Assembly (NCBI GenBank): GCA_009781635.1
Contig: WQXU01000014.1
Coordinates: 1 to 64,000, forward strand
From: Treponema sp.
GTDB lineage: Bacteria > Spirochaetota > Spirochaetia > Treponematales > Breznakiellaceae
DNA: 64,000 bases
Direction: 5' to 3'
Below the pieces are notes generated by a model, which saw only the letters and a list, made by a program, of their open reading frames with translations, made no database searches and was not told where the DNA came from. Shown piece by piece: positions 1 through 64,000 of this stretch (positions within the stretch are counted from its first letter, which is position 1; each line of letters begins with the position of its first letter). Made by a program: the position numbers and the translations under genes.

Positions 1-202
1 GGGTTCCAGTCGCTGACATCCTGTCAGCTCCTTGCACCCCCGCCTGCGCGTTGCAAGCGCATCCATGCGCTTACATGCTCACAATTTAAGGCTTACGCCT
101 TACTGGTCTTTACAGCAACGCTTTGTTTCGAATCCCCCGGCGTTAATGTAATCATTGCATTTATCCCTAATCAGGGGATTAATCGGTATCATATACCGTT
201 TA
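1..202. repeat. tRNA-linked 200-bp repeat, copy A
   Basis: First of three near-identical units (the others start near 338 and 557). The left end is cut by the window edge. It holds several dyads: GCAAGCGCAT then CC then ATGCGCTTAC, TAAGGC-TTAC-GCCTTA, ATCCC-N7-GGGAT and CGGTAT-CAT-ATACCG. On the minus strand it lies directly after the 3' end of tRNA-Ser(GCT). No coding capacity is credible. Function unknown. Confidence 0.85.
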
Positions 203-290
203 CGGAGCAGGGGGGATTCGAACCCCCGGTACCCTTTCGGGGTACAACTCCTTAGCAGGGAGCCCGATTCGGCCTCTCTCGCACCGCTCC
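203..290 (-). tRNA. tRNA-Ser (anticodon GCT)
   Basis: Minus-strand cloverleaf of 88 nt with acceptor stem GGAGCGG/CTGCTCC-type pairing, a long variable arm (class II tRNA) and T-arm GGTTCGAATCC. The anticodon loop CTGCTAA sits on a GCTCC/GGAGT stem and gives anticodon GCT, which reads AGC/AGU serine codons. The discriminator base is G, as expected for serine tRNA. No CCA is encoded. Its last 18 nt are duplicated at 320-337 and 539-556. Confidence 0.95.
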
Positions 291-319
291 AAGGATGTTT
301 TCACAGTTTTTATAATTTA

Positions 320-538
320 CGGAGCAGGGGGGATTCGGGGTTCCAGTCGCTGACTCCTGTCAGCTCCTTGCACCCCCGCCTGCGCGTTGCAAGCGCATCC
401 ATGCGCTTGCATGCTCACAATTTTTAAGGCTTACGCCTTACTGTCTTTACAGCAACGCTTCGTTTCGAATCCCCAGCGTTAATGTAATTGCTGCCTTTAT
501 CCCTAATCAGGGGATTAATCGGTATCATATACCGTTTG
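320..538. repeat. 18-bp tRNA-Ser 3'-end copy plus repeat copy B
   Basis: Positions 320-337 read CGGAGCAGGGGGGATTCG, identical to the 3' end of both tRNA-Ser genes (minus strand), but no tRNA body follows. The 200-bp repeat then starts with GGGTTCCAGTCGCTGAC. In this copy the central dyad is perfect: GCAAGCGCAT-CC-ATGCGCTTGC. The unit is about 219 bp including the 18-mer. It looks like an integration-scar or duplication unit seeded on the tRNA end. Confidence 0.85.
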
Positions 539-737
539 CGGAGCAGGGGGGATTCGGGGTTCCAGTCGCTGACTCCTGTCAGCTCCTTGCACCCCCGCCT
601 GCGCGTTGCAAGCGCATCCATGCGCTTACATGCTCACAATTTAAGGCTTACGCCTTACAGTCTTTACAGCAACGCTTCGTTTCGAATCCCCAGCGTTAAT
701 GTAATTAATATATTTATCCCTAAAACAAGGGATTATT
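539..737. repeat. 18-bp tRNA-Ser 3'-end copy plus repeat copy C
   Basis: Same layout as copy B: an 18-bp tRNA-Ser 3'-end copy at 539-556, then the repeat, ending at the 3' end of tRNA-Ser(TGA). The unit is about 199 bp. It is shorter than B and diverges in its last 40 bp, where the CGGTAT/ATACCG hairpin is missing. The central dyad carries one mismatch, as in copy A. Confidence 0.85.
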
Positions 738-822
738 CGGAGCAGGGGGGATTCGAACCCCCGGTACCTTTCGGCACAACGGTTTTCAAGACCGCCTCCT
801 TAAACCGCTCGGACACCGCTCC
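738..822 (-). tRNA. tRNA-Ser (anticodon TGA)
   Basis: Minus-strand class II tRNA of 85 nt. Anticodon stem GCGGT/ACCGT and loop CTTGAAA give anticodon TGA (reads UCA and related serine codons). The long variable arm, the T-arm GGTTCGAATCC and the G discriminator match tRNA-Ser. Its 3'-terminal 18 nt are the same as those of tRNA-Ser(GCT). CCA is not encoded. Confidence 0.95.
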
Positions 823-1048
823 AGATTATTGACAAGTCCAGTCTATACAAGACGGTAGTTTTTGTCCAGCCAGTTAATGGTAGTGCAATTGGCAGGATAT
901 ATCAAGCCCTGTTTGACTGCAGCTGTGTTGGAGTAAACAGGGTTATTTGTCAGTCTAGCCGTTCTAAAAACATAAATTAATGCTTTTTTTATACCCTTGC
1001 GTACAAATTGCTGCAAATCTGATTTAATAGCAAGTTTATATCCATTTC
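823..1048. other. intergenic stretch, no supported gene
   Basis: A minus-strand open frame (843-1055, about 70 codons) crosses this stretch. It has no ribosome binding site, resembles no family I know, and would start inside the promoter of the ATPase gene. I see no RNA gene or terminator. Confidence 0.5.
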
Positions 1049-1077
1049 TTGACATATGTATTGTAATCCAATATAAT
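1049..1077 (+). promoter_or_regulatory. consensus sigma-70 promoter of the DUF4143 ATPase gene
   Basis: Perfect TTGACA (1049-1054) and perfect TATAAT (1072-1077) with a 17-bp spacer. The expected start site is near 1084, inside the palindrome described next. Such an optimal promoter overlapped by a dyad suggests tight repression when an operator-binding protein is present. Confidence 0.85.
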
Positions 1078-1101
1078 ATGGTATCATGATACCATATTAT
1101 A
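1072..1101. promoter_or_regulatory. perfect 30-bp palindrome over the -10 box (candidate operator)
   Basis: The 30 bp from the -10 hexamer to just before the ribosome binding site read the same on both strands (centre TCATGA; half-site TATAATATGGTATCA). It could be an operator or fold into a hairpin in the 5' leader. No regulator gene is adjacent. The 10-mer ATATGGTATC also occurs at the Phd-type antitoxin promoter near 44170. Confidence 0.8.
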
Positions 1102-1114
1102 TAAGGGGGTGAAA

Positions 1115-2398
1115 ATGGCTTATATACGCAGGTTACTGGAAGATATTGCAAATAAAACGATAGAAACCCGTCCCGTTCTATATGTAAACGGGATGAGGCA
1201 ATGCGGGAAATCTACCCTGGTTCAGAATATTAACACCGCAAAAAAGTTAAATTATATCACCTTTGATAATCCCGCTCATTTGTTTTTTGCCAAAAATGAT
1301 CCGTCTGGTTTTCTTAAATCTTTGCCGCAGGATATGCTAAACATAATAGATGAAGTTCAGCTTGTCCCTGAATTGTTCCGCTGGATAAAAATCTCTGTAG
1401 ATGAAAAACGCCTTGTAAAGAAAAACAGAACGGGAAACTCCGTTTCACAATCTTTGTATGTGCTTACAGGTTCTGCAAATATATTAGCATTACCGGGTCT
1501 TGCAGAAGCGCTTGTCGGGAGACTTTCAATATTAACCCTGTACCCTTTTTCTGCATCCGAAATAAAAGAGAGTAGTTTTAACTTTATAGAAAAGTTGTAC
1601 AGGGAAGATTTAAAGCCAGGAAAATACCAGAAGGCCAATATCACAGATATTATTTTAAGTGCGACTTTTCCGGAAATTGCTTTGGATAGAAAAAAGGACA
1701 GATATCAATGGTTCAATGATTATCTTACAACTTTACTTCAAAGAGATGTCCGAGCTTTTGCCGATATAAAAAATCCTGAAAAAATTTATCAATTAATTGT
1801 CTCGCTTTCGCAGAGAGCAGGCAGCCTGCTTAACAATGCAAACATAATGAAAGAAACAGGCCTTGATGCAAAGACATACGAAAAATACAAGGCTCTTTGT
1901 AATAATACATTTCTTACGTTTGAGCTGCCCTCATGGTCAAAACCAAACAGGCTGGATAAAAAATTTGTAAAACAGAAAAAACTGTATTTTTCTGACACCA
2001 GTTTGTTATGTCATATAATGCAGCGGGACATAAAAGAAATATATAAAAATGAAAAAGTGACAATGGGACATCTATTTGAAAATTTTATGGCAACAGAGAT
2101 TATAAAGGCGGCTAAATCAAATACATCGTACAGTGTGTCGCATTTTAATCCTGTGCAAAATCAGGGCAGGGAAGTGGATTTTGTAATAGAAAACCCTGAT
2201 GGCAAAACAATCGGAGTAGAGATAAAACTTGATGGAACTGTCAATCAAAAAGATTGGGCTAATATGATTACCTTGCAGGAAACTACAGGAAACAAGTTCT
2301 TAAAAGGGATCATTATTTATACAGGAACAGAGCTGATGCAATTAAGCAGGGGTATTTGGGCAGTTCCGATTAATTATATATGGGAAAATAATTCTTAG
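1115..2398 (+). CDS. ATP-binding protein, AAA_14/DUF4143 family
   Basis: A 427-aa AAA-type ATPase. Walker A is GMRQCGKST (about residues 26-34) and Walker B is LNIIDEVQ (about 75-82). The C-terminal DUF4143 part ends with EVDFVI...GVEIK, reminiscent of a PD-(D/E)xK nuclease fold. Such proteins are abundant and usually solitary; their substrate is not established. An in-frame GTG lies 6 nt upstream, but the AGGGGG ribosome binding site is correctly spaced for this ATG. The gene stands alone between tRNA-Ser and a convergent gene and has its own strong, palindrome-covered promoter. Confidence 0.85.
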   Translation: MAYIRRLLEDIANKTIETRPVLYVNGMRQCGKSTLVQNINTAKKLNYITFDNPAHLFFAKNDPSGFLKSLPQDMLNIIDEVQLVPELFRWIKISVDEKRLVKKNRTGNSVSQSLYVLTGSANILALPGLAEALVGRLSILTLYPFSASEIKESSFNFIEKLYREDLKPGKYQKANITDIILSATFPEIALDRKKDRYQWFNDYLTTLLQRDVRAFADIKNPEKIYQLIVSLSQRAGSLLNNANIMKETGLDAKTYEKYKALCNNTFLTFELPSWSKPNRLDKKFVKQKKLYFSDTSLLCHIMQRDIKEIYKNEKVTMGHLFENFMATEIIKAAKSNTSYSVSHFNPVQNQGREVDFVIENPDGKTIGVEIKLDGTVNQKDWANMITLQETTGNKFLKGIIIYTGTELMQLSRGIWAVPINYIWENNS

Positions 2399-2430
2399 CA
2401 TATGACAGGAAAAATATTTACTCCAAAAAA

Positions 2431-2460
2431 AACTGCCCGGAAAATTAATCCCGGACAGTT
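2431..2460 (-). terminator. Rho-independent terminator of the coaE-SPOR operon
   Basis: Hairpin AACTGTCCGG / CCGGGCAGTT (minus strand, one mismatch, AT-rich loop) followed in the minus direction by a run of eight T. It lies between the convergent ATPase and SPOR genes and may also stop plus-strand transcripts. Confidence 0.75.
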
Positions 2461-2501
2461 AAACCGCTATATATAAAAAAGCGCGTTATGCGCAATTTTG
2501 C

Positions 2502-3242
2502 CTACATCTGCCTTGTGGTCTGGCGTACCTGGCTTTCGTTAAAGCCGTCAATTAGTTTAACTATATCAAGCCAGTGTTTGGCTTCATTTTCTGATGTATA
2601 GGGGCCAAGCCTTACTCTGTATAATGTCTGCCCGTTTATAATGCGTGTCTCTATTATCGAGGTTAATCCCTTTGAAGAAAGGTTCTCTTTGGCATCTTCA
2701 GCTCTTACCATCGAACTGAATGCGCCTGTTTGAATCCAAAAATCATTTACCGTGCGGGTTCTTGGAGCTGCCGCTGTTGCTGCAGGTCTTTGATTGGTTG
2801 CAGCGGTTTGAGCCGGTTTAGCAGCAGCAGGCGTTTGCTGTCTTGCAGCAGGACTGGCGGCAACTGGCGTAACAGCAGCGGCAGGAGCAACAGGCGCTTG
2901 CTGTCTTACAGCAGCGGCGGGCTCAGGTATCGCGGCGGAGTTTGGCCTTGGAATTTGAATGGTAAGGCCTTCTTCGTTACGTAAATCGGCAATGGAAACA
3001 ATTTCCGGGATTTCACTTACTATATCAACCGGCTGGGTATCAACAACCGCTGCAGGCTGCACTGGTATAATCTCCGTTACAGGCTGTACTCTCCCATGAG
3101 AATAAGGAACAGATGTAGAAAAGTTTGTTTCTCTTGCCTGTACTCTTGGTGTTAAAACAATAATCGCAACGGTAATGGTTACAAGAAGGAAAACGCCGAC
3201 AGATACGGCAACCAATAACAGTTTTTTCATCTCTTTTTCCAT
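2502..3242 (-). CDS. SPOR-domain membrane protein
   Basis: 246 aa. One N-terminal membrane segment (about residues 8-28), a low-complexity Ala/Pro/Gln linker (about 90-160), then a C-terminal SPOR domain beginning at NDFWIQTGAFSS with the typical RVRLGPYTSENEA motif. SPOR domains bind peptidoglycan stripped of stem peptides, usually at division sites, so a periplasmic cell-envelope role is likely. An ATG lies three codons upstream, but AAGGAG would abut it; this ATG has 10-nt spacing and follows the coaE stop by one base, so the two are translationally coupled. Confidence 0.85.
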   Translation of the reverse strand: MEKEMKKLLLVAVSVGVFLLVTITVAIIVLTPRVQARETNFSTSVPYSHGRVQPVTEIIPVQPAAVVDTQPVDIVSEIPEIVSIADLRNEEGLTIQIPRPNSAAIPEPAAAVRQQAPVAPAAAVTPVAASPAARQQTPAAAKPAQTAATNQRPAATAAAPRTRTVNDFWIQTGAFSSMVRAEDAKENLSSKGLTSIIETRIINGQTLYRVRLGPYTSENEAKHWLDIVKLIDGFNESQVRQTTRQM

Positions 3243-3243
3243 T

Positions 3244-3858
3244 TCAATCATACTCCTTATCCGGGAGAATCTGTTTTAAAAACGTGTCAATCCGGCGTTC
3301 CAGTTTGCGCCCGCCTTTTAATCCCGGGTTCTCTATTCTATAAATTTCGGCATAAACAGGGCTTGAGTTTATTGATAAATATTGATTATAAAAGTCCTTC
3401 TGGCTTTTAAAACGTTTTATGATTTCCCCAAAGGAGAGCTTGTCGCGCCGTTTTGCCCTGAAAAACCGTGTAATTACAGGAGCAGTTACAAGGATAATAT
3501 AATCCAATTTGGAAAAAATCGAGGAACGGTGAAGAAGAGCGGCATTTATCACGCAGGATTTATTTTGCTTCCCTATCCACTCCTCTGTAAGGCGGTTTGC
3601 AGCAGGGTGTACAATGGCTTCAAGCTTTGCTAACTCTTCTGCAGAGCCGAAAACAAGCTTGCCTAAAAGCCGCCTGTCAAGCGAGCCGTCATCTCTTTTC
3701 AGCTCAGATCCAAACAGGGTGAATATCGCGTCTTTTTCCGATTCAAGCGCCTGATAGCCCAACTTATCAACATCAAGGACAGGCAGTCCTCTTGCTTCCA
3801 GTAAGGCGGCAATATGATTTTTTCCTGCGCAGTAAGCGCCGGTAAGCCCGATTATCAT
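3244..3858 (-). CDS. coaE: dephospho-CoA kinase
   Basis: Final step of coenzyme A synthesis: ATP-dependent 3'-phosphorylation of dephospho-CoA, in the cytoplasm. 204 aa, the usual size. N-terminal MIIGLTGAYCAGKNH forms the P-loop, but the expected GSGKS/T is AGKN, so the Ser/Thr after the lysine is replaced by Asn. DVDKLGYQAL matches the substrate-binding region and the LID-like segment (RAKRRDKLS) follows. It is first in a two-gene unit with the SPOR gene. The P-loop change lowers certainty about activity but not about family. Confidence 0.85.
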   Translation of the reverse strand: MIIGLTGAYCAGKNHIAALLEARGLPVLDVDKLGYQALESEKDAIFTLFGSELKRDDGSLDRRLLGKLVFGSAEELAKLEAIVHPAANRLTEEWIGKQNKSCVINAALLHRSSIFSKLDYIILVTAPVITRFFRAKRRDKLSFGEIIKRFKSQKDFYNQYLSINSSPVYAEIYRIENPGLKGGRKLERRIDTFLKQILPDKEYD

Positions 3859-3924
3859 AATATATGTAAAGACATCGGCTAAATGACGGTATGGCTAAAT
3901 ATTGATTTTTACACTATAATTAAT

Positions 3925-4851
3925 ATGAATACTATGGTAAGACGAATCGTTTTTACAATAGCTCTGCTCCTCATTGCCTGCGGGTCGTTCACATTTGGTT
4001 TATTATCGTGCGGGTCAGTTGATAATCAGCAAACAGAAGAAGCGGAAACTCAGGCAGTTCAAACGACTCAAACAACCCAGACAGAGCAAAGAGCGCAGAT
4101 CGCCCAGGAAAATGCACAGAATGCGCCCCGGCAAAGAGGGCCGGTTGCTTCATTATTAATTCCGGATTTAAATGAAGAAAAAGGCGTACAGAAAACGCTT
4201 GGCGATAAATCCAGGCAGACGCTGGATGTTTGGGAAACAGTAAAAATCACGCATGGAGTTATCAGTATATTGCTGTCTTCCGGGGCTACCGGCAGTGAAT
4301 CCCTTTCTCCTCTTGACGGTATTTTAACCAAGTTGTCCAATATGCTCTCGCGGATTTTCAGCGCAATTATATTCGGAAAAATTCTGCTGACCCTTTCAAG
4401 CTATATTGTCTTCCTTGCCATTATTCCTGTTTGCGCTTTAATTACCATTCTTCTTATATGGACATACGGGGACAGAAGAAGAATGCCCAGGGTAGTTATT
4501 GTTTTTGTGATGCTCAGTCTTGTAATATCGTTTGCTTTTCCGGCAGCATTTCAGCTGTCAACACTGATGGAGAATAAAATATTATCAGGCAATATCGAAA
4601 CGCTGATAACATCAATAGACGAAAAGGGCAGAACTGCAGAAAGCATGGAAAGAAGCTTATCCGCAAGAAGGCAGGGAAGCTCTGTTGCAGCTTTTATTGT
4701 AAATGCCAAAAATTTGAGTAATTCTTTAACAGAGGATGTAATAAATTATTCAGTTATTTTTATTTTTATATATATTTTTATTCCGTTTTTATTCCTTGTA
4801 ACGCTTTTTTTCCTTACAAAGTATTTTGCAAAGATGATTTTAACAAGGTAA
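3925..4851 (+). CDS. hypothetical membrane protein with N-terminal lipobox-like signal
   Basis: 308 aa, family not recognised. It starts with a hydrophobic signal ending LLSC, which could be a lipobox, followed by a Gln/Thr/Ala-rich stretch. Three further hydrophobic segments follow (about residues 150-180, 188-210 and 270-300), so it is an inner-membrane protein. TATAAT lies only 4 bp before the chosen ATG; an ATG three codons on (3934) is an alternative start. The upstream gene coaE is divergent. Confidence 0.6.
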   Translation: MNTMVRRIVFTIALLLIACGSFTFGLLSCGSVDNQQTEEAETQAVQTTQTTQTEQRAQIAQENAQNAPRQRGPVASLLIPDLNEEKGVQKTLGDKSRQTLDVWETVKITHGVISILLSSGATGSESLSPLDGILTKLSNMLSRIFSAIIFGKILLTLSSYIVFLAIIPVCALITILLIWTYGDRRRMPRVVIVFVMLSLVISFAFPAAFQLSTLMENKILSGNIETLITSIDEKGRTAESMERSLSARRQGSSVAAFIVNAKNLSNSLTEDVINYSVIFIFIYIFIPFLFLVTLFFLTKYFAKMILTR

Positions 4852-4934
4852 AAACTAAATTGATTTGCAAAAAATAATTTATCTGTCCCGGGCCTTACTG
4901 CTTAGGGAGAGCTGTCGAAGCGCTTATGGGTAAA

Positions 4935-5411
4935 TTAATCTTCATCATTTAAAAAATGCGAAATCGCTGTCATGGAAAAGCCTTCATTTTTTAAGAAAAA
5001 TTTTAATGACTTGGCTCCCTTAATTTTCCATGCGTTCTTTTTTATATATTTCTTAAGCAGGGCATTTTCAGCATCTTCGTTAAGCGTTTCCCTAAGCGCT
5101 GAAACGGCGCAGTCATGTTCAATGCCGCGTGCGCAGAGGGAAGAAAGAAGCTGCCGGGGGCTGCGGGTAAAGCGAAGACGGGATTGCAGCCAGAGACATG
5201 CAAACCTGCCGTCATTTAAAAGATTTAGTTCCGTAAGTTTTGTGATTACTTCATTTATACAAGCGCAATCGTGTCCGCGTCTTTTCAGTTTACGGGCAAG
5301 CCCTGCGCTGCATTGTTCTGCTCTGGCCACAAGGCGCAGAGCAGCTTTTTCAGCGCGGATATATTGTTCATCCAAATTTGCCGGAAGTGTATTTGTCTCG
5401 CTATTCTGCAA
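4935..5411 (-). CDS. recX: regulatory protein RecX (probable TTG start)
   Basis: RecX inhibits and modulates RecA filaments in DNA repair. About 158 aa of small helical repeats: EKAALRLVARAEQCSAGL with the family's R-x-x-S/A-x-x-L-x-x-KL pattern, then LTELNLLNDGRFACLWLQSR and repeated three-helix units to the C-terminus. The open frame continues upstream through rpsI, but family similarity begins after the rpsI stop; a TTG one base past that stop is the best start. No Shine-Dalgarno is visible, suggesting coupling to rpsI. Confidence 0.8.
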   Translation of the reverse strand: MQNSETNTLPANLDEQYIRAEKAALRLVARAEQCSAGLARKLKRRGHDCACINEVITKLTELNLLNDGRFACLWLQSRLRFTRSPRQLLSSLCARGIEHDCAVSALRETLNEDAENALLKKYIKKNAWKIKGAKSLKFFLKNEGFSMTAISHFLNDED

Positions 5412-5412
5412 A

Positions 5413-5805
5413 CTAACGTTTTGAGAACTGGAAGCGTCTGCGCGCTCCGGGCCGTCCGTATTTCTTGCGTTCAACCATGCGCGGATCCCTTGTAAGATAG
5501 CCATTGTTGCGCAGGCTTGCATAATTTGTGTGATCCACCTGACAGAGAGCCCTTGCAAGCCCGTGACGGCATGCGCCGGCCTGTCCATTATTGCCTCCGC
5601 CGTAAACATTGATTAAAACGTCATATTTATTATCACAGGCAGTAACCATAAGGGGCTGGCGGACCATTTGCACATGTTCACCCTGCGGGAAGTAAACGGT
5701 CAGTTCCTTGCCATTGATGGTGACTTTTCCGCTTCCTTCGCGTACATAAACTCTTGCTACCGATGTTTTTCTTCTTCCTGTACCTATTCCAAGATTCTTA
5801 ATCAT
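5413..5805 (-). CDS. rpsI: 30S ribosomal protein S9
   Basis: 130 aa, full length. It begins NLGIGTGRRKTSVARVYV and ends with the conserved basic tail RRRFQFSKR that reaches the ribosomal P site. It follows rplM by 11 bp, the near-universal L13-S9 pair, and is followed at once by recX. Confidence 0.97.
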   Translation of the reverse strand: MIKNLGIGTGRRKTSVARVYVREGSGKVTINGKELTVYFPQGEHVQMVRQPLMVTACDNKYDVLINVYGGGNNGQAGACRHGLARALCQVDHTNYASLRNNGYLTRDPRMVERKKYGRPGARRRFQFSKR

Positions 5806-5817
5806 ATTTATCCCTTT

Positions 5818-6246
5818 TTATGCCTCAACCGGCACCGGTTTTTGACCGCTATGCGGATGCTCTGTTCCGGCATAAATTTTGGCATTTTTTGCCATTTTTC
5901 TGCCGAGCGGGCCCTTGGGAAGCATTCCCTTTATGGCCAGTTCAAGCGGTTGAGTCGGATGTTTTTCCATTACCTTGTTGAAACTATTTGTTTTTAAGCC
6001 GCCTACATAACCTGTATGCTTATAATACATTTTTTGCTCGGCTTTTTTACCGGTTATCACAACTTTATCCGCATTTAATACTATGACATAATCCCCAATT
6101 TCCTGATTGGGTACAAAAGTTGCCTTGTTTTTTCCCCGGACTATGGTTGCGACTTTGGCTGCCACTCTGCCCAGGACTTTACCCTCGGCATCAATGATAT
6201 ACCATTTTCGTTCCACCGACGCAGGTTTTTCAAATATTGTCTTCAT
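5818..6246 (-). CDS. rplM: 50S ribosomal protein L13
   Basis: 142 aa. Motifs KWYIIDAEGKVLGRVAA, GDYVIVLNADKVVITGKK and MLPKGPLGR are diagnostic of L13. First gene of rplM-rpsI-recX. A promoter precedes it at 6289-6317. Confidence 0.97.
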   Translation of the reverse strand: MKTIFEKPASVERKWYIIDAEGKVLGRVAAKVATIVRGKNKATFVPNQEIGDYVIVLNADKVVITGKKAEQKMYYKHTGYVGGLKTNSFNKVMEKHPTQPLELAIKGMLPKGPLGRKMAKNAKIYAGTEHPHSGQKPVPVEA

Positions 6247-6288
6247 ATCAATAACCTTTCTTTTCTCTTTAATTATAACGGGATTTAC

Positions 6289-6317
6289 AGACTACTAAAA
6301 ATACAAAAAAGTGTCAA
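6289..6317 (-). promoter_or_regulatory. probable promoter of rplM-rpsI-recX
   Basis: Minus strand: consensus TTGACA (6317-6312), 17-bp spacer, TAGTCT (6294-6289) as a weak -10. It leaves a leader of about 35 nt before rplM. A TATAAT at 6277-6272 is too far from the -35 box to pair with it. Confidence 0.55.
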
Positions 6318-6405
6318 GCGTTTGTAATTGGTAAAAATTTTCATTTTCACTAAAGCGCCATGCACGCCCGCGCCATATATAATAAATCATTTTTTGGAGG
6401 TTCTT

Positions 6406-7512
6406 ATGAAAAAGTTACGTTTTATCTCTTTGTTTTGCATTTACTTGGCTGTTTTAACTCTGTCAGGCTGCGCCGAACCGGAAAAACAGGCTCCAAGCAG
6501 GACTGTCACCCTTATGACCTGGAATGTGCATAACCTGTTTGACGGCAAGGATGACGGCTATGAATACGCCGAATTCTTGCAATCTTCAGGCTGGTCCGAT
6601 GAAAAATACAAAAGCAGGATAAATTCTATTTCATCTGCAATAGGACAAACATCGCCTTTACCGGATATTATTTTGCTTCAGGAAATTGAATCCCTTCAGG
6701 TTCTGGAGGATCTTGCGCTTTCTCTGCACCGGGGTTTTTCCTGGAGCCATTTCGCCAATAATCCGGGCGCGGCAATAGGGCTTGGAATTATAAGCCGGTT
6801 TCCGCTGCTGGATGCAACAGCCCATACCATCACTGTCGGCAATGACACTACGCCCCGGCCTGTTCTGGAAGTAAGGGTTTCGGCTATGGAAAATGAGTTT
6901 GTCATTTTTATCTGCCACTGGAAATCTAAAATCGGCGGTGATGACGCTACGGAAAAAGTGCGAAGGGCTTCTGCAAGGGCCATCCTGCGCCGGAGCCGGG
7001 AAATCCTGGAGAGCGAACCGGAGATTGGCATAATTGTTGCAGGCGATTTAAATTTGAATCATGATGAGTTTTCAAGGCGGGGCTCAAATGTAATTTGCGC
7101 GCTGCTTCCCGACAATCCGTATAGTGCGCTGCTTGCAGGAGCAGAGCAGAAAGATTTTATTGTAATAACAGGAGATATACCGCCTAAACCCCGTTTTTTT
7201 CCGCAGGATGCAATTGTATTCTATTCACCGTGGGAACCTCCCGCAGAGAATCAGTTTGATGAGGATATTAAGGGTTTATGGGAGCTTGAGAAGGGCACTT
7301 ATTTTTACAGAAATAATTGGGAGACAATAGATCATTTTTTGATATCTCATCATTTTTTTAGTAATTCAAATCTGCAATATATTAATACCCTAATTGCGGA
7401 TTACCCGCCGTTTGTTAATGCAGGAGGTATGCCTTTTGCCTATAACGTAAGAACAGGCAGCGGATTAAGCGATCATTTGCCTTTGGTGTTTGTTTTGGGG
7501 GTTGGGGAGTAG
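6406..7512 (+). CDS. endonuclease/exonuclease/phosphatase-family lipoprotein
   Basis: 368 aa. Signal peptide with lipobox LSGC, then an EEP-superfamily fold: TLMTWNVHNLFDG (metal-binding Asn/His region), PDIILLQEIE (metal-ligand Glu), IIVAGDLNLNHDE (Asp/Asn pair) and GLSDHLPLVF (catalytic Asp-His). All catalytic motifs are present, so it is probably an active phosphodiesterase/nuclease at the envelope; substrate unknown. The ATG has a TTGGAGG site 5 nt upstream; open frame upstream of it is not used. The last codons run into the G-rich tract. Confidence 0.85.
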   Translation: MKKLRFISLFCIYLAVLTLSGCAEPEKQAPSRTVTLMTWNVHNLFDGKDDGYEYAEFLQSSGWSDEKYKSRINSISSAIGQTSPLPDIILLQEIESLQVLEDLALSLHRGFSWSHFANNPGAAIGLGIISRFPLLDATAHTITVGNDTTPRPVLEVRVSAMENEFVIFICHWKSKIGGDDATEKVRRASARAILRRSREILESEPEIGIIVAGDLNLNHDEFSRRGSNVICALLPDNPYSALLAGAEQKDFIVITGDIPPKPRFFPQDAIVFYSPWEPPAENQFDEDIKGLWELEKGTYFYRNNWETIDHFLISHHFFSNSNLQYINTLIADYPPFVNAGGMPFAYNVRTGSGLSDHLPLVFVLGVGE

Positions 7513-7621
7513 GGGGTGGGGGGTAGGGAATGGGGGTTGGGGAGTGGGGAATGGGGGGTAGGGAATGGGGAGTGGGGAATGGGGGGTGGGGAGTGGGGGG
7601 TGGGGAGTGGGGGAATAGGGG
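7497..7621. repeat. 125-bp G-tract repeat, G-quadruplex-prone
   Basis: Degenerate GGGGAGT / GGGGAAT / GGGGGGT units with more than a dozen runs of three to six G on the plus strand and almost no C. It begins in the last codons of the nuclease-family gene and ends 19 bp from the convergent TPR gene stop. Plus-strand RNA could fold into G-quadruplexes; minus-strand RNA would be C-rich and G-poor, like a Rho loading site. It may act as a two-way transcription boundary. Confidence 0.85.
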
Positions 7622-7640
7622 TCAGATTATTATTGGCTCT

Positions 7641-9014
7641 TTATTTTTTTAGTGCTGCTGTTTTTGCATCCAGGGAATTGAGTATTACCTGCAGTCTTTC
7701 TTTTTCTATCAGATCGATGAGCCGCGCTTCTGTATACCTTTTTGCCTCGTCAGAATATTGACCGACTGTAATGGAAATACCCTTGCCGGCTTTCACTTCT
7801 TTCAGGTGCGAATGAAAATCCCTTACGATCAACTCTCCGATAGAACCCTGTGTTCTTATAAAACGGAACATAATCAGATCTGACCATTTGCTTGTATCAA
7901 CCTCGGCAAGTATGTCAGCCCATTCAGCCTTATTAACAGTAATATTCGTAATTTTTATTTTGGCTTTTCCAAAATAGGTCATTACAATTTTCCTGCAGAG
8001 AGCTATAAAATCTGCGGAAGAGCCCATAAGGAATATCTGCAGATTACGGTTAGCGCTTAATTCGATATATTTGTTTAAAAGGACGGTAACATCTTTATAT
8101 GAAGGATTTTCCGCATGTAATTGTTTTAAATAAGGTATTGCCTTGCTGATTTCGTTTAACTTAATCAGGGTTGTAGCAATCTTGTATCGAAGTTCCGCAA
8201 GAATATCAATCTTGATATTCGCATGTCTTAATCCGATTTCAAAATCCTGAATTGCAGCCTCATACTGCCTTGTTTCAAGATGTATGGTTCCGGCAATTAA
8301 ACATGAATTGGGTCCCATTACAGGATCGGCGCGCAGGTGATTAAAAATCCGCAGGGCCTGCTCAACCTGGTTCGCCTCGTGATAACATTCTGCAAGCGTA
8401 TAAAGCGATTCCTTATCTTCCGGGGCCAGATCTATAGCCTTGCGTATGAAACTCATTGCCTCTTTTGGCTTCTTTAATCTGAAAAGCGCATGACCAAGGT
8501 AACGCAGAACAGAAGGGCTGTCCGGATCCTGGATGCGCGCCTGCTGCAGAAGCTGAACAGCTTTTTCATAATTTTTTCTTTCAAACTCAAGTACGCCAAG
8601 TTCAAAATTTACTTCATAGTTGTCCTGTCTGATGGCTCTGGCTGTTGAAAAGGCCTTATAAGCCTGATCCAGCATGCTGAGTTTACGGGCTGAAATGCCA
8701 TATCTTAAAAAAACCTGGAAATTATCAACACCCCTGATCAGCTGATTCATTGCTACATGATCTGAGAGTGTCTCATATGTCCTCATGGCCTTGTCCCAGT
8801 TTGATTCATCAAAAAATGCATTGGCAACTATGTAGAGAGCTTCTGGGTCATTAGGGTTTTGGTTAAGCCTTTTTTTCGCATCTCTTAAGACAATGTCATC
8901 ATCACCTGAACCCTTTCTTCCGCCAAAGGAAAATTTGCCGGCAAATCCCCTCAGCAAAAAAACAAGGCTGACAACGAGAATAATGGCAAGTATGCCTATA
9001 AAAACAGGATCCAT
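7641..9014 (-). CDS. membrane-anchored TPR protein with Mrr-like C-terminal domain
   Basis: 457 aa. One N-terminal membrane segment (residues 4-24), about seven TPR units between residues 45 and 320 (for example LGHALFRLKKPKEAMSFIRK), then a C-terminal domain where DLIMFRFIRTQGSIGEL and QYSDEAKRYTEARLIDLIEK resemble restriction-endonuclease-like Mrr_cat domains. The catalytic D/ExK signature is not clear, so this domain may be inactive. Likely a scaffold at the inner membrane. Divergent from the LysM gene. Confidence 0.75.
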   Translation of the reverse strand: MDPVFIGILAIILVVSLVFLLRGFAGKFSFGGRKGSGDDDIVLRDAKKRLNQNPNDPEALYIVANAFFDESNWDKAMRTYETLSDHVAMNQLIRGVDNFQVFLRYGISARKLSMLDQAYKAFSTARAIRQDNYEVNFELGVLEFERKNYEKAVQLLQQARIQDPDSPSVLRYLGHALFRLKKPKEAMSFIRKAIDLAPEDKESLYTLAECYHEANQVEQALRIFNHLRADPVMGPNSCLIAGTIHLETRQYEAAIQDFEIGLRHANIKIDILAELRYKIATTLIKLNEISKAIPYLKQLHAENPSYKDVTVLLNKYIELSANRNLQIFLMGSSADFIALCRKIVMTYFGKAKIKITNITVNKAEWADILAEVDTSKWSDLIMFRFIRTQGSIGELIVRDFHSHLKEVKAGKGISITVGQYSDEAKRYTEARLIDLIEKERLQVILNSLDAKTAALKK

Positions 9015-9122
9015 GACTTATATTATCGGTTATTTCTAAATTTTTTAATACTGGTTTAGCTAACATTTATATTAATATTGCATAAAATAGGTTAAATATG
9101 CAGCAAATTGGGCCATTTACTA

Positions 9123-9152
9123 TTGACATAAGGTATATTCAGCGCATAAACT
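9123..9152 (+). promoter_or_regulatory. probable promoter of the LysM gene
   Basis: TTGACA (9123-9128), 18-bp spacer, TAAACT (9147-9152). The gene starts at 9210 behind AGGAG (9198-9202), leaving a leader of about 50 nt. Confidence 0.5.
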
Positions 9153-9209
9153 GTAGTATATGCCTTTAAAACGGCAAATACGACCATAGTAATCGTTAGG
9201 AGCAATCCA

Positions 9210-10184
9210 ATGGCATCAAATATTGGTATAAAGATCGCTAACGGGGATTTTTATCCCATAATGGAAGAAAATTCCTCAATCAAAAAAAGGCTGATTCTCA
9301 CCACAGTACACGATGATCAGCCAAGTGTTCAAATTGATTTATACAGAAGTCAGCAGGGTACCATGCCGGATGCCCAGTATATCGGCAGCCTTGTTGTTGA
9401 AAATATAAAGGCAAAACCCAAGGGTGAGCCTTCTATCGAAATGGTTATTTCCTCCGACAATAACGGCGATATAGTTGCCGATGCCATAGACCTTGATACG
9501 GGCGCCAACGGCGAACATTATGTTTTAACTGTTTCATTAAGATCGCTTGATGAAACTTCGCGTGATATGGAAATTCCTGATTTTGAACTTGAAACCAACG
9601 AAGAGCCGCCTTCCGGTCTGTACAATCAAGCCAGCAAAATACGGCAGCAGCAGCAAAAAAAATCTTCCAAGGCATGGATTTTTATTTTACTTATTGTGCT
9701 TCTATTGTTGGGGCTTCTTGCGGCATGGCTCTTCTTTTTAGGGGGGATGGATCTTGTACGTTCTTATTTAAACAGACCGGCAGTTGAACAGGTAGTAAGA
9801 CAGCCGGAACCTGAGCCTGTAAGACTGCCAGAGCCGGAACCTGTGAGAATTACTGAACCGGAACCGGTAAGACAGACGGAGCCTGTCCAGCAGGTAATTG
9901 AGCCTCCGCCTGTAATTCAGGCGCCTGCTGCGCCTCCGGCGCCAAGACAGCCTGCAGTAAGCAGTTCAGGGCGTAATCCGCCTGTTGCATCTTACAATGT
10001 GCCTGCAACTATTCCCAGGGAAGGTGTTAATTACAGAATTCGCTGGGGCGATACCTTATGGGACATCTCTGAAGCATTTTACCGCGATCCGTGGCAGTAC
10101 CCAAGGATAGCAAGGCATAATAATATTCGTAATCCGAATTTAATTATTTCCGGCAGAACAATCCGCATTCCTCCAAGAAATTAA
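9210..10184 (+). CDS. LysM-domain envelope protein
   Basis: 324 aa. A cytoplasmic N-terminal domain (about 1-145, family not recognised) precedes one membrane segment (about 153-176), a Pro/Glu/Val/Arg repeat linker (units such as PEPEPVR, about 190-250) and a C-terminal LysM module (GVNYRIRWGDTLWDISEAF ... NLIISGRTIRIP). LysM binds the glycan strands of peptidoglycan, so the protein probably spans from cytoplasm to cell wall. Followed by a lytic transglycosylase gene, which supports a role in wall remodelling. Confidence 0.85.
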   Translation: MASNIGIKIANGDFYPIMEENSSIKKRLILTTVHDDQPSVQIDLYRSQQGTMPDAQYIGSLVVENIKAKPKGEPSIEMVISSDNNGDIVADAIDLDTGANGEHYVLTVSLRSLDETSRDMEIPDFELETNEEPPSGLYNQASKIRQQQQKKSSKAWIFILLIVLLLLGLLAAWLFFLGGMDLVRSYLNRPAVEQVVRQPEPEPVRLPEPEPVRITEPEPVRQTEPVQQVIEPPPVIQAPAAPPAPRQPAVSSSGRNPPVASYNVPATIPREGVNYRIRWGDTLWDISEAFYRDPWQYPRIARHNNIRNPNLIISGRTIRIPPRN

Positions 10185-10231
10185 TTTTTTCAGCGTACGG
10201 AGGAATTAAAATTTTTAAACCGCAAACCTGC

Positions 10232-12301
10232 ATGAACCGGCATATAAGAACAAAAAAAACTGTTATATATGCTAGTTGTGTTTACTCGATTCGCGCTTTT
10301 TTATTCCTGTTATTTTTTATTCTTGTAAACTCATGCGTGTCTCATCAGGAGCAGGTGTCGTATGATTGTTTTTACCGGGGATTGCTCATTTCAGATAATA
10401 ATGCCGAAAAAGTAAGGCTCTTTGAAAGCGCGCTTTCAAATCCCAATGAATTTGTAAGGAATGCCGCTTCTGAAAGACTTGCGATTTTAATGTTGCAGGG
10501 AGTTGAGCTTTCCGCAAATACAATCAGTGCGGTGCATCAGCAGGCCGGCGGCTTCTGGGCATCAGTATTCGAAATTATTGCATCCTTGGAAAATAATACA
10601 GTTGCAGGTAACAGGGACAAGGCTCTCTCTTTTCTGCTTAACGTTGAACATAATTCAGAGTCGTTTGATCATGCAAGGCTTTATCTTCTTGGAGAACTGA
10701 AAAAAAATGAACTGCATTTCTCTGAAACCGAGATGGCTGCCATTGAAGGGCATCATGCTGTTGTAAAATTAAGATACAATGATGCATTAAGATTTTTCAG
10801 AACCTTTCAGGGAAGCGGCGCAACAAGCGGCTTTTGGCCTTCGCAAATACCGGATTTGTTTTTGGAGTTTCCAAACCTGATTAACGATTTGGGCAGGGCT
10901 TTTCAGTATACGTCAACCGGAAGCGAAGGGCTGAATTTGTTTTTAGGATGGGAATCCGGCCTGCAAGGTGAGTGCGATGATATTCGGTTCAGGCTTGTAT
11001 TTTATGCTGCAAGAATTGCGCGGCGTATGGGAGGGGGAAATATTGCAAATGCAGTTTCTCTTTTTGAACGCGCGCTTGTCCTGTCACCGGATTACGAACA
11101 GCAGGACGCATGCATTTGGTATATTCTGGATGCATTAGTAAGCGGCCCTACTTCTGTTTTTTATGAACAACTGGAAAGATTTATTCCGTATTGGCATAAC
11201 GATAATTATTTTAGCGGTATTTTGGAGAGATACATTGTCAGGCTTGTTACGGGGCGCGAATGGAGAAGAGTAATAAACGTTTTTAATTTATTAAAAGACA
11301 CAAACGCTGCCATGAAAGCAGGCTATGCATGGTTGGTTGCACGGGCGCTTGAAGAAGGTTATCTTACAGCAGGAGACAGACAACTGGCAGCGCGGGCGGC
11401 AAGGGTGGATAATGCATCGCTGGGTTCACTTGTTTTTTACCGGATTGCATATGACGTTGACGAAACAATGACATTGCCGGTTCTTTACTACCGCATGCAA
11501 AGCGCAAAAGCGCTGGGTTTGCCGCTGTTGATTTTACCGGAAGAAAATGTTGAACCTGATGAAGACACTGAAACAGAACTGCAGGAGACTCATTCATTTG
11601 CGCTTGAGTTTCTTCTTGGTTTTTTCTCCAATGATGCTGTAGGCCTTTCAATACCTTATATAAGGCAGATGGAAAACATGCTTACCCCGGAGGAGCTGCG
11701 TATTGTCGCACAAGCCCTTTATGACGCCCATGTATATCCCCAGTCCATGAGGCTTGCTTCCCTTAATATATCCAGAGAGGATTATATAAAAGACAGGCGC
11801 GATTATGAATTAATGTTTCCGCGTCCTTATCTGGAGTTGATAGAAACTAACGCAATGCAATTTGAAATAGCGCCCTCTTTGCTTTTTGCTCTTATCCGCG
11901 CAGAAAGCGCATTCCAAAGCGCTGTTGTCTCGCGGGCAGGAGCGGTCGGTTTGTCGCAGCTTATGCCGGCCACCGCGCTGGAGCAGGCAGAACGCATAAA
12001 ACGCAGGGGCGGCCCTGATTTCCTGGGCCCTGATAATATTGTCGATTCTGCCAATCCCTACGCGAATGTTTATATTGGTTCTTACTACTATAATTTTCTG
12101 TTAAGCCGTTTTGACAATAATGAACAGCTTGCGCTGATGTCGTATAACGGCGGGCAGACGCGTGTTCGCCGCTGGTTTAATGCCGGTAATCTGCCTGCGG
12201 ATTTATTGGTGGAAACTGTAACGATTTTTGAAACAAGAGATTACGGCAGAAGGGTTCCCGCTTTCGGCAGAATTTATGAGGAACTCTATTACGGGAATTA
12301 A
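10232..12301 (+). CDS. soluble lytic murein transglycosylase lipoprotein (Slt family)
   Basis: 689 aa. Signal peptide with lipobox LVNSC, a long helical superhelix (about 40-540) like the Slt70 U-domain, and a C-terminal GH23 domain. Catalytic Glu lies in LIRAESAF, followed by AVGLSQLMPATA and ALMSYNGGQTRV. It would cleave the MurNAc-GlcNAc bond to give 1,6-anhydro ends. Downstream of the LysM gene with a 47-bp gap. The stop overlaps the convergent aminopeptidase gene by 4 bp. Confidence 0.9.
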   Translation: MNRHIRTKKTVIYASCVYSIRAFLFLLFFILVNSCVSHQEQVSYDCFYRGLLISDNNAEKVRLFESALSNPNEFVRNAASERLAILMLQGVELSANTISAVHQQAGGFWASVFEIIASLENNTVAGNRDKALSFLLNVEHNSESFDHARLYLLGELKKNELHFSETEMAAIEGHHAVVKLRYNDALRFFRTFQGSGATSGFWPSQIPDLFLEFPNLINDLGRAFQYTSTGSEGLNLFLGWESGLQGECDDIRFRLVFYAARIARRMGGGNIANAVSLFERALVLSPDYEQQDACIWYILDALVSGPTSVFYEQLERFIPYWHNDNYFSGILERYIVRLVTGREWRRVINVFNLLKDTNAAMKAGYAWLVARALEEGYLTAGDRQLAARAARVDNASLGSLVFYRIAYDVDETMTLPVLYYRMQSAKALGLPLLILPEENVEPDEDTETELQETHSFALEFLLGFFSNDAVGLSIPYIRQMENMLTPEELRIVAQALYDAHVYPQSMRLASLNISREDYIKDRRDYELMFPRPYLELIETNAMQFEIAPSLLFALIRAESAFQSAVVSRAGAVGLSQLMPATALEQAERIKRRGGPDFLGPDNIVDSANPYANVYIGSYYYNFLLSRFDNNEQLALMSYNGGQTRVRRWFNAGNLPADLLVETVTIFETRDYGRRVPAFGRIYEELYYGN

Positions 12302-13344
12302 AGCGGCATTAGAGCGTTTTCAAGCTGAGCTCTTAAATCGCCGTTTTTTGCCCTTATTGTTTTTGCGGCTGCAATAAAAGCGCCTAGATTGCTACCTGAG
12401 AGTTCATAAAGATCATCGTAAAAATTATCATCTGTATAATAAAGCCTGTAAAGTTCAAGAAAGGCATTGTTGATTAATATTTCGGAAAAAAACCTGTAAT
12501 TATCGCTTGAAAAACGGCTTTCATATTCGTCATCGAACCTCTTTTTTGCCGCGCTTATAATACTGTCTTTACCGGTTAAAATCTCCTCTCTGGAAGCACA
12601 GCTTGAATAAAGCGCATCCAGTTCTGCAATCAGTTTCTGAATGAATGCAATATAATTTTGACTGTCAATATTGGAATCTAACATTTGACGGTATTCCGCA
12701 GAATCAAGCCCGTAACGCTTTTCCATGAAGATACGCGCTCCCTTATTACCGATAAATTCCGCAAGCTCTTCGTTGAATTTAGCCTGTCCCTTTATAAAGA
12801 CAGTTGCATGCACAAGCTCGTGGATTATAAGAGCGGCAAGCCTTTCTGTTGAATAATTCTGCATATATGAAAAAAGCGGATCTTTAAACCAGCCAAGGGT
12901 GCTAAAGGCATCTACTCCCCGCAGCCACACATCAAGGCCCTGTTTTTCCAGCCTGTCCCTTTCCTTCCGCGCATCCTCTATTTTAAAAAAACCTTTGTAG
13001 GGCAGTTTACCCACAACCGGGTAATTCCACTCATACCGCCTGAAGGAATCTTTTGCAGACGCGGAAACTATCGCAGCAAGATAATTCCTGTCAATTTCTA
13101 CATATCTTGTATAATTGCGGCTTTCTGCAAGGCCAAGCTCATTCATTGCAAATGCGCGGATATCTTTTACAAGCTGTACAAAATCATCATTATCGACCTG
13201 TTCAAGGGGTATTGCCCTGTTCAGGTAGCCAAGCATGGTTATACCCTGAGTGATTGTGTAACACCCCGATAATAATATACAGGCAGACATAAAAATAATT
13301 GCAGAAAAAAAAGGCGGCAGATGGCAGATTCTGATATTACCCAT
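12298..13344 (-). CDS. predicted zinc aminopeptidase lipoprotein (COG4324 type)
   Basis: 348 aa. Lipobox LLSGC near residue 28, then the zinc-peptidase motif LIIHELVHATVF with a downstream glutamate in NEELAEFIGNKG. Matches the Aminopep family (PF10023) of membrane-linked putative aminopeptidases of unknown substrate. The AAGGGG ribosome binding site supports the start. Convergent, 4-bp overlap with the transglycosylase gene. Confidence 0.8.
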   Translation of the reverse strand: MGNIRICHLPPFFSAIIFMSACILLSGCYTITQGITMLGYLNRAIPLEQVDNDDFVQLVKDIRAFAMNELGLAESRNYTRYVEIDRNYLAAIVSASAKDSFRRYEWNYPVVGKLPYKGFFKIEDARKERDRLEKQGLDVWLRGVDAFSTLGWFKDPLFSYMQNYSTERLAALIIHELVHATVFIKGQAKFNEELAEFIGNKGARIFMEKRYGLDSAEYRQMLDSNIDSQNYIAFIQKLIAELDALYSSCASREEILTGKDSIISAAKKRFDDEYESRFSSDNYRFFSEILINNAFLELYRLYYTDDNFYDDLYELSGSNLGAFIAAAKTIRAKNGDLRAQLENALMPL

Positions 13345-13449
13345 AAAACCCCTTAATAAGCGGTTTAAAACGCCGCAAATCCGCTTTTATACTTGCATTT
13401 TATTAATTATTATTCTATCATAGGCGAGTGGTTTTTCCAGGAGGACAGT

Positions 13450-14439
13450 ATGACTAGACCGGTAACATTATTTTCGGGACAGTGGGCTGATATGCCCTTT
13501 GAAAAGTTTTGTGAGAAAGCCAAGGCATTCGGATACGATGGGATTGAAATTTCCTGTTACGGCGATCACCTGGATTTAAAAAAAGCGGCAACGGATCCCA
13601 AATATGTTGAGGATCGCAAGAATATCCTGAAAAATCATGGTTTGAAAATATGGTCTATAGGAACATATTTAACCGGGCAGTGCGTCAGCGACAGCGAAGA
13701 CCCGTGTTTAAGCGGTTTTGTACCTTCAAACATTGCGGGAAAACCTGATGAAATCCGCAAGTGGGCAACTCAGGAAATGAAATATGCCGCTGCCGCCGCT
13801 AAAAACCTTGGCGTTAAAGTTATCACAGGTTTAATGGGAAACCCTGTCAGAGCCAGCTGGTACACATTCCCCAAAGCTTCCGAACAGATTATAACAGACG
13901 CTTATGCGCTTATTGGAAAATACTGGGCTCCAATCTTTGACGAGTTTGATAAAAGCAGCGTTAAGTTTGCTTTGGAAGTTCATCCTTCGGGAATCGCCTT
14001 TGATTATTATTCTGCAGAACGGCTGCTGAAGGAATTCAAGAACCGCAAAACCCTGGGCTTTAATTTTAATCCTTCTAATCTGGTCTGGCAGGGAATAACG
14101 CCTCATATTTTTATACGCGATTTTTTCAAATTTATTTTACATGTGCGTATGAAAGATGCAGCCGTTACCCTGGACGGCAGAACCGGAATCCTTGGCTCTT
14201 TCCTTCCATTCGGCGATGTTAAGCGCGGCTGGAATTTCCGTTCATTGGGTCACGGTGATGTTGATTTTGAAAATATTATCCGCGAGCTGAATGCGATTAA
14301 CTACAAGGGGCCGCTTTCGGTTGAATGGGAAGACTACGACATGAACAGGGAAATCGGCGTTAAAGAGGCCTGTGAATTTGTTAAAAATATCAATTTTTCA
14401 TCTTCCGATGTATCTGAAGATGCATCAAAGACAGAATAG
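13450..14439 (+). CDS. sugar phosphate isomerase/epimerase (xylose isomerase-like TIM barrel)
   Basis: 329 aa. Opens MTRPVTLFSGQWADMPFE and continues through typical AP-endonuclease-2 fold motifs: FGYDGIEISCYGDHLD, ALEVHPSGIAFD, and LSVEWEDYDMNREIGV near the end. Metal-binding Glu/His positions seem present. Acts on an unknown sugar or inositol derivative. The start at ATG 13450 is set by an AGGAGG 6 nt upstream. Single gene before tRNA-Val. Confidence 0.85.
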   Translation: MTRPVTLFSGQWADMPFEKFCEKAKAFGYDGIEISCYGDHLDLKKAATDPKYVEDRKNILKNHGLKIWSIGTYLTGQCVSDSEDPCLSGFVPSNIAGKPDEIRKWATQEMKYAAAAAKNLGVKVITGLMGNPVRASWYTFPKASEQIITDAYALIGKYWAPIFDEFDKSSVKFALEVHPSGIAFDYYSAERLLKEFKNRKTLGFNFNPSNLVWQGITPHIFIRDFFKFILHVRMKDAAVTLDGRTGILGSFLPFGDVKRGWNFRSLGHGDVDFENIIRELNAINYKGPLSVEWEDYDMNREIGVKEACEFVKNINFSSSDVSEDASKTE

Positions 14440-14454
14440 AAACTATGGAATTGC

Positions 14455-14527
14455 GGGCGATTAACTCAGTGGCGAGAGTACTACCTTCACACGGTAGGAG
14501 TCACTGGTTCGAATCCAGTATCGCCCA
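14455..14527 (+). tRNA. tRNA-Val (anticodon CAC)
   Basis: 73-nt cloverleaf. Acceptor stem GGGCGAT/ATCGCCC with A discriminator, anticodon stem CTACC/GGTAG with loop TTCACAC (anticodon CAC, reads GUG), T-arm CTGGTTCGAATCCAG. CCA not encoded. Confidence 0.93.
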
Positions 14528-14545
14528 CAATTTCATTTTGTCAGT

Positions 14546-15055
14546 TTAACCCTGTAAATCTACAAGAGATGCTGTATTTGAATTTATAAATGCGCTTCTT
14601 CCGCCTGCTGCATAGGGGTTGTTCCGCAGAGTCTTTATTTCTGAACGAAGCTCCAGCATGCGTTTTGAAAGCAGTTCCTTGTTCTTTGTTGAGCGTATAA
14701 CAGCTTCGCTTTTAAGTTTTTCAAGCGATGCTTTTAGATCCGGCACTTCTTCCTGATTATCAGAATGACTTCTGACCGAATAATACATTTCTTCCAGGGG
14801 ATCTATAACTTTTTGGATGGAGAAAATATCCGCAACTATTTTTTCTTCTATTTCAACATAGGTTAAAAGATCTTCGGCGCTGCCCGATTCAATTACGCCC
14901 TGCTGCTTGTCAAGTAAATCAAGATAGGAGCGAAACCTGTCTCTCTGCTGTGACAGCAGGATCTTAAAACGTTTCAAAACTGCAACTCTCTGGGCAAGTT
15001 CCGCCGAATCAATATTGGCTGTAACTGCGCTGCGTTCCTCTGTCATAACCGCCAT
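14546..15055 (-). CDS. FlgN-like flagellar chaperone
   Basis: 169 aa, almost fully helical (LLSQQRDRFRSYLDLLDKQQG, LKASLEKLKSEAV), with NPYAAGGRSAFIN near the C-terminus, as in many FlgN-type export chaperones for hook-associated proteins. Sits 14 bp after fliS, which supports the call. Sequence conservation in FlgN is low, so family assignment leans on context. Strong GGGAGGGG site before the ATG. Confidence 0.7.
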   Translation of the reverse strand: MAVMTEERSAVTANIDSAELAQRVAVLKRFKILLSQQRDRFRSYLDLLDKQQGVIESGSAEDLLTYVEIEEKIVADIFSIQKVIDPLEEMYYSVRSHSDNQEEVPDLKASLEKLKSEAVIRSTKNKELLSKRMLELRSEIKTLRNNPYAAGGRSAFINSNTASLVDLQG

Positions 15056-15069
15056 ATCCCCTCCCTAAA

Positions 15070-15516
15070 TTATCCTGCTATGTTCAAACCCACCGCTTCA
15101 CGGCCCGGTTGTTCGGCAGGTGTCTGGCTCGCAACAGCGCTCCATGTATTTCTCAATTCTGAAAGCATATTCCTTACTGCAAGCATTCTGCTTACATCCT
15201 GGCTTATATTCGCTTCTACAAGCTCCCTGTTAAACCATGTATACAGTGAAAATAAATTTTTGGAAATTTCACCGCCCTGTTCAAAGTCCAGGGAGACCAT
15301 AAGTTCTGTCAGGATTTCTTCGGTTTTCATCACGGCTTTGTTTATATGTTCAATTCTGCCGGGATCTTTTTTATCGCTTTTATTAAGTTCCAGAAACTCA
15401 ATTGCTTTTGTTAACTGTTTTACTGCCTCATCGTACAGCATTACAATAAGCTGCCCCTGACCTGCGGTTTTTATCTTTGTCTCTTTGTATGTAGATGATG
15501 CGTTTTTATATGCCAA
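15070..15516 (-). CDS. fliS: flagellin export chaperone FliS (TTG start)
   Basis: 148 aa. AYKNASSTYKETKIKTAGQ and LIVMLYDEAVKQLTKAIEF are classic FliS; it caps the flagellin C-terminus before export. The open frame extends six codons further from another TTG, but GAGGGG lies 6 nt before the internal TTG and family proteins begin MAYxNA, so translation most likely starts there. First gene of a fliS-flgN-like pair. Confidence 0.92.
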   Translation of the reverse strand: MAYKNASSTYKETKIKTAGQGQLIVMLYDEAVKQLTKAIEFLELNKSDKKDPGRIEHINKAVMKTEEILTELMVSLDFEQGGEISKNLFSLYTWFNRELVEANISQDVSRMLAVRNMLSELRNTWSAVASQTPAEQPGREAVGLNIAG

Positions 15517-15686
15517 AATAGACCCCTCAAGCAATTATCGGCATTTAAAAACTTTACTTTAGGACTTTGTTGGCTTTTTAACCATATAACAGGGTAAAAA
15601 AAATTATTGAGTCTATGCCGGAAAACGCCGAATTTCTAAGATATAGCTGTATTTATTTTTTGGGAGTAAAGAGGAGTGATTTTATT

Positions 15687-16364
15687 ATGAAGTTGAAACA
15701 GATAGCAGGTATTTTTTTTGTGATACAATTTGTATTTGTAACTCTTGGCTGTTTAGCTCCTGCACCGGCCCCAGAGCCCGCTCCAGCTCCTGCGCCTGTA
15801 CCCGTTACCGTATACAGAGACAGGGAAGTTGTAGACACAAGGATGCCCTTAACAATAGCAATTATCCAGAGGTTAAGAGATATACGTGATGATACGTCCA
15901 ATGATGTTATTGACAGTTTTCAATTGCATTTATTTTCCCGTATTACACTGGAGCGTGAATATATACAACCCAATGACGGACGCGATCCCGATGGAAGGGC
16001 AAGGTTTGAGAATGTGCATGTAAAGGAAGTAATAACAATAAATGATCAGACAGAGGGACAGGTAATAAGAGTTGAAAACAGAAGCGGCGGAGAGATTTTG
16101 CTGTATGTCAGTTTTGACGACATTGATGATTTTTTGGTGTTCTCAAGCAGAACCATTAACCCAGACGGCTTCTTCAATTTGGTGTATGAACCCAGCACTA
16201 TGATATCGATAAACGGAGACGAAAAGGGATGGGTTAATTACGGAGGATTCCGTTACAGGGTAAGATATGTAGGGGAAAGGTCTCCCTATTTACTGATAAA
16301 ATTATCGCAAAGCAATATAGACAGAATAAATTCACGCACCTTGGGCGGAAGAAGGATTCAATAA
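15687..16364 (+). CDS. lipoprotein of unknown function with Ala-Pro linker
   Basis: 225 aa. Signal peptide with lipobox TLGC at about residue 20, followed at once by an Ala/Pro/Glu repeat linker (APAPAPEPAPAPAP). The rest is a mostly beta domain with GGEILLYVSFDDIDDF and GFRYRVRYVGERSPYLLIKL. I do not recognise the family. ATG chosen for its AGGAG site. The 3' end overlaps the convergent rsmG by 33 bp. Confidence 0.65.
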   Translation: MKLKQIAGIFFVIQFVFVTLGCLAPAPAPEPAPAPAPVPVTVYRDREVVDTRMPLTIAIIQRLRDIRDDTSNDVIDSFQLHLFSRITLEREYIQPNDGRDPDGRARFENVHVKEVITINDQTEGQVIRVENRSGGEILLYVSFDDIDDFLVFSSRTINPDGFFNLVYEPSTMISINGDEKGWVNYGGFRYRVRYVGERSPYLLIKLSQSNIDRINSRTLGGRRIQ

Positions 16365-17021
16365 TTCTTTTTTAATCACAAGTAAATGTCTCTCTTCATC
16401 CAGGAAAGGAACCTGGCAGGGGATGATCTGCCAGTCTGCCTGCAGAGGTTTCATTTCTGCTTCTATCTTTTCGCGCCTTCCTTTGTAGGCGGCAATATGG
16501 CCTGCAGGCGCACATAATTTAAACAGTGTTTTAAGCAGTTTTGAATCCAGGGGTTTAAAGGCGCGGAATGTGATTAAATCAAATTTGCCGGATGCCTTTT
16601 CCAGTTCTTTTTCTTCTATATTAATATTTGAAAGAGATAATACTGCTTTAGTGTTTAATAAAAAGCCGGCTCTGCGTCCCATGCGTTCTATTAAAGTAAA
16701 GCTGCACTTTTGCAGGGCAATTGCAAGGGGAATACCGGGCAGCCCCGCTCCGGAGCCGGCATCTGCAATGGATTCATTTTTTGTTTTTAATAAATTATAG
16801 ATAATTCCCAAAGGCGCAAGGGAGTCAAGTATATGTTTTATAACAAGTTCATTTCTGTCATTCGTTCCAACAAGGCCGTAGGCAGGATTGAATGTTTCTA
16901 TTTCATTTATATAACGGTTAAGAAGCGGCACAACAGAAGGAGCAAGCAGATTATCAATTTCTGCATTGTTCTTGCGAAGAATATTTAATCCTTCTAAAAG
17001 TATGCCGCTGCTTTCATTCAT
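16332..17021 (-). CDS. rsmG: 16S rRNA m7G527 methyltransferase
   Basis: 229 aa. SAM-binding motif IADAGSGAGLPGIPLAIA, then FTLIERMGRRAGFL and FDLITFRAFKPL, all typical of RsmG (GidB), which methylates N7 of G527 of 16S rRNA. Starts directly after the symporter gene stop in the same direction (no gap), so probably co-transcribed. Confidence 0.92.
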   Translation of the reverse strand: MNESSGILLEGLNILRKNNAEIDNLLAPSVVPLLNRYINEIETFNPAYGLVGTNDRNELVIKHILDSLAPLGIIYNLLKTKNESIADAGSGAGLPGIPLAIALQKCSFTLIERMGRRAGFLLNTKAVLSLSNINIEEKELEKASGKFDLITFRAFKPLDSKLLKTLFKLCAPAGHIAAYKGRREKIEAEMKPLQADWQIIPCQVPFLDEERHLLVIKKELLNPSSAQGA

Positions 17022-18266
17022 CTATATATGTTTCAGCGCTTTTTTATCATCAACAAAGCCATTGGTACGCGCCATTATATAGGAGCCGAAGGCGTTTAAC
17101 ATGACATCTATAAATGTGCCGACTGCAACAAGGTAGAATGCCATCGGTTTCATAATAAGATATGCCGCCTTGTATTCGCCGCCGCCGTAAAAAAGGCACA
17201 ACATTGCAAGGGCAATGAATGCGCCGTTACCAGGGTACCGCGCCAGAATAAATGATATTAAAAAGGCGTATAAACCAATGGTAAATAAATCCAGCGTTCC
17301 AATTCTTAAATATGAATATGATTTAATTATGACTATGAATGCTACTGCCGCTACCATGGCGCTGCCGCATCTGCAGAAGGTTGCAAACAGTGAAATGGAA
17401 AGCGCGCTTGAACGCCGCTTGATTCCGAAATTTTCCTTTGAATGGCGCTGGAGTATGGGAATGGTGAAATTGACATCCCCTGAGAAAAATGCCGCAATTG
17501 CAGGACCAAGAAAACCGTAAAGGATGCGCCATGGATTTATTTTTGTTTCTGCTTTTGTTTTTATCAGATACAGGAAAAGGGGCATAATGCCGAAACAGAG
17601 AATTACGCTGAACACTCCAAGCATAACAATCAGGTCTTTAAAAACTTTTGCCTGCATCGCCTCATTAAAACGGACTGCCCAATACGCCGCAAGTACAATC
17701 AGTATGAAGCCGAGTATTTCGGAAAAGAACGATGCGACATGGTAGAAAATCCTGGAAAGTGAATCTATATGTGAAATAACCGGTTTGGAATAATTGCGAT
17801 CGTATTTAAGACCCATGCCAAGGAAAAAAGCAAATATGCATACCGGAAGAAGGTATACTCCCGTACCTGTCAGAACGCTGAACATATTGGATGGAAATAA
17901 TTCCAGTATATTTTCCCCAATATTAAGGTTAATCACTTCCAGCTGCTCGACTGTTTCTATAGGTATCCTGTCCGGTGAAAAAATCGAGACTACCATAATG
18001 CCGGAGAAAATTACAAAAACAGAGGCGGCGACAATAAGTATGATATTTTTTAATACCATTGGCCAGAATTGCTCGTCCATGCGAAGTTCATAAACCGCAA
18101 TAGTTAACGCAAATACCAATACCGGTATTACCGCATAACGTCCTATGCCAAGAGCCAGCCCTTCCAGCCAGCGAAGCGCTTCAAAAACACTTTCGTTGTT
18201 TGGCAGCAGGAAGCCAATTGTCATTCCCAATACAGAGCCAATTAATAATTTTACCCATACTTTCAT
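17022..18266 (-). CDS. sodium/dicarboxylate-type symporter (SDF/DAACS family)
   Basis: 414 aa, with about eight membrane segments and re-entrant loops. N-terminal VWVKLLIGSVLGMTIGFLLP is typical, and ALTIAVYELRM, LFATFCRCGSAM and a glycine-rich C-terminal transport helix follow. Substrate could be glutamate, dicarboxylates or Ser/Thr; the usual NMDGT motif is not evident. ATG chosen eleven codons inside the longest frame, with GAGAGG upstream. Confidence 0.8.
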   Translation of the reverse strand: MKVWVKLLIGSVLGMTIGFLLPNNESVFEALRWLEGLALGIGRYAVIPVLVFALTIAVYELRMDEQFWPMVLKNIILIVAASVFVIFSGIMVVSIFSPDRIPIETVEQLEVINLNIGENILELFPSNMFSVLTGTGVYLLPVCIFAFFLGMGLKYDRNYSKPVISHIDSLSRIFYHVASFFSEILGFILIVLAAYWAVRFNEAMQAKVFKDLIVMLGVFSVILCFGIMPLFLYLIKTKAETKINPWRILYGFLGPAIAAFFSGDVNFTIPILQRHSKENFGIKRRSSALSISLFATFCRCGSAMVAAVAFIVIIKSYSYLRIGTLDLFTIGLYAFLISFILARYPGNGAFIALAMLCLFYGGGEYKAAYLIMKPMAFYLVAVGTFIDVMLNAFGSYIMARTNGFVDDKKALKHI

Positions 18267-18342
18267 GGAGCCTCTCCAAACTTGCGCCGGCAGGAGCAAA
18301 TGTTATGTATTATTCAAGAATAACCTTTTTATGGATATTAGC

Positions 18343-19476
18343 CTAGAGCCTGATTATCCTTGCCGTTGTAAGGACTTCATGGCTTTTTTCTGTTATAAGA
18401 ATGTCGTTTTCAAGGCGGCACCCGCCCAGCAGGGGATCGTAAAGGCCGGGTTCTATGGTAAAAATCATTCCCGGCGCAAGCGCCCATTCGTTTTCATCCG
18501 AGTTTCTTAAAATGGGGTATTCATGCTCCTGCAATCCCAAACCATGGCCAAGGGAGTGAGGCATCTTCTTTTTGGATTTTGCAAAAAAGGCATCCACAGC
18601 CGCCGCAATATCCCTTGCCCGCGTTTCGTTATGCGCCATTTGCACGGCGAGTTTTGCGGCTTTTTCAACCATAGAGACAAGTTTTTCCTGCTTTGGATTC
18701 AAATCGCGGGCAAAAGTAAGCGTTACATCGGTGCAGTATCCCCCCAGCTTTACGCCAAAATCCAGAATTGACAGTCCCTGTCCGCCGAAGGGAGCGTTTG
18801 TCCAGTTTGGAAATGCATGGATTGCATAACTCCTCTGAGGCCCCGCTGCCAGCGTTCCAAAACTTGTTCCTTCGCAGCCTGCCTTGCGCGCTTCAAGTTC
18901 AATGAACAATGCCGCATCGGCTTCTGTTTTTATTTTTCCGCTGCGTACATTTTTTTCCAGGGAATCTATTAATTTGTTTGTGATAAGAGCGGCTTTCCGT
19001 GTAATGGCAATTTCACTATCGTCCTTAACTGCGCGCAGCTTTCTCATTTCCGAAGCAGCACCTGAATCCCTGCAAAGAATGTCAAAATTGGTTAACTCTC
19101 CCACATAGTCAAGAAAGACAGGGTAGGGTGTTACAGAAGGTATTTCAATTTTTGATCCGGACGGAATGCCGAGTTTCTGCGCAATTGCAAAAATCGCCTT
19201 AACAGGTTTGCGTTCAAAATCATTGTATGAAACAATTGCAGCAGGAGACTGCGCCGCATAGAGTTTTGCAAGATTTACATCCCATGCAACAAGCGCCGCC
19301 TTTCGTTCCGCAGAAAGCATAAGCAGCGCGTCTCCGGGATGGCCTGTAAGCCAGCGGATGTTTTGATCCCGTCTTGCTTCGGTATCTTCCAGCACGACAA
19401 GCGCAATGCCTTCCTGAATCATCCAGTCGTAAATTTTTTCAAACCGTGCAGATAAAATAGAGGAGTATTTATCCAT
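18343..19476 (-). CDS. M24-family metallopeptidase (Xaa-Pro aminopeptidase-like)
   Basis: 377 aa. N-terminal creatinase-like domain, then pita-bread catalytic domain. Five metal ligands are visible: Asp in SILDFGVKLGG, Asp in YCTDVTLTF, His in HSLGHGLGLQEHEYP, Glu in MIFTIEPGLYD and Glu in CRLENDILIT. Predicted to release N-terminal residues preceding proline, in the cytoplasm. Lies between hpf and the symporter, same direction. Confidence 0.88.
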   Translation of the reverse strand: MDKYSSILSARFEKIYDWMIQEGIALVVLEDTEARRDQNIRWLTGHPGDALLMLSAERKAALVAWDVNLAKLYAAQSPAAIVSYNDFERKPVKAIFAIAQKLGIPSGSKIEIPSVTPYPVFLDYVGELTNFDILCRDSGAASEMRKLRAVKDDSEIAITRKAALITNKLIDSLEKNVRSGKIKTEADAALFIELEARKAGCEGTSFGTLAAGPQRSYAIHAFPNWTNAPFGGQGLSILDFGVKLGGYCTDVTLTFARDLNPKQEKLVSMVEKAAKLAVQMAHNETRARDIAAAVDAFFAKSKKKMPHSLGHGLGLQEHEYPILRNSDENEWALAPGMIFTIEPGLYDPLLGGCRLENDILITEKSHEVLTTARIIRL

Positions 19477-19524
19477 AAGCTGATGTTCCCTATAAAATGG
19501 TTGTTGATTAAAGTTAAAAGAAGT

Positions 19525-19815
19525 TTACCGTTTTTCTTTCACCTTTTCTTTTTCTTTGGTTATTTTGGCTTCGAGTTTGTCGATTAACTTGTCTATGGCT
19601 TTTGTAAGCTCAAAGTCGCCTTCTGCGACATGAACAGAAACACCCCAGCGGAAATTTACTGTTGCATCGACATTAAAATCCTTTTCTTTCTTTATCGTAA
19701 TAAGCAAGTCCACAATCATGTTTTCGGCATTGCGGAGCCTTTCAATTTTTTTATTAAGGTATTCTTTTGCGTCTTCATGCAGTGAAAAATGCACTGCTTT
19801 AATGTCCAGGTTCAT
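19525..19815 (-). CDS. hpf: ribosome hibernation promoting factor (short form)
   Basis: 96 aa. MNLDIKAVHFSLHEDAKEYL and LEAKITKEKEKVKEKR match the short HPF/YfiA N-domain that binds the 30S decoding centre and drives 100S formation or inactivation. It lacks the long C-terminal dimerisation domain. Located 36 bp after rpoN, a common rpoN-hpf order. GGAGG before the ATG. Confidence 0.88.
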   Translation of the reverse strand: MNLDIKAVHFSLHEDAKEYLNKKIERLRNAENMIVDLLITIKKEKDFNVDATVNFRWGVSVHVAEGDFELTKAIDKLIDKLEAKITKEKEKVKEKR

Positions 19816-19851
19816 TTTAACCCTCCTGATTTGATAGTCCGGATATGTTTT

Positions 19852-21222
19852 CTAACGAACAGACAATTTGCGGTTGTATGAAGAACCCATATCCAGTTCT
19901 TTCCTATATTTTGCCACAGTTCGGCGTGCTAGCGCAATTCCTTTTTGACCTAACAGAGCAGAAATATCCTGATCCGACAAAAGCCGGTTTTCAACAGCAA
20001 TTATCTCCCTGATTATCTCTTTTACGCTCTCCTTGGAAAATTGTGACCTGTCGGCACCTGCTCCGCTTATGGAATTCGTGAAAAAGTAACGAATTTCGAA
20101 AATTCCCCATTCGGTTTGCATGTATTTTCCGTTTGCAGTACGGGAAACCGTTGTTTCATGGACATTTAATTGTTTTGCAATATCCCCAAGGGTAAGAGGC
20201 GCAAGATATTTAGGGCCGTTTATGAAAAAAGACCTCTGAAACTCTATAATTGCATTTGCAACGCGGATCAATGTCTGGCTGCGCTGACTAAGATGATTTA
20301 TAAAAAGGCGTGCTTCCCTGATATTATCCCTTGCAAAATCCCGGGCTGCCTTATCATCACTGTCGCCGAATTTTTCAAAGCATTGATTGATGCCAAGAAC
20401 AGGGAAAGCTTCATCATTCAGATTGATGCTAAACTCATCATTGTCCCTTACAACTCTTATGTCCGGAATAACATAACGTACTTCATCCAGCCTGGAAGCA
20501 AAGGCGCGGCCGGGAAAAGGTGAGAGTTTTTTTATGTACTCACAGATAAGCTGTACGTCTTCTTCATCAAGGCCGGTTTTTTTTGCAAGGATACTATATT
20601 TTTCTTTTTCCAGAAGTTCAAGCTCATCAAGAACTTTTTCCATTTCCTCCATATCTGCAGGAGCGTCATCTGAAAGTGCTATCTGCACTTTTAACGATTC
20701 ACGGTAATCGCTTGTACAGGTTCCTGCAGGTTCAAGTCCCCTGACTAATCTTATCGCCTCTGTTATTCTTTCCTGCGGCTGCACAAAAAGTGTCTGCGGA
20801 TTTTCCTTGTGAAAACCGTCATCATCAAGATTTTGAATAAGTGTTTCCGCTATTTGTTTTAATTCATCATCTACAGGTTCAAGCTGCAGCTGCCGCAGAA
20901 GATGTTCCTGCAGGGTATCAGGCCGTGTAAGTACACCCTCGATAAATTTTTGATGCTCATCTGCAGCCTGCTGTCCGCGGCGGCCGGGATCGGAGGATGT
21001 CTCAAAATACTCATATACATCTTTGCGGTGCGTTTCAGCTTCGTTCAAGGGGACAGTGTTTTTGTCTTCGATTAATTCCAGCGCCGGATTGCGTTCCAGT
21101 TCCTGTTCAATTCTTTCGCGCAGTTCCGGAACCGGAAGTTCCATTAATCTTATGGACTGCAAAAGCGCAGGGTTCATTTTGAGGCGTTGTTCCTGAATAA
21201 AGGATGCGCGCTGGAATTGCAT
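19852..21222 (-). CDS. rpoN: RNA polymerase sigma-54 factor
   Basis: 456 aa. Region I MQFQRASFIQEQRLKMNPAL is glutamine-rich and contacts activators; the core-binding part and the HTH (LNVHETTVSRTANGKYMQT) follow; the RpoN box ARRTVAKYRKEL reads the -24 element. Needs AAA+ activators, none of which is in this window. No Shine-Dalgarno precedes the ATG; a promoter at 21229-21257 would place the mRNA start at the start codon. Confidence 0.95.
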   Translation of the reverse strand: MQFQRASFIQEQRLKMNPALLQSIRLMELPVPELRERIEQELERNPALELIEDKNTVPLNEAETHRKDVYEYFETSSDPGRRGQQAADEHQKFIEGVLTRPDTLQEHLLRQLQLEPVDDELKQIAETLIQNLDDDGFHKENPQTLFVQPQERITEAIRLVRGLEPAGTCTSDYRESLKVQIALSDDAPADMEEMEKVLDELELLEKEKYSILAKKTGLDEEDVQLICEYIKKLSPFPGRAFASRLDEVRYVIPDIRVVRDNDEFSINLNDEAFPVLGINQCFEKFGDSDDKAARDFARDNIREARLFINHLSQRSQTLIRVANAIIEFQRSFFINGPKYLAPLTLGDIAKQLNVHETTVSRTANGKYMQTEWGIFEIRYFFTNSISGAGADRSQFSKESVKEIIREIIAVENRLLSDQDISALLGQKGIALARRTVAKYRKELDMGSSYNRKLSVR

Positions 21223-21228
21223 GATAAT

Positions 21229-21257
21229 ATATTAAACCCGTATATGTTATTTTTCAA
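21229..21257 (-). promoter_or_regulatory. probable rpoN promoter, leaderless layout
   Basis: Minus strand: TTGAAA (21257-21252), 17-bp spacer, TAATAT (21234-21229), then only ATTATC before the ATG. The expected transcription start is the A of the start codon. No ribosome binding site lies between. Confidence 0.5.
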
Positions 21258-21286
21258 TCGTTAGATTGGACTGTAAAATGAAAATG

Positions 21287-21706
21287 CTATTGCCTTAATT
21301 TCTCGATATCTCCAATGCTGTCAAACCCCGTAAAGTCATAATCTACTTCGGCCAATGTCAGAATTGCAAATGTTAAAACTTCTACGCCGTGATGCAGATG
21401 CCCGCCAAAAGCGGTTTTGGTATCCGAGTGAACAATGTGGGCATGAACGCGTCCTTCTATTATATAACCGCTGATACCTGCAATATCCGAAGCTTTTTCA
21501 TCTTTAACAAAATCATTTCTGGGCGGATTCTCGCGCGTGCCGACAACGTGAAAATGATGGCTGCGCGCGGATCCAATGCCGCAAAGAATAACCGCATTTT
21601 TTATATTCTTTTCTTTTGCGGCCTGCTCCAATGATGCAAGTAAATCATCGCCCGGATTTAAACGTACAAAAATTAAATTTTTTACAGGAGTTCTTTCTGC
21701 AAGCAT
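21287..21706 (-). CDS. PPC/DUF296-domain protein
   Basis: 139 aa. GRVHAHIVHSD and FGGHLHHGVEVLTFAI match the His-rich core of the PPC fold, related to plant AT-hook PPC domains and to bacterial stand-alone proteins of unknown function. GIGSARSHHFHVVG also fits. It lies 9 bp after the RraA-family gene in one operon. No AT-hook is present, so DNA binding is not implied; a metabolic role with the aldolase-like neighbour is possible. Confidence 0.8.
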   Translation of the reverse strand: MLAERTPVKNLIFVRLNPGDDLLASLEQAAKEKNIKNAVILCGIGSARSHHFHVVGTRENPPRNDFVKDEKASDIAGISGYIIEGRVHAHIVHSDTKTAFGGHLHHGVEVLTFAILTLAEVDYDFTGFDSIGDIEKLRQ

Positions 21707-21715
21707 GAGGGCTCC

Positions 21716-22411
21716 TTATTCAACTGTATCATCAAGCTGCATTCCAAGATCGATATATAGCTGCTTGCGGGATTTCTTGTCAGCGCTCGCTTCCTGCCAG
21801 GCATATTTGGCCACATCCTTTGCGGCCTTGCGGGGGACTGCAATAACGCCGTCGCCGTCAGCTACGATTACATCACCAGGATAAATTGCAACACCGCCGA
21901 TAGCTATCGGGATATCCTTATCGATATATCTGATCCTTGCCTGATCCATTGGCTGGGAAATGTGCATAGACCATACATGGATTTTTTGCAGAATGCATTC
22001 ATCGGTGTCGCGGATTCCGCCGCCGTTTGTCATAAAACCAACTGCGCCGCGTTTTTTGCAATTCAATGTATTGTTGGAGCCAAGAAGCCCCACATCAAGG
22101 CCGGCGATGTCAAGGCACATAAAGTCGCCCGGCTGAATGTCATTGGTCCAGGGGTCGTAACATATTTTTGAATAATACATTTTTACCCACTCGGTATATT
22201 CATCGGGCGGAAGCGCGGGAACAGGGCCTTCGTAGGGGACATAGCGCGCCGTTCTTGCAATGCCGATGATGCTTGTTTCCGGGCGGAAGAGCGGACGGAT
22301 TTTATAATCTACAGTCCCGTAGTGATGGTAGCCCATCCAGTCCATGCCGTCGCGGACATCCGTAACTCTAAGCCGTTTGAACATTTCAATTAATTCAAGG
22401 TTTTCACTCAT
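21716..22411 (-). CDS. RraA-family protein (aldolase/demethylmenaquinone methyltransferase-like fold)
   Basis: 231 aa. Conserved core: MTNGGGIRDTDE (the G-x-x-R-D motif of HMG/CHA aldolases), IAIGGVAIYPGDVIVADGDGVIAVP. Members are either class II pyruvate aldolases (4-hydroxy-4-methyl-2-oxoglutarate type) or RNase E inhibitors; the intact RD motif favours an aldolase or decarboxylase. Operon with the PPC gene. TATAAT sits 5 bp before the ATG and no Shine-Dalgarno is seen. Confidence 0.82.
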   Translation of the reverse strand: MSENLELIEMFKRLRVTDVRDGMDWMGYHHYGTVDYKIRPLFRPETSIIGIARTARYVPYEGPVPALPPDEYTEWVKMYYSKICYDPWTNDIQPGDFMCLDIAGLDVGLLGSNNTLNCKKRGAVGFMTNGGGIRDTDECILQKIHVWSMHISQPMDQARIRYIDKDIPIAIGGVAIYPGDVIVADGDGVIAVPRKAAKDVAKYAWQEASADKKSRKQLYIDLGMQLDDTVE

Positions 22412-22416
22412 AGGAC

Positions 22417-22466
22417 ATTATATCATGAAAATGATGAATGACACTATTTAATTTTTACATTAAGAT
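22417..22466. promoter_or_regulatory. face-to-face divergent promoters for RraA-family and DUF1015 genes
   Basis: Minus strand: GTGTCA (22444-22439), 16-bp spacer, perfect TATAAT (22422-22417). Plus strand: ATGACA (22438-22443), 17-bp spacer, TAAGAT (22461-22466). The two -35 boxes occupy the same bases on opposite strands, so the promoters probably exclude one another. Both leave almost no 5' leader. Confidence 0.5.
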
Positions 22467-22472
22467 AATTCC

Positions 22473-23789
22473 ATGAATGAATACCGGAAAAAATTAAATT
22501 CGCTAGGACTTGAGATTCCTTCGGTACTGCTGCCTCAGCCTGCATCTGATTTAACAAAGTGGCCTGTAATTGCCTGTGATCAATTTACGCAGGATCGCAA
22601 TTATTGGCAGAAAGTAAAAACTATTACTGCCGGCTCGCCGTCAACCTTAGATTTGATTTTTCCCGAAGTATTTTTATCCGATGACGATGCTGCGCAGAGA
22701 ATTAAAGATATTCATTCAGCAATGAAGCGTTATCTGCAAACAGATGTCTTTTCAAAACCCGGGCAGGGATTTATTTATATTGAGAGGGATACCCCTTTTA
22801 ACAAAAAGCGCCGCGGGCTTGTGGCTGCAATAGACCTTGAGCAGTACGAATGGAACGCGGATGCCCGTCCTCTAATACGCTGCACGGAAGGAACAGTGCC
22901 TGAACGCCTGCCGCCCCGGATGGATATTCGCCGCGGCGCGCCTGTGGAACTGCCGCACATTCTTTTGCTTATTGACGATGATACTGACAGCCTGCTGCCG
23001 CTTCTTGGCGAAAAAGTAAAAAAAGCTGATCCCCTTTACAGTACCAGTCTGATGATGGAATCCGGCAGCATAACAGGCTGGCATGTAAACGCAGAAAACG
23101 ATTTGGACTTTGTTGCCGGAAAACTTGAGGAGTTATATAAACGTTCATCTGCCAGATATGAGTGCGGAAAACCATTTTTATTTGCCGTGGGAGACGGGAA
23201 TCATTCTCTTGCAGCGGCAAAGGAGATTTGGCAGGAATGGAAAGCCGTTAACGGATCAGATCATTCTCCTCCATGCAGTTATGCGTTAGTTGAAATTGAA
23301 AACATCTATGATCCTGCAATTCAGTTTGAACCCATTCACCGCCTTGTTTTTGGCATTGGTTATGAGAGGATCGTACCTATGCTGTCTCAGCTGCCGGGCT
23401 TTTCATGCCTTCCTGTTAAAAGCAGCGATGAACTTTTAAAAGCAGTTTGCGGGAAACCTGCAGAAAAAGAGGGTAATATTTTCGGCCTTATCTCTGAAGG
23501 AAATTACGCATTAATAAAAACAACATTCACCGGGATTTCAACCGCCTGCCTGCAGCCCCTTCTGGACGAGTACGCAAAAGACAATCCGCAGTTAATAGAT
23601 TATATCCATGATGAAGAAGAGCTTTTCCGCCTCTCTGAAGGCACAGCAGCAGGCATCTTGCTTCCGCCTGTTCAAAAATCAGGCCTCTTTGAAACTGTTG
23701 CCCGCCTTGGCCCACTGCCGCGAAAAAGTTTTTCCATGGGGCGTTCATGCGAAAAACGGTTTTACCTTGAATGCAGGAGTTTGTTGTAA
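22473..23789 (+). CDS. DUF1015-family protein
   Basis: 438 aa, full family length. WPVIACDQFTQDRNYW near the start, VAAIDLEQYEW, and the conserved FAVGDGNHSLAAAKEIW and HRLVFGI stretches identify DUF1015 (the SpoU-methylase-associated conserved family, function unknown). No Shine-Dalgarno; the promoter lies right at the start codon. Divergent from the RraA-family operon. Confidence 0.85.
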   Translation: MNEYRKKLNSLGLEIPSVLLPQPASDLTKWPVIACDQFTQDRNYWQKVKTITAGSPSTLDLIFPEVFLSDDDAAQRIKDIHSAMKRYLQTDVFSKPGQGFIYIERDTPFNKKRRGLVAAIDLEQYEWNADARPLIRCTEGTVPERLPPRMDIRRGAPVELPHILLLIDDDTDSLLPLLGEKVKKADPLYSTSLMMESGSITGWHVNAENDLDFVAGKLEELYKRSSARYECGKPFLFAVGDGNHSLAAAKEIWQEWKAVNGSDHSPPCSYALVEIENIYDPAIQFEPIHRLVFGIGYERIVPMLSQLPGFSCLPVKSSDELLKAVCGKPAEKEGNIFGLISEGNYALIKTTFTGISTACLQPLLDEYAKDNPQLIDYIHDEEELFRLSEGTAAGILLPPVQKSGLFETVARLGPLPRKSFSMGRSCEKRFYLECRSLL

Positions 23790-23804
23790 AATCAAAACAG
23801 AAAT

Positions 23805-23833
23805 TTGCATTTTAAAGGGTTTTTTGATATAAT
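23805..23833 (+). promoter_or_regulatory. hemerythrin promoter, leaderless layout
   Basis: TTGCAT (23805-23810), 17-bp spacer, perfect TATAAT (23828-23833). The ATG is at 23841, so transcription would begin at or within 2 nt of the start codon. No ribosome binding site intervenes. Confidence 0.6.
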
Positions 23834-23840
23834 AATCCGC

Positions 23841-24359
23841 ATGACAAATGAAAATCCAAAGCATGAAGTGGAAATTGTTGTTTGGGATCACAAATACGCC
23901 ACAGAAATTGAATTAATTGACGTTCAGCACAAGCAGCTTGTTAAGTTAACAAACCAGTTATACAATGCGTGCCATGAAAAAGACGATGTGCTTCAGGCAG
24001 TGTTCAAAGAAACAATGAGCCGCATGGTGAAATATGTCCATTTTCATTTTGACGCTGAATTAATACTTCTAAAAGCGTTAAATTATCCAGGTTATAATGA
24101 ACATAAAAAACTGCATGCCGATCTTATAAAGGAAATTCTTTCATCTGTAAATGAATACAACGAAGGCAAAAAATTAGTTCCAAACCATTTTGTACGCACC
24201 CTTAAAGACTGGGTTTTCAGCCACATTGCCATCTATGACAAGCAGTACAGCGGCTTTGTAAAGGAGCAGATAAGAAACGGCCTGCTGACCGAAAAATCGC
24301 TTAAAGATATTGAGATGGATATCCTGCAGTCATTTAAGGCAGAAACAGGTGAAAAATAA
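23841..24359 (+). CDS. bacteriohemerythrin
   Basis: 172 aa. Di-iron ligands in order: His in WDHKYATEIELIDVQHKQL (two His), HFHFDAELILL (His, Glu), YNEHKKLHADL (His), and WVFSHIAIYD (His, Asp). Binds O2 and may buffer oxygen or sense redox, useful for an anaerobe at a gut wall. Single-domain form with a C-terminal extension of about 35 residues. The longest frame adds twelve codons, but the promoter lies within them, so the ATG at 23841 is preferred. Its stop overlaps the next gene. Confidence 0.9.
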   Translation: MTNENPKHEVEIVVWDHKYATEIELIDVQHKQLVKLTNQLYNACHEKDDVLQAVFKETMSRMVKYVHFHFDAELILLKALNYPGYNEHKKLHADLIKEILSSVNEYNEGKKLVPNHFVRTLKDWVFSHIAIYDKQYSGFVKEQIRNGLLTEKSLKDIEMDILQSFKAETGEK

Positions 24360-25167
24360 ATTTATTTTTCTTGCCTTTGTGTTTCTTTCCCTAAACACAG
24401 CTTTTGCCCAAAGGCTGCCTGTTATCGGCATTATTACATTTGAAACAACAGGCGGCGGAGTTACTGCAGCGGATGCAGTTAATCTTACAAGTCAGGTAGT
24501 TTCCGAATTAAACTCCTGGGGAACAGTAAATGTTGTACAGGGAGCAGCCGGAGCCGAGTATATTATCCGCGGCTCTCTTTCCAGGATTGGAAATAATTTT
24601 ATTTTATCAGCATCAACATTAAACGCCGGCACGAATGCCGTATTAAATGAATATAATGAACAGGCGCGCGCCTTAAATGATATTTCTGTTTCTCAGTTTT
24701 GCGCAAAGGCAGTAGAAAGGATAGCGCTGCCGAATTATCTTTTAGGGACATGGCAGTCTGTGCTCAATATGCCCGACGGCCCTGTTGTCTGCATTATTGA
24801 ATTCAGAACCGACAGAAGCGTTAGAGTGGAAAGATATGACACATGGGAACACAGACAGCAAAATGCCCTGCGCTACGAGGGATACGGAACAGGCACCTAC
24901 TCGTATATCGGATTTGCAAACAGGGTTGTAAGCGCAGGCGGCAGGCAGGTGCGGGTAGACTCTGCAATAAGCGTTAATCTGTCGCTGGAAGAAACGCTGC
25001 CCGATCAAGCTTCTGTAAATCAGTCAGGTTTGCATCTTGCATTTAACGGGGAGAGAACAACTTTTGAAATTGTAAACGGTATGCTGCCGTGCGGAAGAAA
25101 CTTTGACGGGCCTTCTGTTTATCAGTCTTCTGTTCTGGGTTTTTCCCAGTTCAGGAAGCTCAGGTGA
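24349..25167 (+). CDS. secreted LpoB/CsgG-like protein (GTG start)
   Basis: 272 aa. The GTG start overlaps the hemerythrin stop; the signal peptide ends TAFA-Q. The N-terminal domain (VIGIITFETTGGGVTAAD ... YIIRGSLSRIGNNFILSAS) resembles the TolB-N/CsgG/LpoB fold found in many treponemal periplasmic proteins. The C-terminal half (GTWQSV, TDRSVRVERYDTWEH) looks like a lipocalin-type beta fold. Function unproven; likely envelope. The next gene starts 4 bp after its stop, so they are co-transcribed. Confidence 0.65.
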   Translation: MKNKFIFLAFVFLSLNTAFAQRLPVIGIITFETTGGGVTAADAVNLTSQVVSELNSWGTVNVVQGAAGAEYIIRGSLSRIGNNFILSASTLNAGTNAVLNEYNEQARALNDISVSQFCAKAVERIALPNYLLGTWQSVLNMPDGPVVCIIEFRTDRSVRVERYDTWEHRQQNALRYEGYGTGTYSYIGFANRVVSAGGRQVRVDSAISVNLSLEETLPDQASVNQSGLHLAFNGERTTFEIVNGMLPCGRNFDGPSVYQSSVLGFSQFRKLR

Positions 25168-25171
25168 TGAT

Positions 25172-26944
25172 ATGAAAAAAACCTGGTTAGTATGTTTTAT
25201 TTTAATTACGGCTTTTGCATCTTTGGCAGCTCAGCAAAGAGTTGATATACCAGGCACACAGGTTGGCGCCGCTCCAATTTGGGAAGCGCCCATTGGCGAT
25301 ACAATCAGAGGAACGCCTCATCTGCAGGCAAGCTCCGCTGTGCTTGTTGGGGAGAACGGAAGAGTCAGATCGTTTTTTATGAGCAGCACTCCCCTATGGA
25401 ATTTTGACGCAAGGGGATCTGCCGTTCCCTATATTGCCCGCTCTTACGAGGCCGCGACATATATTTGCAATACAGACGGCATATTCATGGCGATTAACAG
25501 AGTTGGCCGTGAATTGTGGCGGCTTAATCTTGGAAAACCAATTTCCTATCCGCCGGTTGTAGGATGGGACGGCAGAGTTTTTATTTCGCTTGATTCTACA
25601 ATTACATGCAGAACCGCTTCCGGCAATTCACTTTGGACAATTGATTTGGAAAGCCCCATTTCATTTGCTCCCGTGCTGGACAAAACCGGAAGCGTTGCAA
25701 CTGTCCTGCGGAATATGGATTTTGTTAAGGTGCATCAATTCAGTCATATAGAAAGGATAAGGCTTGAAAGGCTTCCTGTAATGATAGTTTCTCTTGACGA
25801 GGGAAATACGCAAAGTTATGTGCTATTGTACCAGTCGGGTGAAATGGAAAAAATAATTTATAATGACAGCGTAAGAAGGGGAGGCAGGCTTTCAAGGCAG
25901 AACTTAAGATCCCTTCCTGCGCCGCCTGTTGCATCCGAAAGCAGGGGAGATTTATTTGCCGTAACGCTGCGGGACGGAAGAATTCTTTGTATAAACGCCC
26001 GCGGAGAAACTGTCTGGACAAGGAACACTCACGAAGCTGCCGAGGAAAGAGGGCCTGGCAATCTTACGCAGACGCAGGCAAAGATGATGTTCGACGAGCG
26101 CGGTATTTATGCGATAACAATTCGCGGCATCAGCGCGTATACCCAGGAGGGGCGCCGCCGTTTTGTTCACAGACTGCAAACTGTTAGTTCCGGAGTTCCT
26201 TCTCTTAGCGACGAAGGACTTCTTTATGCCTGCGGGACAGATAATATTTTACGTGTTTATAATATTGATGCAAAACTGCGGACAATTGTGCAGAACAGGT
26301 TTTACGGCCCCGAACCTGAAGGCGATTACGGGATGGGCAGTCCTCCGCCTTCACCGTGGACAGGGCAGAGCAGCCGTTATCATGATGTTGAGCAGGACAG
26401 AGTATATGAGGAAATTGCAGCGGCAATCAGAAGCGGCAGGATTGGACAGAATGAACCTGTGTATGTCGCATACATGATGGAAATGATTGGCTTTTTTATC
26501 GGAAGCCCGCAGACATCCCAGGTAAGGCCGCTTGTAAATCCGATGCAGCGCGTAAGGCTTATCAATCTGCTTGCGCTGGTCGGCTCAAGAGAGACAATTC
26601 CTTTTCTCTGGAATATTTTTGACAGAGATCCGGAGCCTGCGATTAGAAGAGCATGCGCCGATGCGATTGGAATTATCGGAGTAGATCCTACAGGAAGATC
26701 ATTTCATTCATACAACTTTCTGCTTTCCCCGAATAATCCCAATATCGATCCCCAGCTTGTGTTAGCTGCAACATCGTCGATTGCAAGACTGTGCCGGTTC
26801 TCCGGCCCGCCCCTTGCGCCTGAGGGAATACGCGTTCTGCGGTATTTTTCCAATCTGCCCTCTGTTCCGAACCGCGTAAAGGAGCAAATCCGCAACGAGC
26901 TTGACGGTTTATTCAGGGAGGGACTTGATAAACCCATACAGTAG
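25172..26944 (+). CDS. secreted PQQ-type beta-propeller protein with HEAT repeats
   Basis: 590 aa. Signal peptide ending SLAAQ. Residues about 30-390 hold propeller blades with repeated G-x-x-x-W motifs (NSLWTIDLESP, RELWRLNLGKP, GETVWTRNT). Residues about 430-590 hold helical HEAT-like repeats (INLLALVGSRETIPFLWNI, IRRACADAIGIIG). No catalytic residues are evident; it is probably a scaffold in the periplasm. AGGTGA precedes the ATG. Third gene of the hemerythrin-led run. Confidence 0.75.
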   Translation: MKKTWLVCFILITAFASLAAQQRVDIPGTQVGAAPIWEAPIGDTIRGTPHLQASSAVLVGENGRVRSFFMSSTPLWNFDARGSAVPYIARSYEAATYICNTDGIFMAINRVGRELWRLNLGKPISYPPVVGWDGRVFISLDSTITCRTASGNSLWTIDLESPISFAPVLDKTGSVATVLRNMDFVKVHQFSHIERIRLERLPVMIVSLDEGNTQSYVLLYQSGEMEKIIYNDSVRRGGRLSRQNLRSLPAPPVASESRGDLFAVTLRDGRILCINARGETVWTRNTHEAAEERGPGNLTQTQAKMMFDERGIYAITIRGISAYTQEGRRRFVHRLQTVSSGVPSLSDEGLLYACGTDNILRVYNIDAKLRTIVQNRFYGPEPEGDYGMGSPPPSPWTGQSSRYHDVEQDRVYEEIAAAIRSGRIGQNEPVYVAYMMEMIGFFIGSPQTSQVRPLVNPMQRVRLINLLALVGSRETIPFLWNIFDRDPEPAIRRACADAIGIIGVDPTGRSFHSYNFLLSPNNPNIDPQLVLAATSSIARLCRFSGPPLAPEGIRVLRYFSNLPSVPNRVKEQIRNELDGLFREGLDKPIQ

Positions 26945-26968
26945 CTTGATGCAAACAGTTTAAAAATT

Positions 26969-27622
26969 ATGAATAAAAGTAATAATGGCTGTATATTCTC
27001 ATTAATTTTAAGATACTGGAAAAAAGAGAAATTATTAAAGAATATCTATTTAATCGCAGCCGGAATTATGATTGCAGCTATTCTAATTATTATTCTGCTG
27101 CCAAGACAAAATATGGTTCCGTTAATAGCTGTGCCAATACATGTAAAAGAAGACCATGACAAAATAATTTTACGTATAAATCAGGAAGGGATAACATCAT
27201 TTGTAACGGAAGCAGGTTTAATTACGGTAGCTGACAAGTATACGGCAAGACGCATGAGGTTCATACTTATAAGTGAGGATTTAATGCCAAAATATATTGA
27301 GCCGTGGCATATATTTAATATAAGAGAATGGACCATTACCGATGTAATAATAAATAAAATGTTCCGCAGGAACATTACCAAAATATTATCCGATCACATA
27401 AAAACATCAGATGATGTTGATAATGCAAATGTTTTTCTTTTGGAATCATCAAACCGCTGGTTCAGAGGAGGAATAATCGGAGCAATAATTTCGATAACAC
27501 CGAATCAGGAAAGCGACATCCTGCAAAACACAGAAAAAATTAACAGCATAAAAAAACTTGTCAAATCCGCTTTTTACAGAATGAATGATGAGAGAATTAT
27601 TGTTAGAGAGTGGAAGCGTTGA
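26969..27622 (+). CDS. truncated FliF-like protein (M-ring N-terminal region only)
   Basis: 217 aa. A membrane segment (about 25-46) leads into NMVPLIAVPI, KIILRINQEGITSF, YTARRMRFILISEDLMP, REWTITDVI and an RBM2-like part IKTSDDVDNANVFLLES ... SIKKLVKSAF. These match, in order, the N-terminal periplasmic half of spirochaete FliF. FliF is usually about 550 aa; RBM3, the second membrane helix and the FliG-binding tail are absent. The reading frame stops where a truncated ORF6N gene begins on the other strand, so it may be a rearranged fragment instead of a working mini-FliF. Confidence 0.7.
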   Translation: MNKSNNGCIFSLILRYWKKEKLLKNIYLIAAGIMIAAILIIILLPRQNMVPLIAVPIHVKEDHDKIILRINQEGITSFVTEAGLITVADKYTARRMRFILISEDLMPKYIEPWHIFNIREWTITDVIINKMFRRNITKILSDHIKTSDDVDNANVFLLESSNRWFRGGIIGAIISITPNQESDILQNTEKINSIKKLVKSAFYRMNDERIIVREWKR

Positions 27623-27903
27623 TGGCGCCGTCCGCCCCAATTGGCTTCTCCCTTGGCAAGTGTCAAACTTGAAGTCACAATTTGTGACTTCAAGTTCTCT
27701 AATTCATTAGGAATCCGTCTTGAAGCCGCAATTTGCGACTTCAAGTTTTCATACTCCTGATTGGTTAATTGGAACATAAATTCAGGCGGAAAGCGGTCAA
27801 TATTACGTTTGACAGCTTGATTTAATATCTTAGTTTCTTCCTGGTAAATTTTTGCCAGATCCTCATCAAGCATTACATGATAACCCCGAATTTCGTGGAT
27901 CAT
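27574..27903 (-). pseudogene. ORF6N-domain gene, truncated at its C-terminal end
   Basis: About 109 codons. IHEIRGYHVMLDEDLAKIYQ, NQAVKRNIDRFPPEFMFQLT and WGGRR are the hallmark of the ORF6N domain (KilA-N-like, phage and mobile element origin). After WGGRR the expected YLPYAFTEQG continuation is missing; the frame runs into the antisense of the FliF-like gene. An in-frame TGA stops upstream extension about ten codons before the ATG. A 51-bp internal duplication encodes two copies of ENLKSQI. Confidence 0.75.
27666..27745. repeat. two related dyads 51 bp apart inside the ORF6N fragment
   Basis: Dyad 1 (27666-27696) has perfect 15-bp arms, AACTTGAAGTCACAA and TTGTGACTTCAAGTT, around one base. 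Dyad 2 (27719-27745) has 13-bp arms CTTGAAGCCGCAA and TTGCGACTTCAAG with one mismatch. Centres are 51 bp (17 codons) apart, so this is a tandem duplication of a palindrome-bearing coding unit. Confidence 0.85.
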
Positions 27904-28006
27904 ATCCAGGATAGGTATGATCTTCTCTAGAATTCAATTTAATGTGAGGTATTGTGTTTACTGTAGTGCCTTGTTTTTAATTATTGAATATCATATTATA
28001 GAAAAA

Positions 28007-28243
28007 ATGGCGCAAATGACTGACGAAGAAGCAAAAAGACTGGACGAAAAATGGACAAAGAACCCTCCAAAACCCGGTCCAAACGGAACAGGCTATTTCA
28101 CCCAGTGTAAGAAAACCGCTCATACAGTAACGATTGACAGTGTTACTGCCAATTATTTAAATACAAAAGCCATTGCCGATCATAAAACTCCTGCCCAAAT
28201 AATCAGTGAATTAGTACGAGAAAAAATTGCAATTTGTTTATAA
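28007..28243 (+). CDS. orphan antitoxin-like small protein
   Basis: 78 aa. MTDEEAKRLDEKWTKNPPK and PGPNGTGYFTQ, then TIDSVTANYLNTKAIADHKT and PAQIISELVREKI, resemble small antitoxins paired with BrnT- or RelE-type toxins; the C-terminal half reads like a ribbon-helix-helix. No toxin gene is adjacent. TATTAT ends 7 bp before the ATG with TTGTTT 17 bp further up and no Shine-Dalgarno, so the mRNA may be leaderless. A second ATG three codons on is possible. Confidence 0.55.
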   Translation: MAQMTDEEAKRLDEKWTKNPPKPGPNGTGYFTQCKKTAHTVTIDSVTANYLNTKAIADHKTPAQIISELVREKIAICL

Positions 28244-28322
28244 AATATTTTATATACAAATAAACAAATAATCATTGTCTTAAATAATCTTGTAGAAAAA
28301 CCAGCAAAAACCAAAAGGTCTG

Positions 28323-28418
28323 AACAGCAGCAGTGTCAATTACTTTAAAAACCACGCAAAGAAAAATAACACGGGGTATCAGACGCTGATAAATTACGTA
28401 TCCCTGGAATATATCTAA
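28323..28418 (+). pseudogene. remnant of a BrnA/CopG-like antitoxin C-terminus
   Basis: Too short to appear as a normal gene. The frame reads SVNYFKNHAKKNN-TGYQTLINYVSLEYI then stop, matching the C-terminal signature of BrnA-type antitoxins (YFK-x-x-A-x-x-x-x-x-x-YQTLIN). No start or N-terminal part is in frame. The rest of 28244-28467 holds nothing I can identify. Confidence 0.6.
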
Positions 28419-28467
28419 AATTTATTTTCTGCATTTTTTACGAATAAATAGGGGTTATTATTGACAG

Positions 28468-28680
28468 TTATAAATCATTTGGCGTTAATCCTGTATGCTT
28501 AGCTACTCTTGCAAGCATTTTAGGACCTATTTCATCGCCATCATGAAAAGCAAAAACATAATCCGGATACCCAAATCTTTCCAGTGTTTTGTGTGAGCCG
28601 TCTTGTCTTTTTACAGACCAGCCGATTTTTAATAATGCGGCAAGAAGACGTTTTACCTTAATTGATCGCCACTTGCTCAT
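28468..28680 (-). CDS. hicA: HicA-type mRNA interferase toxin
   Basis: 70 aa. VKRLLAALLKIGWSVKRQDGS followed by HKTL carries the conserved catalytic His of the double-stranded-RNA-binding-like HicA fold; DYVFAFHDGDEIGP fits the last strands. Cleaves mRNA when free of HicB. Start at the ATG of MSKWRS is preferred; a TTG four codons upstream is possible. It overlaps hicB by 23 bp, so translation is coupled. Confidence 0.85.
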   Translation of the reverse strand: MSKWRSIKVKRLLAALLKIGWSVKRQDGSHKTLERFGYPDYVFAFHDGDEIGPKMLARVAKHTGLTPNDL

Positions 28681-28885
28681 AACGATTTGCAAATACTATA
28701 GAATTAATACCAGGAATTGAAACTTCATTTTCCATTCTTTCTGCTAAAACTCTTAGAGCTAAAGCTTTTGCTTTTGCTCCTGCCTGTAAAGGAGTTACAC
28801 CGTATGCAAGAACACCAGGAATTTCGGAAATTCCAGCTATCCACCGTCCATCTTCTTCCTGTTCAAAATCAATATCAAAATTCAT
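28658..28885 (-). CDS. hicB: HicB-type antitoxin
   Basis: 75 aa. DFEQEEDGRWIAGISEIPGV and LAYGVTPLQAGAKAKALALR are diagnostic of the HicB partial RNase H fold. The C-terminal DNA-binding HTH found in longer HicB proteins is missing. Antitoxin-first order, GAGG upstream of the ATG. Together with hicA it is the only complete toxin-antitoxin pair in this scrap region. Confidence 0.87.
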   Translation of the reverse strand: MNFDIDFEQEEDGRWIAGISEIPGVLAYGVTPLQAGAKAKALALRVLAERMENEVSIPGINSIVFANRYEQVAIN

Positions 28886-28974
28886 ACATACCTCAATTTT
28901 GAAATATATAATAAAAAGGACTGCTGCACAAGCCCTTTAGCTTTCAACTGTAAAAATCAACCACTCCCCAAAAA

Positions 28975-29970
28975 CTACCTGCCCAGCCGCGCTGCTTCGG
29001 CGAAATCTGCGTGGGCTCTGTCGGTTTCACCTTTGCTTAGCCATGCGTTGCCGCGGTTTCGCCAGGCTGTGCCGTAATCTCTTCTTAGCCTAATTGCTTC
29101 TGAAAAATCCCTTATGGCTCTGTCGTCATCTTCCTTTCTGTACCATGCGCTGCCTCTTCTGTTCCAGATAACGGCGTTGGAAGGTTCCAGCCTTATTATC
29201 TGATCGCAGTCCTCTATTACCTTGTCAAAATTGCCGGTCTGATAATATGCGTGGGAGCGGTTAACAAGCGCATCAACATAGTTTCTGTTAATCGAAATTG
29301 CGCGGGAAAAATCTTCAATTGCAAGATTCATCTCTCTTGTGCTGTTTGCTGCCATTTGCGATCTTGCAAAGCCGCGGTAGTTGTAAAGCTCCGCTCTGTT
29401 GCCGTCAATCCTTATTGCCCGCGTATAATCATCAACGGCGCGGCTGTAATCGCGCTTTTTCATCCATGCGTTTCCGCGGGAAATAAAGGCCTCCATAAAA
29501 CTGCCATCGCGGCTAATCGATGCTGTGTACTCCGTGATGGCTCTGTCATAATCGGCCTTGGCGTAAAATTGTTCGCCTGCAAAATAGGAAATTAAATATT
29601 GATCAACTCCCATCTGTCTTAAAACATCAAGATCAGGATTTTCAAAATTAACAGGGTTCAATTCCGAGACATTAACCCGTCCTCCAATTCTGCTTAAAGA
29701 GGACAATGGCGGCGAGCGGTGAACCTGATGCGACACAGCTACGCTTCTCTCCGGCGCTGTCTGCTCAATTACGGTTTCCTGCTCTGCAACATGTTCTTCT
29801 TCCTGGATTTCTTCAGGTTCTATAAGTTCTTCTTCCGCCGGAGGTTCTTCTGGCTGCAAGGAAGGTTCTTCTCTTCCTGCGCATGTAAAAATAATAAAGC
29901 ACAATACGGTTATTAACAGTATTGCGCAAACAATTGCTGTTAATAAAAAGAATCCCTGTCTATTCAACAT
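28975..29970 (-). CDS. TPR-repeat membrane protein
   Basis: 331 aa. N-terminal membrane segment (about 6-28), an acidic Glu/Pro-rich linker (about 30-90), then about six TPR units (AITEYTASISRDGSFMEAF, AVDDYTRAIRIDGNRAELY, AIRDFSEAIRLRRDYGTAW). A scaffold in the periplasm is likely. The ATG at 29970 has AGAGG just upstream and lies 11 bp inside the preceding gene, so the pair is coupled. Confidence 0.8.
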   Translation of the reverse strand: MLNRQGFFLLTAIVCAILLITVLCFIIFTCAGREEPSLQPEEPPAEEELIEPEEIQEEEHVAEQETVIEQTAPERSVAVSHQVHRSPPLSSLSRIGGRVNVSELNPVNFENPDLDVLRQMGVDQYLISYFAGEQFYAKADYDRAITEYTASISRDGSFMEAFISRGNAWMKKRDYSRAVDDYTRAIRIDGNRAELYNYRGFARSQMAANSTREMNLAIEDFSRAISINRNYVDALVNRSHAYYQTGNFDKVIEDCDQIIRLEPSNAVIWNRRGSAWYRKEDDDRAIRDFSEAIRLRRDYGTAWRNRGNAWLSKGETDRAHADFAEAARLGR

Positions 29971-31729
29971 TAACCTCTGAGCTTTCAATAACCGGCGGAG
30001 GCGGCGAAGGTGATGGTGATGGTGCAGGCGCTGCTGCCTGATAAATTAATCTGACATTCTCTACTACGGTTCTGTGCCTGAGCTTTAAAATTAGAGTCTG
30101 ATTGTCAGGATAATATACCCAGCCTGATGAATCGTAACTTTCAAACTGACTGTCGGTTCTCCAGTCCATGCCGTGAATCTGAATTCTGTTAAAGGGACGA
30201 ACGCCGCGGATTATCAAATGATGCGACATATTGGCAGGGAATGACACAGCCAGATTCAAATTGCCTCCTGCCTCTGTTGTTACTCTGATCAACGGCGAAA
30301 CAGTCCATGCCCAGTGACCGTTAGCTGTAAGCCATACCGCTTTTGGATAATAATCTGAAGGTTTTAAAATGCCGTAAAGTCTTCCGGCGTTTCCGGTTGA
30401 AATGGCGGATAAGATCAAAGACCGGCCGATTGCCGCCCACTCGGTATTATGTGTTGCTTCCGCCCAGTAGGCAAGCGCTTTTCCAAGCCGGAAGCTGTAC
30501 TCGGAAGTATTGCTTTCTGTGCTTGTAACATAAATTGCGTCATTTTCCGTGTCGCGGTTGAGATTTTCAGAAATCAAATTAATTATCTGATCTGTTAAAT
30601 GATCGATTGCATGAGCTGATGCGGGGCGCCAGTATCTTACATCTTGAAAGAACTCCAGTAAGCCAGGGATATAATCATAAATTATCATATCAGGGCTTGC
30701 ATTTGCCGCAAGCTCGATAATATCATTTGCAAGAACTGAATTGTTACGCGTAAAAAGATAATCAATAACATGTTCTTCTTTTAAAATGTCAAGAGACCTA
30801 GCCCTTATTAATCTTGTTATCTGATTCATCCTCTCATTTTCCGAGGATGTAAATGTGCGGTAGGCGTTTGTCATGCCGCCTGTGAAGGCCGAGGATCTAA
30901 AACTGTGTTCAGGGCTGTTATTAAAATTCCCAGGAACGTTTCTAATTGCCGTTGAATAGTTTCCCCTCTGAAGCGACTGGCTAAGATAAGCCATTATGTC
31001 GTATTCCGATTGCAAAGAAGCTGTATTCTGATTCCATCCTGCAAAACTTGAGTCCAGCCAGCTTGCAAGAACGTTTGAATAATTTTGCTCCCTTGCTATT
31101 ATAAATTCTGCGGGATCGAAGGCTCTCTGCCTGCCTCTTGATCTGTATGCGATGGATGGATTTTCTCTTGAAAGAATCATATTTCCTGTTTCAAGTTCCT
31201 GGCCAAGGCTGCTTAGCACATACCGGGAGCCGCCGTACATAATGCCAAGCTGCCCCGAGTCATGAAGCAGTGAAGAACGCCGTGGAATAATAGGAATTGT
31301 AATTGACGAAATATTATCAGCAAACTCCGCGCTTATCTGAAGTTCCATGCCTCTTACCGAATCCATCGAATTGAATGTAATTATTGTTCCGCCGGGCAGA
31401 ATAAAACGCGCTATATTTTCCGAAAGAATCATGTATTCGGGGTTTGCCGCAGTAGTACTGCCGTTATCCCCTGCGAGAATTAAACCTCTTCCGCGCTCTT
31501 CCTTAAGGTTGAAATCAAGTCCGCCGTAAAATATTCTTATGCCGCCTGTAATTCCCTGCGCTTTTTCATTATCGGAAACTTTATCAGCCAGACGTCCTCT
31601 TATTGTCATTCCGCCTGCCGGCAGCGAAAAAGTCCCCTGATTGGAAAATTGCAAAATCACAAGAAGACAGAAGACAAAGCAGTAAATCACTGCAAGGCCT
31701 ATTATTTTATACGCTAAAGGTTTTTTCAT
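29960..31729 (-). CDS. large secreted or membrane-anchored protein of unknown function
   Basis: 589 aa. One N-terminal hydrophobic segment (about 9-28), then a long beta-rich region (FSLPAGGMTIRGRLADKV, IARFILPGGTIITFNSMDS) and a helical middle, ending in a Pro/Ser linker (APSPSPSPPPPV). The first part is reminiscent of FecR-like beta structure, but this is weak. I do not recognise the family. First gene of an operon with the TPR gene, with an 11-bp overlap. Confidence 0.65.
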   Translation of the reverse strand: MKKPLAYKIIGLAVIYCFVFCLLVILQFSNQGTFSLPAGGMTIRGRLADKVSDNEKAQGITGGIRIFYGGLDFNLKEERGRGLILAGDNGSTTAANPEYMILSENIARFILPGGTIITFNSMDSVRGMELQISAEFADNISSITIPIIPRRSSLLHDSGQLGIMYGGSRYVLSSLGQELETGNMILSRENPSIAYRSRGRQRAFDPAEFIIAREQNYSNVLASWLDSSFAGWNQNTASLQSEYDIMAYLSQSLQRGNYSTAIRNVPGNFNNSPEHSFRSSAFTGGMTNAYRTFTSSENERMNQITRLIRARSLDILKEEHVIDYLFTRNNSVLANDIIELAANASPDMIIYDYIPGLLEFFQDVRYWRPASAHAIDHLTDQIINLISENLNRDTENDAIYVTSTESNTSEYSFRLGKALAYWAEATHNTEWAAIGRSLILSAISTGNAGRLYGILKPSDYYPKAVWLTANGHWAWTVSPLIRVTTEAGGNLNLAVSFPANMSHHLIIRGVRPFNRIQIHGMDWRTDSQFESYDSSGWVYYPDNQTLILKLRHRTVVENVRLIYQAAAPAPSPSPSPPPPVIESSEVNVE

Positions 31730-31783
31730 TTTTACTTCAACCCCTTTTCTGACATTCTTAATTATTGTATACTATATGCTTGC

Positions 31784-33172
31784 ATGAAAGTTAAGTTCAA
31801 TGGAAGCAGTTTGATACTGAGGCCATTTTTACCGCTGTTTTTTGTAATATGTCTTTCTTCTCAGGTTTTTTGTCAGGAAAGTGACAGTGAGGCCATTTTA
31901 TCGGAAGTTGTAAACCTGCTTGCGCGCAGAGAGTTTTCATCTGCGCTGGAATTATTTAACAGGCTTCCGCCCGATTATTCAGAAAGTACGGAAATCCGCA
32001 TTATGCGCGCTTCAATACTGAACGCTGCAGGAAGGCCGGCTGACGCAAGACAGATAGCGAACGGCATTATCGGAACTGAACGGAATAATACAGAAGCGCT
32101 CATGGTTCTGGCTGACGCCGCTGCGCTTGAAAACAAGGATCGTGAAAGAAGACAGTTTCTTGAAAGAGTAATCGGCATAAATGCAAATCATGCAAGGGCG
32201 CTTAATGATCTTGGAAACATCAATCTGGGAAATCAGAATCTTCGCGTTGCCGCCGGGTACTTTGACAGGGTTCTGGCTTTCGAACCGGATAACGGAGAGG
32301 CCCTTGTCGGGCGCGCATCGGTTTACCGATACTCAAGAGATCCGCGGAATGCCGAGCGGCTTTTAAACCGCGCAATAAATTTATACCCGGATTGGGCAAG
32401 GCCTCTGCAGGAGAGGGCAAGGCTTTACAAAAGTGCGGGTTTCCATTCCGATGCTCTGGAGGATTTTGGCGCAGCCTATACAATAGAACCGGATAATTAC
32501 TGGATACTGGTAGATTACGGACAGGTTCTTATGGAGTTAAACCGCAAACAGGAAGCCCTTGAATTATTCAACAAGGCTATTGAAATATCTCCCGGCGTTT
32601 TTATGGCCTATGTATACAGCGCAGCCATTAAAGACGAGCTTGGCGATTATGCCGGAGCGGAGCGGGATTACGTTGCTCTTGCAAGGCTTAAACCGGATTA
32701 CTACTTTGCCTTTGAAGGGCTTGGAGTTATAAGGATGAGGAATAAACAGTGGTCGTTTGCAAGAGATGCTTTTCTTGACGCCTACAGACAAGCGCCAAGG
32801 GAGTTTAGTTATGCGCTGTTAGCTGCAATAAACTGGATGCGCGCAGGCCGGCAGACAGACCCAAGGCAATTTCTTTCGCAGGTTATGCGCACAGCTCCAA
32901 GAGATTCGCTTGATTTTGCCATGTTAAGGCTTTTTCATGATTTAAGCGGCGATACCAATGTAATCGCAATGATAGAAAACGAAAGAAATGTTTATACAAA
33001 GTCGCGGATGCTTTTTTACCTTGCCTCATATTATGACATAAGAGGAAACAGAAACCTGGCGGACAGGTATTATTTGATGGTTCAGGATCTTGATGCCGTC
33101 GGCTTACTGGAATGGCGGCTGAATGAAATGATACTGGCGGAGCGCGGTCTCGGTCTTAGGAATGCAAGATGA
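31784..33172 (+). CDS. secreted TPR protein
   Basis: 462 aa. Signal peptide ending SSQVFC, then at least eight TPR units from about residue 30 to 390 (NDLGNINLGNQNLRVAAGYF, ALEDFGAAYTIEPDNYWIL, ALELFNKAIEISPGVFMAY). The Cys in QVFCQ could be a weak lipidation site. Its stop overlaps the TraB start (ATGA), so the two are translationally coupled. Confidence 0.82.
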   Translation: MKVKFNGSSLILRPFLPLFFVICLSSQVFCQESDSEAILSEVVNLLARREFSSALELFNRLPPDYSESTEIRIMRASILNAAGRPADARQIANGIIGTERNNTEALMVLADAAALENKDRERRQFLERVIGINANHARALNDLGNINLGNQNLRVAAGYFDRVLAFEPDNGEALVGRASVYRYSRDPRNAERLLNRAINLYPDWARPLQERARLYKSAGFHSDALEDFGAAYTIEPDNYWILVDYGQVLMELNRKQEALELFNKAIEISPGVFMAYVYSAAIKDELGDYAGAERDYVALARLKPDYYFAFEGLGVIRMRNKQWSFARDAFLDAYRQAPREFSYALLAAINWMRAGRQTDPRQFLSQVMRTAPRDSLDFAMLRLFHDLSGDTNVIAMIENERNVYTKSRMLFYLASYYDIRGNRNLADRYYLMVQDLDAVGLLEWRLNEMILAERGLGLRNAR

Positions 33173-34371
33173 GCGGAAATATCGAAACAATTATCCTTGA
33201 CGGAAGAGAGCTTAAACTGGTAGGAACAGCGCATGTTTCGCGTGAAAGCATCGATGAAGTACGGAAAATTATCAGCGAAGAAAAACCTGATATGGTCTGC
33301 GTAGAGCTTGATCAGGGAAGGTATAATTCGATAACACAGAATGACAATTGGGAAAAGCTTGATTTATCCAAGGTATTTAAGGAAGGCAAGGGTTTTCTGC
33401 TAATTGCAAATCTTGTGCTTGCAAGTTTTCAGCGCCGCCTCGGCAATGAGTTAGGTGTCAAGCCCGGCGAAGAAATGAAAACAGCGGTGGAAACCGCCAG
33501 AGAAATGGGAATTCCCTACAGTCTTTGCGATCGCGAAGTGCACACAACTCTACGCCGCGCATGGGCAAGATGCGGTTTTTGGAGCAAGATAAAACTGCTC
33601 GCCTCCCTTTTGGCAAGCGCTTTTACAACAGAAAAACTAGATGAAAAGGAAATAGAAAATTTAAAAAACAGAAGCGAACTTGACGGCATGATGAATGAGC
33701 TTGCAAGTTATCTGCCTGCTGTAAAAGCAGTTTTAATCGATGAAAGGGATTTTTATCTTGCGGCAAAAATCTGGTCATCAATATTTAAAGAGCAGGAAGG
33801 CGCGGCAAAAAAAATTGTCGCTGTAGTCGGCGCAGGACATATGCAGGGGATGATATCTCATCTGGAAAAATTAAGCAGGGGAGAGCAGACTTCCGATGTA
33901 AGTGAGCTTGATGTAATTCCCAAGCCGGGCTTTTTTTCCGGGTTATTGCGTTTCCTGATTCCGGCTGTAATTATCGGCCTTATAGCATCCGGGTTTATTA
34001 CAGCAGGAGCGGACATGGGTATCTCCATGATAAGGGAATGGATATTATGGAACGGATCCCTTGCCGCTATCGGAGCGATAATTGCTTTGGGGCATCCTCT
34101 TGCTGTTCTTGTTTCATTTCTTGGAGCTCCCCTGACAACTTTAACTCCTTTTATTGGAGTGGGCATATTATCGGGTCTTGTTCAGGCCACATTCAGTAAA
34201 CCGCGAGTCTCGGATGTACAGAATTTAACGGAAGATATTGCCGGTATTAAAGGCGTTTACCGCAATAGGATAACAAGGGCTCTTCTTGTCTTTTTCTTTT
34301 CCAGTCTGGGAAGTTCCATTGCTACATTTATTTTGATTCCCTTAATGGGAAAACTGCTGGCCGGCGGCTAG
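33169..34371 (+). CDS. TraB/PrgY-family membrane protein
   Basis: 400 aa. TraB-domain motifs LVGTAHVSRESIDEV, VCVELDQGRYNSI and VVGAGHMQGMISHL, with the conserved GxxH-type motifs of the TIKI/ChaN/EreA-like fold. Three to four membrane helices fill the C-terminal 150 residues. PrgY blocks pheromone signalling in enterococci, possibly by proteolysis; role here unknown. Overlaps the upstream TPR gene by 4 bp. Confidence 0.87.
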   Translation: MSGNIETIILDGRELKLVGTAHVSRESIDEVRKIISEEKPDMVCVELDQGRYNSITQNDNWEKLDLSKVFKEGKGFLLIANLVLASFQRRLGNELGVKPGEEMKTAVETAREMGIPYSLCDREVHTTLRRAWARCGFWSKIKLLASLLASAFTTEKLDEKEIENLKNRSELDGMMNELASYLPAVKAVLIDERDFYLAAKIWSSIFKEQEGAAKKIVAVVGAGHMQGMISHLEKLSRGEQTSDVSELDVIPKPGFFSGLLRFLIPAVIIGLIASGFITAGADMGISMIREWILWNGSLAAIGAIIALGHPLAVLVSFLGAPLTTLTPFIGVGILSGLVQATFSKPRVSDVQNLTEDIAGIKGVYRNRITRALLVFFFSSLGSSIATFILIPLMGKLLAGG

Positions 34372-34670
34372 TTAAACCACCCAAACTTTTCCATGTTCAC
34401 TTTTCCGTCTTTTGAAACTTTCACGCCTTCAGAGCGTAAAAGTTTTATTTGTATTGCCATGCCTTCATCTGACAGCGCGATGCTGCCGTTGGAACGGATT
34501 ATTCTGTGCCACGGAAGCTTATATTTTTCTGACATTGAATGGAGAACCCTTACAGTTTGGCGCGCTCCGTTCGGGATTCCCGCTTTCATGGCGACATCCC
34601 TGTAACTTGAAACTCTTCCCTTTGGGATCGCAAGTATCTGCTCGATTATTCTGCGTGTATTATCTGTCAT
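34368..34670 (-). CDS. alkyltransferase-like protein (ATL, Ogt-fold without the catalytic Cys)
   Basis: 100 aa. IIEQILAIPKGRVSSYRDVA and GARQTVRVLH are typical of the DNA-binding domain of O6-alkylguanine transferases. The active-site PCHR is PWHR here, so Cys is replaced by Trp. ATL proteins bind O6-alkylguanine and hand it to nucleotide excision repair. The frame extends upstream to a TTG, but family proteins start near MTDNTRR. The 3' end overlaps the convergent TraB gene by 4 bp. Confidence 0.88.
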   Translation of the reverse strand: MTDNTRRIIEQILAIPKGRVSSYRDVAMKAGIPNGARQTVRVLHSMSEKYKLPWHRIIRSNGSIALSDEGMAIQIKLLRSEGVKVSKDGKVNMEKFGWFN

Positions 34671-34711
34671 TGATATTTTGATTATGGCATTAAAAGGTTT
34701 ATTAAACAATC

Positions 34712-34726
34712 TTGATATAATATCAA
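34712..34726. promoter_or_regulatory. 15-bp palindrome over a TATAAT box
   Basis: TTGATAT-A-ATATCAA is a perfect 7+1+7 inverted repeat containing TATAAT (34716-34721) in the plus direction. It lies between the divergent ATL and cutA genes. It may be an operator, or simply a symmetric -10 element; no good -35 box is seen. Confidence 0.4.
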
Positions 34727-34748
34727 ATTGGATTTAAAATCTACAATT

Positions 34749-35066
34749 ATGAAAAATGAATACGCAGTTGTTATAACTGCATGTCCAAACGAAGAAACGG
34801 CAAAAAAAATAATTGATGCGTTACTGGAAAATAAATTGGCCGCCTGTATTCAGCTTTTTCCCATTAACAGCTATTACTCGTGGAAGGGTGAAATATGCAA
34901 TGAAAAGGAGATTGCTCTTTTTATAAAATGCAATCAGAATCATTATGCCAAAATAGAGGAAACAATAATTAAAAATCATTCATATGAAGTGCCGGAAATT
35001 GTCATGCTGCCTGTCATTGGCGCATTTAACAAATACCTAAGCTGGATTGATGAAGTCAGCGGGTAA
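34749..35066 (+). CDS. cutA: CutA-family divalent cation tolerance protein
   Basis: 105 aa. VVITACPNEETAKKIIDALL, KLAACIQLFPINSYYSWKGE and YEVPEIVMLPV are diagnostic. Forms a ferredoxin-like trimer; linked to copper tolerance in E. coli, though the role is debated. A TTG seven codons upstream is in frame; the ATG matches family starts. No clear Shine-Dalgarno. Its stop is 2 bp from the convergent glycerate kinase stop. Confidence 0.9.
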   Translation: MKNEYAVVITACPNEETAKKIIDALLENKLAACIQLFPINSYYSWKGEICNEKEIALFIKCNQNHYAKIEETIIKNHSYEVPEIVMLPVIGAFNKYLSWIDEVSG

Positions 35067-35068
35067 TT

Positions 35069-36328
35069 TCACCCGCAAAGAATAACTGTAATATCATTAA
35101 CATTTGTACCTGTTGGCCCTGTTATAACAAGAGCATCAACTGCGGCAAGTCCGTTATATGAGTCATTATTATTTAATATATCATGAAAGTTTAAACCCTT
35201 TTCGTTTAACCGCTGGTAAGTGGCGCCGTCAACAATTCCCCCTGCCGCATCAGTTGGTCCGTCAGTCCCGTCAGAGCCAACCGAAAAAATAAGCAGCTTG
35301 TCAATGCCGCTAATGCCTTCTGCGGCAGCAAGCGCAAGCTCCTGATTCCGTCCGCCTTTACCTTCCTTGTTTTTAAGGGTTACAACAGTCTCTCCGCCAA
35401 AAATTACAGCGCACGGCTTTTTAAATATGTTATCTGTCATGTTATTAATTTGTTTTGCAATTGAAGAAATAAAGCGTCCAGCTTCACGGGCCTCGCAATT
35501 CATTTCAGTGCATAACACAAAAGGAGTGTAGCCTAACTCTGTGGCAATATCTGCTGCGCTGCTGCATAGGGTGCGCACGCTGCCTGTAATGACAGTTTCC
35601 GCATTGTCAAGATATTTTGGGGTTTCCATGTTTAAATATTCTTTAACCTTATCGCTTATTGTTAAATTATATTTATTAACAACTGCCATTACTTCATCAA
35701 CTGTAGAGAAATCAGGCGCTGCGGGACCGGATGCAATGGAATCAAGCCTGTCTCCAAGAACATCGGACAGTACCACTGCAAACACTTTTGCAGGCGCGCA
35801 AATTTGGGCAAACCTGCCAGCTTTAACAGCAGAAAGACGCTTTCTAATCATATTAATTTCTACAATATCAGCGCCGCAGTAAAGCAGCTGGGAGCTAATA
35901 TCTGTTATATCGGCAAGGGTAAGTACGGGCAGGGGGTCTTCAAATAAAGCGGAGCCGCCGCCGGAAATCAGGAATAAAAGTTCATCACAAGCTCTCAAGT
36001 TTTTTGCCATTTCGGTTATTTTTTTTGTGCCGGTAATTGTATTTTCATCCGGTAATGGATGGCCAGCCTCAATTATTTCCATGCATTGAATGTCGCCTAA
36101 CGAATGATTGTACTTGGTGATAACGATGCCCTTTTTTATTTTGCTTCCCAGCTCTTCATATGCTGAATGGGCCATTGTCCATGCCGCCTTGCCTATGGCC
36201 GCAAGGTATATATCGCCTGTTGCGCAGAATATATGATTTTTTAATGCATTACGTACAGCCGCACAGGGCATATTTGCCTTAATGGCCCTGTCTATGATTA
36301 TTCTTGCATCGCTATGCAGTTTTTCCAG
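35069..36328 (-). CDS. glycerate 2-kinase, MOFRL family (probable CTG start)
   Basis: 419 aa. Phosphorylates D-glycerate to 2-phosphoglycerate, feeding lower glycolysis. LFLISGGGSALFEDP, KRLSAVKAGRFAQICAP, VLSDVLGDRLDSIASGP and the C-terminal MOFRL part VGSDGTDGPTDAAGGIVDG are characteristic. The first ATG (36271) would cut off KLHSDARIIIDRAIKANM, which matches the family N-terminus. In frame upstream, a CTG sits 7 nt after a perfect GGAGG, and no ATG, GTG or TTG is available there. Located 17 bp after rmuC. Confidence 0.85.
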   Translation of the reverse strand: MEKLHSDARIIIDRAIKANMPCAAVRNALKNHIFCATGDIYLAAIGKAAWTMAHSAYEELGSKIKKGIVITKYNHSLGDIQCMEIIEAGHPLPDENTITGTKKITEMAKNLRACDELLFLISGGGSALFEDPLPVLTLADITDISSQLLYCGADIVEINMIRKRLSAVKAGRFAQICAPAKVFAVVLSDVLGDRLDSIASGPAAPDFSTVDEVMAVVNKYNLTISDKVKEYLNMETPKYLDNAETVITGSVRTLCSSAADIATELGYTPFVLCTEMNCEAREAGRFISSIAKQINNMTDNIFKKPCAVIFGGETVVTLKNKEGKGGRNQELALAAAEGISGIDKLLIFSVGSDGTDGPTDAAGGIVDGATYQRLNEKGLNFHDILNNNDSYNGLAAVDALVITGPTGTNVNDITVILCG

Positions 36329-36345
36329 GAAAACACCTCCAATTT

Positions 36346-37455
36346 TTACTGGGCATCAAGTAATTCTGTTTTTTGCCCTGTAAGGCTGCCCACAAGTTCA
36401 TTGAGTTTTTCGGCCTTTTTTTCAGTGTCATTGAATTTATTTACCGCGCTGGAGAGGTGCTTGCCTACAAGACTGTATTCTGTAAAAAACTTTCCAAACC
36501 TGTCCTGAACCAGGGAGATATCTTTAAGAATGTTTTTTGCTTCCTGTTCGATTTTAAGACCCTTTAATCCGAAGATTACAGCCATAAGGTAGGCGTAAAA
36601 ACAGTTAGGTGAAACAGGTATTACGCGTTTTTGCATGGCGTAATTTAAAAGTTCAAATTCTTTATCCTTGCCGGCATAAGAATCGTTTATAATTGTTTCG
36701 TAATAAACATTCTCCGCCGGAATGTACATAATTGCAAAATCAAAAGTTCCTTCCGCAGGGTTAATATATTTTGAAGCAATCTCATCAATGCGTTTTTTTA
36801 CGCTTGTAACAAATTCTCTTTTAAACACCTTTTTTTCATCATCATTGCCGGCATTAATAAGTCTTTGAAAACTTTCAAGTGGGAATTTTGAATCCACAGG
36901 TACGATGTTACCCTCAAGTTTGATAACAGCGTCAACCTGGGTTCCGTTTTTAAAACTGTATTTGATTTCATAATTGGCGCTTGGAAAAATCTGTTTAAGC
37001 AGTTCTTCCAAAAGATATTCGCCAAGATTCCCGCGCAGCTTTGGAGCCTGCAGTATATCCTGCAGCGAAGAAATATTTTTTCCGATATCTTCCATATTCT
37101 TTACGGTTTTTCCCAATGTACCGAGCTGATTATGTATATCCCCGAACATCTGATTGGCGCTGGAAAGCTGCTTTGTAATATTATTCTGCGCGCTATTCAG
37201 GTTTTGATTCATTATGCTCATCATCTGCTGCAATTGGGTGTTAAGATTGCTCTGCGTATCCGTCAAAAGTTTTTGCTGGCTGGTTAGGGATACCTGCTGG
37301 CTTTCCAGTTGCCTTGTTTTAAGTTCGTTAAGCTCATTTTTCAAATCGATCATCTGCGCAGTATAGTCCGTTTGTTTTTCCGAGTGCTGCTTTATAAGAA
37401 CAAGAATAACAAGTAAGAATAAAACCGCAAACGCGCCTAATGTAAAAATGTCCAT
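36346..37455 (-). CDS. rmuC: DNA recombination protein RmuC
   Basis: 369 aa. An N-terminal membrane segment, a long coiled coil (about 30-120, Gln/Asn-rich), then the RmuC nuclease-like domain: LRGNLGEYLLEELLKQIFP, VDAVIKLEGNIVPVDSKFPL (D and ExK-like residues) and FAIMYIPAENVYYE. Suppresses rearrangements at inverted repeats in E. coli. Upstream partner of the glycerate kinase gene. Confidence 0.9.
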   Translation of the reverse strand: MDIFTLGAFAVLFLLVILVLIKQHSEKQTDYTAQMIDLKNELNELKTRQLESQQVSLTSQQKLLTDTQSNLNTQLQQMMSIMNQNLNSAQNNITKQLSSANQMFGDIHNQLGTLGKTVKNMEDIGKNISSLQDILQAPKLRGNLGEYLLEELLKQIFPSANYEIKYSFKNGTQVDAVIKLEGNIVPVDSKFPLESFQRLINAGNDDEKKVFKREFVTSVKKRIDEIASKYINPAEGTFDFAIMYIPAENVYYETIINDSYAGKDKEFELLNYAMQKRVIPVSPNCFYAYLMAVIFGLKGLKIEQEAKNILKDISLVQDRFGKFFTEYSLVGKHLSSAVNKFNDTEKKAEKLNELVGSLTGQKTELLDAQ

Positions 37456-37482
37456 GTTATAACTCCAAATTTGATTATCTGT

Positions 37483-37716
37483 TTAAGCTACCAATTTATC
37501 ATAATTGATGACTGATACTTCTGAACCTGTTGATGATGCAAACTTGTCAACTAATTTTTCAAGTTCATCAGCAACTGTTCCGCTATACCAGGTATTACCG
37601 CACTCTGTACAGACTTGAGCCGGAACGTGCCGGACAACGATGACGCCTTGCTCGATGTCCTCAGTGTAAGTAACTTTTTTTTCTTCCATTTCCGCTTTGC
37701 AGATTCCGCATTTCAT
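37483..37716 (-). CDS. YgiT-type zinc-finger antitoxin (MqsA N-domain-like)
   Basis: 77 aa. Two CxxC pairs (MKCGICKAEM and QVCTECGNTW) form the YgiT zinc finger; the C-terminus GTVADELEKLVDKF is the usual continuation. The HTH half of full MqsA is missing. It overlaps the DUF4258 gene by 4 bp (ATGA), making a toxin-first pair. GGGAG precedes the ATG. Confidence 0.82.
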   Translation of the reverse strand: MKCGICKAEMEEKKVTYTEDIEQGVIVVRHVPAQVCTECGNTWYSGTVADELEKLVDKFASSTGSEVSVINYDKLVA

Positions 37717-38018
37717 AATTTAGCTCCCTTTCTTTTTCTTCCTCCAGCTTCCCACTTTTCTGGTGCTGGACGATAAGCCGTAATAATATATAGACAATCT
37801 GCATCAATACTGCAAACTATATGTATATTATCCCCGTTTATTAAACAAGCAGGGAAAGGATAATCAGTGGGATATTGTTCAATTATTTCCCCATTATCAA
37901 CTGCTTTTTTTATATCATTCAACCTTATGTTTCGTTGCCTCATCCTGGTTATTAAATGCTCAGTAAGTATTATTGTATCATCAGTACAGAGATTTTTAAT
38001 GTCTTCAATTTTTAGCAT
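37713..38018 (-). CDS. DUF4258 protein, putative toxin partner of YgiT-type antitoxin
   Basis: 101 aa. ILTEHLITRMRQRNIRLNDI and VDNGEIIEQYPTDYPFPACL are the DUF4258 signature, followed by HIVCSIDADCLYIITAYRP. Often coupled to YgiT zinc-finger proteins; analogous in order to mqsRA, but toxic activity is inferred only. First gene of the pair. Confidence 0.78.
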   Translation of the reverse strand: MLKIEDIKNLCTDDTIILTEHLITRMRQRNIRLNDIKKAVDNGEIIEQYPTDYPFPACLINGDNIHIVCSIDADCLYIITAYRPAPEKWEAGGRKRKGAKL

Positions 38019-38064
38019 AATTTAGATTAATATAGGGATGTTTTTTGTACAAGTCAGAATTTTT

Positions 38065-38334
38065 CTATTTCCCGCTCGAATTTCGTCTGTTTTTGAATAA
38101 TTGCATGATAGAAATGATCATTTTCCGGTCTTCTTCGCTTAAAAGCTTGAAATTCTGTATTAAAGAGCGAATTTCCGGCCCCAATGAGGATTTATCCTGG
38201 TTATTTTCTTTTCCTGTTACGAGGTATTCCACAGAAACCCCAAGCGCTTGGGCAATTTTAACTGCTGCATCGGCAGTTGGTATATGTTCTCTTGCCTTCG
38301 TGTGATATGCGACGCAAGATCTGCAAAATGGAAT
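38065..38334 (-). pseudogene. N-terminally truncated XRE-type regulator
   Basis: An open frame with no usable start ends at 38065. AREHIPTADAAVKIAQALGV and SVEYLVTGKE match the second half of an HTH_3 domain plus linker; LIQNFKLLSEEDRKMIISIM is the usual C-terminal helix. The first 25-30 residues are missing; upstream sequence is the tail of a lipoprotein gene on the same strand. Probably left by a deletion joining the two. Confidence 0.7.
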
Positions 38335-38336
38335 AT

Positions 38337-38918
38337 TTAATGGGTAACTCCGGATTTGTCCGCTACAGTGAGCACTTGATGCTTGTCATCAATTTTTATA
38401 TTTATTTCCATTATATATTTATCATAGTCTCCAACACGAAAACCAATATCCGGCCGGTAATCCTTCCAGAACTTGCCTGGATATAATACGCCAAATTGTT
38501 CTTCTTTATATAGTTCAGAAAATTTTACACTGTCAAACCGAATATTTTCTGTAATAATATTTACAGATATTTCCATTAAAGGAAGACTGGCAGATGAGCT
38601 TATATGAATTGTACAAATACTTGCACTTTCACCTTCAGAGGTCAATTTCCATCCCCACCCGGGCATATAGTCATTCCAAATACCAATAAATTCTAAAGTA
38701 AGTCCATATTCATCAAAAAAATCAACCTTAGAAAATTTAATTTCTTCAACTATTTCAGATATTTTTTTATCATTACCTTGATCGTTTTGTTCTTTATTAT
38801 CTACTTTTTCGTTAAATTTGGATGTATCTGCTTTGTCAAAAATATCTGTTAAATCGCAGGCAAAGAAACAGAAACACATAGAAAAAACAATAATTAAGGT
38901 TATAAACGGCTTTTTCAT
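38337..38918 (-). CDS. lipoprotein of unknown function
   Basis: 193 aa. Signal peptide with lipobox CFFAC, an acidic Asn/Lys-rich linker (about 25-55), then a compact beta-rich domain with SKVDFFDEYGLTLEFIGIWN and ISVNIITENIRFDSVKF. No family recognised. The ATG at MKKPF is preferred over one seven codons upstream because it gives a standard signal peptide. Good promoter upstream. Confidence 0.65.
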   Translation of the reverse strand: MKKPFITLIIVFSMCFCFFACDLTDIFDKADTSKFNEKVDNKEQNDQGNDKKISEIVEEIKFSKVDFFDEYGLTLEFIGIWNDYMPGWGWKLTSEGESASICTIHISSSASLPLMEISVNIITENIRFDSVKFSELYKEEQFGVLYPGKFWKDYRPDIGFRVGDYDKYIMEINIKIDDKHQVLTVADKSGVTH

Positions 38919-38972
38919 AAAAACCTCTGGTTTTTCCATTTATCAAGGATTATGTATATGTAATATATTTCT

Positions 38973-39000
38973 ATTGTATGTAATATTTGATATATGTCAA
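38973..39000 (-). promoter_or_regulatory. probable promoter of the 38.3-kb lipoprotein gene
   Basis: Minus strand: perfect TTGACA (39000-38995), 16-bp spacer, TACAAT (38978-38973). It leaves a leader of about 45 nt. Located between the MFS gene stop and the lipoprotein gene. Confidence 0.6.
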
Positions 39001-39018
39001 CATAATAAAGAGAATATT

Positions 39019-40338
39019 TTATATATTTTCTATTTCTTCCTTCTTTTCATTCATTCCAGCCATAAGAAGCGCTTTACTTGTTATCATTAGAATACTTAAT
39101 AATGCTACTCCAATTCCTGTAAATACTAAAATTATATTTATTGATATTTTATCTGAAAGAGGACCAAAAATGAGCATGCCTATTGGCATCATTGTGCTGG
39201 AAACCATCATAAAAACAGAAATAATCCTTCCCATAAAATTTGGATCGACTGTTGACTGTATTAATGCCATCGCAGGTCTATTATATAATGGCATAGAAAT
39301 TCCTAATAATGCCATTATTACAAGATATATCCAAAATGACGGAACAATCCCTAATCCAACAGCAAATAAACCGCATAATGCGCAGGAAAATGCCATTGTA
39401 TATATGCGGTTTTTAAAACCACCCCATAATCCAATAATAATACCTCCCGCTAATGCTCCTAAAGAAAAAATAATTTCTATTGCGGAAAGCCGCCAAACAT
39501 CTGCTCCAAAATTTCTAGTAACCTGTAATGGCGTTAATAATGCAGCGGGAGAAAATAATATCAGGAAAAGAGCAGAAATTATTATTAATGTTAATAAATA
39601 ACCATGTTTCTTTAAATATAAAAATCCTTCCTTTAACTCATAAAAATATGAGGTGCCTGGAAACTTCGCCCGTTCGGGCTCGTTGGAGGTACCTGGAAAC
39701 TTCGCCCGTTCGGGCTCGTTGGAGGTGCCTTTTGTTTCATCTGCTTCCGTTTCAATTTTATAATCTTTTTGAATCTTTACCAAGAAACCGACAATAGAGA
39801 TACCAATACAAGCTGTTACAACATCTAATAAAAACAATGTATGAAGCGGAGCAAGAGTCATTAAAACGCCGCCCAGCATTGGGCTTGCTATCGTGATAAA
39901 TGCCTGTATACTGCCTTGAAAACCGTTTATTCTTGTTAAATGTTCTTTTGGAACAATCAAAGGAATAAAAGCCCCAACCGCAGGAGTTTGTATTCCCTGC
40001 CCAATAGAACGAATAAAAGCACATACAAATAATATTATATAACTTTCAATTCCAAGCATTAACAAAACTGCCACAATTAAACTAAAAAATGCTATTGACC
40101 CATCTGCTATGTTAATAATATATTTTCTATTGTATCTATCAGCCCACACGCCTGCAAACGGTGATATAAAAAACATTGGGAGCAACCCGACGATTGTGTA
40201 AATTGTCATCATTGTTCCAGATTGGCTTCTTAATGTAATATGCCATAAGATCGCATATTGAACTACCATTGTTCCAAATAATGTCAACGCTTGGCCGGCT
40301 AAAAACAGAGCTGTATTTTTTCCCCAATTTTTTTCCAT
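39019..40338 (-). CDS. MFS exporter (macrolide-efflux-like) with in-frame repeat
   Basis: 439 aa with about 12 membrane segments. GVWADRYNRKYIINIADG is the typical MFS loop 2-3 motif; the second half has MPLYNRPAMALIQSTV and GRIISVFMMVSSTMMPIG. It resembles the Mef/MFS_3 drug-efflux group; substrate not determinable. The central cytoplasmic loop contains a 12-residue unit twice (GTSNEPERAKFP), coded by a 36-bp tandem repeat. Single gene. Confidence 0.85.
   Translation of the reverse strand: MEKNWGKNTALFLAGQALTLFGTMVVQYAILWHITLRSQSGTMMTIYTIVGLLPMFFISPFAGVWADRYNRKYIINIADGSIAFFSLIVAVLLMLGIESYIILFVCAFIRSIGQGIQTPAVGAFIPLIVPKEHLTRINGFQGSIQAFITIASPMLGGVLMTLAPLHTLFLLDVVTACIGISIVGFLVKIQKDYKIETEADETKGTSNEPERAKFPGTSNEPERAKFPGTSYFYELKEGFLYLKKHGYLLTLIIISALFLILFSPAALLTPLQVTRNFGADVWRLSAIEIIFSLGALAGGIIIGLWGGFKNRIYTMAFSCALCGLFAVGLGIVPSFWIYLVIMALLGISMPLYNRPAMALIQSTVDPNFMGRIISVFMMVSSTMMPIGMLIFGPLSDKISINIILVFTGIGVALLSILMITSKALLMAGMNEKKEEIENI
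39651..39730. repeat. 36-bp tandem repeat (2.2 copies) inside the MFS gene
   Basis: Units at 39651-39686 and 39687-39722 differ at one base; 8 bp of a third follow. Each contains the dyad GCCCG-TT-CGGGC and is more GC-rich than the surrounding AT-rich gene. Length 36 keeps the frame, adding 12 residues per unit to the loop between helices 6 and 7. Confidence 0.92.
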
Positions 40339-40471
40339 TTAATTTCTATATTATATTTTAATCAATTTTTCAATCACTTGAATATACTGTCTTATACAAT
40401 TTAATTATTAAATTAGATTTTGCACAACATTTAAGATTGAGGCCCGAGAGCGTAGACAGCGTCTGCATCGG

Positions 40472-40642
40472 TTAGGCGATGGCTTTTAGCCGGTATGTTT
40501 TCTTCAGGTTGTATCCAAGGTAGAGTAAATCCCGTTCATTTGAAACATTAGCCATTCTACATAACAAGAATCGCCAGTAGCTTTGATTTTCTTTTAATTG
40601 GTCAAAAATAATATTTGCTTCAACTGCCTGCTGTTTTATGAG
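40472..40642 (-). pseudogene. transposase C-terminal remnant (IS5/IS1182-like)
   Basis: 56 codons before a stop. AVEANIIFDQLKENQSYWRF and NERDLLYLGYNLKKTYRL match the end of DDE transposases, where the catalytic Glu lies in the VE-x-x-F-x-x-LK motif. The frame is closed by TAA immediately upstream. No inverted terminal repeats are evident. A dead insertion-sequence scrap. Confidence 0.65.
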
Positions 40643-41012
40643 TTATATATAATATATATTTTCTAATTTTACTGATATCAGTTTCATAAAAGAAGATGAT
40701 ATCATTAGTATAAGAGGCGTATACAAGCATTTAGAACGCATGAAGAAATAAAGATTAATTAACACTAAAAAGCAAGAAAAAAATGGATTTATAACGTGCC
40801 TAATTAAATTTTATTTTTATTCCAGCTCACTTTGGTTGTCTTTTGTTAAAGTTTAAACAACTCATTAGATCAACATTCAATACTTGATTTATTTATATAC
40901 TTAAACTAAAAAGGAGATATACAATTTATTTTTATACCGCCTTTTATTATATGTCTTATGATGTAAATATTACAGGGAGACTTTATCCCCCTGTAAATAA
41001 ATAGATAAAGGA
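40643..41012. other. AT-rich intergenic DNA with a terminator hairpin
   Basis: A short plus frame ending at 40751 (KEDDIISIRGVYKHLERMKK) may be another gene tail but is unassigned. TACAGGG (40971-40977) and CCCTGTA (40989-40995) form a 7-bp hairpin just past the stop of the minus-strand DUF1566 gene, a likely terminator. An AAAAAGGAG at about 40910 precedes no open frame. Nothing else is visible. Confidence 0.5.
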
Positions 41013-42098
41013 TTAAAAAGCCCGGACAGCACGAACATTTTGGTTGTGGCCCTGGTAGAAGCCACCATGTAAGCCAATGTCAAAATCATGATCATATGCA
41101 GCAGCGATGGGATCGCACGAAGAAGACCAGAACCTGCCTGACGTTATGCCAACATCTGCGCGTCTAAGATATAACTGATTTAATTCATCTTTGCTTGGTA
41201 AAAACCAATCATCAAAACTGTCAAAACTTGTCACAAAATAATTTTTACACGCAAGTGCCGCATAAATGTATGTATCAGATGGATAAGTTGCTTCTTGTGC
41301 CGCTATAATAAGAGCTGTATTATTCCTGCCTGAACCAATTCCAAATCCAGTTCCTGCAACATCAGGATATGGCGAAGATGCTATTATTGACCATCTCATT
41401 GTTGTTTGTACTCCTGTTTCGCCGCCAATTGCATTTGTAAGTGCTGCTTCAAGATAGTAAGCGATAGAACTATCATCGGTTATTGTAAAACCTGTTAGAG
41501 CTACATAGAAAATTATTCCGCCTGCAGGTCCTGTGTCGCCAATTTTCGCAAAACCACCAGTGCAACCACTACGACTACAGCTTACATGTCCAGTTGTAGT
41601 GTTATAAGTAGACCAATTTAATATCTCATGTCCAAGCGCATTGATTACAGTTTCTGTTACAACTTCTCCGCAACTTGTTCGAGTACAAATTCCTGAACCA
41701 GTATTTCCGTTTTCTGTGCATGTAGCATTCACGGCGTTAAAACCCTGATGTCCAAGTGCATTGATTACAGTTCCTGTTACAACTTCTCCGCAACCTGCGC
41801 GTGTACAGGTTCCTGATTCTTCGCTATTTCCTGATGTCGTACAGGTTGCCGCAAATGCTAGCGTTAAACCCTGATGTCCAAGCGCATCTGTACCTACTTG
41901 TTTTTTTGTTCCTAGTTCGTTACATTTTGAACATTTTTCTGTTTCTTCGCCTGCTTCTGTACAGATTGGAGCATTTGTTTCTTGCCATAAACTATAGGTG
42001 TGCAAACAACTAGTATCAGGATCCTTACATGTTGATATTCCAAACCCAATTATTGTAATAATAGCAACAATTAAGAAGTGTTTTAGCATCTTATTCAT
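41013..42098 (-). CDS. Cys-rich repeat lipoprotein with DUF1566 (Lcl) domain
   Basis: 361 aa. Signal peptide ending GISTC (lipobox-like). Residues about 30-185 hold imperfect repeats with Cys pairs and ALGH caps (CTRAGCGEVVTGTVINALGH, CTRTSCGEVVTETVINALGH). The C-terminal part, IGDTGPAGGIIFYV through WFLPSKDELNQLY and RFWSSS to the end, is a DUF1566 domain as in Legionella collagen-like proteins. Probably surface-exposed and perhaps adhesive. AAGGAG 8 nt before the ATG. Confidence 0.8.
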   Translation of the reverse strand: MNKMLKHFLIVAIITIIGFGISTCKDPDTSCLHTYSLWQETNAPICTEAGEETEKCSKCNELGTKKQVGTDALGHQGLTLAFAATCTTSGNSEESGTCTRAGCGEVVTGTVINALGHQGFNAVNATCTENGNTGSGICTRTSCGEVVTETVINALGHEILNWSTYNTTTGHVSCSRSGCTGGFAKIGDTGPAGGIIFYVALTGFTITDDSSIAYYLEAALTNAIGGETGVQTTMRWSIIASSPYPDVAGTGFGIGSGRNNTALIIAAQEATYPSDTYIYAALACKNYFVTSFDSFDDWFLPSKDELNQLYLRRADVGITSGRFWSSSCDPIAAAYDHDFDIGLHGGFYQGHNQNVRAVRAF

Positions 42099-42178
42099 TA
42101 AGTAACTCCTTTTTATGCTGTGTAAACAGCAAATATAATTTAATAAAATATTTTTATGATATAACCCGAGTTAAATTA

Positions 42179-42817
42179 TTATCTTCTTGGCTGGGAAACA
42201 GAAAGACTTGCATTTCTCATACTTGCATCTGTTGTCATATTTTCTCTTATAACTACATTTCGAGTTTCCACTTCAACAGTGTCTACTCTATCACCAACTC
42301 TTTGATCAAACCAATTACGGAAAACTTCAACTTTTACATCATAAATTCCAGTTGGGAGAGCTATTGTATGTGCTCTATCTGTATTAATGCGGGAATTATG
42401 AAGTAGCTCATATGCTGAAGAACCAGAAAGTCTTACATAAATTTTATCCACCCACATTTTTGTTTGATTTATATTTGTTGGCCATGGATGCGCATTAGTT
42501 ACTTGTAAATAACCAATCGTTGGAGGTGTAACCACTTGTGCTGGAGCAGGTGTTAGTGTTGGAACAGATTCATCTGCTCTTTCCGCGTTAGCAAATTTAA
42601 ATTCCCAATCTGCCTGTTTTAATGCCTCCCATTGTTTTGTAGCTATTTCTTCTGCTTCTCTGGCTGATGTAGATAATATATTGATTGTTTCTGTAAGTAT
42701 ATTTCCATTTTCTCCTGCATATGTAATAGTTACAGTGTACCTATTCTCTTGCTGCTGTGCAAATGCAACAAATGAAATAATACAGGTATATAGAACTAAG
42801 CAAATAATTTTTTTCAT
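42179..42817 (-). CDS. secreted protein of unknown function
   Basis: 212 aa. Signal peptide ending AFAQQ. The first half, RYTVTITYAGENGNIL ... STSAREAEEIATKQWEALKQ, has the same pattern as the 96-aa protein just upstream. The second half (TKMWVDKIYVRLSGSSAYEL, PTGIYDVKVEVFRNWF) looks like a beta sandwich. Not recognised. AGGAGG precedes the ATG; it follows the 96-aa gene by 16 bp and is probably co-transcribed with it. Confidence 0.65.
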   Translation of the reverse strand: MKKIICLVLYTCIISFVAFAQQQENRYTVTITYAGENGNILTETINILSTSAREAEEIATKQWEALKQADWEFKFANAERADESVPTLTPAPAQVVTPPTIGYLQVTNAHPWPTNINQTKMWVDKIYVRLSGSSAYELLHNSRINTDRAHTIALPTGIYDVKVEVFRNWFDQRVGDRVDTVEVETRNVVIRENMTTDASMRNASLSVSQPRR

Positions 42818-42833
42818 TTTTTCCTCCTTTTTC

Positions 42834-43124
42834 CTAAAGTTTAACTACATTTATAGCAGCAATAGATAGAATTTGAGATAATATTCGTGGATTGTTATCT
42901 CTATATTGTTGTTTTGCCCGCTCTTCTGCTTCTGATGGTCTAGTTGCCCAAACAGAAACAGTTGCAGATGTGCTACCACCCGTTAAATGTACCGATAAAG
43001 TAACTCTGTACTGAAATTCTTCAGTAGGTTGACACATGTCTTCACCAAAAACCGTAACAACTGGGATTAATAACATTCCGATTACTAATACTATTACCAA
43101 AACTCCAAACCTTCTTTTTTTCAT
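42834..43124 (-). CDS. small secreted protein, single-module paralogue of its neighbour
   Basis: 96 aa. Signal peptide ending VFGED, then EFQYRVTLSVHLTGGSTSAT and ATRPSEAEERAKQQYRDNNP. This matches the first module of the 212-aa protein (Y-x-VT-x, then REAEE-x-A-x-x-QW). GGAG before the ATG. First gene downstream of the two operators at 43153-43200, divergent from the XRE regulator. Confidence 0.65.
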   Translation of the reverse strand: MKKRRFGVLVIVLVIGMLLIPVVTVFGEDMCQPTEEFQYRVTLSVHLTGGSTSATVSVWATRPSEAEERAKQQYRDNNPRILSQILSIAAINVVKL

Positions 43125-43152
43125 AGATTTTCTCCATTAAAATTAAATAATA

Positions 43153-43200
43153 CTCTAAATATAGAGTTGTTTGGCAGTATATCATGCTCTATTTTTAGAG
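43153..43200. promoter_or_regulatory. paired operators between the secreted-protein genes and the XRE regulator
   Basis: Two copies of CTCTA-N4-TAGAG: CTCTAAATATAGAG (43153-43166) and CTCTATTTTTAGAG (43187-43200). Their centres are 34 bp apart, about three helical turns. For the plus-strand regulator, TTGTTT (43167-43172) and TATTTT (43190-43195) with a 17-bp spacer would be flanked and covered by these sites. This is the arrangement expected for autoregulation by the adjacent dimeric XRE protein. Confidence 0.75.
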
Positions 43201-43209
43201 TCAAGAGAA

Positions 43210-43416
43210 ATGGAGCCAGAAACAATAAAAATTATAGAAAATCTCCGAAAAACCAGAATTTCTAAGAAAATTTCTTTACTAAATTTAGCCAATTCCATAG
43301 AAATATCTCATAGTCATTTATATTATATTGAGAGTAAACGAGTTATACCGTCAATTGATATTATTATTAAACTTGTAAAAGCGCTCAATATTAATTTAAA
43401 AACACTTTTAGATTGA
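43210..43416 (+). CDS. XRE-family transcriptional regulator
   Basis: 68 aa. A single HTH_3 domain: IIENLRKTRISKKISLLNLA, ISHSHLYYIESKRVIPSID, KLVKALNINLKTLLD. Minimal repressor size, with no dimerisation tail. The ATG at 43210 is chosen because an upstream ATG would place the operators inside the gene. Likely controls its own promoter and the divergent secreted-protein operon through the CTCTA-N4-TAGAG sites. Confidence 0.82.
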   Translation: MEPETIKIIENLRKTRISKKISLLNLANSIEISHSHLYYIESKRVIPSIDIIIKLVKALNINLKTLLD

Positions 43417-43447
43417 GTACTATTTTTAGGTTATTATTTAAATGACT

Positions 43448-43514
43448 TTCGCATAACTTTTTAGGAGCCTGAGGGTGCTAAAGCGCTTACAGTACTAATC
43501 GCATGTTATGCGAA
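43448..43514. repeat. 10-bp inverted repeats around a 47-bp loop
   Basis: TTCGCATAAC (43448-43457) and GTTATGCGAA (43505-43514) are perfect inverted repeats. The enclosed DNA is more GC-rich than its surroundings. The right arm is followed by GCGGGCTGTTTTTTTA, so it could serve as a terminator for the XRE gene, or it may be a tiny mobile-element relic. Confidence 0.55.
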
Positions 43515-43527
43515 GCGGGCTGTTTTT

Positions 43528-43872
43528 TTATCTTAATAATTTATTTATTAATAAATCTTTTAAATTTCTTCTTGAGTCTATTACTGCCAAAACATTCACA
43601 ATATTACCGTTTATTTTATAATATATTTTCCATGGATCTTCTGTTATCTGTCTGTAATCTTTAATATTTCTTGCTAATAATTCAGGAGCATATGAGCCGC
43701 GATTGGGAAAATGATCCAATGAATTTATTTTATCATATATTTTTTCCATCTTTATTAATGCAGTTTGCGGATTATTTTGAGCTATATAATCAATAATCTC
43801 ATTTATATCGTTTTCTGCATTCTGCGTAATTTTAACAGTATACTTTTCATACTCCTTTGTTTTTTTAGCCAT
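43528..43872 (-). CDS. RelE/ParE-family toxin
   Basis: 114 aa. YTVKITQNAENDINEIIDYI, IYDKINSLDHFPNRGSYAPE and YRQITEDPWKIYYKINGNIV with VLAVIDSRRNLKDLL at the end match the ParE-like fold. May poison gyrase (ParE) or cleave mRNA at the ribosome (RelE); the pattern leans to ParE. Overlaps the antitoxin gene by 8 bp. Confidence 0.85.
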   Translation of the reverse strand: MAKKTKEYEKYTVKITQNAENDINEIIDYIAQNNPQTALIKMEKIYDKINSLDHFPNRGSYAPELLARNIKDYRQITEDPWKIYYKINGNIVNVLAVIDSRRNLKDLLINKLLR

Positions 43873-44149
43873 TTTTTGTTAATTTTTTCCTTAATTTATT
43901 AAATACTTCGTCAGGATCTTTTACATTACCATTTTCAATGTCTTTTTCAGCTATTTTTAATAAACTTAACAGCGCAAATGCGTCTTCATTATCCTGGTAT
44001 GTGTTTATATCCATTAAAACGGCTCTGGCTTCCCCGTTTTGAGTAATAATAATTGGGTTTCTTCGTTCGTTTACATAATCCATCATTTGCGCCGCATTTG
44101 ATTTTACATATGAAATAGGTTTTACGTTTTCTCTTAAATTTAATGCCAT
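43865..44149 (-). CDS. Phd/YefM-family antitoxin
   Basis: 94 aa. VKPISYVKSNAAQMMDYVNE, NPIIITQNGEARAVLMDINT and YQDNEDAFALLSLL are diagnostic. The N-terminal domain binds DNA for autoregulation and the C-terminal tail wraps the toxin. First gene of the pair; promoter at 44168-44196. Confidence 0.87.
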   Translation of the reverse strand: MALNLRENVKPISYVKSNAAQMMDYVNERRNPIIITQNGEARAVLMDINTYQDNEDAFALLSLLKIAEKDIENGNVKDPDEVFNKLRKKLTKNG

Positions 44150-44167
44150 ATATCCCCCAGTACATAT

Positions 44168-44196
44168 AAGATACCATATTTGGTCTTTTATGTCAA
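44168..44196 (-). promoter_or_regulatory. promoter of the Phd/ParE toxin-antitoxin pair
   Basis: Minus strand: perfect TTGACA (44196-44191), 17-bp spacer, TATCTT (44173-44168). An imperfect dyad AAGACCA-AATA-TGGTATCTT overlaps the -10 box and is a likely Phd operator. It shares TTGACAT and ATATGGTATC with the ATPase promoter at 1049. Confidence 0.7.
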
Positions 44197-44261
44197 TAAT
44201 TATTTATTTTTCTGATTTTATGGCACATAACGATACATATACAAAAACTCCAGCTAATAAA

Positions 44262-44420
44262 TTATATAAAACCTGCCATCGCAAGCCGTAATACAGCAGG
44301 GTTAATTGGTGTTTGTCTTACCAGTTTAAACCACCATGAGGGCGCCGCTTGTATGGCGTCCTCATATGACTCATAACGGAACATTTCCGTCAGTTTGCTG
44401 GTATTAGCTTCATTTCCCGT
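44262..44420 (-). pseudogene. unassigned gene tail without a start
   Basis: A frame of 52 codons: ETSKL-like start missing, then LTEMFRYESYEDAIQAAPSW and KLVRQTPINPAVLRLAMAGF before the stop. Its codon texture looks protein-like, but no ATG, GTG or TTG with a ribosome binding site begins it and a TAG lies just upstream. I do not recognise it. The rest of 44197-44497 holds only the promoter of the next gene. Confidence 0.35.
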
Positions 44421-44448
44421 CTATATCACGTAGTGCCTCATTTTATCA

Positions 44449-44476
44449 TTGCAAACAACCGGTTTTTCACTATAAT
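44449..44476 (+). promoter_or_regulatory. probable promoter of the chemoreceptor gene
   Basis: TTGCAA (44449-44454), 16-bp spacer, perfect TATAAT (44471-44476). A GGGG ribosome binding site follows 7 nt before the ATG. Confidence 0.5.
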
Positions 44477-44497
44477 GATTGTTAATGGGGTAATTAT

Positions 44498-46768
44498 ATG
44501 AGATTCCGCAAGACAGGGGTTTTGCTTCTTCTGGTTTTATTGACAGGCAGTCAGGTTTTTGCTCAAAATACCTATGCAGGGGGCGCGCTAACGCTTGGAA
44601 ACTTTGTAATTTATTCCGGTAAATTTACTGACAGAGCCAATATGCTCGCAGCTAATTTTGAATATGCCGGTTTCATTCCATATTACGGAGAAAGTCTTCC
44701 CGGCACAGGCAGGGGCGGCAATAATTATCATGTTTTTAAATCTTTGTTCTATATTGATAATAATCTTCAGGCTTTAGGAGATACTGACAATCTTTCTCTT
44801 TACATAGGCGCGTTTGACATGCCTGTTATTATTTATGTAAATGATATTGTTATCTATAAAAAAGGTTTAATTTTAGAGATTGACGGTGAATACAGTACCG
44901 GAGAAGTTTTTGCAAACCACGTGCCTGTTGCTGCGGGATTACTTAATTCCAATAAGGCAAATACCATCGTTGTCGAAGTGTTTCCCTTGTATGAAGACAG
45001 CTCGCTGCCGGAACTGGTAATAGCGCAGTTTAAAGATAATGCCGGAAAAGTTTTCCTGAAAAACCTTTTGAATGTTCAATTGGTGCTTGCAGCGCAATTT
45101 CTTGCCGTCTTAATCGCAATTTATCAGTTCTTTACTTTTTTCTCCAGGGGAGGCAAAGACAAAAGATATGTGCTGTTTTCACTCTTTTCTCTTTCTTTTG
45201 CGCTTGCATATACCAATATAGGATTTTCATTTGATACGGTACATTATTTATGGCTTGTAAAAATAACACGCTGTTTCCAGATGTTATGCCTTGGATTTTA
45301 TTCTCTGTTTATTATTGAGTCATCCGCGCTGTTCAGTAAAACGAAAAGATATATTATTCCCGCAGTTCTTGCATACAGCCTGGGATGCGCAGTATATGTA
45401 GCTGTTCAGAAGTGCAAGGAAACGGTAAATATTGCCTTTGGCGTTATAGCGAATATTTACTTGACGCCTGTTCTTGTTGTCTGTATTCTTGCTGCAATTG
45501 CCACAATTATTATCATTAAAAATGTAAAATTCATTCCGCTGCTGTTCGCTACATTAATAGTAGTTGCAGCCAGCCTGCGTGATATGCAAATGCTTGCAAA
45601 TGCCATACAGCCAATGTTCTGGTTCGGGCCTTATGCCTTTTTATGTCTTGTTATTGTTATATATGCAATCCTTGTTATTGAAGAAGCCGGAATATATAAA
45701 AAGTCGTTGAAAATTTCTGTAGAGATAGAAGAGAAAAATCAGTCGCTCAATATGCTTCTTGATAATATTTTAAAGGTTACAAAACGTTCCGGAGTTTCAA
45801 ACCAGCAGCTTGATACAAGCATAACAAACACAATCAATATAATGACGGATTACACAGAGAGCAACAAACAGCTTGATGAAACAATTCTGTCTCAGTTTGA
45901 GTTAATAAATAAAATGATTGACAATGTTTCCGACAGGGTAAAGGAATCTGTCGATAAAATACCACGGGCTGTCGAAAGTCAGATACAGGTTGTAGAGCAA
46001 ACCAATAAAATAATGACAGCCATGAATGATGATATTCATCAGATGACAGGCGACTCCGTTAAAACAAGCGATTACGCAAACCAGCTTGCTTTATTGGCGG
46101 TAGAAAGCCGGGAACTTGTTGTTGAATCCAAAAAAAACATGGAACTTATTTCAGATAACTCTGCATTTTTAAACAAGCTGCTTGAAGCGATGGATGACAT
46201 TTCCGAAAAGACAAACATGCTTTCGTTTAATGCATCAATCGAGGCTGCACGCGCGGGAGCTTCCGGAAAAGGTTTTGCGGTTGTCGCTACGGAAATCCGT
46301 CAGCTTGCTGAAAAATCAAGATCGACATTAACGGAAAGTTTTTCAAATATCAAAGGCATGATGGACACAGTTAAAGAGGGGATAGAGCTGTCAAACAAGG
46401 TAACGCAGAGGCTTCTTACAATTATTGAGAATTCCGAAAAGTCTTCAGAAATGATTGACAATATAACTGTAAATATGAAAAAACAGCAGGATGAATCGGA
46501 AGCCATAAGAACGGGTATGAATGAACTTTTAAACAGCACCAGTCAGATACGGGGATTAGCAGAGATGGAACATACGGAAAATATTAATTTGATTGAATCG
46601 CTGTCAAAAATACATAACTTCTTTCAGCAGGTTTCCGGCATGATCGACTCCCAGGTTAAAAACGAAAAATCCATTACTGAATCCATACAAACAATTAAGG
46701 ATGTAATGATCGAAAATAAAAAGAATACGCAAATTCTTATAGAAACTACAAGCGCGATCCAAAAATAA
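44498..46768 (+). CDS. methyl-accepting chemotaxis protein with 7TM sensor
   Basis: 756 aa. Signal peptide ending VFAQ, a periplasmic beta-sandwich sensor (about 25-185), seven membrane helices (about 190-400) as in 7TMR-DISM proteins, then a coiled-coil signalling domain. The hairpin tip is EKTNMLSFNASIEAARAGAS followed by GKGFAVVATEIRQLAEKS, which binds CheA/CheW. No HAMP domain is seen between membrane and signalling parts. Probably senses a carbohydrate-like ligand; ligand unknown. The adenosyltransferase gene follows by 13 bp. Confidence 0.87.
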   Translation: MRFRKTGVLLLLVLLTGSQVFAQNTYAGGALTLGNFVIYSGKFTDRANMLAANFEYAGFIPYYGESLPGTGRGGNNYHVFKSLFYIDNNLQALGDTDNLSLYIGAFDMPVIIYVNDIVIYKKGLILEIDGEYSTGEVFANHVPVAAGLLNSNKANTIVVEVFPLYEDSSLPELVIAQFKDNAGKVFLKNLLNVQLVLAAQFLAVLIAIYQFFTFFSRGGKDKRYVLFSLFSLSFALAYTNIGFSFDTVHYLWLVKITRCFQMLCLGFYSLFIIESSALFSKTKRYIIPAVLAYSLGCAVYVAVQKCKETVNIAFGVIANIYLTPVLVVCILAAIATIIIIKNVKFIPLLFATLIVVAASLRDMQMLANAIQPMFWFGPYAFLCLVIVIYAILVIEEAGIYKKSLKISVEIEEKNQSLNMLLDNILKVTKRSGVSNQQLDTSITNTINIMTDYTESNKQLDETILSQFELINKMIDNVSDRVKESVDKIPRAVESQIQVVEQTNKIMTAMNDDIHQMTGDSVKTSDYANQLALLAVESRELVVESKKNMELISDNSAFLNKLLEAMDDISEKTNMLSFNASIEAARAGASGKGFAVVATEIRQLAEKSRSTLTESFSNIKGMMDTVKEGIELSNKVTQRLLTIIENSEKSSEMIDNITVNMKKQQDESEAIRTGMNELLNSTSQIRGLAEMEHTENINLIESLSKIHNFFQQVSGMIDSQVKNEKSITESIQTIKDVMIENKKNTQILIETTSAIQK

Positions 46769-46781
46769 GAGCGGATAAGTT

Positions 46782-47321
46782 ATGAGTGATAGTAAAGAAA
46801 CATATGGTTTAGGAGGCTGGAAAATGTCAAAGAATGACAATTTGATACATTTTATCGGCACTGCCGATGAGCTTAACGCGCATCTGGGACTTGTCAGGGC
46901 AATACTTGCAAATGAAAACGCATGGCAGTTCTCATGGGCGCACGCCTGCGGATTCATCGAAAAAATACAGAAAAACCTGATGAAGATGATGTCTCATGTT
47001 TCCGACACTAAAAATGAAAATTATTATTTTGTTAAAGCTGAAGTTTCGGAAATAAACAGGGAAATTGCAAGGCTTTTGGAAAGCATTCCAAAGCAGAAAA
47101 AATTCAGCATTCCCGGTAAAAATATTATAGAAGCGCAGATTCAGATAGCAAGGACGGTAGCAAGAAGGACAGAGAGGCTGTATTCAGCAATTTATGAAGA
47201 GCATTCACTTTGCCCCAATGCCGGAGAGTATTTAAATAAATTATCGGATTATCTTTATTATTTATCGCAGCAGGAGTCACTGGTAAACGTTAATTTCATA
47301 AATCAAATTACCGGTATATAA
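46782..47321 (+). CDS. cob(I)alamin adenosyltransferase, PduO type
   Basis: 179 aa. MSKNDNLIHFIGTADELNAH matches the ATP-binding N-terminus, FSIPGKNIIEAQIQIARTVA then RRTERLYSA carries the conserved Arg motif, and NKLSDYLYYLSQQ ends the active site. Makes adenosylcobalamin from cob(I)alamin and ATP. The usual TGDxGxTGL start is degenerate (ETYGLGG). Downstream of the chemoreceptor gene in the same direction; B12 enzymes are not in this window. Confidence 0.82.
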   Translation: MSDSKETYGLGGWKMSKNDNLIHFIGTADELNAHLGLVRAILANENAWQFSWAHACGFIEKIQKNLMKMMSHVSDTKNENYYFVKAEVSEINREIARLLESIPKQKKFSIPGKNIIEAQIQIARTVARRTERLYSAIYEEHSLCPNAGEYLNKLSDYLYYLSQQESLVNVNFINQITGI

Positions 47322-47369
47322 ACCTGATGCGCAAACGGATAACTTGATTTCAAGCGGTATCTAAAAAAA

Positions 47370-48731
47370 TCACATGGTTTCATATAATGTTTCAATTAAT
47401 TCTGAAACATCTGCAGAAATCGTTTTTGCGTTTATTTCCCTTTCCATCGCGCGCGCAAGGGAATCGGGCATTGATACAGGACCTGTAAGGGGTTCTACAA
47501 CTTCCGAAAATTTTGCAGGATGCGCAGTACTGAATATCCCAATAGCTCCTTCTTTAATTTTATTTTCAGCAAGAAGTTTGTCTGTGCCTTTCCAGCCTAC
47601 TGCGCTGTGCGGATCAAGAATGTATCCGGCTTCCCGGGCTATGCGTAAAATTGTTTCTTTTGTTTCATCGTCGCTGACAGATACGCCAAGTATTATCCGC
47701 CGCATTTCATCCCATGAAAAATGCGCAGACATTCTCTCAAAGTTACTGGGCGCGCCTACATCCATCGCATTGGAAATGGTTGTCTGTGATATCCGCGCAA
47801 GATATTCGCCGGAATCAAGATAATCGGGAACCGTCTTGTTTATATTTGTAGCTGCAATAAATTGATTTACGGGAGCTCCCATTTTCATTGCATAAAGTCC
47901 TGCTGTCAAATTGCCGAAGTTCCCTGAGGGAACGCAAAGCGTGACAGGTGAACCCCGCCGCGGAGTAATGCAAGCCTTTAAGCCTGTACGAGGCGTTGCA
48001 TTTCCGTCAGGATCGGTCAAGCCTGCAAAAGCCCTTCCTGCTGCTGCCGAGTAGTAAACAGCCTGAGGAATAAGGCGGCTTATATTGATTGAGTTGGCGG
48101 ATGATAAGGCCGCGCGTTTTTTTAAAGGATCATTTGAAAGCGCCGCTTTCACAAGCCTTTGGCAATCATCAAAACTGCCCTCTACGGCAATGGCGCTTAT
48201 GTTATTGCCAAGGCCTGCAATCTGCCTTTCCTGCAAAGGTGATACGCGGCCTTTTGGGTATAAAACAGTGACAAAAATGCCTTCTACGCCTAAAAACCCG
48301 TCTGCGACAGCGCCTCCTGTATCGCCGGATGTTGCAACAAGTATTCTTAAGGGCCTGTCCTCGCCGCGGCGCAGATATGAAAATGCGCGCGCCATAAAAC
48401 GGGCGCCGAAATCTTTAAAAGCCGCAGTCGGCCCGTGAAAGAGTTCTGATACATAACGGTCTGCGACAGCTATTAATGGTGCTGTAAATGTAAATGCCGA
48501 CTGGACAATTTCGGATAACGCATTACCGGGAATTTCATCCTTTACATATGGTTTAATCGTTTCAAAGGCAATATCGCGGAAATCCATCGATCCAAGCGAT
48601 GAACGCACCTGCTCAGAATATTGAGGTATTTCCTCAGGTACAAAAAGCCCTCCGTCCGGGGCAAGGCCGGAAAGAGCTGCAGATGCGAAATTTACAGTTT
48701 CATTTTTATTTCTTGTACTATAATAATACAT
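47370..48731 (-). CDS. thrC: threonine synthase
   Basis: 453 aa. PLP-dependent conversion of O-phospho-L-homoserine to threonine. HGPTAAFKDFGARFMARAF holds the PLP lysine; ILVATSGDTGGAVADGFLG, VALCVPSGNFGN-like SPVTLCVPSGNFGNLTAG and GVSVSDDETKETI follow. Length fits the E. coli-type ThrC. Start matches the family N-terminus (YYSTRNKNETVNFASAAL). GAGG 6 nt before the ATG. Single gene, divergent from infA. Confidence 0.95.
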   Translation of the reverse strand: MYYYSTRNKNETVNFASAALSGLAPDGGLFVPEEIPQYSEQVRSSLGSMDFRDIAFETIKPYVKDEIPGNALSEIVQSAFTFTAPLIAVADRYVSELFHGPTAAFKDFGARFMARAFSYLRRGEDRPLRILVATSGDTGGAVADGFLGVEGIFVTVLYPKGRVSPLQERQIAGLGNNISAIAVEGSFDDCQRLVKAALSNDPLKKRAALSSANSINISRLIPQAVYYSAAAGRAFAGLTDPDGNATPRTGLKACITPRRGSPVTLCVPSGNFGNLTAGLYAMKMGAPVNQFIAATNINKTVPDYLDSGEYLARISQTTISNAMDVGAPSNFERMSAHFSWDEMRRIILGVSVSDDETKETILRIAREAGYILDPHSAVGWKGTDKLLAENKIKEGAIGIFSTAHPAKFSEVVEPLTGPVSMPDSLARAMEREINAKTISADVSELIETLYETM

Positions 48732-48799
48732 AATAACCTCTATTTATGCAGTTTGTTAATCGGATGCGATACATCAGGTATTCTACCATATTGTTACAA

Positions 48800-48829
48800 T
48801 TGACATAAAGGGGTTTTCTAAGATAACAT
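48800..48829 (+). promoter_or_regulatory. probable infA promoter
   Basis: TTGACA (48800-48805), 18-bp spacer, TAACAT (48824-48829). A TATAAT at 48829-48834 lies 23 bp from the -35 box and would be a poor partner. The AAGGAG of infA follows. Confidence 0.45.
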
Positions 48830-48847
48830 ATAATATAAGGAGTATAT

Positions 48848-49072
48848 GTGGCGAAAGAAGAAGCTATAGAAGTAGAAGGCGTTGTAAGAGAGGCTCTTCC
48901 CAATACCATGTTCAGGGTGGAACTGGATAATCAAAACGGGCATTTGATATTGGCTCATTTATCCGGTAAAATGCGAAAACACTATATCCGTATTGTTCCG
49001 GGTGACAGGGTCAGAGTTGCCCTTTCACCCTACGATCTTAGCAGAGGCAGGATTATTTATCGCGAGCGGTAA
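48848..49072 (+). CDS. infA: translation initiation factor IF-1 (GTG start)
   Basis: 74 aa, S1/OB fold. [40 protein letters not shown] and [20 protein letters not shown] are typical. Binds the 30S A site during initiation. AAGGAG lies 5 nt before the GTG. Followed by the Hpt gene after 26 bp. Confidence 0.96.
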
Positions 49073-49098
49073 TCACAATTATTAACAAGAGGGTTTTT

Positions 49099-49443
49099 AT
49101 GGCTGATGATACAATTTACGTTAATGTTGAAGAAGGCTCAAAAAGGGTAATGAATAACATCAAGCTTTATGTCAAATTACTTGCCAAATTCAAACTTGAT
49201 TCAACCTGTAAGGAAGTTGAAGACGCTCTTGCTGAGGGAAATATGGAAAAGGCCCAGAATGCGGCGCACACATTAAAGGGTCTTACGGCAAATCTTTCGC
49301 TTTCCGAATTGTACAAACAATGTCTGGAACTTGAAACACAAATAAAGAACGGCTCTGTTCAGGAAGAGCAGCTTGAAATTGTAAAAAATGTCTATGAAAT
49401 GACATTAACAGAAGTAGATAGGATTTTAACATTATATGCTTGA
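49099..49443 (+). CDS. Hpt-domain phosphotransfer protein
   Basis: 114 aa, helical bundle. The phosphorylated His lies in NAAHTLKGLTANLSLSELY, matching the Hpt HxxKG motif. Stand-alone Hpt, so it must take phosphate from a hybrid kinase encoded elsewhere. Its 3' end overlaps the response regulator gene by 8 bp, which strongly suggests that this is its partner. Confidence 0.87.
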   Translation: MADDTIYVNVEEGSKRVMNNIKLYVKLLAKFKLDSTCKEVEDALAEGNMEKAQNAAHTLKGLTANLSLSELYKQCLELETQIKNGSVQEEQLEIVKNVYEMTLTEVDRILTLYA

Positions 49444-50491
49444 AAATACCCCAACAGTACTGGTTGTAGATGACGTTGACACAAATGTATTGATTCTCGA
49501 AGAAATACTAAAAGACGATTATAATATTATTACTGCGTCCAACGGCAAGGAAGCGCTGGAATTACTCCAGGTAACAAATCCTCTTCCAAAAATAATATTA
49601 TTGGATCTCATTATGCCCCATATGAACGGAAGAGAGCTTTTTGATATTTTAAAAACAGATAATACATTCAAAAGGATACCGGTTATTTTTATCACTGTAG
49701 AAAATGAATCTGAAAGTGAACTGCTGGATGCCGGCGCCGTTGATTTTATAAATAAGCCGTTCCGTCCGGAAATTGTAAGGTTGAGGGTAAGAAACCAGAT
49801 AGAGTTAAAAAATTACAGCGATAATCTGGAAGAAATAGTTGCATATAAAACCGCCGAAGCTACCAAAACTCTTGAGAATGCGCTTCAGGGGCTTGCAAAC
49901 GTAATTGAACACCGCGATTTGGAATCCGGCGAGCACGTTAAAAGAACACAGTTGTTTGTAAAGGCATTAATTGATTACTTTTTGGAAACAGATTCCTGTT
50001 ATGCCGAGGAACTAAGAAAACTCCAGCCTGACATAATAATGAAATCCATGGCCCTCCATGATGTCGGGAAAATTGCAATACCGGATAAAATTCTTTTGAA
50101 ACCCGGTAAGCTCGATCCTGATGAATATGAAATGATGAAAACCCATACAACGCGCGGCAGGGAAATTATCCATGAACTTGGCGATGTTAATTCATCACTG
50201 TATCTTAAACATTGCGAAGACATCTGTTACGGTCATCATGAGCGCTGGGACGGCATGGGTTATCCAAACCGGTTAAAGGGTGAGGAGATACCATTAACCG
50301 CCCGCCTTGCAGCCTTGGCTGATGTTTACGATGCGCTTGTTTGCGCGCGTGTTTACAAATCTGCAATGCCGTACGATGAAGCGTTAAAAATAATCGCAGA
50401 CGGAAAAGGCACCCAGTTTGATCCTGTTATCGTTGATGCTGTTATACAAATACAGGACAGATTCAAAGAGATTTCACAAAAATACAAATAA
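49436..50491 (+). CDS. response regulator with HD-GYP c-di-GMP phosphodiesterase domain
   Basis: 351 aa. Receiver domain (about 1-125): acidic pocket VLVVDDVD, phosphorylated Asp in ILLDLIMPHMNGREL, Lys in DFINKPFRP. A short coiled linker leads to HD-GYP: HRDLESGEHVKRTQ, SMALHDVGKIAIPD (HD), YGHHERWDGMGYPN (HH and GYP). All catalytic motifs are intact, so c-di-GMP hydrolysis is expected. Paired with the upstream Hpt protein. Confidence 0.93.
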   Translation: MLENTPTVLVVDDVDTNVLILEEILKDDYNIITASNGKEALELLQVTNPLPKIILLDLIMPHMNGRELFDILKTDNTFKRIPVIFITVENESESELLDAGAVDFINKPFRPEIVRLRVRNQIELKNYSDNLEEIVAYKTAEATKTLENALQGLANVIEHRDLESGEHVKRTQLFVKALIDYFLETDSCYAEELRKLQPDIIMKSMALHDVGKIAIPDKILLKPGKLDPDEYEMMKTHTTRGREIIHELGDVNSSLYLKHCEDICYGHHERWDGMGYPNRLKGEEIPLTARLAALADVYDALVCARVYKSAMPYDEALKIIADGKGTQFDPVIVDAVIQIQDRFKEISQKYK

Positions 50492-50521
50492 TGCTGGATA
50501 ATAAATAAAGGAGAAAGCATC

Positions 50522-51025
50522 ATGAAAAAATTTTTCGTTTTAATTATTCTTTTTGCGTTTACTGCGTCATTCCTGGCAGCAGATTCTGTAGTAGGATACT
50601 GGTTAAGTATTGATGAAAAAACAAACAAGGTTACTGCAGGATGGCAGATATACCTGGAAAACAATGTGCTTTTCGGCAGGATTCTTTCTTTGGCAGATGA
50701 ACCAAGGGGCACAATAGCAGACCGCTGCAGAGAAAGCTATAATGGGTTTCCCGTTCGGGGAAGAGTCAATACAATGCCTGTAGCTGGAACTCCCTGGATT
50801 TTCGGCCTTACAATGCACAGGCCCGGCGACTGGAGAGGCGGCAGCATAATCAATCCGGAAGACGGCAGAATGTATAATTGCAGAATAATTTTCCATGCTG
50901 CAGACGGCAGAAGATATCAAAAGGACACCCTTGAAATGCGCGGCGAAATAGGGCTTGGGATTGGCCGAAGTCAATTCTGGCAAAAGACAGATGAGGCAAC
51001 TGCAAGTAATTTGTGGCCGAACTAG
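50522..51025 (+). CDS. secreted DUF2147-family protein
   Basis: 167 aa. Signal peptide ending FLAAD. VGYWLSIDEKTNKVTAGWQI opens the domain, and IFGLTMHRPGDWRGGSIINP and KDTLEMRGEIGLGIGRSQFW close it, as in DUF2147. These periplasmic lipocalin-like proteins have no fixed function. AAGGAG before the ATG. Lies 30 bp after the HD-GYP gene, same direction. Confidence 0.85.
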   Translation: MKKFFVLIILFAFTASFLAADSVVGYWLSIDEKTNKVTAGWQIYLENNVLFGRILSLADEPRGTIADRCRESYNGFPVRGRVNTMPVAGTPWIFGLTMHRPGDWRGGSIINPEDGRMYNCRIIFHAADGRRYQKDTLEMRGEIGLGIGRSQFWQKTDEATASNLWPN

Positions 51026-51071
51026 TATCTTCTGAACATCCATTACAGCTCTGTTATCAAAATCAAATGAT

Positions 51072-51917
51072 ATGATATGTGAAATAAAAGGTATTCCGGT
51101 TTATTATGAAAAATACGGGGAAGGAATACCAATATTACTGATTCATGGCTGGTCGGTTGATCACAGGCTGATGTCAGGACCATTCGAACCTGTACTAAGT
51201 CAATTGCAGGGATACTGCAGAATTTATATAGATTTACCTGGTATGGGAAAAACTCCTTCCGCAGACTGGCTGAAAAATTCCGACGATATGCTTGTAATAC
51301 TAAAAGAGTTTATTGATAAGGTTATCGCAAAGGAAAACTTTTTATTGGCAGGTGAATCATATGGGGGATACCTGTCGCTTGGGCTTATCAATGAACTTGG
51401 AAGCAGGATAGATGGTGTTTTTTTGCTGTGTCCGTCAATTGATTCATATTTGAATGTTATTAAAAGCGGTAATTTACCGGAAAAATCACTTTTATGGAAA
51501 TCAGATTTGTCTGCTGAACCGGAAGATGCAGCAGTTGTGAAAGCGTTTTTAAGCATGGCAGTTATCGCAACACCGGAAACATTTGATAAATACAAAAGAG
51601 ATATACTGCCCGGTTATAAAATACATGATAAGCAATTTCTTTTAAATCACTATAAGGGTGAGTATAATCCGCAGTCAGAGGAAGCTCTAAAAAAAATATT
51701 CTATGATAAACCTGTATGTATCTTAACAGGCAGACAGGATCATGTTGTGGGTTATTATTATGCATATGAAGCATTGGACAGATTTCCCAGAGCTTCTTTT
51801 GCAATTCTGGATTGTGCAGGGCATAATCTGCAAATAGAAAACGACCCGCTTTTTTCACAGTTCGTAAAAGACTGGATTTTAAGAGTAGAATTGGAATACA
51901 AAAAATTAAAAGGGTGA
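51072..51917 (+). CDS. alpha/beta hydrolase
   Basis: 281 aa. Oxyanion region ILLIHGWSVDH, nucleophile Ser in LLAGESYGGYLSLGL, acid Asp in CILTGRQDHVVGY and catalytic His in LDCAGHNLQIEND. Cytoplasmic, no signal peptide. Substrate unknown (esterase, lactonase or peptidase possible). Last of a run of plus-strand genes from infA. Confidence 0.87.
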   Translation: MICEIKGIPVYYEKYGEGIPILLIHGWSVDHRLMSGPFEPVLSQLQGYCRIYIDLPGMGKTPSADWLKNSDDMLVILKEFIDKVIAKENFLLAGESYGGYLSLGLINELGSRIDGVFLLCPSIDSYLNVIKSGNLPEKSLLWKSDLSAEPEDAAVVKAFLSMAVIATPETFDKYKRDILPGYKIHDKQFLLNHYKGEYNPQSEEALKKIFYDKPVCILTGRQDHVVGYYYAYEALDRFPRASFAILDCAGHNLQIENDPLFSQFVKDWILRVELEYKKLKG

Positions 51918-51970
51918 ATTAAAAAAGCGCTTGATTAAATATTTAGCTATAAAGACAAAATTCTGTTTCA

Positions 51971-52001
51971 GGGCTGTCTTGAGTTGCTTTCCGGACAGCC
52001 C
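51971..52001. terminator. hairpin between convergent genes
   Basis: GGGCTGTC (51971-51978) and GACAGCCC (51994-52001) form a perfect 8-bp stem with a 15-nt loop between the converging hydrolase and HigA-like genes. The following T-runs are weak, so it may be a Rho-assisted or bidirectional barrier. Confidence 0.5.
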
Positions 52002-52014
52002 CAGGCTCATTTAA

Positions 52015-52443
52015 TTACTTTTTGCGGTTTTTGCCGGATTTTCTCCCTCTGGCCTGTTTTGCGCCGGGGACTTTTGAAGCATTTTTCCGTTTTTCTGAAA
52101 TTGAGTTTGATTTTCGTTTTGTTGTTTTTACTTCTGCCTTTGCCGTACCTTTGGGTTTTTCAGCTTTTTGTATGCTTTTTACCAGTGACAAGAACTTTTT
52201 ATTTGCGGAAAGTTCATCTATTTCCGATGATAACTGTATATTCAGCCAATACATCGGAGAATTATTAAAATATTTTCCCAGCCGAAGCGCGGTAGGTACT
52301 GATATTTTTGCTTTTCCTTTTATTATGTTAAGTATTGTTTGATAACTCAGCTTAATTTCTTTTGAAAGATAAAAGGGATTAATTTGGTAGTCATCAATAA
52401 ATGATTGAAGGACTGAACCCGGGGTTTTAGTTGAATTTGGCAT
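52015..52443 (-). CDS. HigA-like XRE protein with a Lys-rich histone-like tail
   Basis: 142 aa. The first 90 residues are a HigA-type HTH: VLQSFIDDYQINPFYLSKEI, SVPTALRLGKYFNNSPMYWL, NIQLSSEID. The last 50 are strongly basic (KPKGTAKAEVKTTKRKS, KNASKVPGAKQARGRKSGKN), rich in Lys/Ala/Ser like histone H1 tails. HigA antitoxins normally end near residue 100. No HigB toxin gene adjoins it. AAGGAG before the ATG; an operator-like dyad overlaps its promoter. Confidence 0.78.
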   Translation of the reverse strand: MPNSTKTPGSVLQSFIDDYQINPFYLSKEIKLSYQTILNIIKGKAKISVPTALRLGKYFNNSPMYWLNIQLSSEIDELSANKKFLSLVKSIQKAEKPKGTAKAEVKTTKRKSNSISEKRKNASKVPGAKQARGRKSGKNRKK

Positions 52444-52457
52444 AATAGCTCCTTAAA

Positions 52458-52499
52458 ATATGATTTAATAATCATATAATAAATAACAAAGAGTAGCAA
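52458..52499 (-). promoter_or_regulatory. promoter and operator of the HigA-like gene
   Basis: Perfect dyad ATATGATT-TAAT-AATCATAT (52458-52477). On the minus strand TTGCTA (52499-52494), 17-bp spacer, TATGAT (52476-52471), so the -10 box lies inside the dyad. This is the layout of an autorepressed XRE gene. Confidence 0.6.
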
Positions 52500-52572
52500 G
52501 TGTTAAAACAAAAATAAATAATATTTGACTGATTTAATATAAATATTCTTATATACCTGTATTAGTATCTAT

Positions 52573-52719
52573 ATGAAAAATCAGCTTTTTATTTTAGAAA
52601 TTTCAGCTAATGATGGCTTAAACGCCGGATATTTTTTGGATATCAGAATTGTACTGGAATTTAATGAAAAACATATAAAAATGCAATTCTTAAGTTTTTT
52701 ATTTGTTAATTACTCATAA
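52573..52719 (+). CDS. possible 48-aa small protein
   Basis: Short frame with a plausible composition (KNQLFILEISANDGLNAGYF, KHIKMQFLSFLFVNYS). No ribosome binding site is clear. TTGACT lies about 45 bp upstream. It overlaps the end of the minus-strand lipoprotein gene by 14 bp. Could be a gene or a remnant. Confidence 0.25.
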   Translation: MKNQLFILEISANDGLNAGYFLDIRIVLEFNEKHIKMQFLSFLFVNYS

Positions 52720-53656
52720 AATCAGTGTCTAAATGGCAACTAACCAGAAGAAAATCATTATTTGTAGCTTCATAATGGGGAATATGCCTTCCAATAACAA
52801 TTAATGCCCTGTTTTCAAATGGACTGATAAAATAACCTAAAGAAAAAACATTGAAAATAGTATTCTGTATGAATTCCGTTTCAGAAAAGCCATCTTCATT
52901 AATCACTTTTCTTTTTCCCTGTGTTTCAACTATTATTCTGTAACTTTCAATTTCCTCATAACCATAATGGGAATCTTCTTTTTTATTAATTTCTTCAATA
53001 ACATTATAGACTATATTATTGTGTATAACAGGTAGTTTTCTAAACTCTGTCTGAATGAATTCAATTCCGTTATTTATACAGATATTTCTGAATCCCTGGA
53101 AAAAAGCTTCATAATCTATTGCAGGCCCCTCTTCGTCATATCCGCTTCCTTCTGAGTATATCATTCTTCTTCCTTCGCCGTTATCAACCACAGAATTTTT
53201 CCATAAAATACTATTATCAATAAGATCTAAAATATAGACTTCTGTAGATATCCAGCCCGGTCCGTCCCAAATATCAGCATAACTATAAGCTGCTTTTCCA
53301 TCTCTTGACCATCCCCATAATCTGAAATTATTACGGGAGCTAAACCAGTAATTAAGACTGATGAAATGCTCGTGTTCTTCATCAAATTGGAATAGATCTA
53401 CTATTAAGGGAAGTAAAATATTTTCTGCTCCGTAATTTACATGCATATTCCTGAAATCCTCATTAAAATCTTCATAGTCCTCATAGTATATTGCCGGCTC
53501 CTCATTGATATGTCCTTCAGTTTGAGCATGCTCTGCTTCTTGCAGCGAAGTTTCCCATGCTTGTGAAGTAATTTGTATTTCCTGATTTTTTTGCGCGCGG
53601 CAGTTTATTAATAAAAATAGCCCTGCAAAAATAACCAAAATAAATAATTTTTTCAT
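52706..53656 (-). CDS. lipoprotein of unknown function with repeated motif
   Basis: 316 aa. Signal peptide with lipobox LINC. A motif occurs twice: EEPAIYYEDYEDFNEDFRNM (about residue 50) and EEGPAIDYEAFFQGFRNICI (about residue 175), each before a hydrophobic strand, suggesting two related domains. FISLNYWFSSRNNFRLWGWS and WDGPGWISTEVYILDL look like beta-propeller or lipoprotein surface strands. Not recognised. The ATG nine codons inside the longest frame fits the signal peptide. Confidence 0.6.
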   Translation of the reverse strand: MKKLFILVIFAGLFLLINCRAQKNQEIQITSQAWETSLQEAEHAQTEGHINEEPAIYYEDYEDFNEDFRNMHVNYGAENILLPLIVDLFQFDEEHEHFISLNYWFSSRNNFRLWGWSRDGKAAYSYADIWDGPGWISTEVYILDLIDNSILWKNSVVDNGEGRRMIYSEGSGYDEEGPAIDYEAFFQGFRNICINNGIEFIQTEFRKLPVIHNNIVYNVIEEINKKEDSHYGYEEIESYRIIVETQGKRKVINEDGFSETEFIQNTIFNVFSLGYFISPFENRALIVIGRHIPHYEATNNDFLLVSCHLDTDFMSN

Positions 53657-53783
53657 TGGATACTCCAGTATTAATATGATCACGCTTTTTAGTTATAATT
53701 TCAAGAGAACATATATATGAAGATAAATTCCTTATTGAAGTTGGAAGAGGTACGGGGTGGTTTAACGCATCACATATTTCTTT

Positions 53784-55205
53784 TTATATAAAATAACAAT
53801 AATCAAGTAATCTGTTGCCGAATTTGTCTTCTTCATAGAACCTGTGCCAGTTAAAGCGCTGGAAAAACCATTTTTCCGGTACAGGGAATTTATTTTTGCA
53901 TTTGTCATGGTAATTTATTATTGCATCTCTTTTGCCGTATACAGTGCAAACACCTAATGTTGATTTGGGGAAGTCGATAACTTCATATCCTTGCTGAAGA
54001 AGCTGCGGGGAGATTTCCGTACCTTCCGGCATAAATATCCCAAGCCAGTATTCTGCATATTCATTATTGATCTTTATCAATCCTATGTCCGCATTGCCGC
54101 CTTCATATAATTTCTTTAATTCCATAGTTGTCTGCTTTTCTATTAATTCAAATTCATTATTTAAGCGGCAGGTATCAATATTATCAAGTATTTTTTTATA
54201 ATTAAAATCGGAAATGGATTCTTTATATTTTTTCCCAATGAAACGTAATGAAGGAACTTTTTGTTTGTAAGTATTAATTATCCCTGATGGTGTTTTTTGG
54301 ATATGATTTTCAGTTTTCTTAGTTACAGGCGCATACCATTCCCATTGATGATAAAGTCCGCCAAATGCCAAAGAATCAAATCTCTCAAAATTAATTCTTT
54401 TTCGTTCCAGAAAAAATTTTTGGTTTTCATCATCCATAAAATCGTCTATTGCTTTGAATAGTGCATCCGCTGCAGCCATATTAACTTCAGAACCTTTTGG
54501 GCTAATGAAGCAAAAACGGGCGCATAACGAAGACGGGAATGTATAGTGATCAAAACCTTCAGGAATATTTTTTAGGTTTTTAACCAGAGCTGCCGGCATA
54601 AACAGGGAATAATCAGGATGATAATTATCAGTAAGGGCTGTTCTGCATAGGCTAATGTGCATATTGTAGTTTTTAATATTCGGTATTTTGCAGCGTTCAT
54701 AATTAACAAAATTATTTGCTATTTGAGGACATAAAACTAAATCATCGCGGAATGTTACTTTATGCATTTTTCCAATTAAATAAAATTGAGGAATCATAAC
54801 AAGATCAGGCCCTAACAAAACTCCGTCTTTTACTTTACTGGAGTTAAAAAGATGCAAAGGCGGATTTATTTGTATAAACTGCCCGGTTTTACGTAAATCA
54901 CCGGGTGTTAGTCCATATTCACGTTTAAATGCCCTGATATAAGATTGTTCAAACTCAAAACCGTAATCCAGAGCAATATTAATTATATTTTGATCGGTCT
55001 TCAGCAAGTCTCCTATGCTTGCAGCAAGTTTCCGGGAACGTATGTATGTACCGATAGATTGCCCAAAAGCAATTGTAAATATCTTTCGCAGATGAGATGA
55101 TGAAATAGAAAACTTATCCGCAAGATAATTATAATCAATATCGTCTTTTAGCCTGTCTTCTATCTCGTTTAATACGCTATCAAGCAAATCATAGGGTTTT
55201 AGCAT
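53784..55205 (-). CDS. AraC-family regulator with two GyrI-like effector domains
   Basis: 473 aa. N-terminal AraC HTH pair (about 15-108): YNYLADKFSISSSHLRKIFT and IALDYGFEFEQSYIRAFKRE. Then two regions resembling GyrI-like/SOUL effector domains: about 130-290 (YLIGKMHKVTF, FDHYTFPSSLCARFCF, FERFDSLAFGG) and about 310-470 (SLRFIGKKYKES, YEVIDFPKSTLGVCTVYG, FNWHRFYEEDKFGNRLLDYC). One effector domain is usual, so two is odd. Upstream neighbour is a GH5 gene transcribed the same way. Confidence 0.75.
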   Translation of the reverse strand: MLKPYDLLDSVLNEIEDRLKDDIDYNYLADKFSISSSHLRKIFTIAFGQSIGTYIRSRKLAASIGDLLKTDQNIINIALDYGFEFEQSYIRAFKREYGLTPGDLRKTGQFIQINPPLHLFNSSKVKDGVLLGPDLVMIPQFYLIGKMHKVTFRDDLVLCPQIANNFVNYERCKIPNIKNYNMHISLCRTALTDNYHPDYSLFMPAALVKNLKNIPEGFDHYTFPSSLCARFCFISPKGSEVNMAAADALFKAIDDFMDDENQKFFLERKRINFERFDSLAFGGLYHQWEWYAPVTKKTENHIQKTPSGIINTYKQKVPSLRFIGKKYKESISDFNYKKILDNIDTCRLNNEFELIEKQTTMELKKLYEGGNADIGLIKINNEYAEYWLGIFMPEGTEISPQLLQQGYEVIDFPKSTLGVCTVYGKRDAIINYHDKCKNKFPVPEKWFFQRFNWHRFYEEDKFGNRLLDYCYFI

Positions 55206-55294
55206 TGTTGTTTACCGTGTAAATATAATAGTGATTTAGTATATCAAAAAATGAACTTTTTTGATTATTAATCTCTGTAATTTCCTTAATGAGT

Positions 55295-56530
55295 TTAAGG
55301 TATAGAAGGGATTGATTTGTAATCTTCTGTAACGCTCATTATAGCTGTTACAATTTGAGGGAAAACAAACTGGTTAGTATGCCTGTTAAGAATCCTGAAA
55401 CTCGCTGAACCTTCAAGACGGACAGGCGCATGCCCGCCATCCCACCAGAAACAGCGTATACCTTTACTCATGGCATATCCAACTAAGAATTCTGTATGTC
55501 CGGCTCTTGCATCGATATTATTTTGATCTTCTGCGCCGTATTCGCCAATAATTACAGGTATACCGGCTTTTATGAATTTATTATAAACAAGATCAATTCC
55601 TTCTATAACCGGTGCAATATCGGATGGATTATTCTTATCCCATGTCCTTACAGCTCCATTTACTATTGTGGCTCCATAAGAAAATGTATATGGCGAATAT
55701 AAATGTATAGAAACAATTATCTTATCAGGAGTTGTATCTTTTGGAATAAGCAAATCATTTACAGAAGATACAGTTGAAGCAGCGGCATAGGTATTAATCA
55801 TTAAGACTCGTTTGCTATTATTACCGCCGCTTGTCCTTACTGTATCAACAAACACTTGATAGTATTCATTTATAACAGCACGTTCTTCAGCAGTACCTCC
55901 AGCCCATTCAGCGGCGCTGCCTTTGGTTCTTGGTTCATTCAGGCCCTGAAAGATTAACTTTTCATTGTAATTTCGGAAATTATAAGCGATCTGTTCCCAT
56001 ATTATCCTGAATGCCCGTAATGATTCTGCCTTTTGCGCATTTTTGAATTTAAATATATCTTCATCATGATGTGTGTTAATTATAATATACAAATCAAGTT
56101 CAACCGCATAGTTAATTACTTCTGTAACCCTATCCATCCAGTCTGAACGGATAATATAATTCCTTCTGCTTGATGTTTTAGATCTGTCAACTGCTTTTGA
56201 CCATGAAACCGGAATCCTGATAGCGTTAAAACCTGCATTTTTTATAGCTGCAACATTTTCTTTTGTTATAACAGGATTAAACCAGCATGTTTCTATCCAG
56301 GAAAGAGGAGAATCATAAAAAATCCATTTTTCATCGTAATCAGTAGCGTCAAGAGCGTTTCCAAGATTCCATCCGGTCCTTATATCAGACACCAGTTGAG
56401 CAGCAGAAATATCATTAAACGGCTGCGGGTTTGGCGGAGCTTCGGCGCTTAAATAATATTTTCCATTTGTGTTGTTACTTATACAACTAATCATTAAAAT
56501 TCCTGCAATAAACGCTAAAATAAATTTCAT
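55295..56530 (-). CDS. GH5 family beta-glycanase (cellulase-like) lipoprotein
   Basis: 411 aa. Lipobox LMISC, then a GH5 TIM barrel: IRTGWNLGNALDATD, KNAGFNAIRIPVSWSKAV, IIINTHHDED, acid/base Glu in LIFQGLNEPRTKGS, His-Tyr in VSIHLYSPYTF, nucleophile Glu in PVIIGEYGAEDQNN and Trp in IRCFWWDGG. Predicted endo-beta-1,4-glucanase or related activity on plant polysaccharide, anchored outside the cell. Preceding AGGA fits the ATG. Supports a plant-fibre-fed gut habitat. Confidence 0.92.
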   Translation of the reverse strand: MKFILAFIAGILMISCISNNTNGKYYLSAEAPPNPQPFNDISAAQLVSDIRTGWNLGNALDATDYDEKWIFYDSPLSWIETCWFNPVITKENVAAIKNAGFNAIRIPVSWSKAVDRSKTSSRRNYIIRSDWMDRVTEVINYAVELDLYIIINTHHDEDIFKFKNAQKAESLRAFRIIWEQIAYNFRNYNEKLIFQGLNEPRTKGSAAEWAGGTAEERAVINEYYQVFVDTVRTSGGNNSKRVLMINTYAAASTVSSVNDLLIPKDTTPDKIIVSIHLYSPYTFSYGATIVNGAVRTWDKNNPSDIAPVIEGIDLVYNKFIKAGIPVIIGEYGAEDQNNIDARAGHTEFLVGYAMSKGIRCFWWDGGHAPVRLEGSASFRILNRHTNQFVFPQIVTAIMSVTEDYKSIPSIP

Positions 56531-56595
56531 TCAGGTTCCTGTTCTTCAAAGCATATATTTTCTAAATGTCAAATAATGAACATTTTTGCCTTAAC

Positions 56596-57381
56596 TTAAT
56601 ATAATTCCCATGGGTTTATACAATTATTGGCTATAAACTGGAATTCTTTTGGGTCTGGGTATTTATATGATGTCCAGTTTTCAAAACTTTCAATTAAAGC
56701 CAAAGCGTCTTCATCCGCTAGAGTAGTCAGGAATTTTTGGCATTTTTCTACTATATCAGCTGGTTTATTGAAAGCATTTATTATGCATGCTTCCAGTTTG
56801 CGTAAAGACGGAAATAAAATTTCATTTTCTATAAGAATGAGCCTGTAAAGATTATAAACCATACTATTTGCAATATGATCTTTCATAAAACCTTCCGGTT
56901 TGCAAATCAGCCAGTAATATGAATAAGACTGTTTTAGTGTACAGTAAAACCGCAGTTGTTTTGATGCCGCCTCCTGTTTTTGAAATACCGGTATTTTTTT
57001 AGCGAGCTCCTGTAAACCTGCCTGACGGCAAAAAAGCATTTTTGCACTGGTAAACTTGTTTCGTTTGGGTTCAGGCCCATTTTCCGCTAATTCTTCCATG
57101 TGTTTTTTTGTCATGTAGTGAATATCGAAATAGCCGCCGTCATAAGTGCATTTTCCAAAACATGATTCAATTACATCGCCTGATTTATCATTTTCATCAA
57201 AAAATAATTTTTTCTTCTCTTCAAAAAAATCAGGTGTTACTACAGCAATACCGTCAATGTCTGAATCCGGACGTTCTGTACCAGTAGCAATTGAACCCAC
57301 AAGAAACAGCGCAATAATTTTAGGGTTTTGACCATAATGAGCTATCATGCTTACTATGGATTCTTTGTGATGTTTGTACAT
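56596..57381 (-). CDS. nucleotidyltransferase-domain protein (aminoglycoside adenylyltransferase-like)
   Basis: 261 aa. LFLVGSIATGTERPDSDIDG is the GSxxxGxxxxxSDxD nucleotidyltransferase core with both catalytic Asp, followed by a helical C-terminal domain (QLRFYCTLKQSYSYYWLICK). Similar enzymes adenylylate aminoglycosides, lincosamides or other small molecules; target here unknown. Lies between the GH5 and MMPL genes on the same strand. Confidence 0.78.
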   Translation of the reverse strand: MYKHHKESIVSMIAHYGQNPKIIALFLVGSIATGTERPDSDIDGIAVVTPDFFEEKKKLFFDENDKSGDVIESCFGKCTYDGGYFDIHYMTKKHMEELAENGPEPKRNKFTSAKMLFCRQAGLQELAKKIPVFQKQEAASKQLRFYCTLKQSYSYYWLICKPEGFMKDHIANSMVYNLYRLILIENEILFPSLRKLEACIINAFNKPADIVEKCQKFLTTLADEDALALIESFENWTSYKYPDPKEFQFIANNCINPWELY

Positions 57382-57458
57382 TTTTTTACCTCTTTTAATT
57401 GATCAATCATAAAAATTCTTAGTAAAATGTAGATGAATAAAAAATAAAAAAATGAACA

Positions 57459-59828
57459 TTATTGATTTTTTAAATCATTTTCCGTTCCCTGTAAAAGCAT
57501 TGTGAATATAAAAGCGGCAGCCAACCCCACTGCAACAGTAAGCCCCAAAATATTAACCGGTGTAAAGCTGCTAAAAGTTAGAATGCCGAATGAAAAACCG
57601 GAAGTAATAAAAGATAAAAACACAGCAAAGCGCACAAGTTTCTTACTCTTGCCGTTTTTGCTGCCAGACATGAAAATATTAAAATCTGTCCCCAAGCCAA
57701 AAACCAGGATAAGAGCAGAAATAGGTAAAAACCCTAAAGGTATATTTTTAAGAGCCAGAACAGCTAAAGCAGCAAGTATTCCCAAAGCAGGAGTTATACA
57801 AATTATTATACTCTTTTTTATTGGATAAACAATAAAAATTATGATAGCAATAATAAAATAAGCTATAAAAAATAATAACACAATAATTCTGGTAAGGTAA
57901 TCTAAATCGCGGTTTATATCTTCTTCCTTATTGATTAAATACACAAAATCGTATTTCTCTGCAATGGATTTAAATACACCTAAATCTTTAGCATGAAAAG
58001 GAAACACGCAAGAATAATAATACCCGTTTATTTCACCTATCCAAAGATTGGAGATCTCCGCCCAGAATCTTACATCTTCGGGAGAGTAATAAATTTCTCC
58101 GGCAGCAAATTCCGCATAAAATATTTCTTCATATTCCGGCGGGAATCCAAGGTTGTTATACTGTAAGCCGGCCAGAGGCAGCAGAGCGCTCATGGCTTTA
58201 TAGGTGTTCTTTTGGTTTTCTAACGAAGGAACAAACATCGAAGTTCCTATGAATGAATTCAGATTCCCTCTGGCGGTTTCTTCTTCCAGCTGCAGGATAA
58301 GCCGTTCTTCGTTTTTTAAAGTTTCTTCGGCGCTGCTGCCGGAAACGATAAAATACCAGGGTGAAGAGCCATGATCCAGAACAATAGCTGCCCTTTTTTC
58401 CGACTCCTCAAGGAAAGGTGACATTGTGTAAAGAGAGCCTAAATCAGTTTTTATTTTCAAACCATGAGGATTAAAGAAAAGAATAATGATAAAGACTGCT
58501 GCCAAAACCGAAGCTAAAATTATTCTAAATACCGGAGGTATAGATATTTTTTTTCCATCCAGAAATTTAAGATGCCTTTTATTTTCGTCTGGCAGCTTCA
58601 ATAGAGGATAGATGCAGTAAGCGGTAAGAAAAGAACTTATTAACCCTACCATGGTAAAAACTGAAAATTGTTTAAAAATAGGGAAAGGTGTAAAAAGAAT
58701 AGAAAGAAAACAAAGTGTAGAAGATACAAAACACATTATCAAGCTTTTGGAAATTGAAGAACGAATTTCATTCCCGTTTTTTAATGCAGCATTTCCCCGC
58801 CACGAAATGAAAAAATGAATAGAATAATCTATACATATTCCTATCAGGGTTGTGCCAAAAATAAATGTGAAAAAATGAATTTCTCTAAAAAATAAAAATA
58901 CAGTAGTTGTTGCCAGCACCAAAGATATTAAAATATCCAGTATCGAAAAAATGATAGGAATGGGCGAACGGAAAATAATAATAAAAAGCAAGAGGATAAA
59001 AACCAGTGAAATAGTACAAAGAATAGCGATTTCTTTTTGCGCACTGGAAGCGCTTTCGTAACTGTGAAAAGGAACTCCGGAAAAATACAATTCCAGTTCC
59101 GGTTCTGAATCTTTAATCAATGCTGCAGCGGAATAAAAATCATTTATGATATTGTCTGCAATATTAGTAACAGAAACTGCCTGAGAAGAAAGTGTCATTC
59201 GAAGGAGAACATGCCAAATCTCATCATTTTGGACCGACAAAACATCTTCTTTAATTCCAAGATTCCCGCTTGCAAGCAATGACGATGAAAGAAATTCTTT
59301 CATTCGTCTTTCTGTAAGAAGAAAAGGATCCTTGTCGATATGGGTAAGCGGAATTAAATTAAATGCTCCATAAACCGAAACCAGAGCATCCGTCGCAATT
59401 TCTCCTGCGTCTCCTGATTCCAGCAATTCAATGGTATTTTTTCCGGCAATAACAAAACGGGATTTGTAGAAATACTCAGCAATTTCTGCGATAGCATGAG
59501 AATCATAAAAAAGAGAGGCGCTGTCAACACCTGCAGCATTTTTAAATTCGTTATAAAAAGAAACAGCTGTATTTTTAGCTTTTTCAAAAACGGGGGATGC
59601 AAAAAGGATAACTGTTTCACGGCTATTTCTTTCTTCAAGAACATTGTCTGCTTCAGCAATCTTTGACATGTTTCTCTGCGGGAACAAATCCAAAAGCTGG
59701 GTGCTTAAACGCAGGGGCGGTGCAAAAAACAATGATAGACCCAATAGTGCAGGGATGCCCAAATGTATAATAAACCAAAGCTTAATGAAGATATCGCGCT
59801 TCAAAGGAAGCAGCTTTCTTTGAAGCAT
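57459..59828 (-). CDS. RND/MMPL-family exporter
   Basis: 789 aa. Two halves, each with a periplasmic loop and a bundle of membrane helices: about 290-430 (IALLCTISLVFILLLFIIIF-like, GTTLIGICIDYSIHFFI) and 640-780 (GLGTDFNIFMSGSKNGKSKK). The IDYS/TDF aspartates are the MMPL proton-relay signature. Exports lipidic molecules or aryl-polyene-type products. An ATG at 59861 is also possible; 59828 avoids overlap with the LolA gene. Ends the TonB receptor-DUF3261-LolA-MMPL run. Confidence 0.82.
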   Translation of the reverse strand: MLQRKLLPLKRDIFIKLWFIIHLGIPALLGLSLFFAPPLRLSTQLLDLFPQRNMSKIAEADNVLEERNSRETVILFASPVFEKAKNTAVSFYNEFKNAAGVDSASLFYDSHAIAEIAEYFYKSRFVIAGKNTIELLESGDAGEIATDALVSVYGAFNLIPLTHIDKDPFLLTERRMKEFLSSSLLASGNLGIKEDVLSVQNDEIWHVLLRMTLSSQAVSVTNIADNIINDFYSAAALIKDSEPELELYFSGVPFHSYESASSAQKEIAILCTISLVFILLLFIIIFRSPIPIIFSILDILISLVLATTTVFLFFREIHFFTFIFGTTLIGICIDYSIHFFISWRGNAALKNGNEIRSSISKSLIMCFVSSTLCFLSILFTPFPIFKQFSVFTMVGLISSFLTAYCIYPLLKLPDENKRHLKFLDGKKISIPPVFRIILASVLAAVFIIILFFNPHGLKIKTDLGSLYTMSPFLEESEKRAAIVLDHGSSPWYFIVSGSSAEETLKNEERLILQLEEETARGNLNSFIGTSMFVPSLENQKNTYKAMSALLPLAGLQYNNLGFPPEYEEIFYAEFAAGEIYYSPEDVRFWAEISNLWIGEINGYYYSCVFPFHAKDLGVFKSIAEKYDFVYLINKEEDINRDLDYLTRIIVLLFFIAYFIIAIIIFIVYPIKKSIIICITPALGILAALAVLALKNIPLGFLPISALILVFGLGTDFNIFMSGSKNGKSKKLVRFAVFLSFITSGFSFGILTFSSFTPVNILGLTVAVGLAAAFIFTMLLQGTENDLKNQ

Positions 59829-59832
59829 TAAA

Positions 59833-60486
59833 TTATGGAATTGAAAAAAAAGCTTCTTCATGATCACTAAGTCTTGCCGGATGACTGAGGTTTGACAATG
59901 TATATGTAATGACATCGCCGTTTTGTTCGAATATCCGGATAGATCGTATTGCGGAATCACCGCTCAATGTTATTTTCGTAACAAAGGAAGCAATAATGCG
60001 ATCCCGCGGTAAAAGCCCCATATTCCAATTGGAAACACTGCCAAAAAAGAAAACTTCAAAATTTCCCAAAAGCCCTTGGCTATGACCGGAAAATACTGAA
60101 CTTATAACATCAGCCATCTGAGTAAAGGTTTCGTTCCCTTGAGAGCTTAAAACAGATTTTTGCCCGTTTGGCCTTGCCTGCATAATATAATCATTTCCCA
60201 TTATCATTGTAGATGGGAAAGGCTGTAATGTTTCCCAAACCATACCTTGCTCTGCTGCAATGATAAAATTACCGGAAGACATAAGAGATCTATTAAAGCG
60301 GGTCAAGTGTTTTTCCTGTTCAAAATTTCCTTTGATAATGGGATGTTTTGCAAGATTTGCACAAGTTGCAGTAAAAGTAACCATGGTCTGCGGCGTCAGC
60401 GGATGACGGAAAACATCTTCCTCTGCCCATACCGGTATAAGTATGAAAAAAAAGCATAGAAATAAATTTATAATATTTCTATTCAT
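59833..60486 (-). CDS. LolA-like periplasmic lipid carrier
   Basis: 217 aa. Signal peptide ending PVWAE, then an outer-membrane lipoprotein carrier fold: IIKGNFEQEKHLTRFNRSLM, GMVWETLQPFPSTMIMGND, DRIIASFVTKITLSGD. LolA-like proteins coded beside MMPL exporters belong to lipid or aryl-polyene export clusters and not to general Lol transport. Overlaps the DUF3261 gene by 8 bp. Confidence 0.8.
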   Translation of the reverse strand: MNRNIINLFLCFFFILIPVWAEEDVFRHPLTPQTMVTFTATCANLAKHPIIKGNFEQEKHLTRFNRSLMSSGNFIIAAEQGMVWETLQPFPSTMIMGNDYIMQARPNGQKSVLSSQGNETFTQMADVISSVFSGHSQGLLGNFEVFFFGSVSNWNMGLLPRDRIIASFVTKITLSGDSAIRSIRIFEQNGDVITYTLSNLSHPARLSDHEEAFFSIP

Positions 60487-61045
60487 GAAATTCTCCTTCC
60501 AGAGTATAAGTATATCTACGTAAATGGTTTACCAGTTTAACGGTATTTTCCTTTTTTTCAATTTCGATTATAACATTATTCCCGCTTAAAATACGGCGAA
60601 TACCATCATTAATTTCCAAAATAAAGCCGCTGTCTTTCAATGACTTGTCTAATAGAAATGGATCATAGAAGCAAAATTGGAAATCTGCTATAATATATTC
60701 CGGTTTAAAAGATCGTGTAATAGATCTGGGAATAACAGCCGATGAAAAATTAACTGCGCCGTTCTTGTAAGATAGTTCTCCTATGCTTGCACCCATTTCA
60801 TTAAAAAAAATCATCTCTATTGCATCTTCATCTGCCTTTACCCAGGAATTTAAAAAATAATTCTGACCCATGAATTCAGCAGATAAAAACAGAAGCATAT
60901 CCATAGTTTGTTCAATTCCTTCAGGAGGCAGTAAAACGAACTTAGAGTTATCTGTCAAATTTATATATAGTATATCTTTTTTGGCAATTGATGTGCATGA
61001 AAGAATAAAAATAATGCAAACAGAGGAAAAGAAGAGGAGCTTCAT
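60479..61045 (-). CDS. DUF3261-like lipoprotein
   Basis: 188 aa. Signal peptide with lipobox FILSC at about residue 17. LLPPEGIEQTMDMLLFLSAE, EMIFFNEMGASIGELSYKNG and IIADFQFCFYDP match the DUF3261 lipoproteins that sit in aryl-polyene gene clusters. The ATG at MKLLFFSS is chosen over longer frames because it gives a standard signal peptide. Overlaps the next gene by 8 bp. Confidence 0.7.
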   Translation of the reverse strand: MKLLFFSSVCIIFILSCTSIAKKDILYINLTDNSKFVLLPPEGIEQTMDMLLFLSAEFMGQNYFLNSWVKADEDAIEMIFFNEMGASIGELSYKNGAVNFSSAVIPRSITRSFKPEYIIADFQFCFYDPFLLDKSLKDSGFILEINDGIRRILSGNNVIIEIEKKENTVKLVNHLRRYTYTLEGEFHE

Positions 61046-61086
61046 ATCACGCATATGTCTCTTTATATGTAAGATTGGCATATTTG

Positions 61087-63741
61087 TCAATAGGTGATTT
61101 TTAACCCAAAAGATGGTATTGGAAAAGGTAAACTATAGTTTGCCGAAGTTCTTCCTTTGGCTACTTCGCCGGTGTATGGGTTAAAATAGGTATTCCCCTG
61201 AGAAATATACAAAAAGGAAAGTATATTTTCTAAAGCATTATATACTTCTAATCTTACTTTTCCTGATTTATTGGTGTAAAAAAAAGATATTTTCATATCC
61301 ATTTGCATAAATGGGGTAGTGCGGTTATTTTTATCCCGCACTTCTTCCCAGAAAAATTTTTCTATGAAATGACTTTTACCATTATGCGGATCGAAAATAT
61401 ATACCGGATAACTTTCAGGTCCTGAGCCGACACGTTTAAGAATCTGCTCTCCGCTTGCAAGGCCAAAACGAGTGTATATATTAATGCGCTGAACCGGTCT
61501 TACATTCAAAATGAGATTCAAGGAATGAAAACGATGGTAATAGGGAAAATACCATTCATTGTCTGTTGCATTCGGATCACTGTGCCGGGCGGCATTGCCG
61601 CGAAGGTTCCCCTCCGGATCAAGATGCTGCGTCCAATTGTAAGAATACGAAATCCATCCGTCCCAAAAACGCGAACGTGTTTTTCTCAGCATCAGATCAA
61701 TTCCCCATGCTCTGCCTTTGCCGTCAAAATAGTATTCGGTATCTTTGTTGCCTTCAAGATCAAAATTTAAGGGGGCGTACATCCTGTCATATATGTGTTT
61801 GTAATAACCTTCGATATTTATATACATACCATAAGGAAATTTTATTTCGGTTCCAACAACAGATGTCCATGAACGGGTTGGTTTAATTTCACCTATCAGG
61901 AATTGTTCTTCTATTTCCATTACCATATCCGGCATTGACGAAAAAAGTCCGGTTCCTGCGGTTAATTTTATAGACTCGAAAATGAAACGGTCTCTTAGAA
62001 GATTAAAATCCAGGTTAAGCCTTGGATTCAAAACCGGCTTTGTTCCCAGCGACAAATTTTCGCCGGAAAGATAATAATGATCTGTGCGCAGTCCAAGTTC
62101 CGAATTAAATCGTCCGGCAGGTGAAGTGTATTCGAAAAGTCCGTAAAGCGATGTAGTAAAGAGAGTATTGCCGGGAATATTGTAGTTCAAATAAGAAGGA
62201 GTGCTTACCCATAATTTTTCTTCCAGTAAATCACGGAGTGAATCATTGGGATTGCCCATAAAATTAAAAATTGTTTCTTTGTCATCTAAATTGCTTAACC
62301 GGTTTTCCTCACGTGTATTCTGAGTGCCGGATGTTCTGTGCATGCTAATCATTTCCTGTAAACCTGCGGCAAATAAAAAACCATTTGCAATTTCCCAATC
62401 ATAATCGAGCCGTCCCTGTATGTTTCTGACAAGTTCAGAATGGGTGGATATATTTCTTGTTGATAAATTGTAAGGGTCTTTTAAACCGGCAAGTCCCGAT
62501 TCGTATAAGTCACCGTATATGTCTATAAAGTTTTCTGAAAAAGATTTATTGTAAATGTTGTTGCTTATTTCTTCTTCATAGATTTCATCGCGAAAACCAA
62601 CCCCGGCAAAAAATTTTACAAGCATATCGTAACGCGGAGTCAGGAGAAGAGAAGTTGTTAAAAACCCCTGATAATGAATATAATCGATAAACATTTTTTC
62701 GTCGCTTAGACCGTCAAAAGAATTTTCGTTTTTTATTCCAACTCCATCAGCGCCAATGAAAGCAGTAGAGCGCATTTCAAGCTTGTCGGTGAAACGGTAG
62801 TTTCCTGTTACAGTTCCGCTTCTAATATACGGCGCTGTCTTTATTGAGTTTATTAAACCTGCAAGGTCTTCAGGAAATTCTGGAATATTTGTTGCCTGCT
62901 TTGCCAGGAAAACAAAGGGATCAATAAAAGTAACACGCCCCATGAATAGAATGCCGCCCTTGTTCATAAGCGGAATGGAAAGATTAAGGCTGGCCGCACC
63001 GGCGCTGATGCCTAATTCAACTTCAGTTTCAGCCGGAGACGGTCTTTTGCTTGTTATGTCAATTAATCCGGATATGGTGTTTCCATGACGGCTGGAAAAA
63101 ACACCGTGAGAAAGCTGTGCGCTTTCTACCATGCGGGGATCAAAAATTGAAAAAGCGCCGCCCCAATAATACGGAAAATCAAGATAAAAACCATCCAGAG
63201 ATGCGCTTACATCCTGCGGATCCCCGCCGCGGATACTTGGCTGAGCATCTGCAAATTCTGTTAAGATTACACCCGGCAGAAGTTTGACGGAAGCTATTAC
63301 ATCCTCAACACCGCCAATTTCACCAGTCCGGCCTATATCCTGCCCGGAAACTGCAACGCTCCGCCCTGTTCTTGTTTCGTTTTCTGCGTATCTGGATGCT
63401 TCTATCACCAATTCCTGGTTTAGTAATATTTCTGAAAACATAAGCCCCAGTGTAAAATTGCTGGACTGGGTTGTAATAACAATCCTTCCTGTTTCATAAC
63501 CCGGATAAGAGGCTTGAATTACTACCTGTCTGTTATCCGGCACAGTAATAAGGGCTATGCCGTCTTCATTGCATATATGCTGACTCCCATCCCATGAACG
63601 AATAATTGCTCCTTCAAGAGGCAGGTCAAGTTCAATATCGATAACAATAATATTTACATCGCGGGCAAACTGTTGCGCCTGCGGCGAACTAGGAGTTAAA
63701 ATTAATGCCAGTAATCCGGCAAAAAGATTTTTTTTTAACAC
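61087..63741 (-). CDS. TonB-dependent receptor with CarboxypepD-like N-terminal domain
   Basis: 884 aa. Signal peptide, a regulatory beta domain (about 28-105: PLEGAIIRSWDGSQHICNED), a plug (about 125-225: VAVSGQDIGRTG, LLPGVILTEFADAQPSIRGG, SASLDGFYLDFPY) and a 22-strand-type barrel to the C-terminal aromatic end SFGLKITY. Takes up scarce ligands across an outer membrane using TonB energy. No TonB box is obvious. First gene of the run that continues with DUF3261, LolA and MMPL; the gap to DUF3261 is 41 bp. Confidence 0.88.
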   Translation of the reverse strand: MLKKNLFAGLLALILTPSSPQAQQFARDVNIIVIDIELDLPLEGAIIRSWDGSQHICNEDGIALITVPDNRQVVIQASYPGYETGRIVITTQSSNFTLGLMFSEILLNQELVIEASRYAENETRTGRSVAVSGQDIGRTGEIGGVEDVIASVKLLPGVILTEFADAQPSIRGGDPQDVSASLDGFYLDFPYYWGGAFSIFDPRMVESAQLSHGVFSSRHGNTISGLIDITSKRPSPAETEVELGISAGAASLNLSIPLMNKGGILFMGRVTFIDPFVFLAKQATNIPEFPEDLAGLINSIKTAPYIRSGTVTGNYRFTDKLEMRSTAFIGADGVGIKNENSFDGLSDEKMFIDYIHYQGFLTTSLLLTPRYDMLVKFFAGVGFRDEIYEEEISNNIYNKSFSENFIDIYGDLYESGLAGLKDPYNLSTRNISTHSELVRNIQGRLDYDWEIANGFLFAAGLQEMISMHRTSGTQNTREENRLSNLDDKETIFNFMGNPNDSLRDLLEEKLWVSTPSYLNYNIPGNTLFTTSLYGLFEYTSPAGRFNSELGLRTDHYYLSGENLSLGTKPVLNPRLNLDFNLLRDRFIFESIKLTAGTGLFSSMPDMVMEIEEQFLIGEIKPTRSWTSVVGTEIKFPYGMYINIEGYYKHIYDRMYAPLNFDLEGNKDTEYYFDGKGRAWGIDLMLRKTRSRFWDGWISYSYNWTQHLDPEGNLRGNAARHSDPNATDNEWYFPYYHRFHSLNLILNVRPVQRINIYTRFGLASGEQILKRVGSGPESYPVYIFDPHNGKSHFIEKFFWEEVRDKNNRTTPFMQMDMKISFFYTNKSGKVRLEVYNALENILSFLYISQGNTYFNPYTGEVAKGRTSANYSLPFPIPSFGLKITY

Positions 63742-63767
63742 GCATAACCCCTAAATTATAAAACAAA

Positions 63768-64000
63768 CTATATATGTTTTTGTAAAAATTTTGCAATTAA
63801 CTCATCATATTCCGTTTTTTGTAAAGCTCTGACATATGAATGTCTGCCTTTGGGAAAAAAGCAAATCTCTTTAAACTCCGAAGCGCACGCTTCAAACAGT
63901 TCTTCGCTGTTTGGTTTAGTAGAAAATTTATCCATAGTACTGCAAATAAACAAAATCGGAATATCAATATCTTTCATATATTTTACCGGAGATTCTTTAA
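63768..64000 (-). CDS. alpha/beta hydrolase, C-terminal part (runs off window)
   Basis: 77 codons visible; the frame is open to the window end. SPVKYMKDIDIPILFICSTM then DKFSTKPNSEE holds the acid Asp, and FFPKGRHSYVRALQKTEYDE the catalytic His, as in serine aminopeptidase-type hydrolases. The nucleophile lies outside the window. Same strand and 26 bp upstream of the TonB receptor gene, perhaps the same operon. Confidence 0.7.
   Translation of the reverse strand, partial: KESPVKYMKDIDIPILFICSTMDKFSTKPNSEELFEACASEFKEICFFPKGRHSYVRALQKTEYDELIAKFLQKHI

Follow-up and report, generated by a model that had tools for sequence, protein, structure and literature searches.

In this study, we analysed a window of 64,000 nucleotides from a Treponema genome, base 1 of which is also the end of its contig (C14 of genome G000). 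The window opens with an array of short repeats that lie behind two tRNA-Ser genes on the minus strand (Table 1). The window contains four exact copies of the 18-mer CGGAGCAGGGGGGATTCG, at 203-220, 320-337, 539-556 and 738-755, and no others, where 0.01 matches would be expected by chance. The outer two copies belong to tRNA genes, the first being the 3′ end of tRNA-Ser(GCT) and the last that of tRNA-Ser(TGA), while the two in between stand without a tRNA body, as had been described in an earlier note on this DNA. It had also been noted that each 18-mer is followed by a repeat of about 200 bp, which is borne out by identities to 338-556 of 94 % for the unit at 1-220 and 93 % for the unit at 557-740. 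The minus-strand order given there, namely tRNA(TGA), unit, 18-mer, unit, 18-mer, tRNA(GCT), unit, is likewise right, with a spacer of 29 nt preceding tRNA-Ser(GCT).

Table 1. Features of the tRNA-Ser array at the start of the window
Feature	Position	Strand	Basis
tRNA-Ser(TGA)	738-822	minus	ARAGORN 737-823, Rfam tRNA 738-822; nt 56-73 = window 738-755
Spacer tRNA-Ser(TGA)/unit A, 46 nt, below usual length	692-737	minus	sequence
Unit A left arm L, GGGGATTCGA	682-691	minus	complementary to tRNA nt 56-64; P1 partner of R
Unit A structured body: P2 with P3 and P4; P6 with P5	557-681	minus	R1 match, fold evidence
Unit A right end R18, copy of tRNA-Ser nt 56-73	539-556	minus	exact 18/18
Spacer units A/B, 64 nt	475-538	minus	sequence
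Unit B left arm L	465-474	minus	inverted copy of tRNA piece
Unit B structured body	338-464	minus	R1 match, folding energy
Unit B right end R18	320-337	minus	exact 18-mer
Spacer unit B/tRNA-Ser(GCT), 29 nt	291-319	minus	sequence
tRNA-Ser(GCT)	203-290	minus	ARAGORN 202-291, Rfam tRNA
Spacer tRNA-Ser(GCT)/unit C, 65 nt	138-202	minus	sequence
Unit C left arm L	128-137	minus	inverted copy of tRNA piece
Unit C body, cut by contig end just short of R18	1-127	minus	R1 match

The covariance model R1 matches unit A at 539-694 (150 bits, E 1.6e-36), unit B at 320-477 (146 bits, E 1.6e-35) and unit C at 1-140 (116 bits), the last of these matches being truncated at its 3′ end. Since the contig ends at window base 1, unit C is truncated and the array may run on. 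The folding energy of window 320-481 on the minus strand, which covers unit B, is -74.3 kcal/mol (z -5.2). The second end of the contig (G000:C14:77868-77960) also lies at or near a unit, and many further contigs of related MAGs terminate in or near a unit of the same tRNA-flank family. As contig ends coincide with units in this way, the repeats probably limit assembly. Beyond the array, a perfect ungapped 32-bp palindrome (ATATAATATGGTATCA/TGATACCATATTATAT, 1071-1102), possibly a candidate operator, lies just upstream of an ORF of 429 aa (1109-2398), the product of which looks like an ATP-binding protein, judging from the P-loop-like motif GMRQCGKST.

Anatomy and fold of the units

When read on the tRNA-sense strand, a unit follows a copy of tRNA nt 56-73 (R) and consists of a spacer of about 62 nt, a 10-nt left arm (L), a body of about 125 nt and R again. 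L corresponds to tRNA nt 56-65 in reverse complement, with agreement at 9 or 10 of the 10 positions in the three inverted copies present in the window (Table 1). The structured element is about 135 nt long, and the whole unit measures only about 215 bp.

An alignment of 32 units from the window's genus yielded with RNAalifold a fold of 40 pairs, 25 of which show compensatory changes. The fold is a three-way junction made up of P1, formed by L and R, P2 around the hairpins P3 and P4, and P6 around the hairpin P5; five pairs of the closing stem P1 show double changes. Within the genus 96.9 % of the alignment cells are paired, and none of 500 shuffles reached the observed value for any measure, while only 34-47 % of cells pair when the structure is slid along the alignment as a control. 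When 41 units of other genera were aligned with MAFFT, without recourse to the structure of the model, 20 of the 22 predicted pairs were compensated; these fall in P1, P4, P5, P6 and a short hairpin in the place of P3, and as the units had been picked by the covariance model this second alignment is independent in alignment though not in selection. On the tRNA-sense strand, G-U cells outnumber A-C cells by 54 to 13, or by 27 to 13 once the consensus wobble pair is left out. This identifies the tRNA-sense strand as the one that folds, and RNA and single-stranded DNA fit this bias alike.

The loops of P4 and P5 mostly read A(G/C)GAN, and an internal loop UGGA/CYGGAA is conserved in the spirochaete units. 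One subtype (L046, L048 and L030) has pairs of the GGCCU/AGGC type in P6 and often CGA for GGA in the P5 loop, and in G021 both P6 subtypes occur together behind a single tRNA. In thermodynamic folding of a tRNA together with its unit, the 5′ half of the tRNA pairs with the far R18 and not with its own 3′ end.

Distribution

The earlier note had suggested that the repeat be searched for in the whole genome and in relatives, and this search revealed a family that spans the genus and the phylum. We searched with R1 over the phylum and, outside it, at the E. coli tyrT locus only. The genomes represent one per species and many are fragmented MAGs. The window's genome holds 16 matches, mostly at other tRNAs; within the genus of the window, 37 of 40 genomes are positive, as are 44 of the 296 genomes sampled across the phylum, in 21 of 138 genera. 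The named relatives are uncultured Treponema MAGs, whose isolate codes we read as pointing to termite-gut hosts. A search of the open-access literature found no report of such repeats in spirochaetes. In Rfam scans at permissive thresholds, in which units from the window and from other genera were included, no known family was found besides tRNAs. Weak matches to TD-2 and sroD were judged to be due to chance; those to TD-2, which are below threshold (L013 2045-2129, L031 4438-4528 and 4255-4338), lie on the antisense strand of hairpin-rich spacers around units.

The tie to the host tRNA or tmRNA

Of 237 R1 matches, 212 have a tRNA gene on the same strand within 700 bp upstream, compared with three that have an opposite-strand tRNA upstream and two that have one downstream. 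The copies at other tRNA 3′ ends that the earlier note had proposed to look for are plentiful, with host tRNAs representing more than 30 anticodons across species. The tmRNA gene is also a host, in four genomes; most of the tmRNA units, at L106, L120, L154 and L156, end in the tmRNA 3′ end GACTCCCGCCACCTCCA or a near-copy of it.

R and L follow the host tRNA, whichever tRNA this is. R18 agrees with the adjacent tRNA at 17 or 18 of its 18 positions in 170 of 201 cases, with a mean of 16.9 as against 10.5 for other tRNAs, and the mean for L is 9.18 of 10 positions as against 7.05. Two comparisons show the same on single units. The bodies of a tRNA-Asn unit (G337) and a tRNA-Gln unit (G247) are 92 % identical, whereas their left arms are GCAGGTTTTG and ACAGGATTCG, respectively, each matching its own tRNA at 10 of 10 positions. 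In G008, the bodies behind tRNA-Ser(TGA) and tRNA-Ser(GCT) share 96 % identity, and their L arms differ at the sole T-stem position that distinguishes the two tRNAs.

Spacing and duplicated flanks

Among 106 cases from the genus, 74 have L separated from tRNA nt 73 by 55-66 nt, with a mode of about 62 nt, despite the fact that the spacer sequences are unrelated between loci; in the window the distance is 46, 64 and 65 nt. It is looser in other genera, where 18 of 51 cases fall within 55-66 nt. The spacer resembles an intrinsic terminator at several loci, which means that transcription of the unit may be low.

Both single units and tandem arrays are found, the tandem units of one locus being nearly identical, and the segment made up of nt 56-73 and the spacer can be present as two copies that flank a unit. 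At the tRNA-Ala locus of G011, the sequence that follows R repeats the spacer behind the tRNA at 61 of 61 nt and stops at the start of L. By one criterion, such a flank repeat is clear in 32 of 95 single units, with a right edge that varies. The flank repeat is consistent with the duplication of some 80 bp of target, from the T-loop to the insertion point, although some of the repeats could be remnants of tandem copies that were later deleted.

Occupied and empty loci and the clustering of the bodies

The locus CoaE-SPOR-tRNA-Ser(TGA)-Ser(GCT)-Arg-Ser(CGA)-Ser(GGA) is common to several species. Behind tRNA-Ser(TGA), one or two units are found in the window, L200, L201, L203 and L215, and no unit is found in the stretches of L197, L198 and L235 that were examined. 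Empty sites, which the earlier note had called for in sister strains, thus exist between species, as a polymorphism of empty and occupied states at an orthologous tRNA-Ser locus. Between tRNA-Ser(TGA) and tRNA-Ser(GCT) of L198 (9498-9623), the sequence GATTCGAATCCCCC reads as L joined straight to R and is perhaps the scar of a deleted unit.

In a tree of the bodies, which was calculated with one copy per genome and tRNA (87 units), the genome labels require 60 changes compared with 72.5 +/- 1.8 after shuffling, and the tRNA labels 58 changes compared with 65.1 +/- 2.0. The nearest neighbour lies within the same genome for 23 of the 87 units, where 3.2 would be expected. It follows from this clustering that bodies move among the tRNA loci within one genome, whether through insertion or through conversion, besides being inherited with the locus. 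No insertion event within a species was caught among these genomes, which include one per species.

Dispersed copies together with the empty/occupied polymorphism indicate that the repeats are elements and not a local accident. The combination that the earlier note had set against elements, namely a repeat present only here, with a local gradient of divergence and no empty/occupied polymorphism, is not what we found. The original observation is correct but understated, having missed the contig end at base 1, the inverted tRNA piece in each unit, the 16 matches in the genome and the spread through genus and phylum.

Likeness to RtT and to other small repeats

The RtT repeats of E. coli tyrT have long been known, yet to our knowledge their origin and function are unsettled. 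These repeats (RF00391) form 178-bp units in tandem behind a tRNA, a layout that the spirochaete units share, and each of them closes with the 19-nt tRNA-Tyr 3′ end including CCA, just as a copy of the tRNA 3′ end closes each spirochaete unit. The E. coli fold is closed by pairing between the internal arm GGGGAAGGAT and the stretch ATCCTTCCCC of the tRNA-end copy, and the same stem is found in the Rfam RtT alignment. Counted from nt 73 of the tRNA, or from nt 73 of the copy before it, this arm begins at a distance of 59-62 nt, which compares with the mode of about 62 nt in the spirochaete genus. The two differ in that the RtT pairing involves about nt 59-68 and not nt 56-65, in that R contains an encoded CCA in E. 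coli, unlike the spirochaete R, and in the fold and sequence of the body. The RtT model matched none of the spirochaete units tested and R1 gave no match at E. coli tyrT. As the models miss each other's members, the units are not filed as RtT although they are built like RtT, and our verdict is that they are RtT-like in layout and represent a new, phylum-wide form.

RtT has been described as an RNA liberated from the tRNA transcript, and in the Pasteurellaceae, namely in Actinobacillus, two RtT RNAs near tRNA-Asn and tRNA-Lys genes gave Northern signals (PMC4986893). A tandem GA motif has also been reported for RtT (PMC7657543). Among 5426 complete E. coli genomes, 4695 contain RtT-like matches, at 1 to 14 places each; with this variation between genomes, the RtT-like repeats of E. 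coli, as at tyrT of K-12 (L096), are a possible system in which to follow changes in an array.

Other classes of small elements share single features with the units. REP/BIME elements and MITEs are likewise short, non-coding, palindromic, repeated and without an enzyme of their own; the spirochaete units, however, are confined to the 3′ flanks of tRNA and tmRNA genes and have host-matched ends and a conserved fold of several helices. Y1 transposase genes do not track them, which sets them apart from REP/BIME elements: a Y1 transposase domain was found in 16 of 39 element-bearing and in 4 of 20 element-free genomes. Eukaryotic tRNA-derived SINEs are also small, non-autonomous, made of tRNA-derived sequence and flanked by duplications, but the spirochaete units copy only the local tRNA 3′ end, from the target itself. 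Reverse transcriptases do not track the units in the same 39 and 20 genomes either (12/39 compared with 7/20). A Y1 transposase or reverse transcriptase that has been lost or is foreign to the genome may nevertheless be the mobilising enzyme.

How the units may have spread

We think it probable that the units are RtT-like non-autonomous satellites of tRNA genes, which have spread between tRNAs and have ends matched to the host. Such an element would move from tRNA gene to tRNA gene and insert about 62 bp past the tRNA 3′ end. The insertion would duplicate about 80 bp back to the T-loop and, because the tRNA 3′ end is thereby duplicated, the host tRNA would be left intact. Unequal recombination between direct copies of R and spacer would then expand, shrink or delete units. 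A read-through transcript from the tRNA gene, if any is made, would carry the folded unit, in which L would occupy R and so mask the additional 3′ end, which could then not compete with that of the tRNA itself; such competition does appear in the energy folding described above, where it weighs against the proposal. The fit of L to a new tRNA would either be copied at insertion or be selected afterwards via the stem. Going further, and as a tentative proposal that we ourselves regard as somewhat doubtful, the element might rewrite its own left end for each target. It would in this way gain the reverse complement of the T-arm together with a ruler-set duplication of about 80 bp, and would be able to fold and persist whichever tRNA it lies next to; in that case, the repeats at E. 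coli tyrT might be seen as a surviving relative or as a parallel case.

An alternative to satellites that spread, which we consider a serious one even if it falls somewhat short of an even chance, is that the units are first of all functional, namely a small structured RNA that is set free from the transcripts of tRNA genes and hardly moves, if at all, and in which L and R would co-evolve through selection on the stem and conversion with the tRNA. The strong conservation of base pairs across the phylum, the G-U bias on the sense strand, some clustering of bodies by tRNA type and the liberated RtT RNA with the Actinobacillus signals would all be consistent with this idea. However, the presence of units at orthologous tRNAs is patchy and many copies are truncated, and copies at dozens of tRNAs that cluster within genomes look like spread and not like a fixed gene.

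The likeness of bodies within a genome could also result from gene conversion between existing units. On this account the units would long have been present at every one of these tRNAs, with homogenisation restricted to the bodies; this would cluster bodies by genome just as movement does and would also keep tandem copies alike. It leaves unexplained how units came to lie behind tRNAs of more than 30 anticodons and tmRNA, why flanks are duplicated and why orthologous sites are empty, and we regard it as rather unlikely.

The earlier note had raised the possibility of tiny satellite elements or of scars left by a tyrosine recombinase at an attachment site. The elements of this proposal have held up, while the attachment scars have not, and miniature satellites of a recombinase with the tRNA 3′ end as attachment core now appear improbable. 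The stretch from the T-loop to nt 73 is a usual position of an attachment core. It is this stretch that makes up the shared 18 nt, and direct repeats flank the units; at integrative elements and satellites that use tRNA ends, too, the 3′ end is present twice, starting at the T-loop, and the tRNA remains complete. The spirochaete unit differs from these in its size of about 215 bp, in the absence of an integrase gene within it and in an end that follows the target, so that the core is not constant and changes with each host tRNA. The inverted arm L and the fixed spacing of about 62 nt are not features of att sites, and a circle carrying the 3′ end of one tRNA would need to swap its acceptor strand in order to enter another tRNA. 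Integrase genes are not generally found near units in the seven genomes inspected, and no copy was found in phage and plasmid records. The exception among these loci, a tyrosine recombinase-like gene upstream of a tRNA-Asp with a degenerate unit (L238, on G000:C49), was judged to be an isolated case. A scan of IMG/VR for the exact pattern returned ten stretches and no convincing unit; the sole weak model match from these overlaps viral tRNAs on the opposite strand and was judged to be due to chance.

Less probable still is that the units serve as CsrA-sequestering RNAs that would bind the protein via GGA in both hairpin loops. GGA is present in the P4 loop of 32/32 genus units and in the P5 loop of most, and ACAGGAUGU of the hairpin loop resembles the CsrA consensus; the subtype with CGA in its P5 loop, however, speaks against such a role. 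Finally, unequal duplication, which the earlier note had given as the plain alternative, holds inside arrays, where the tandem units of one locus are nearly identical, but as the only process acting on a tRNA 3′ flank it is highly improbable since one and the same body lies at many unrelated tRNAs, with matching ends, in many genera.

Implications

Our findings carry a warning for work on such genomes, as contigs can break at loci of this kind and copies of tRNA 3′ ends can mislead annotation. An RtT-like layout, spacing and tRNA-matched stem, found in a phylum remote from that of E. coli and beside dozens of kinds of tRNA, provide many natural experiments, in the form of empty sites, fresh copies and retargeted copies, through which the origin of RtT-like repeats becomes testable. 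The units point to an unknown way of inserting sequence beside tRNA genes without harm.
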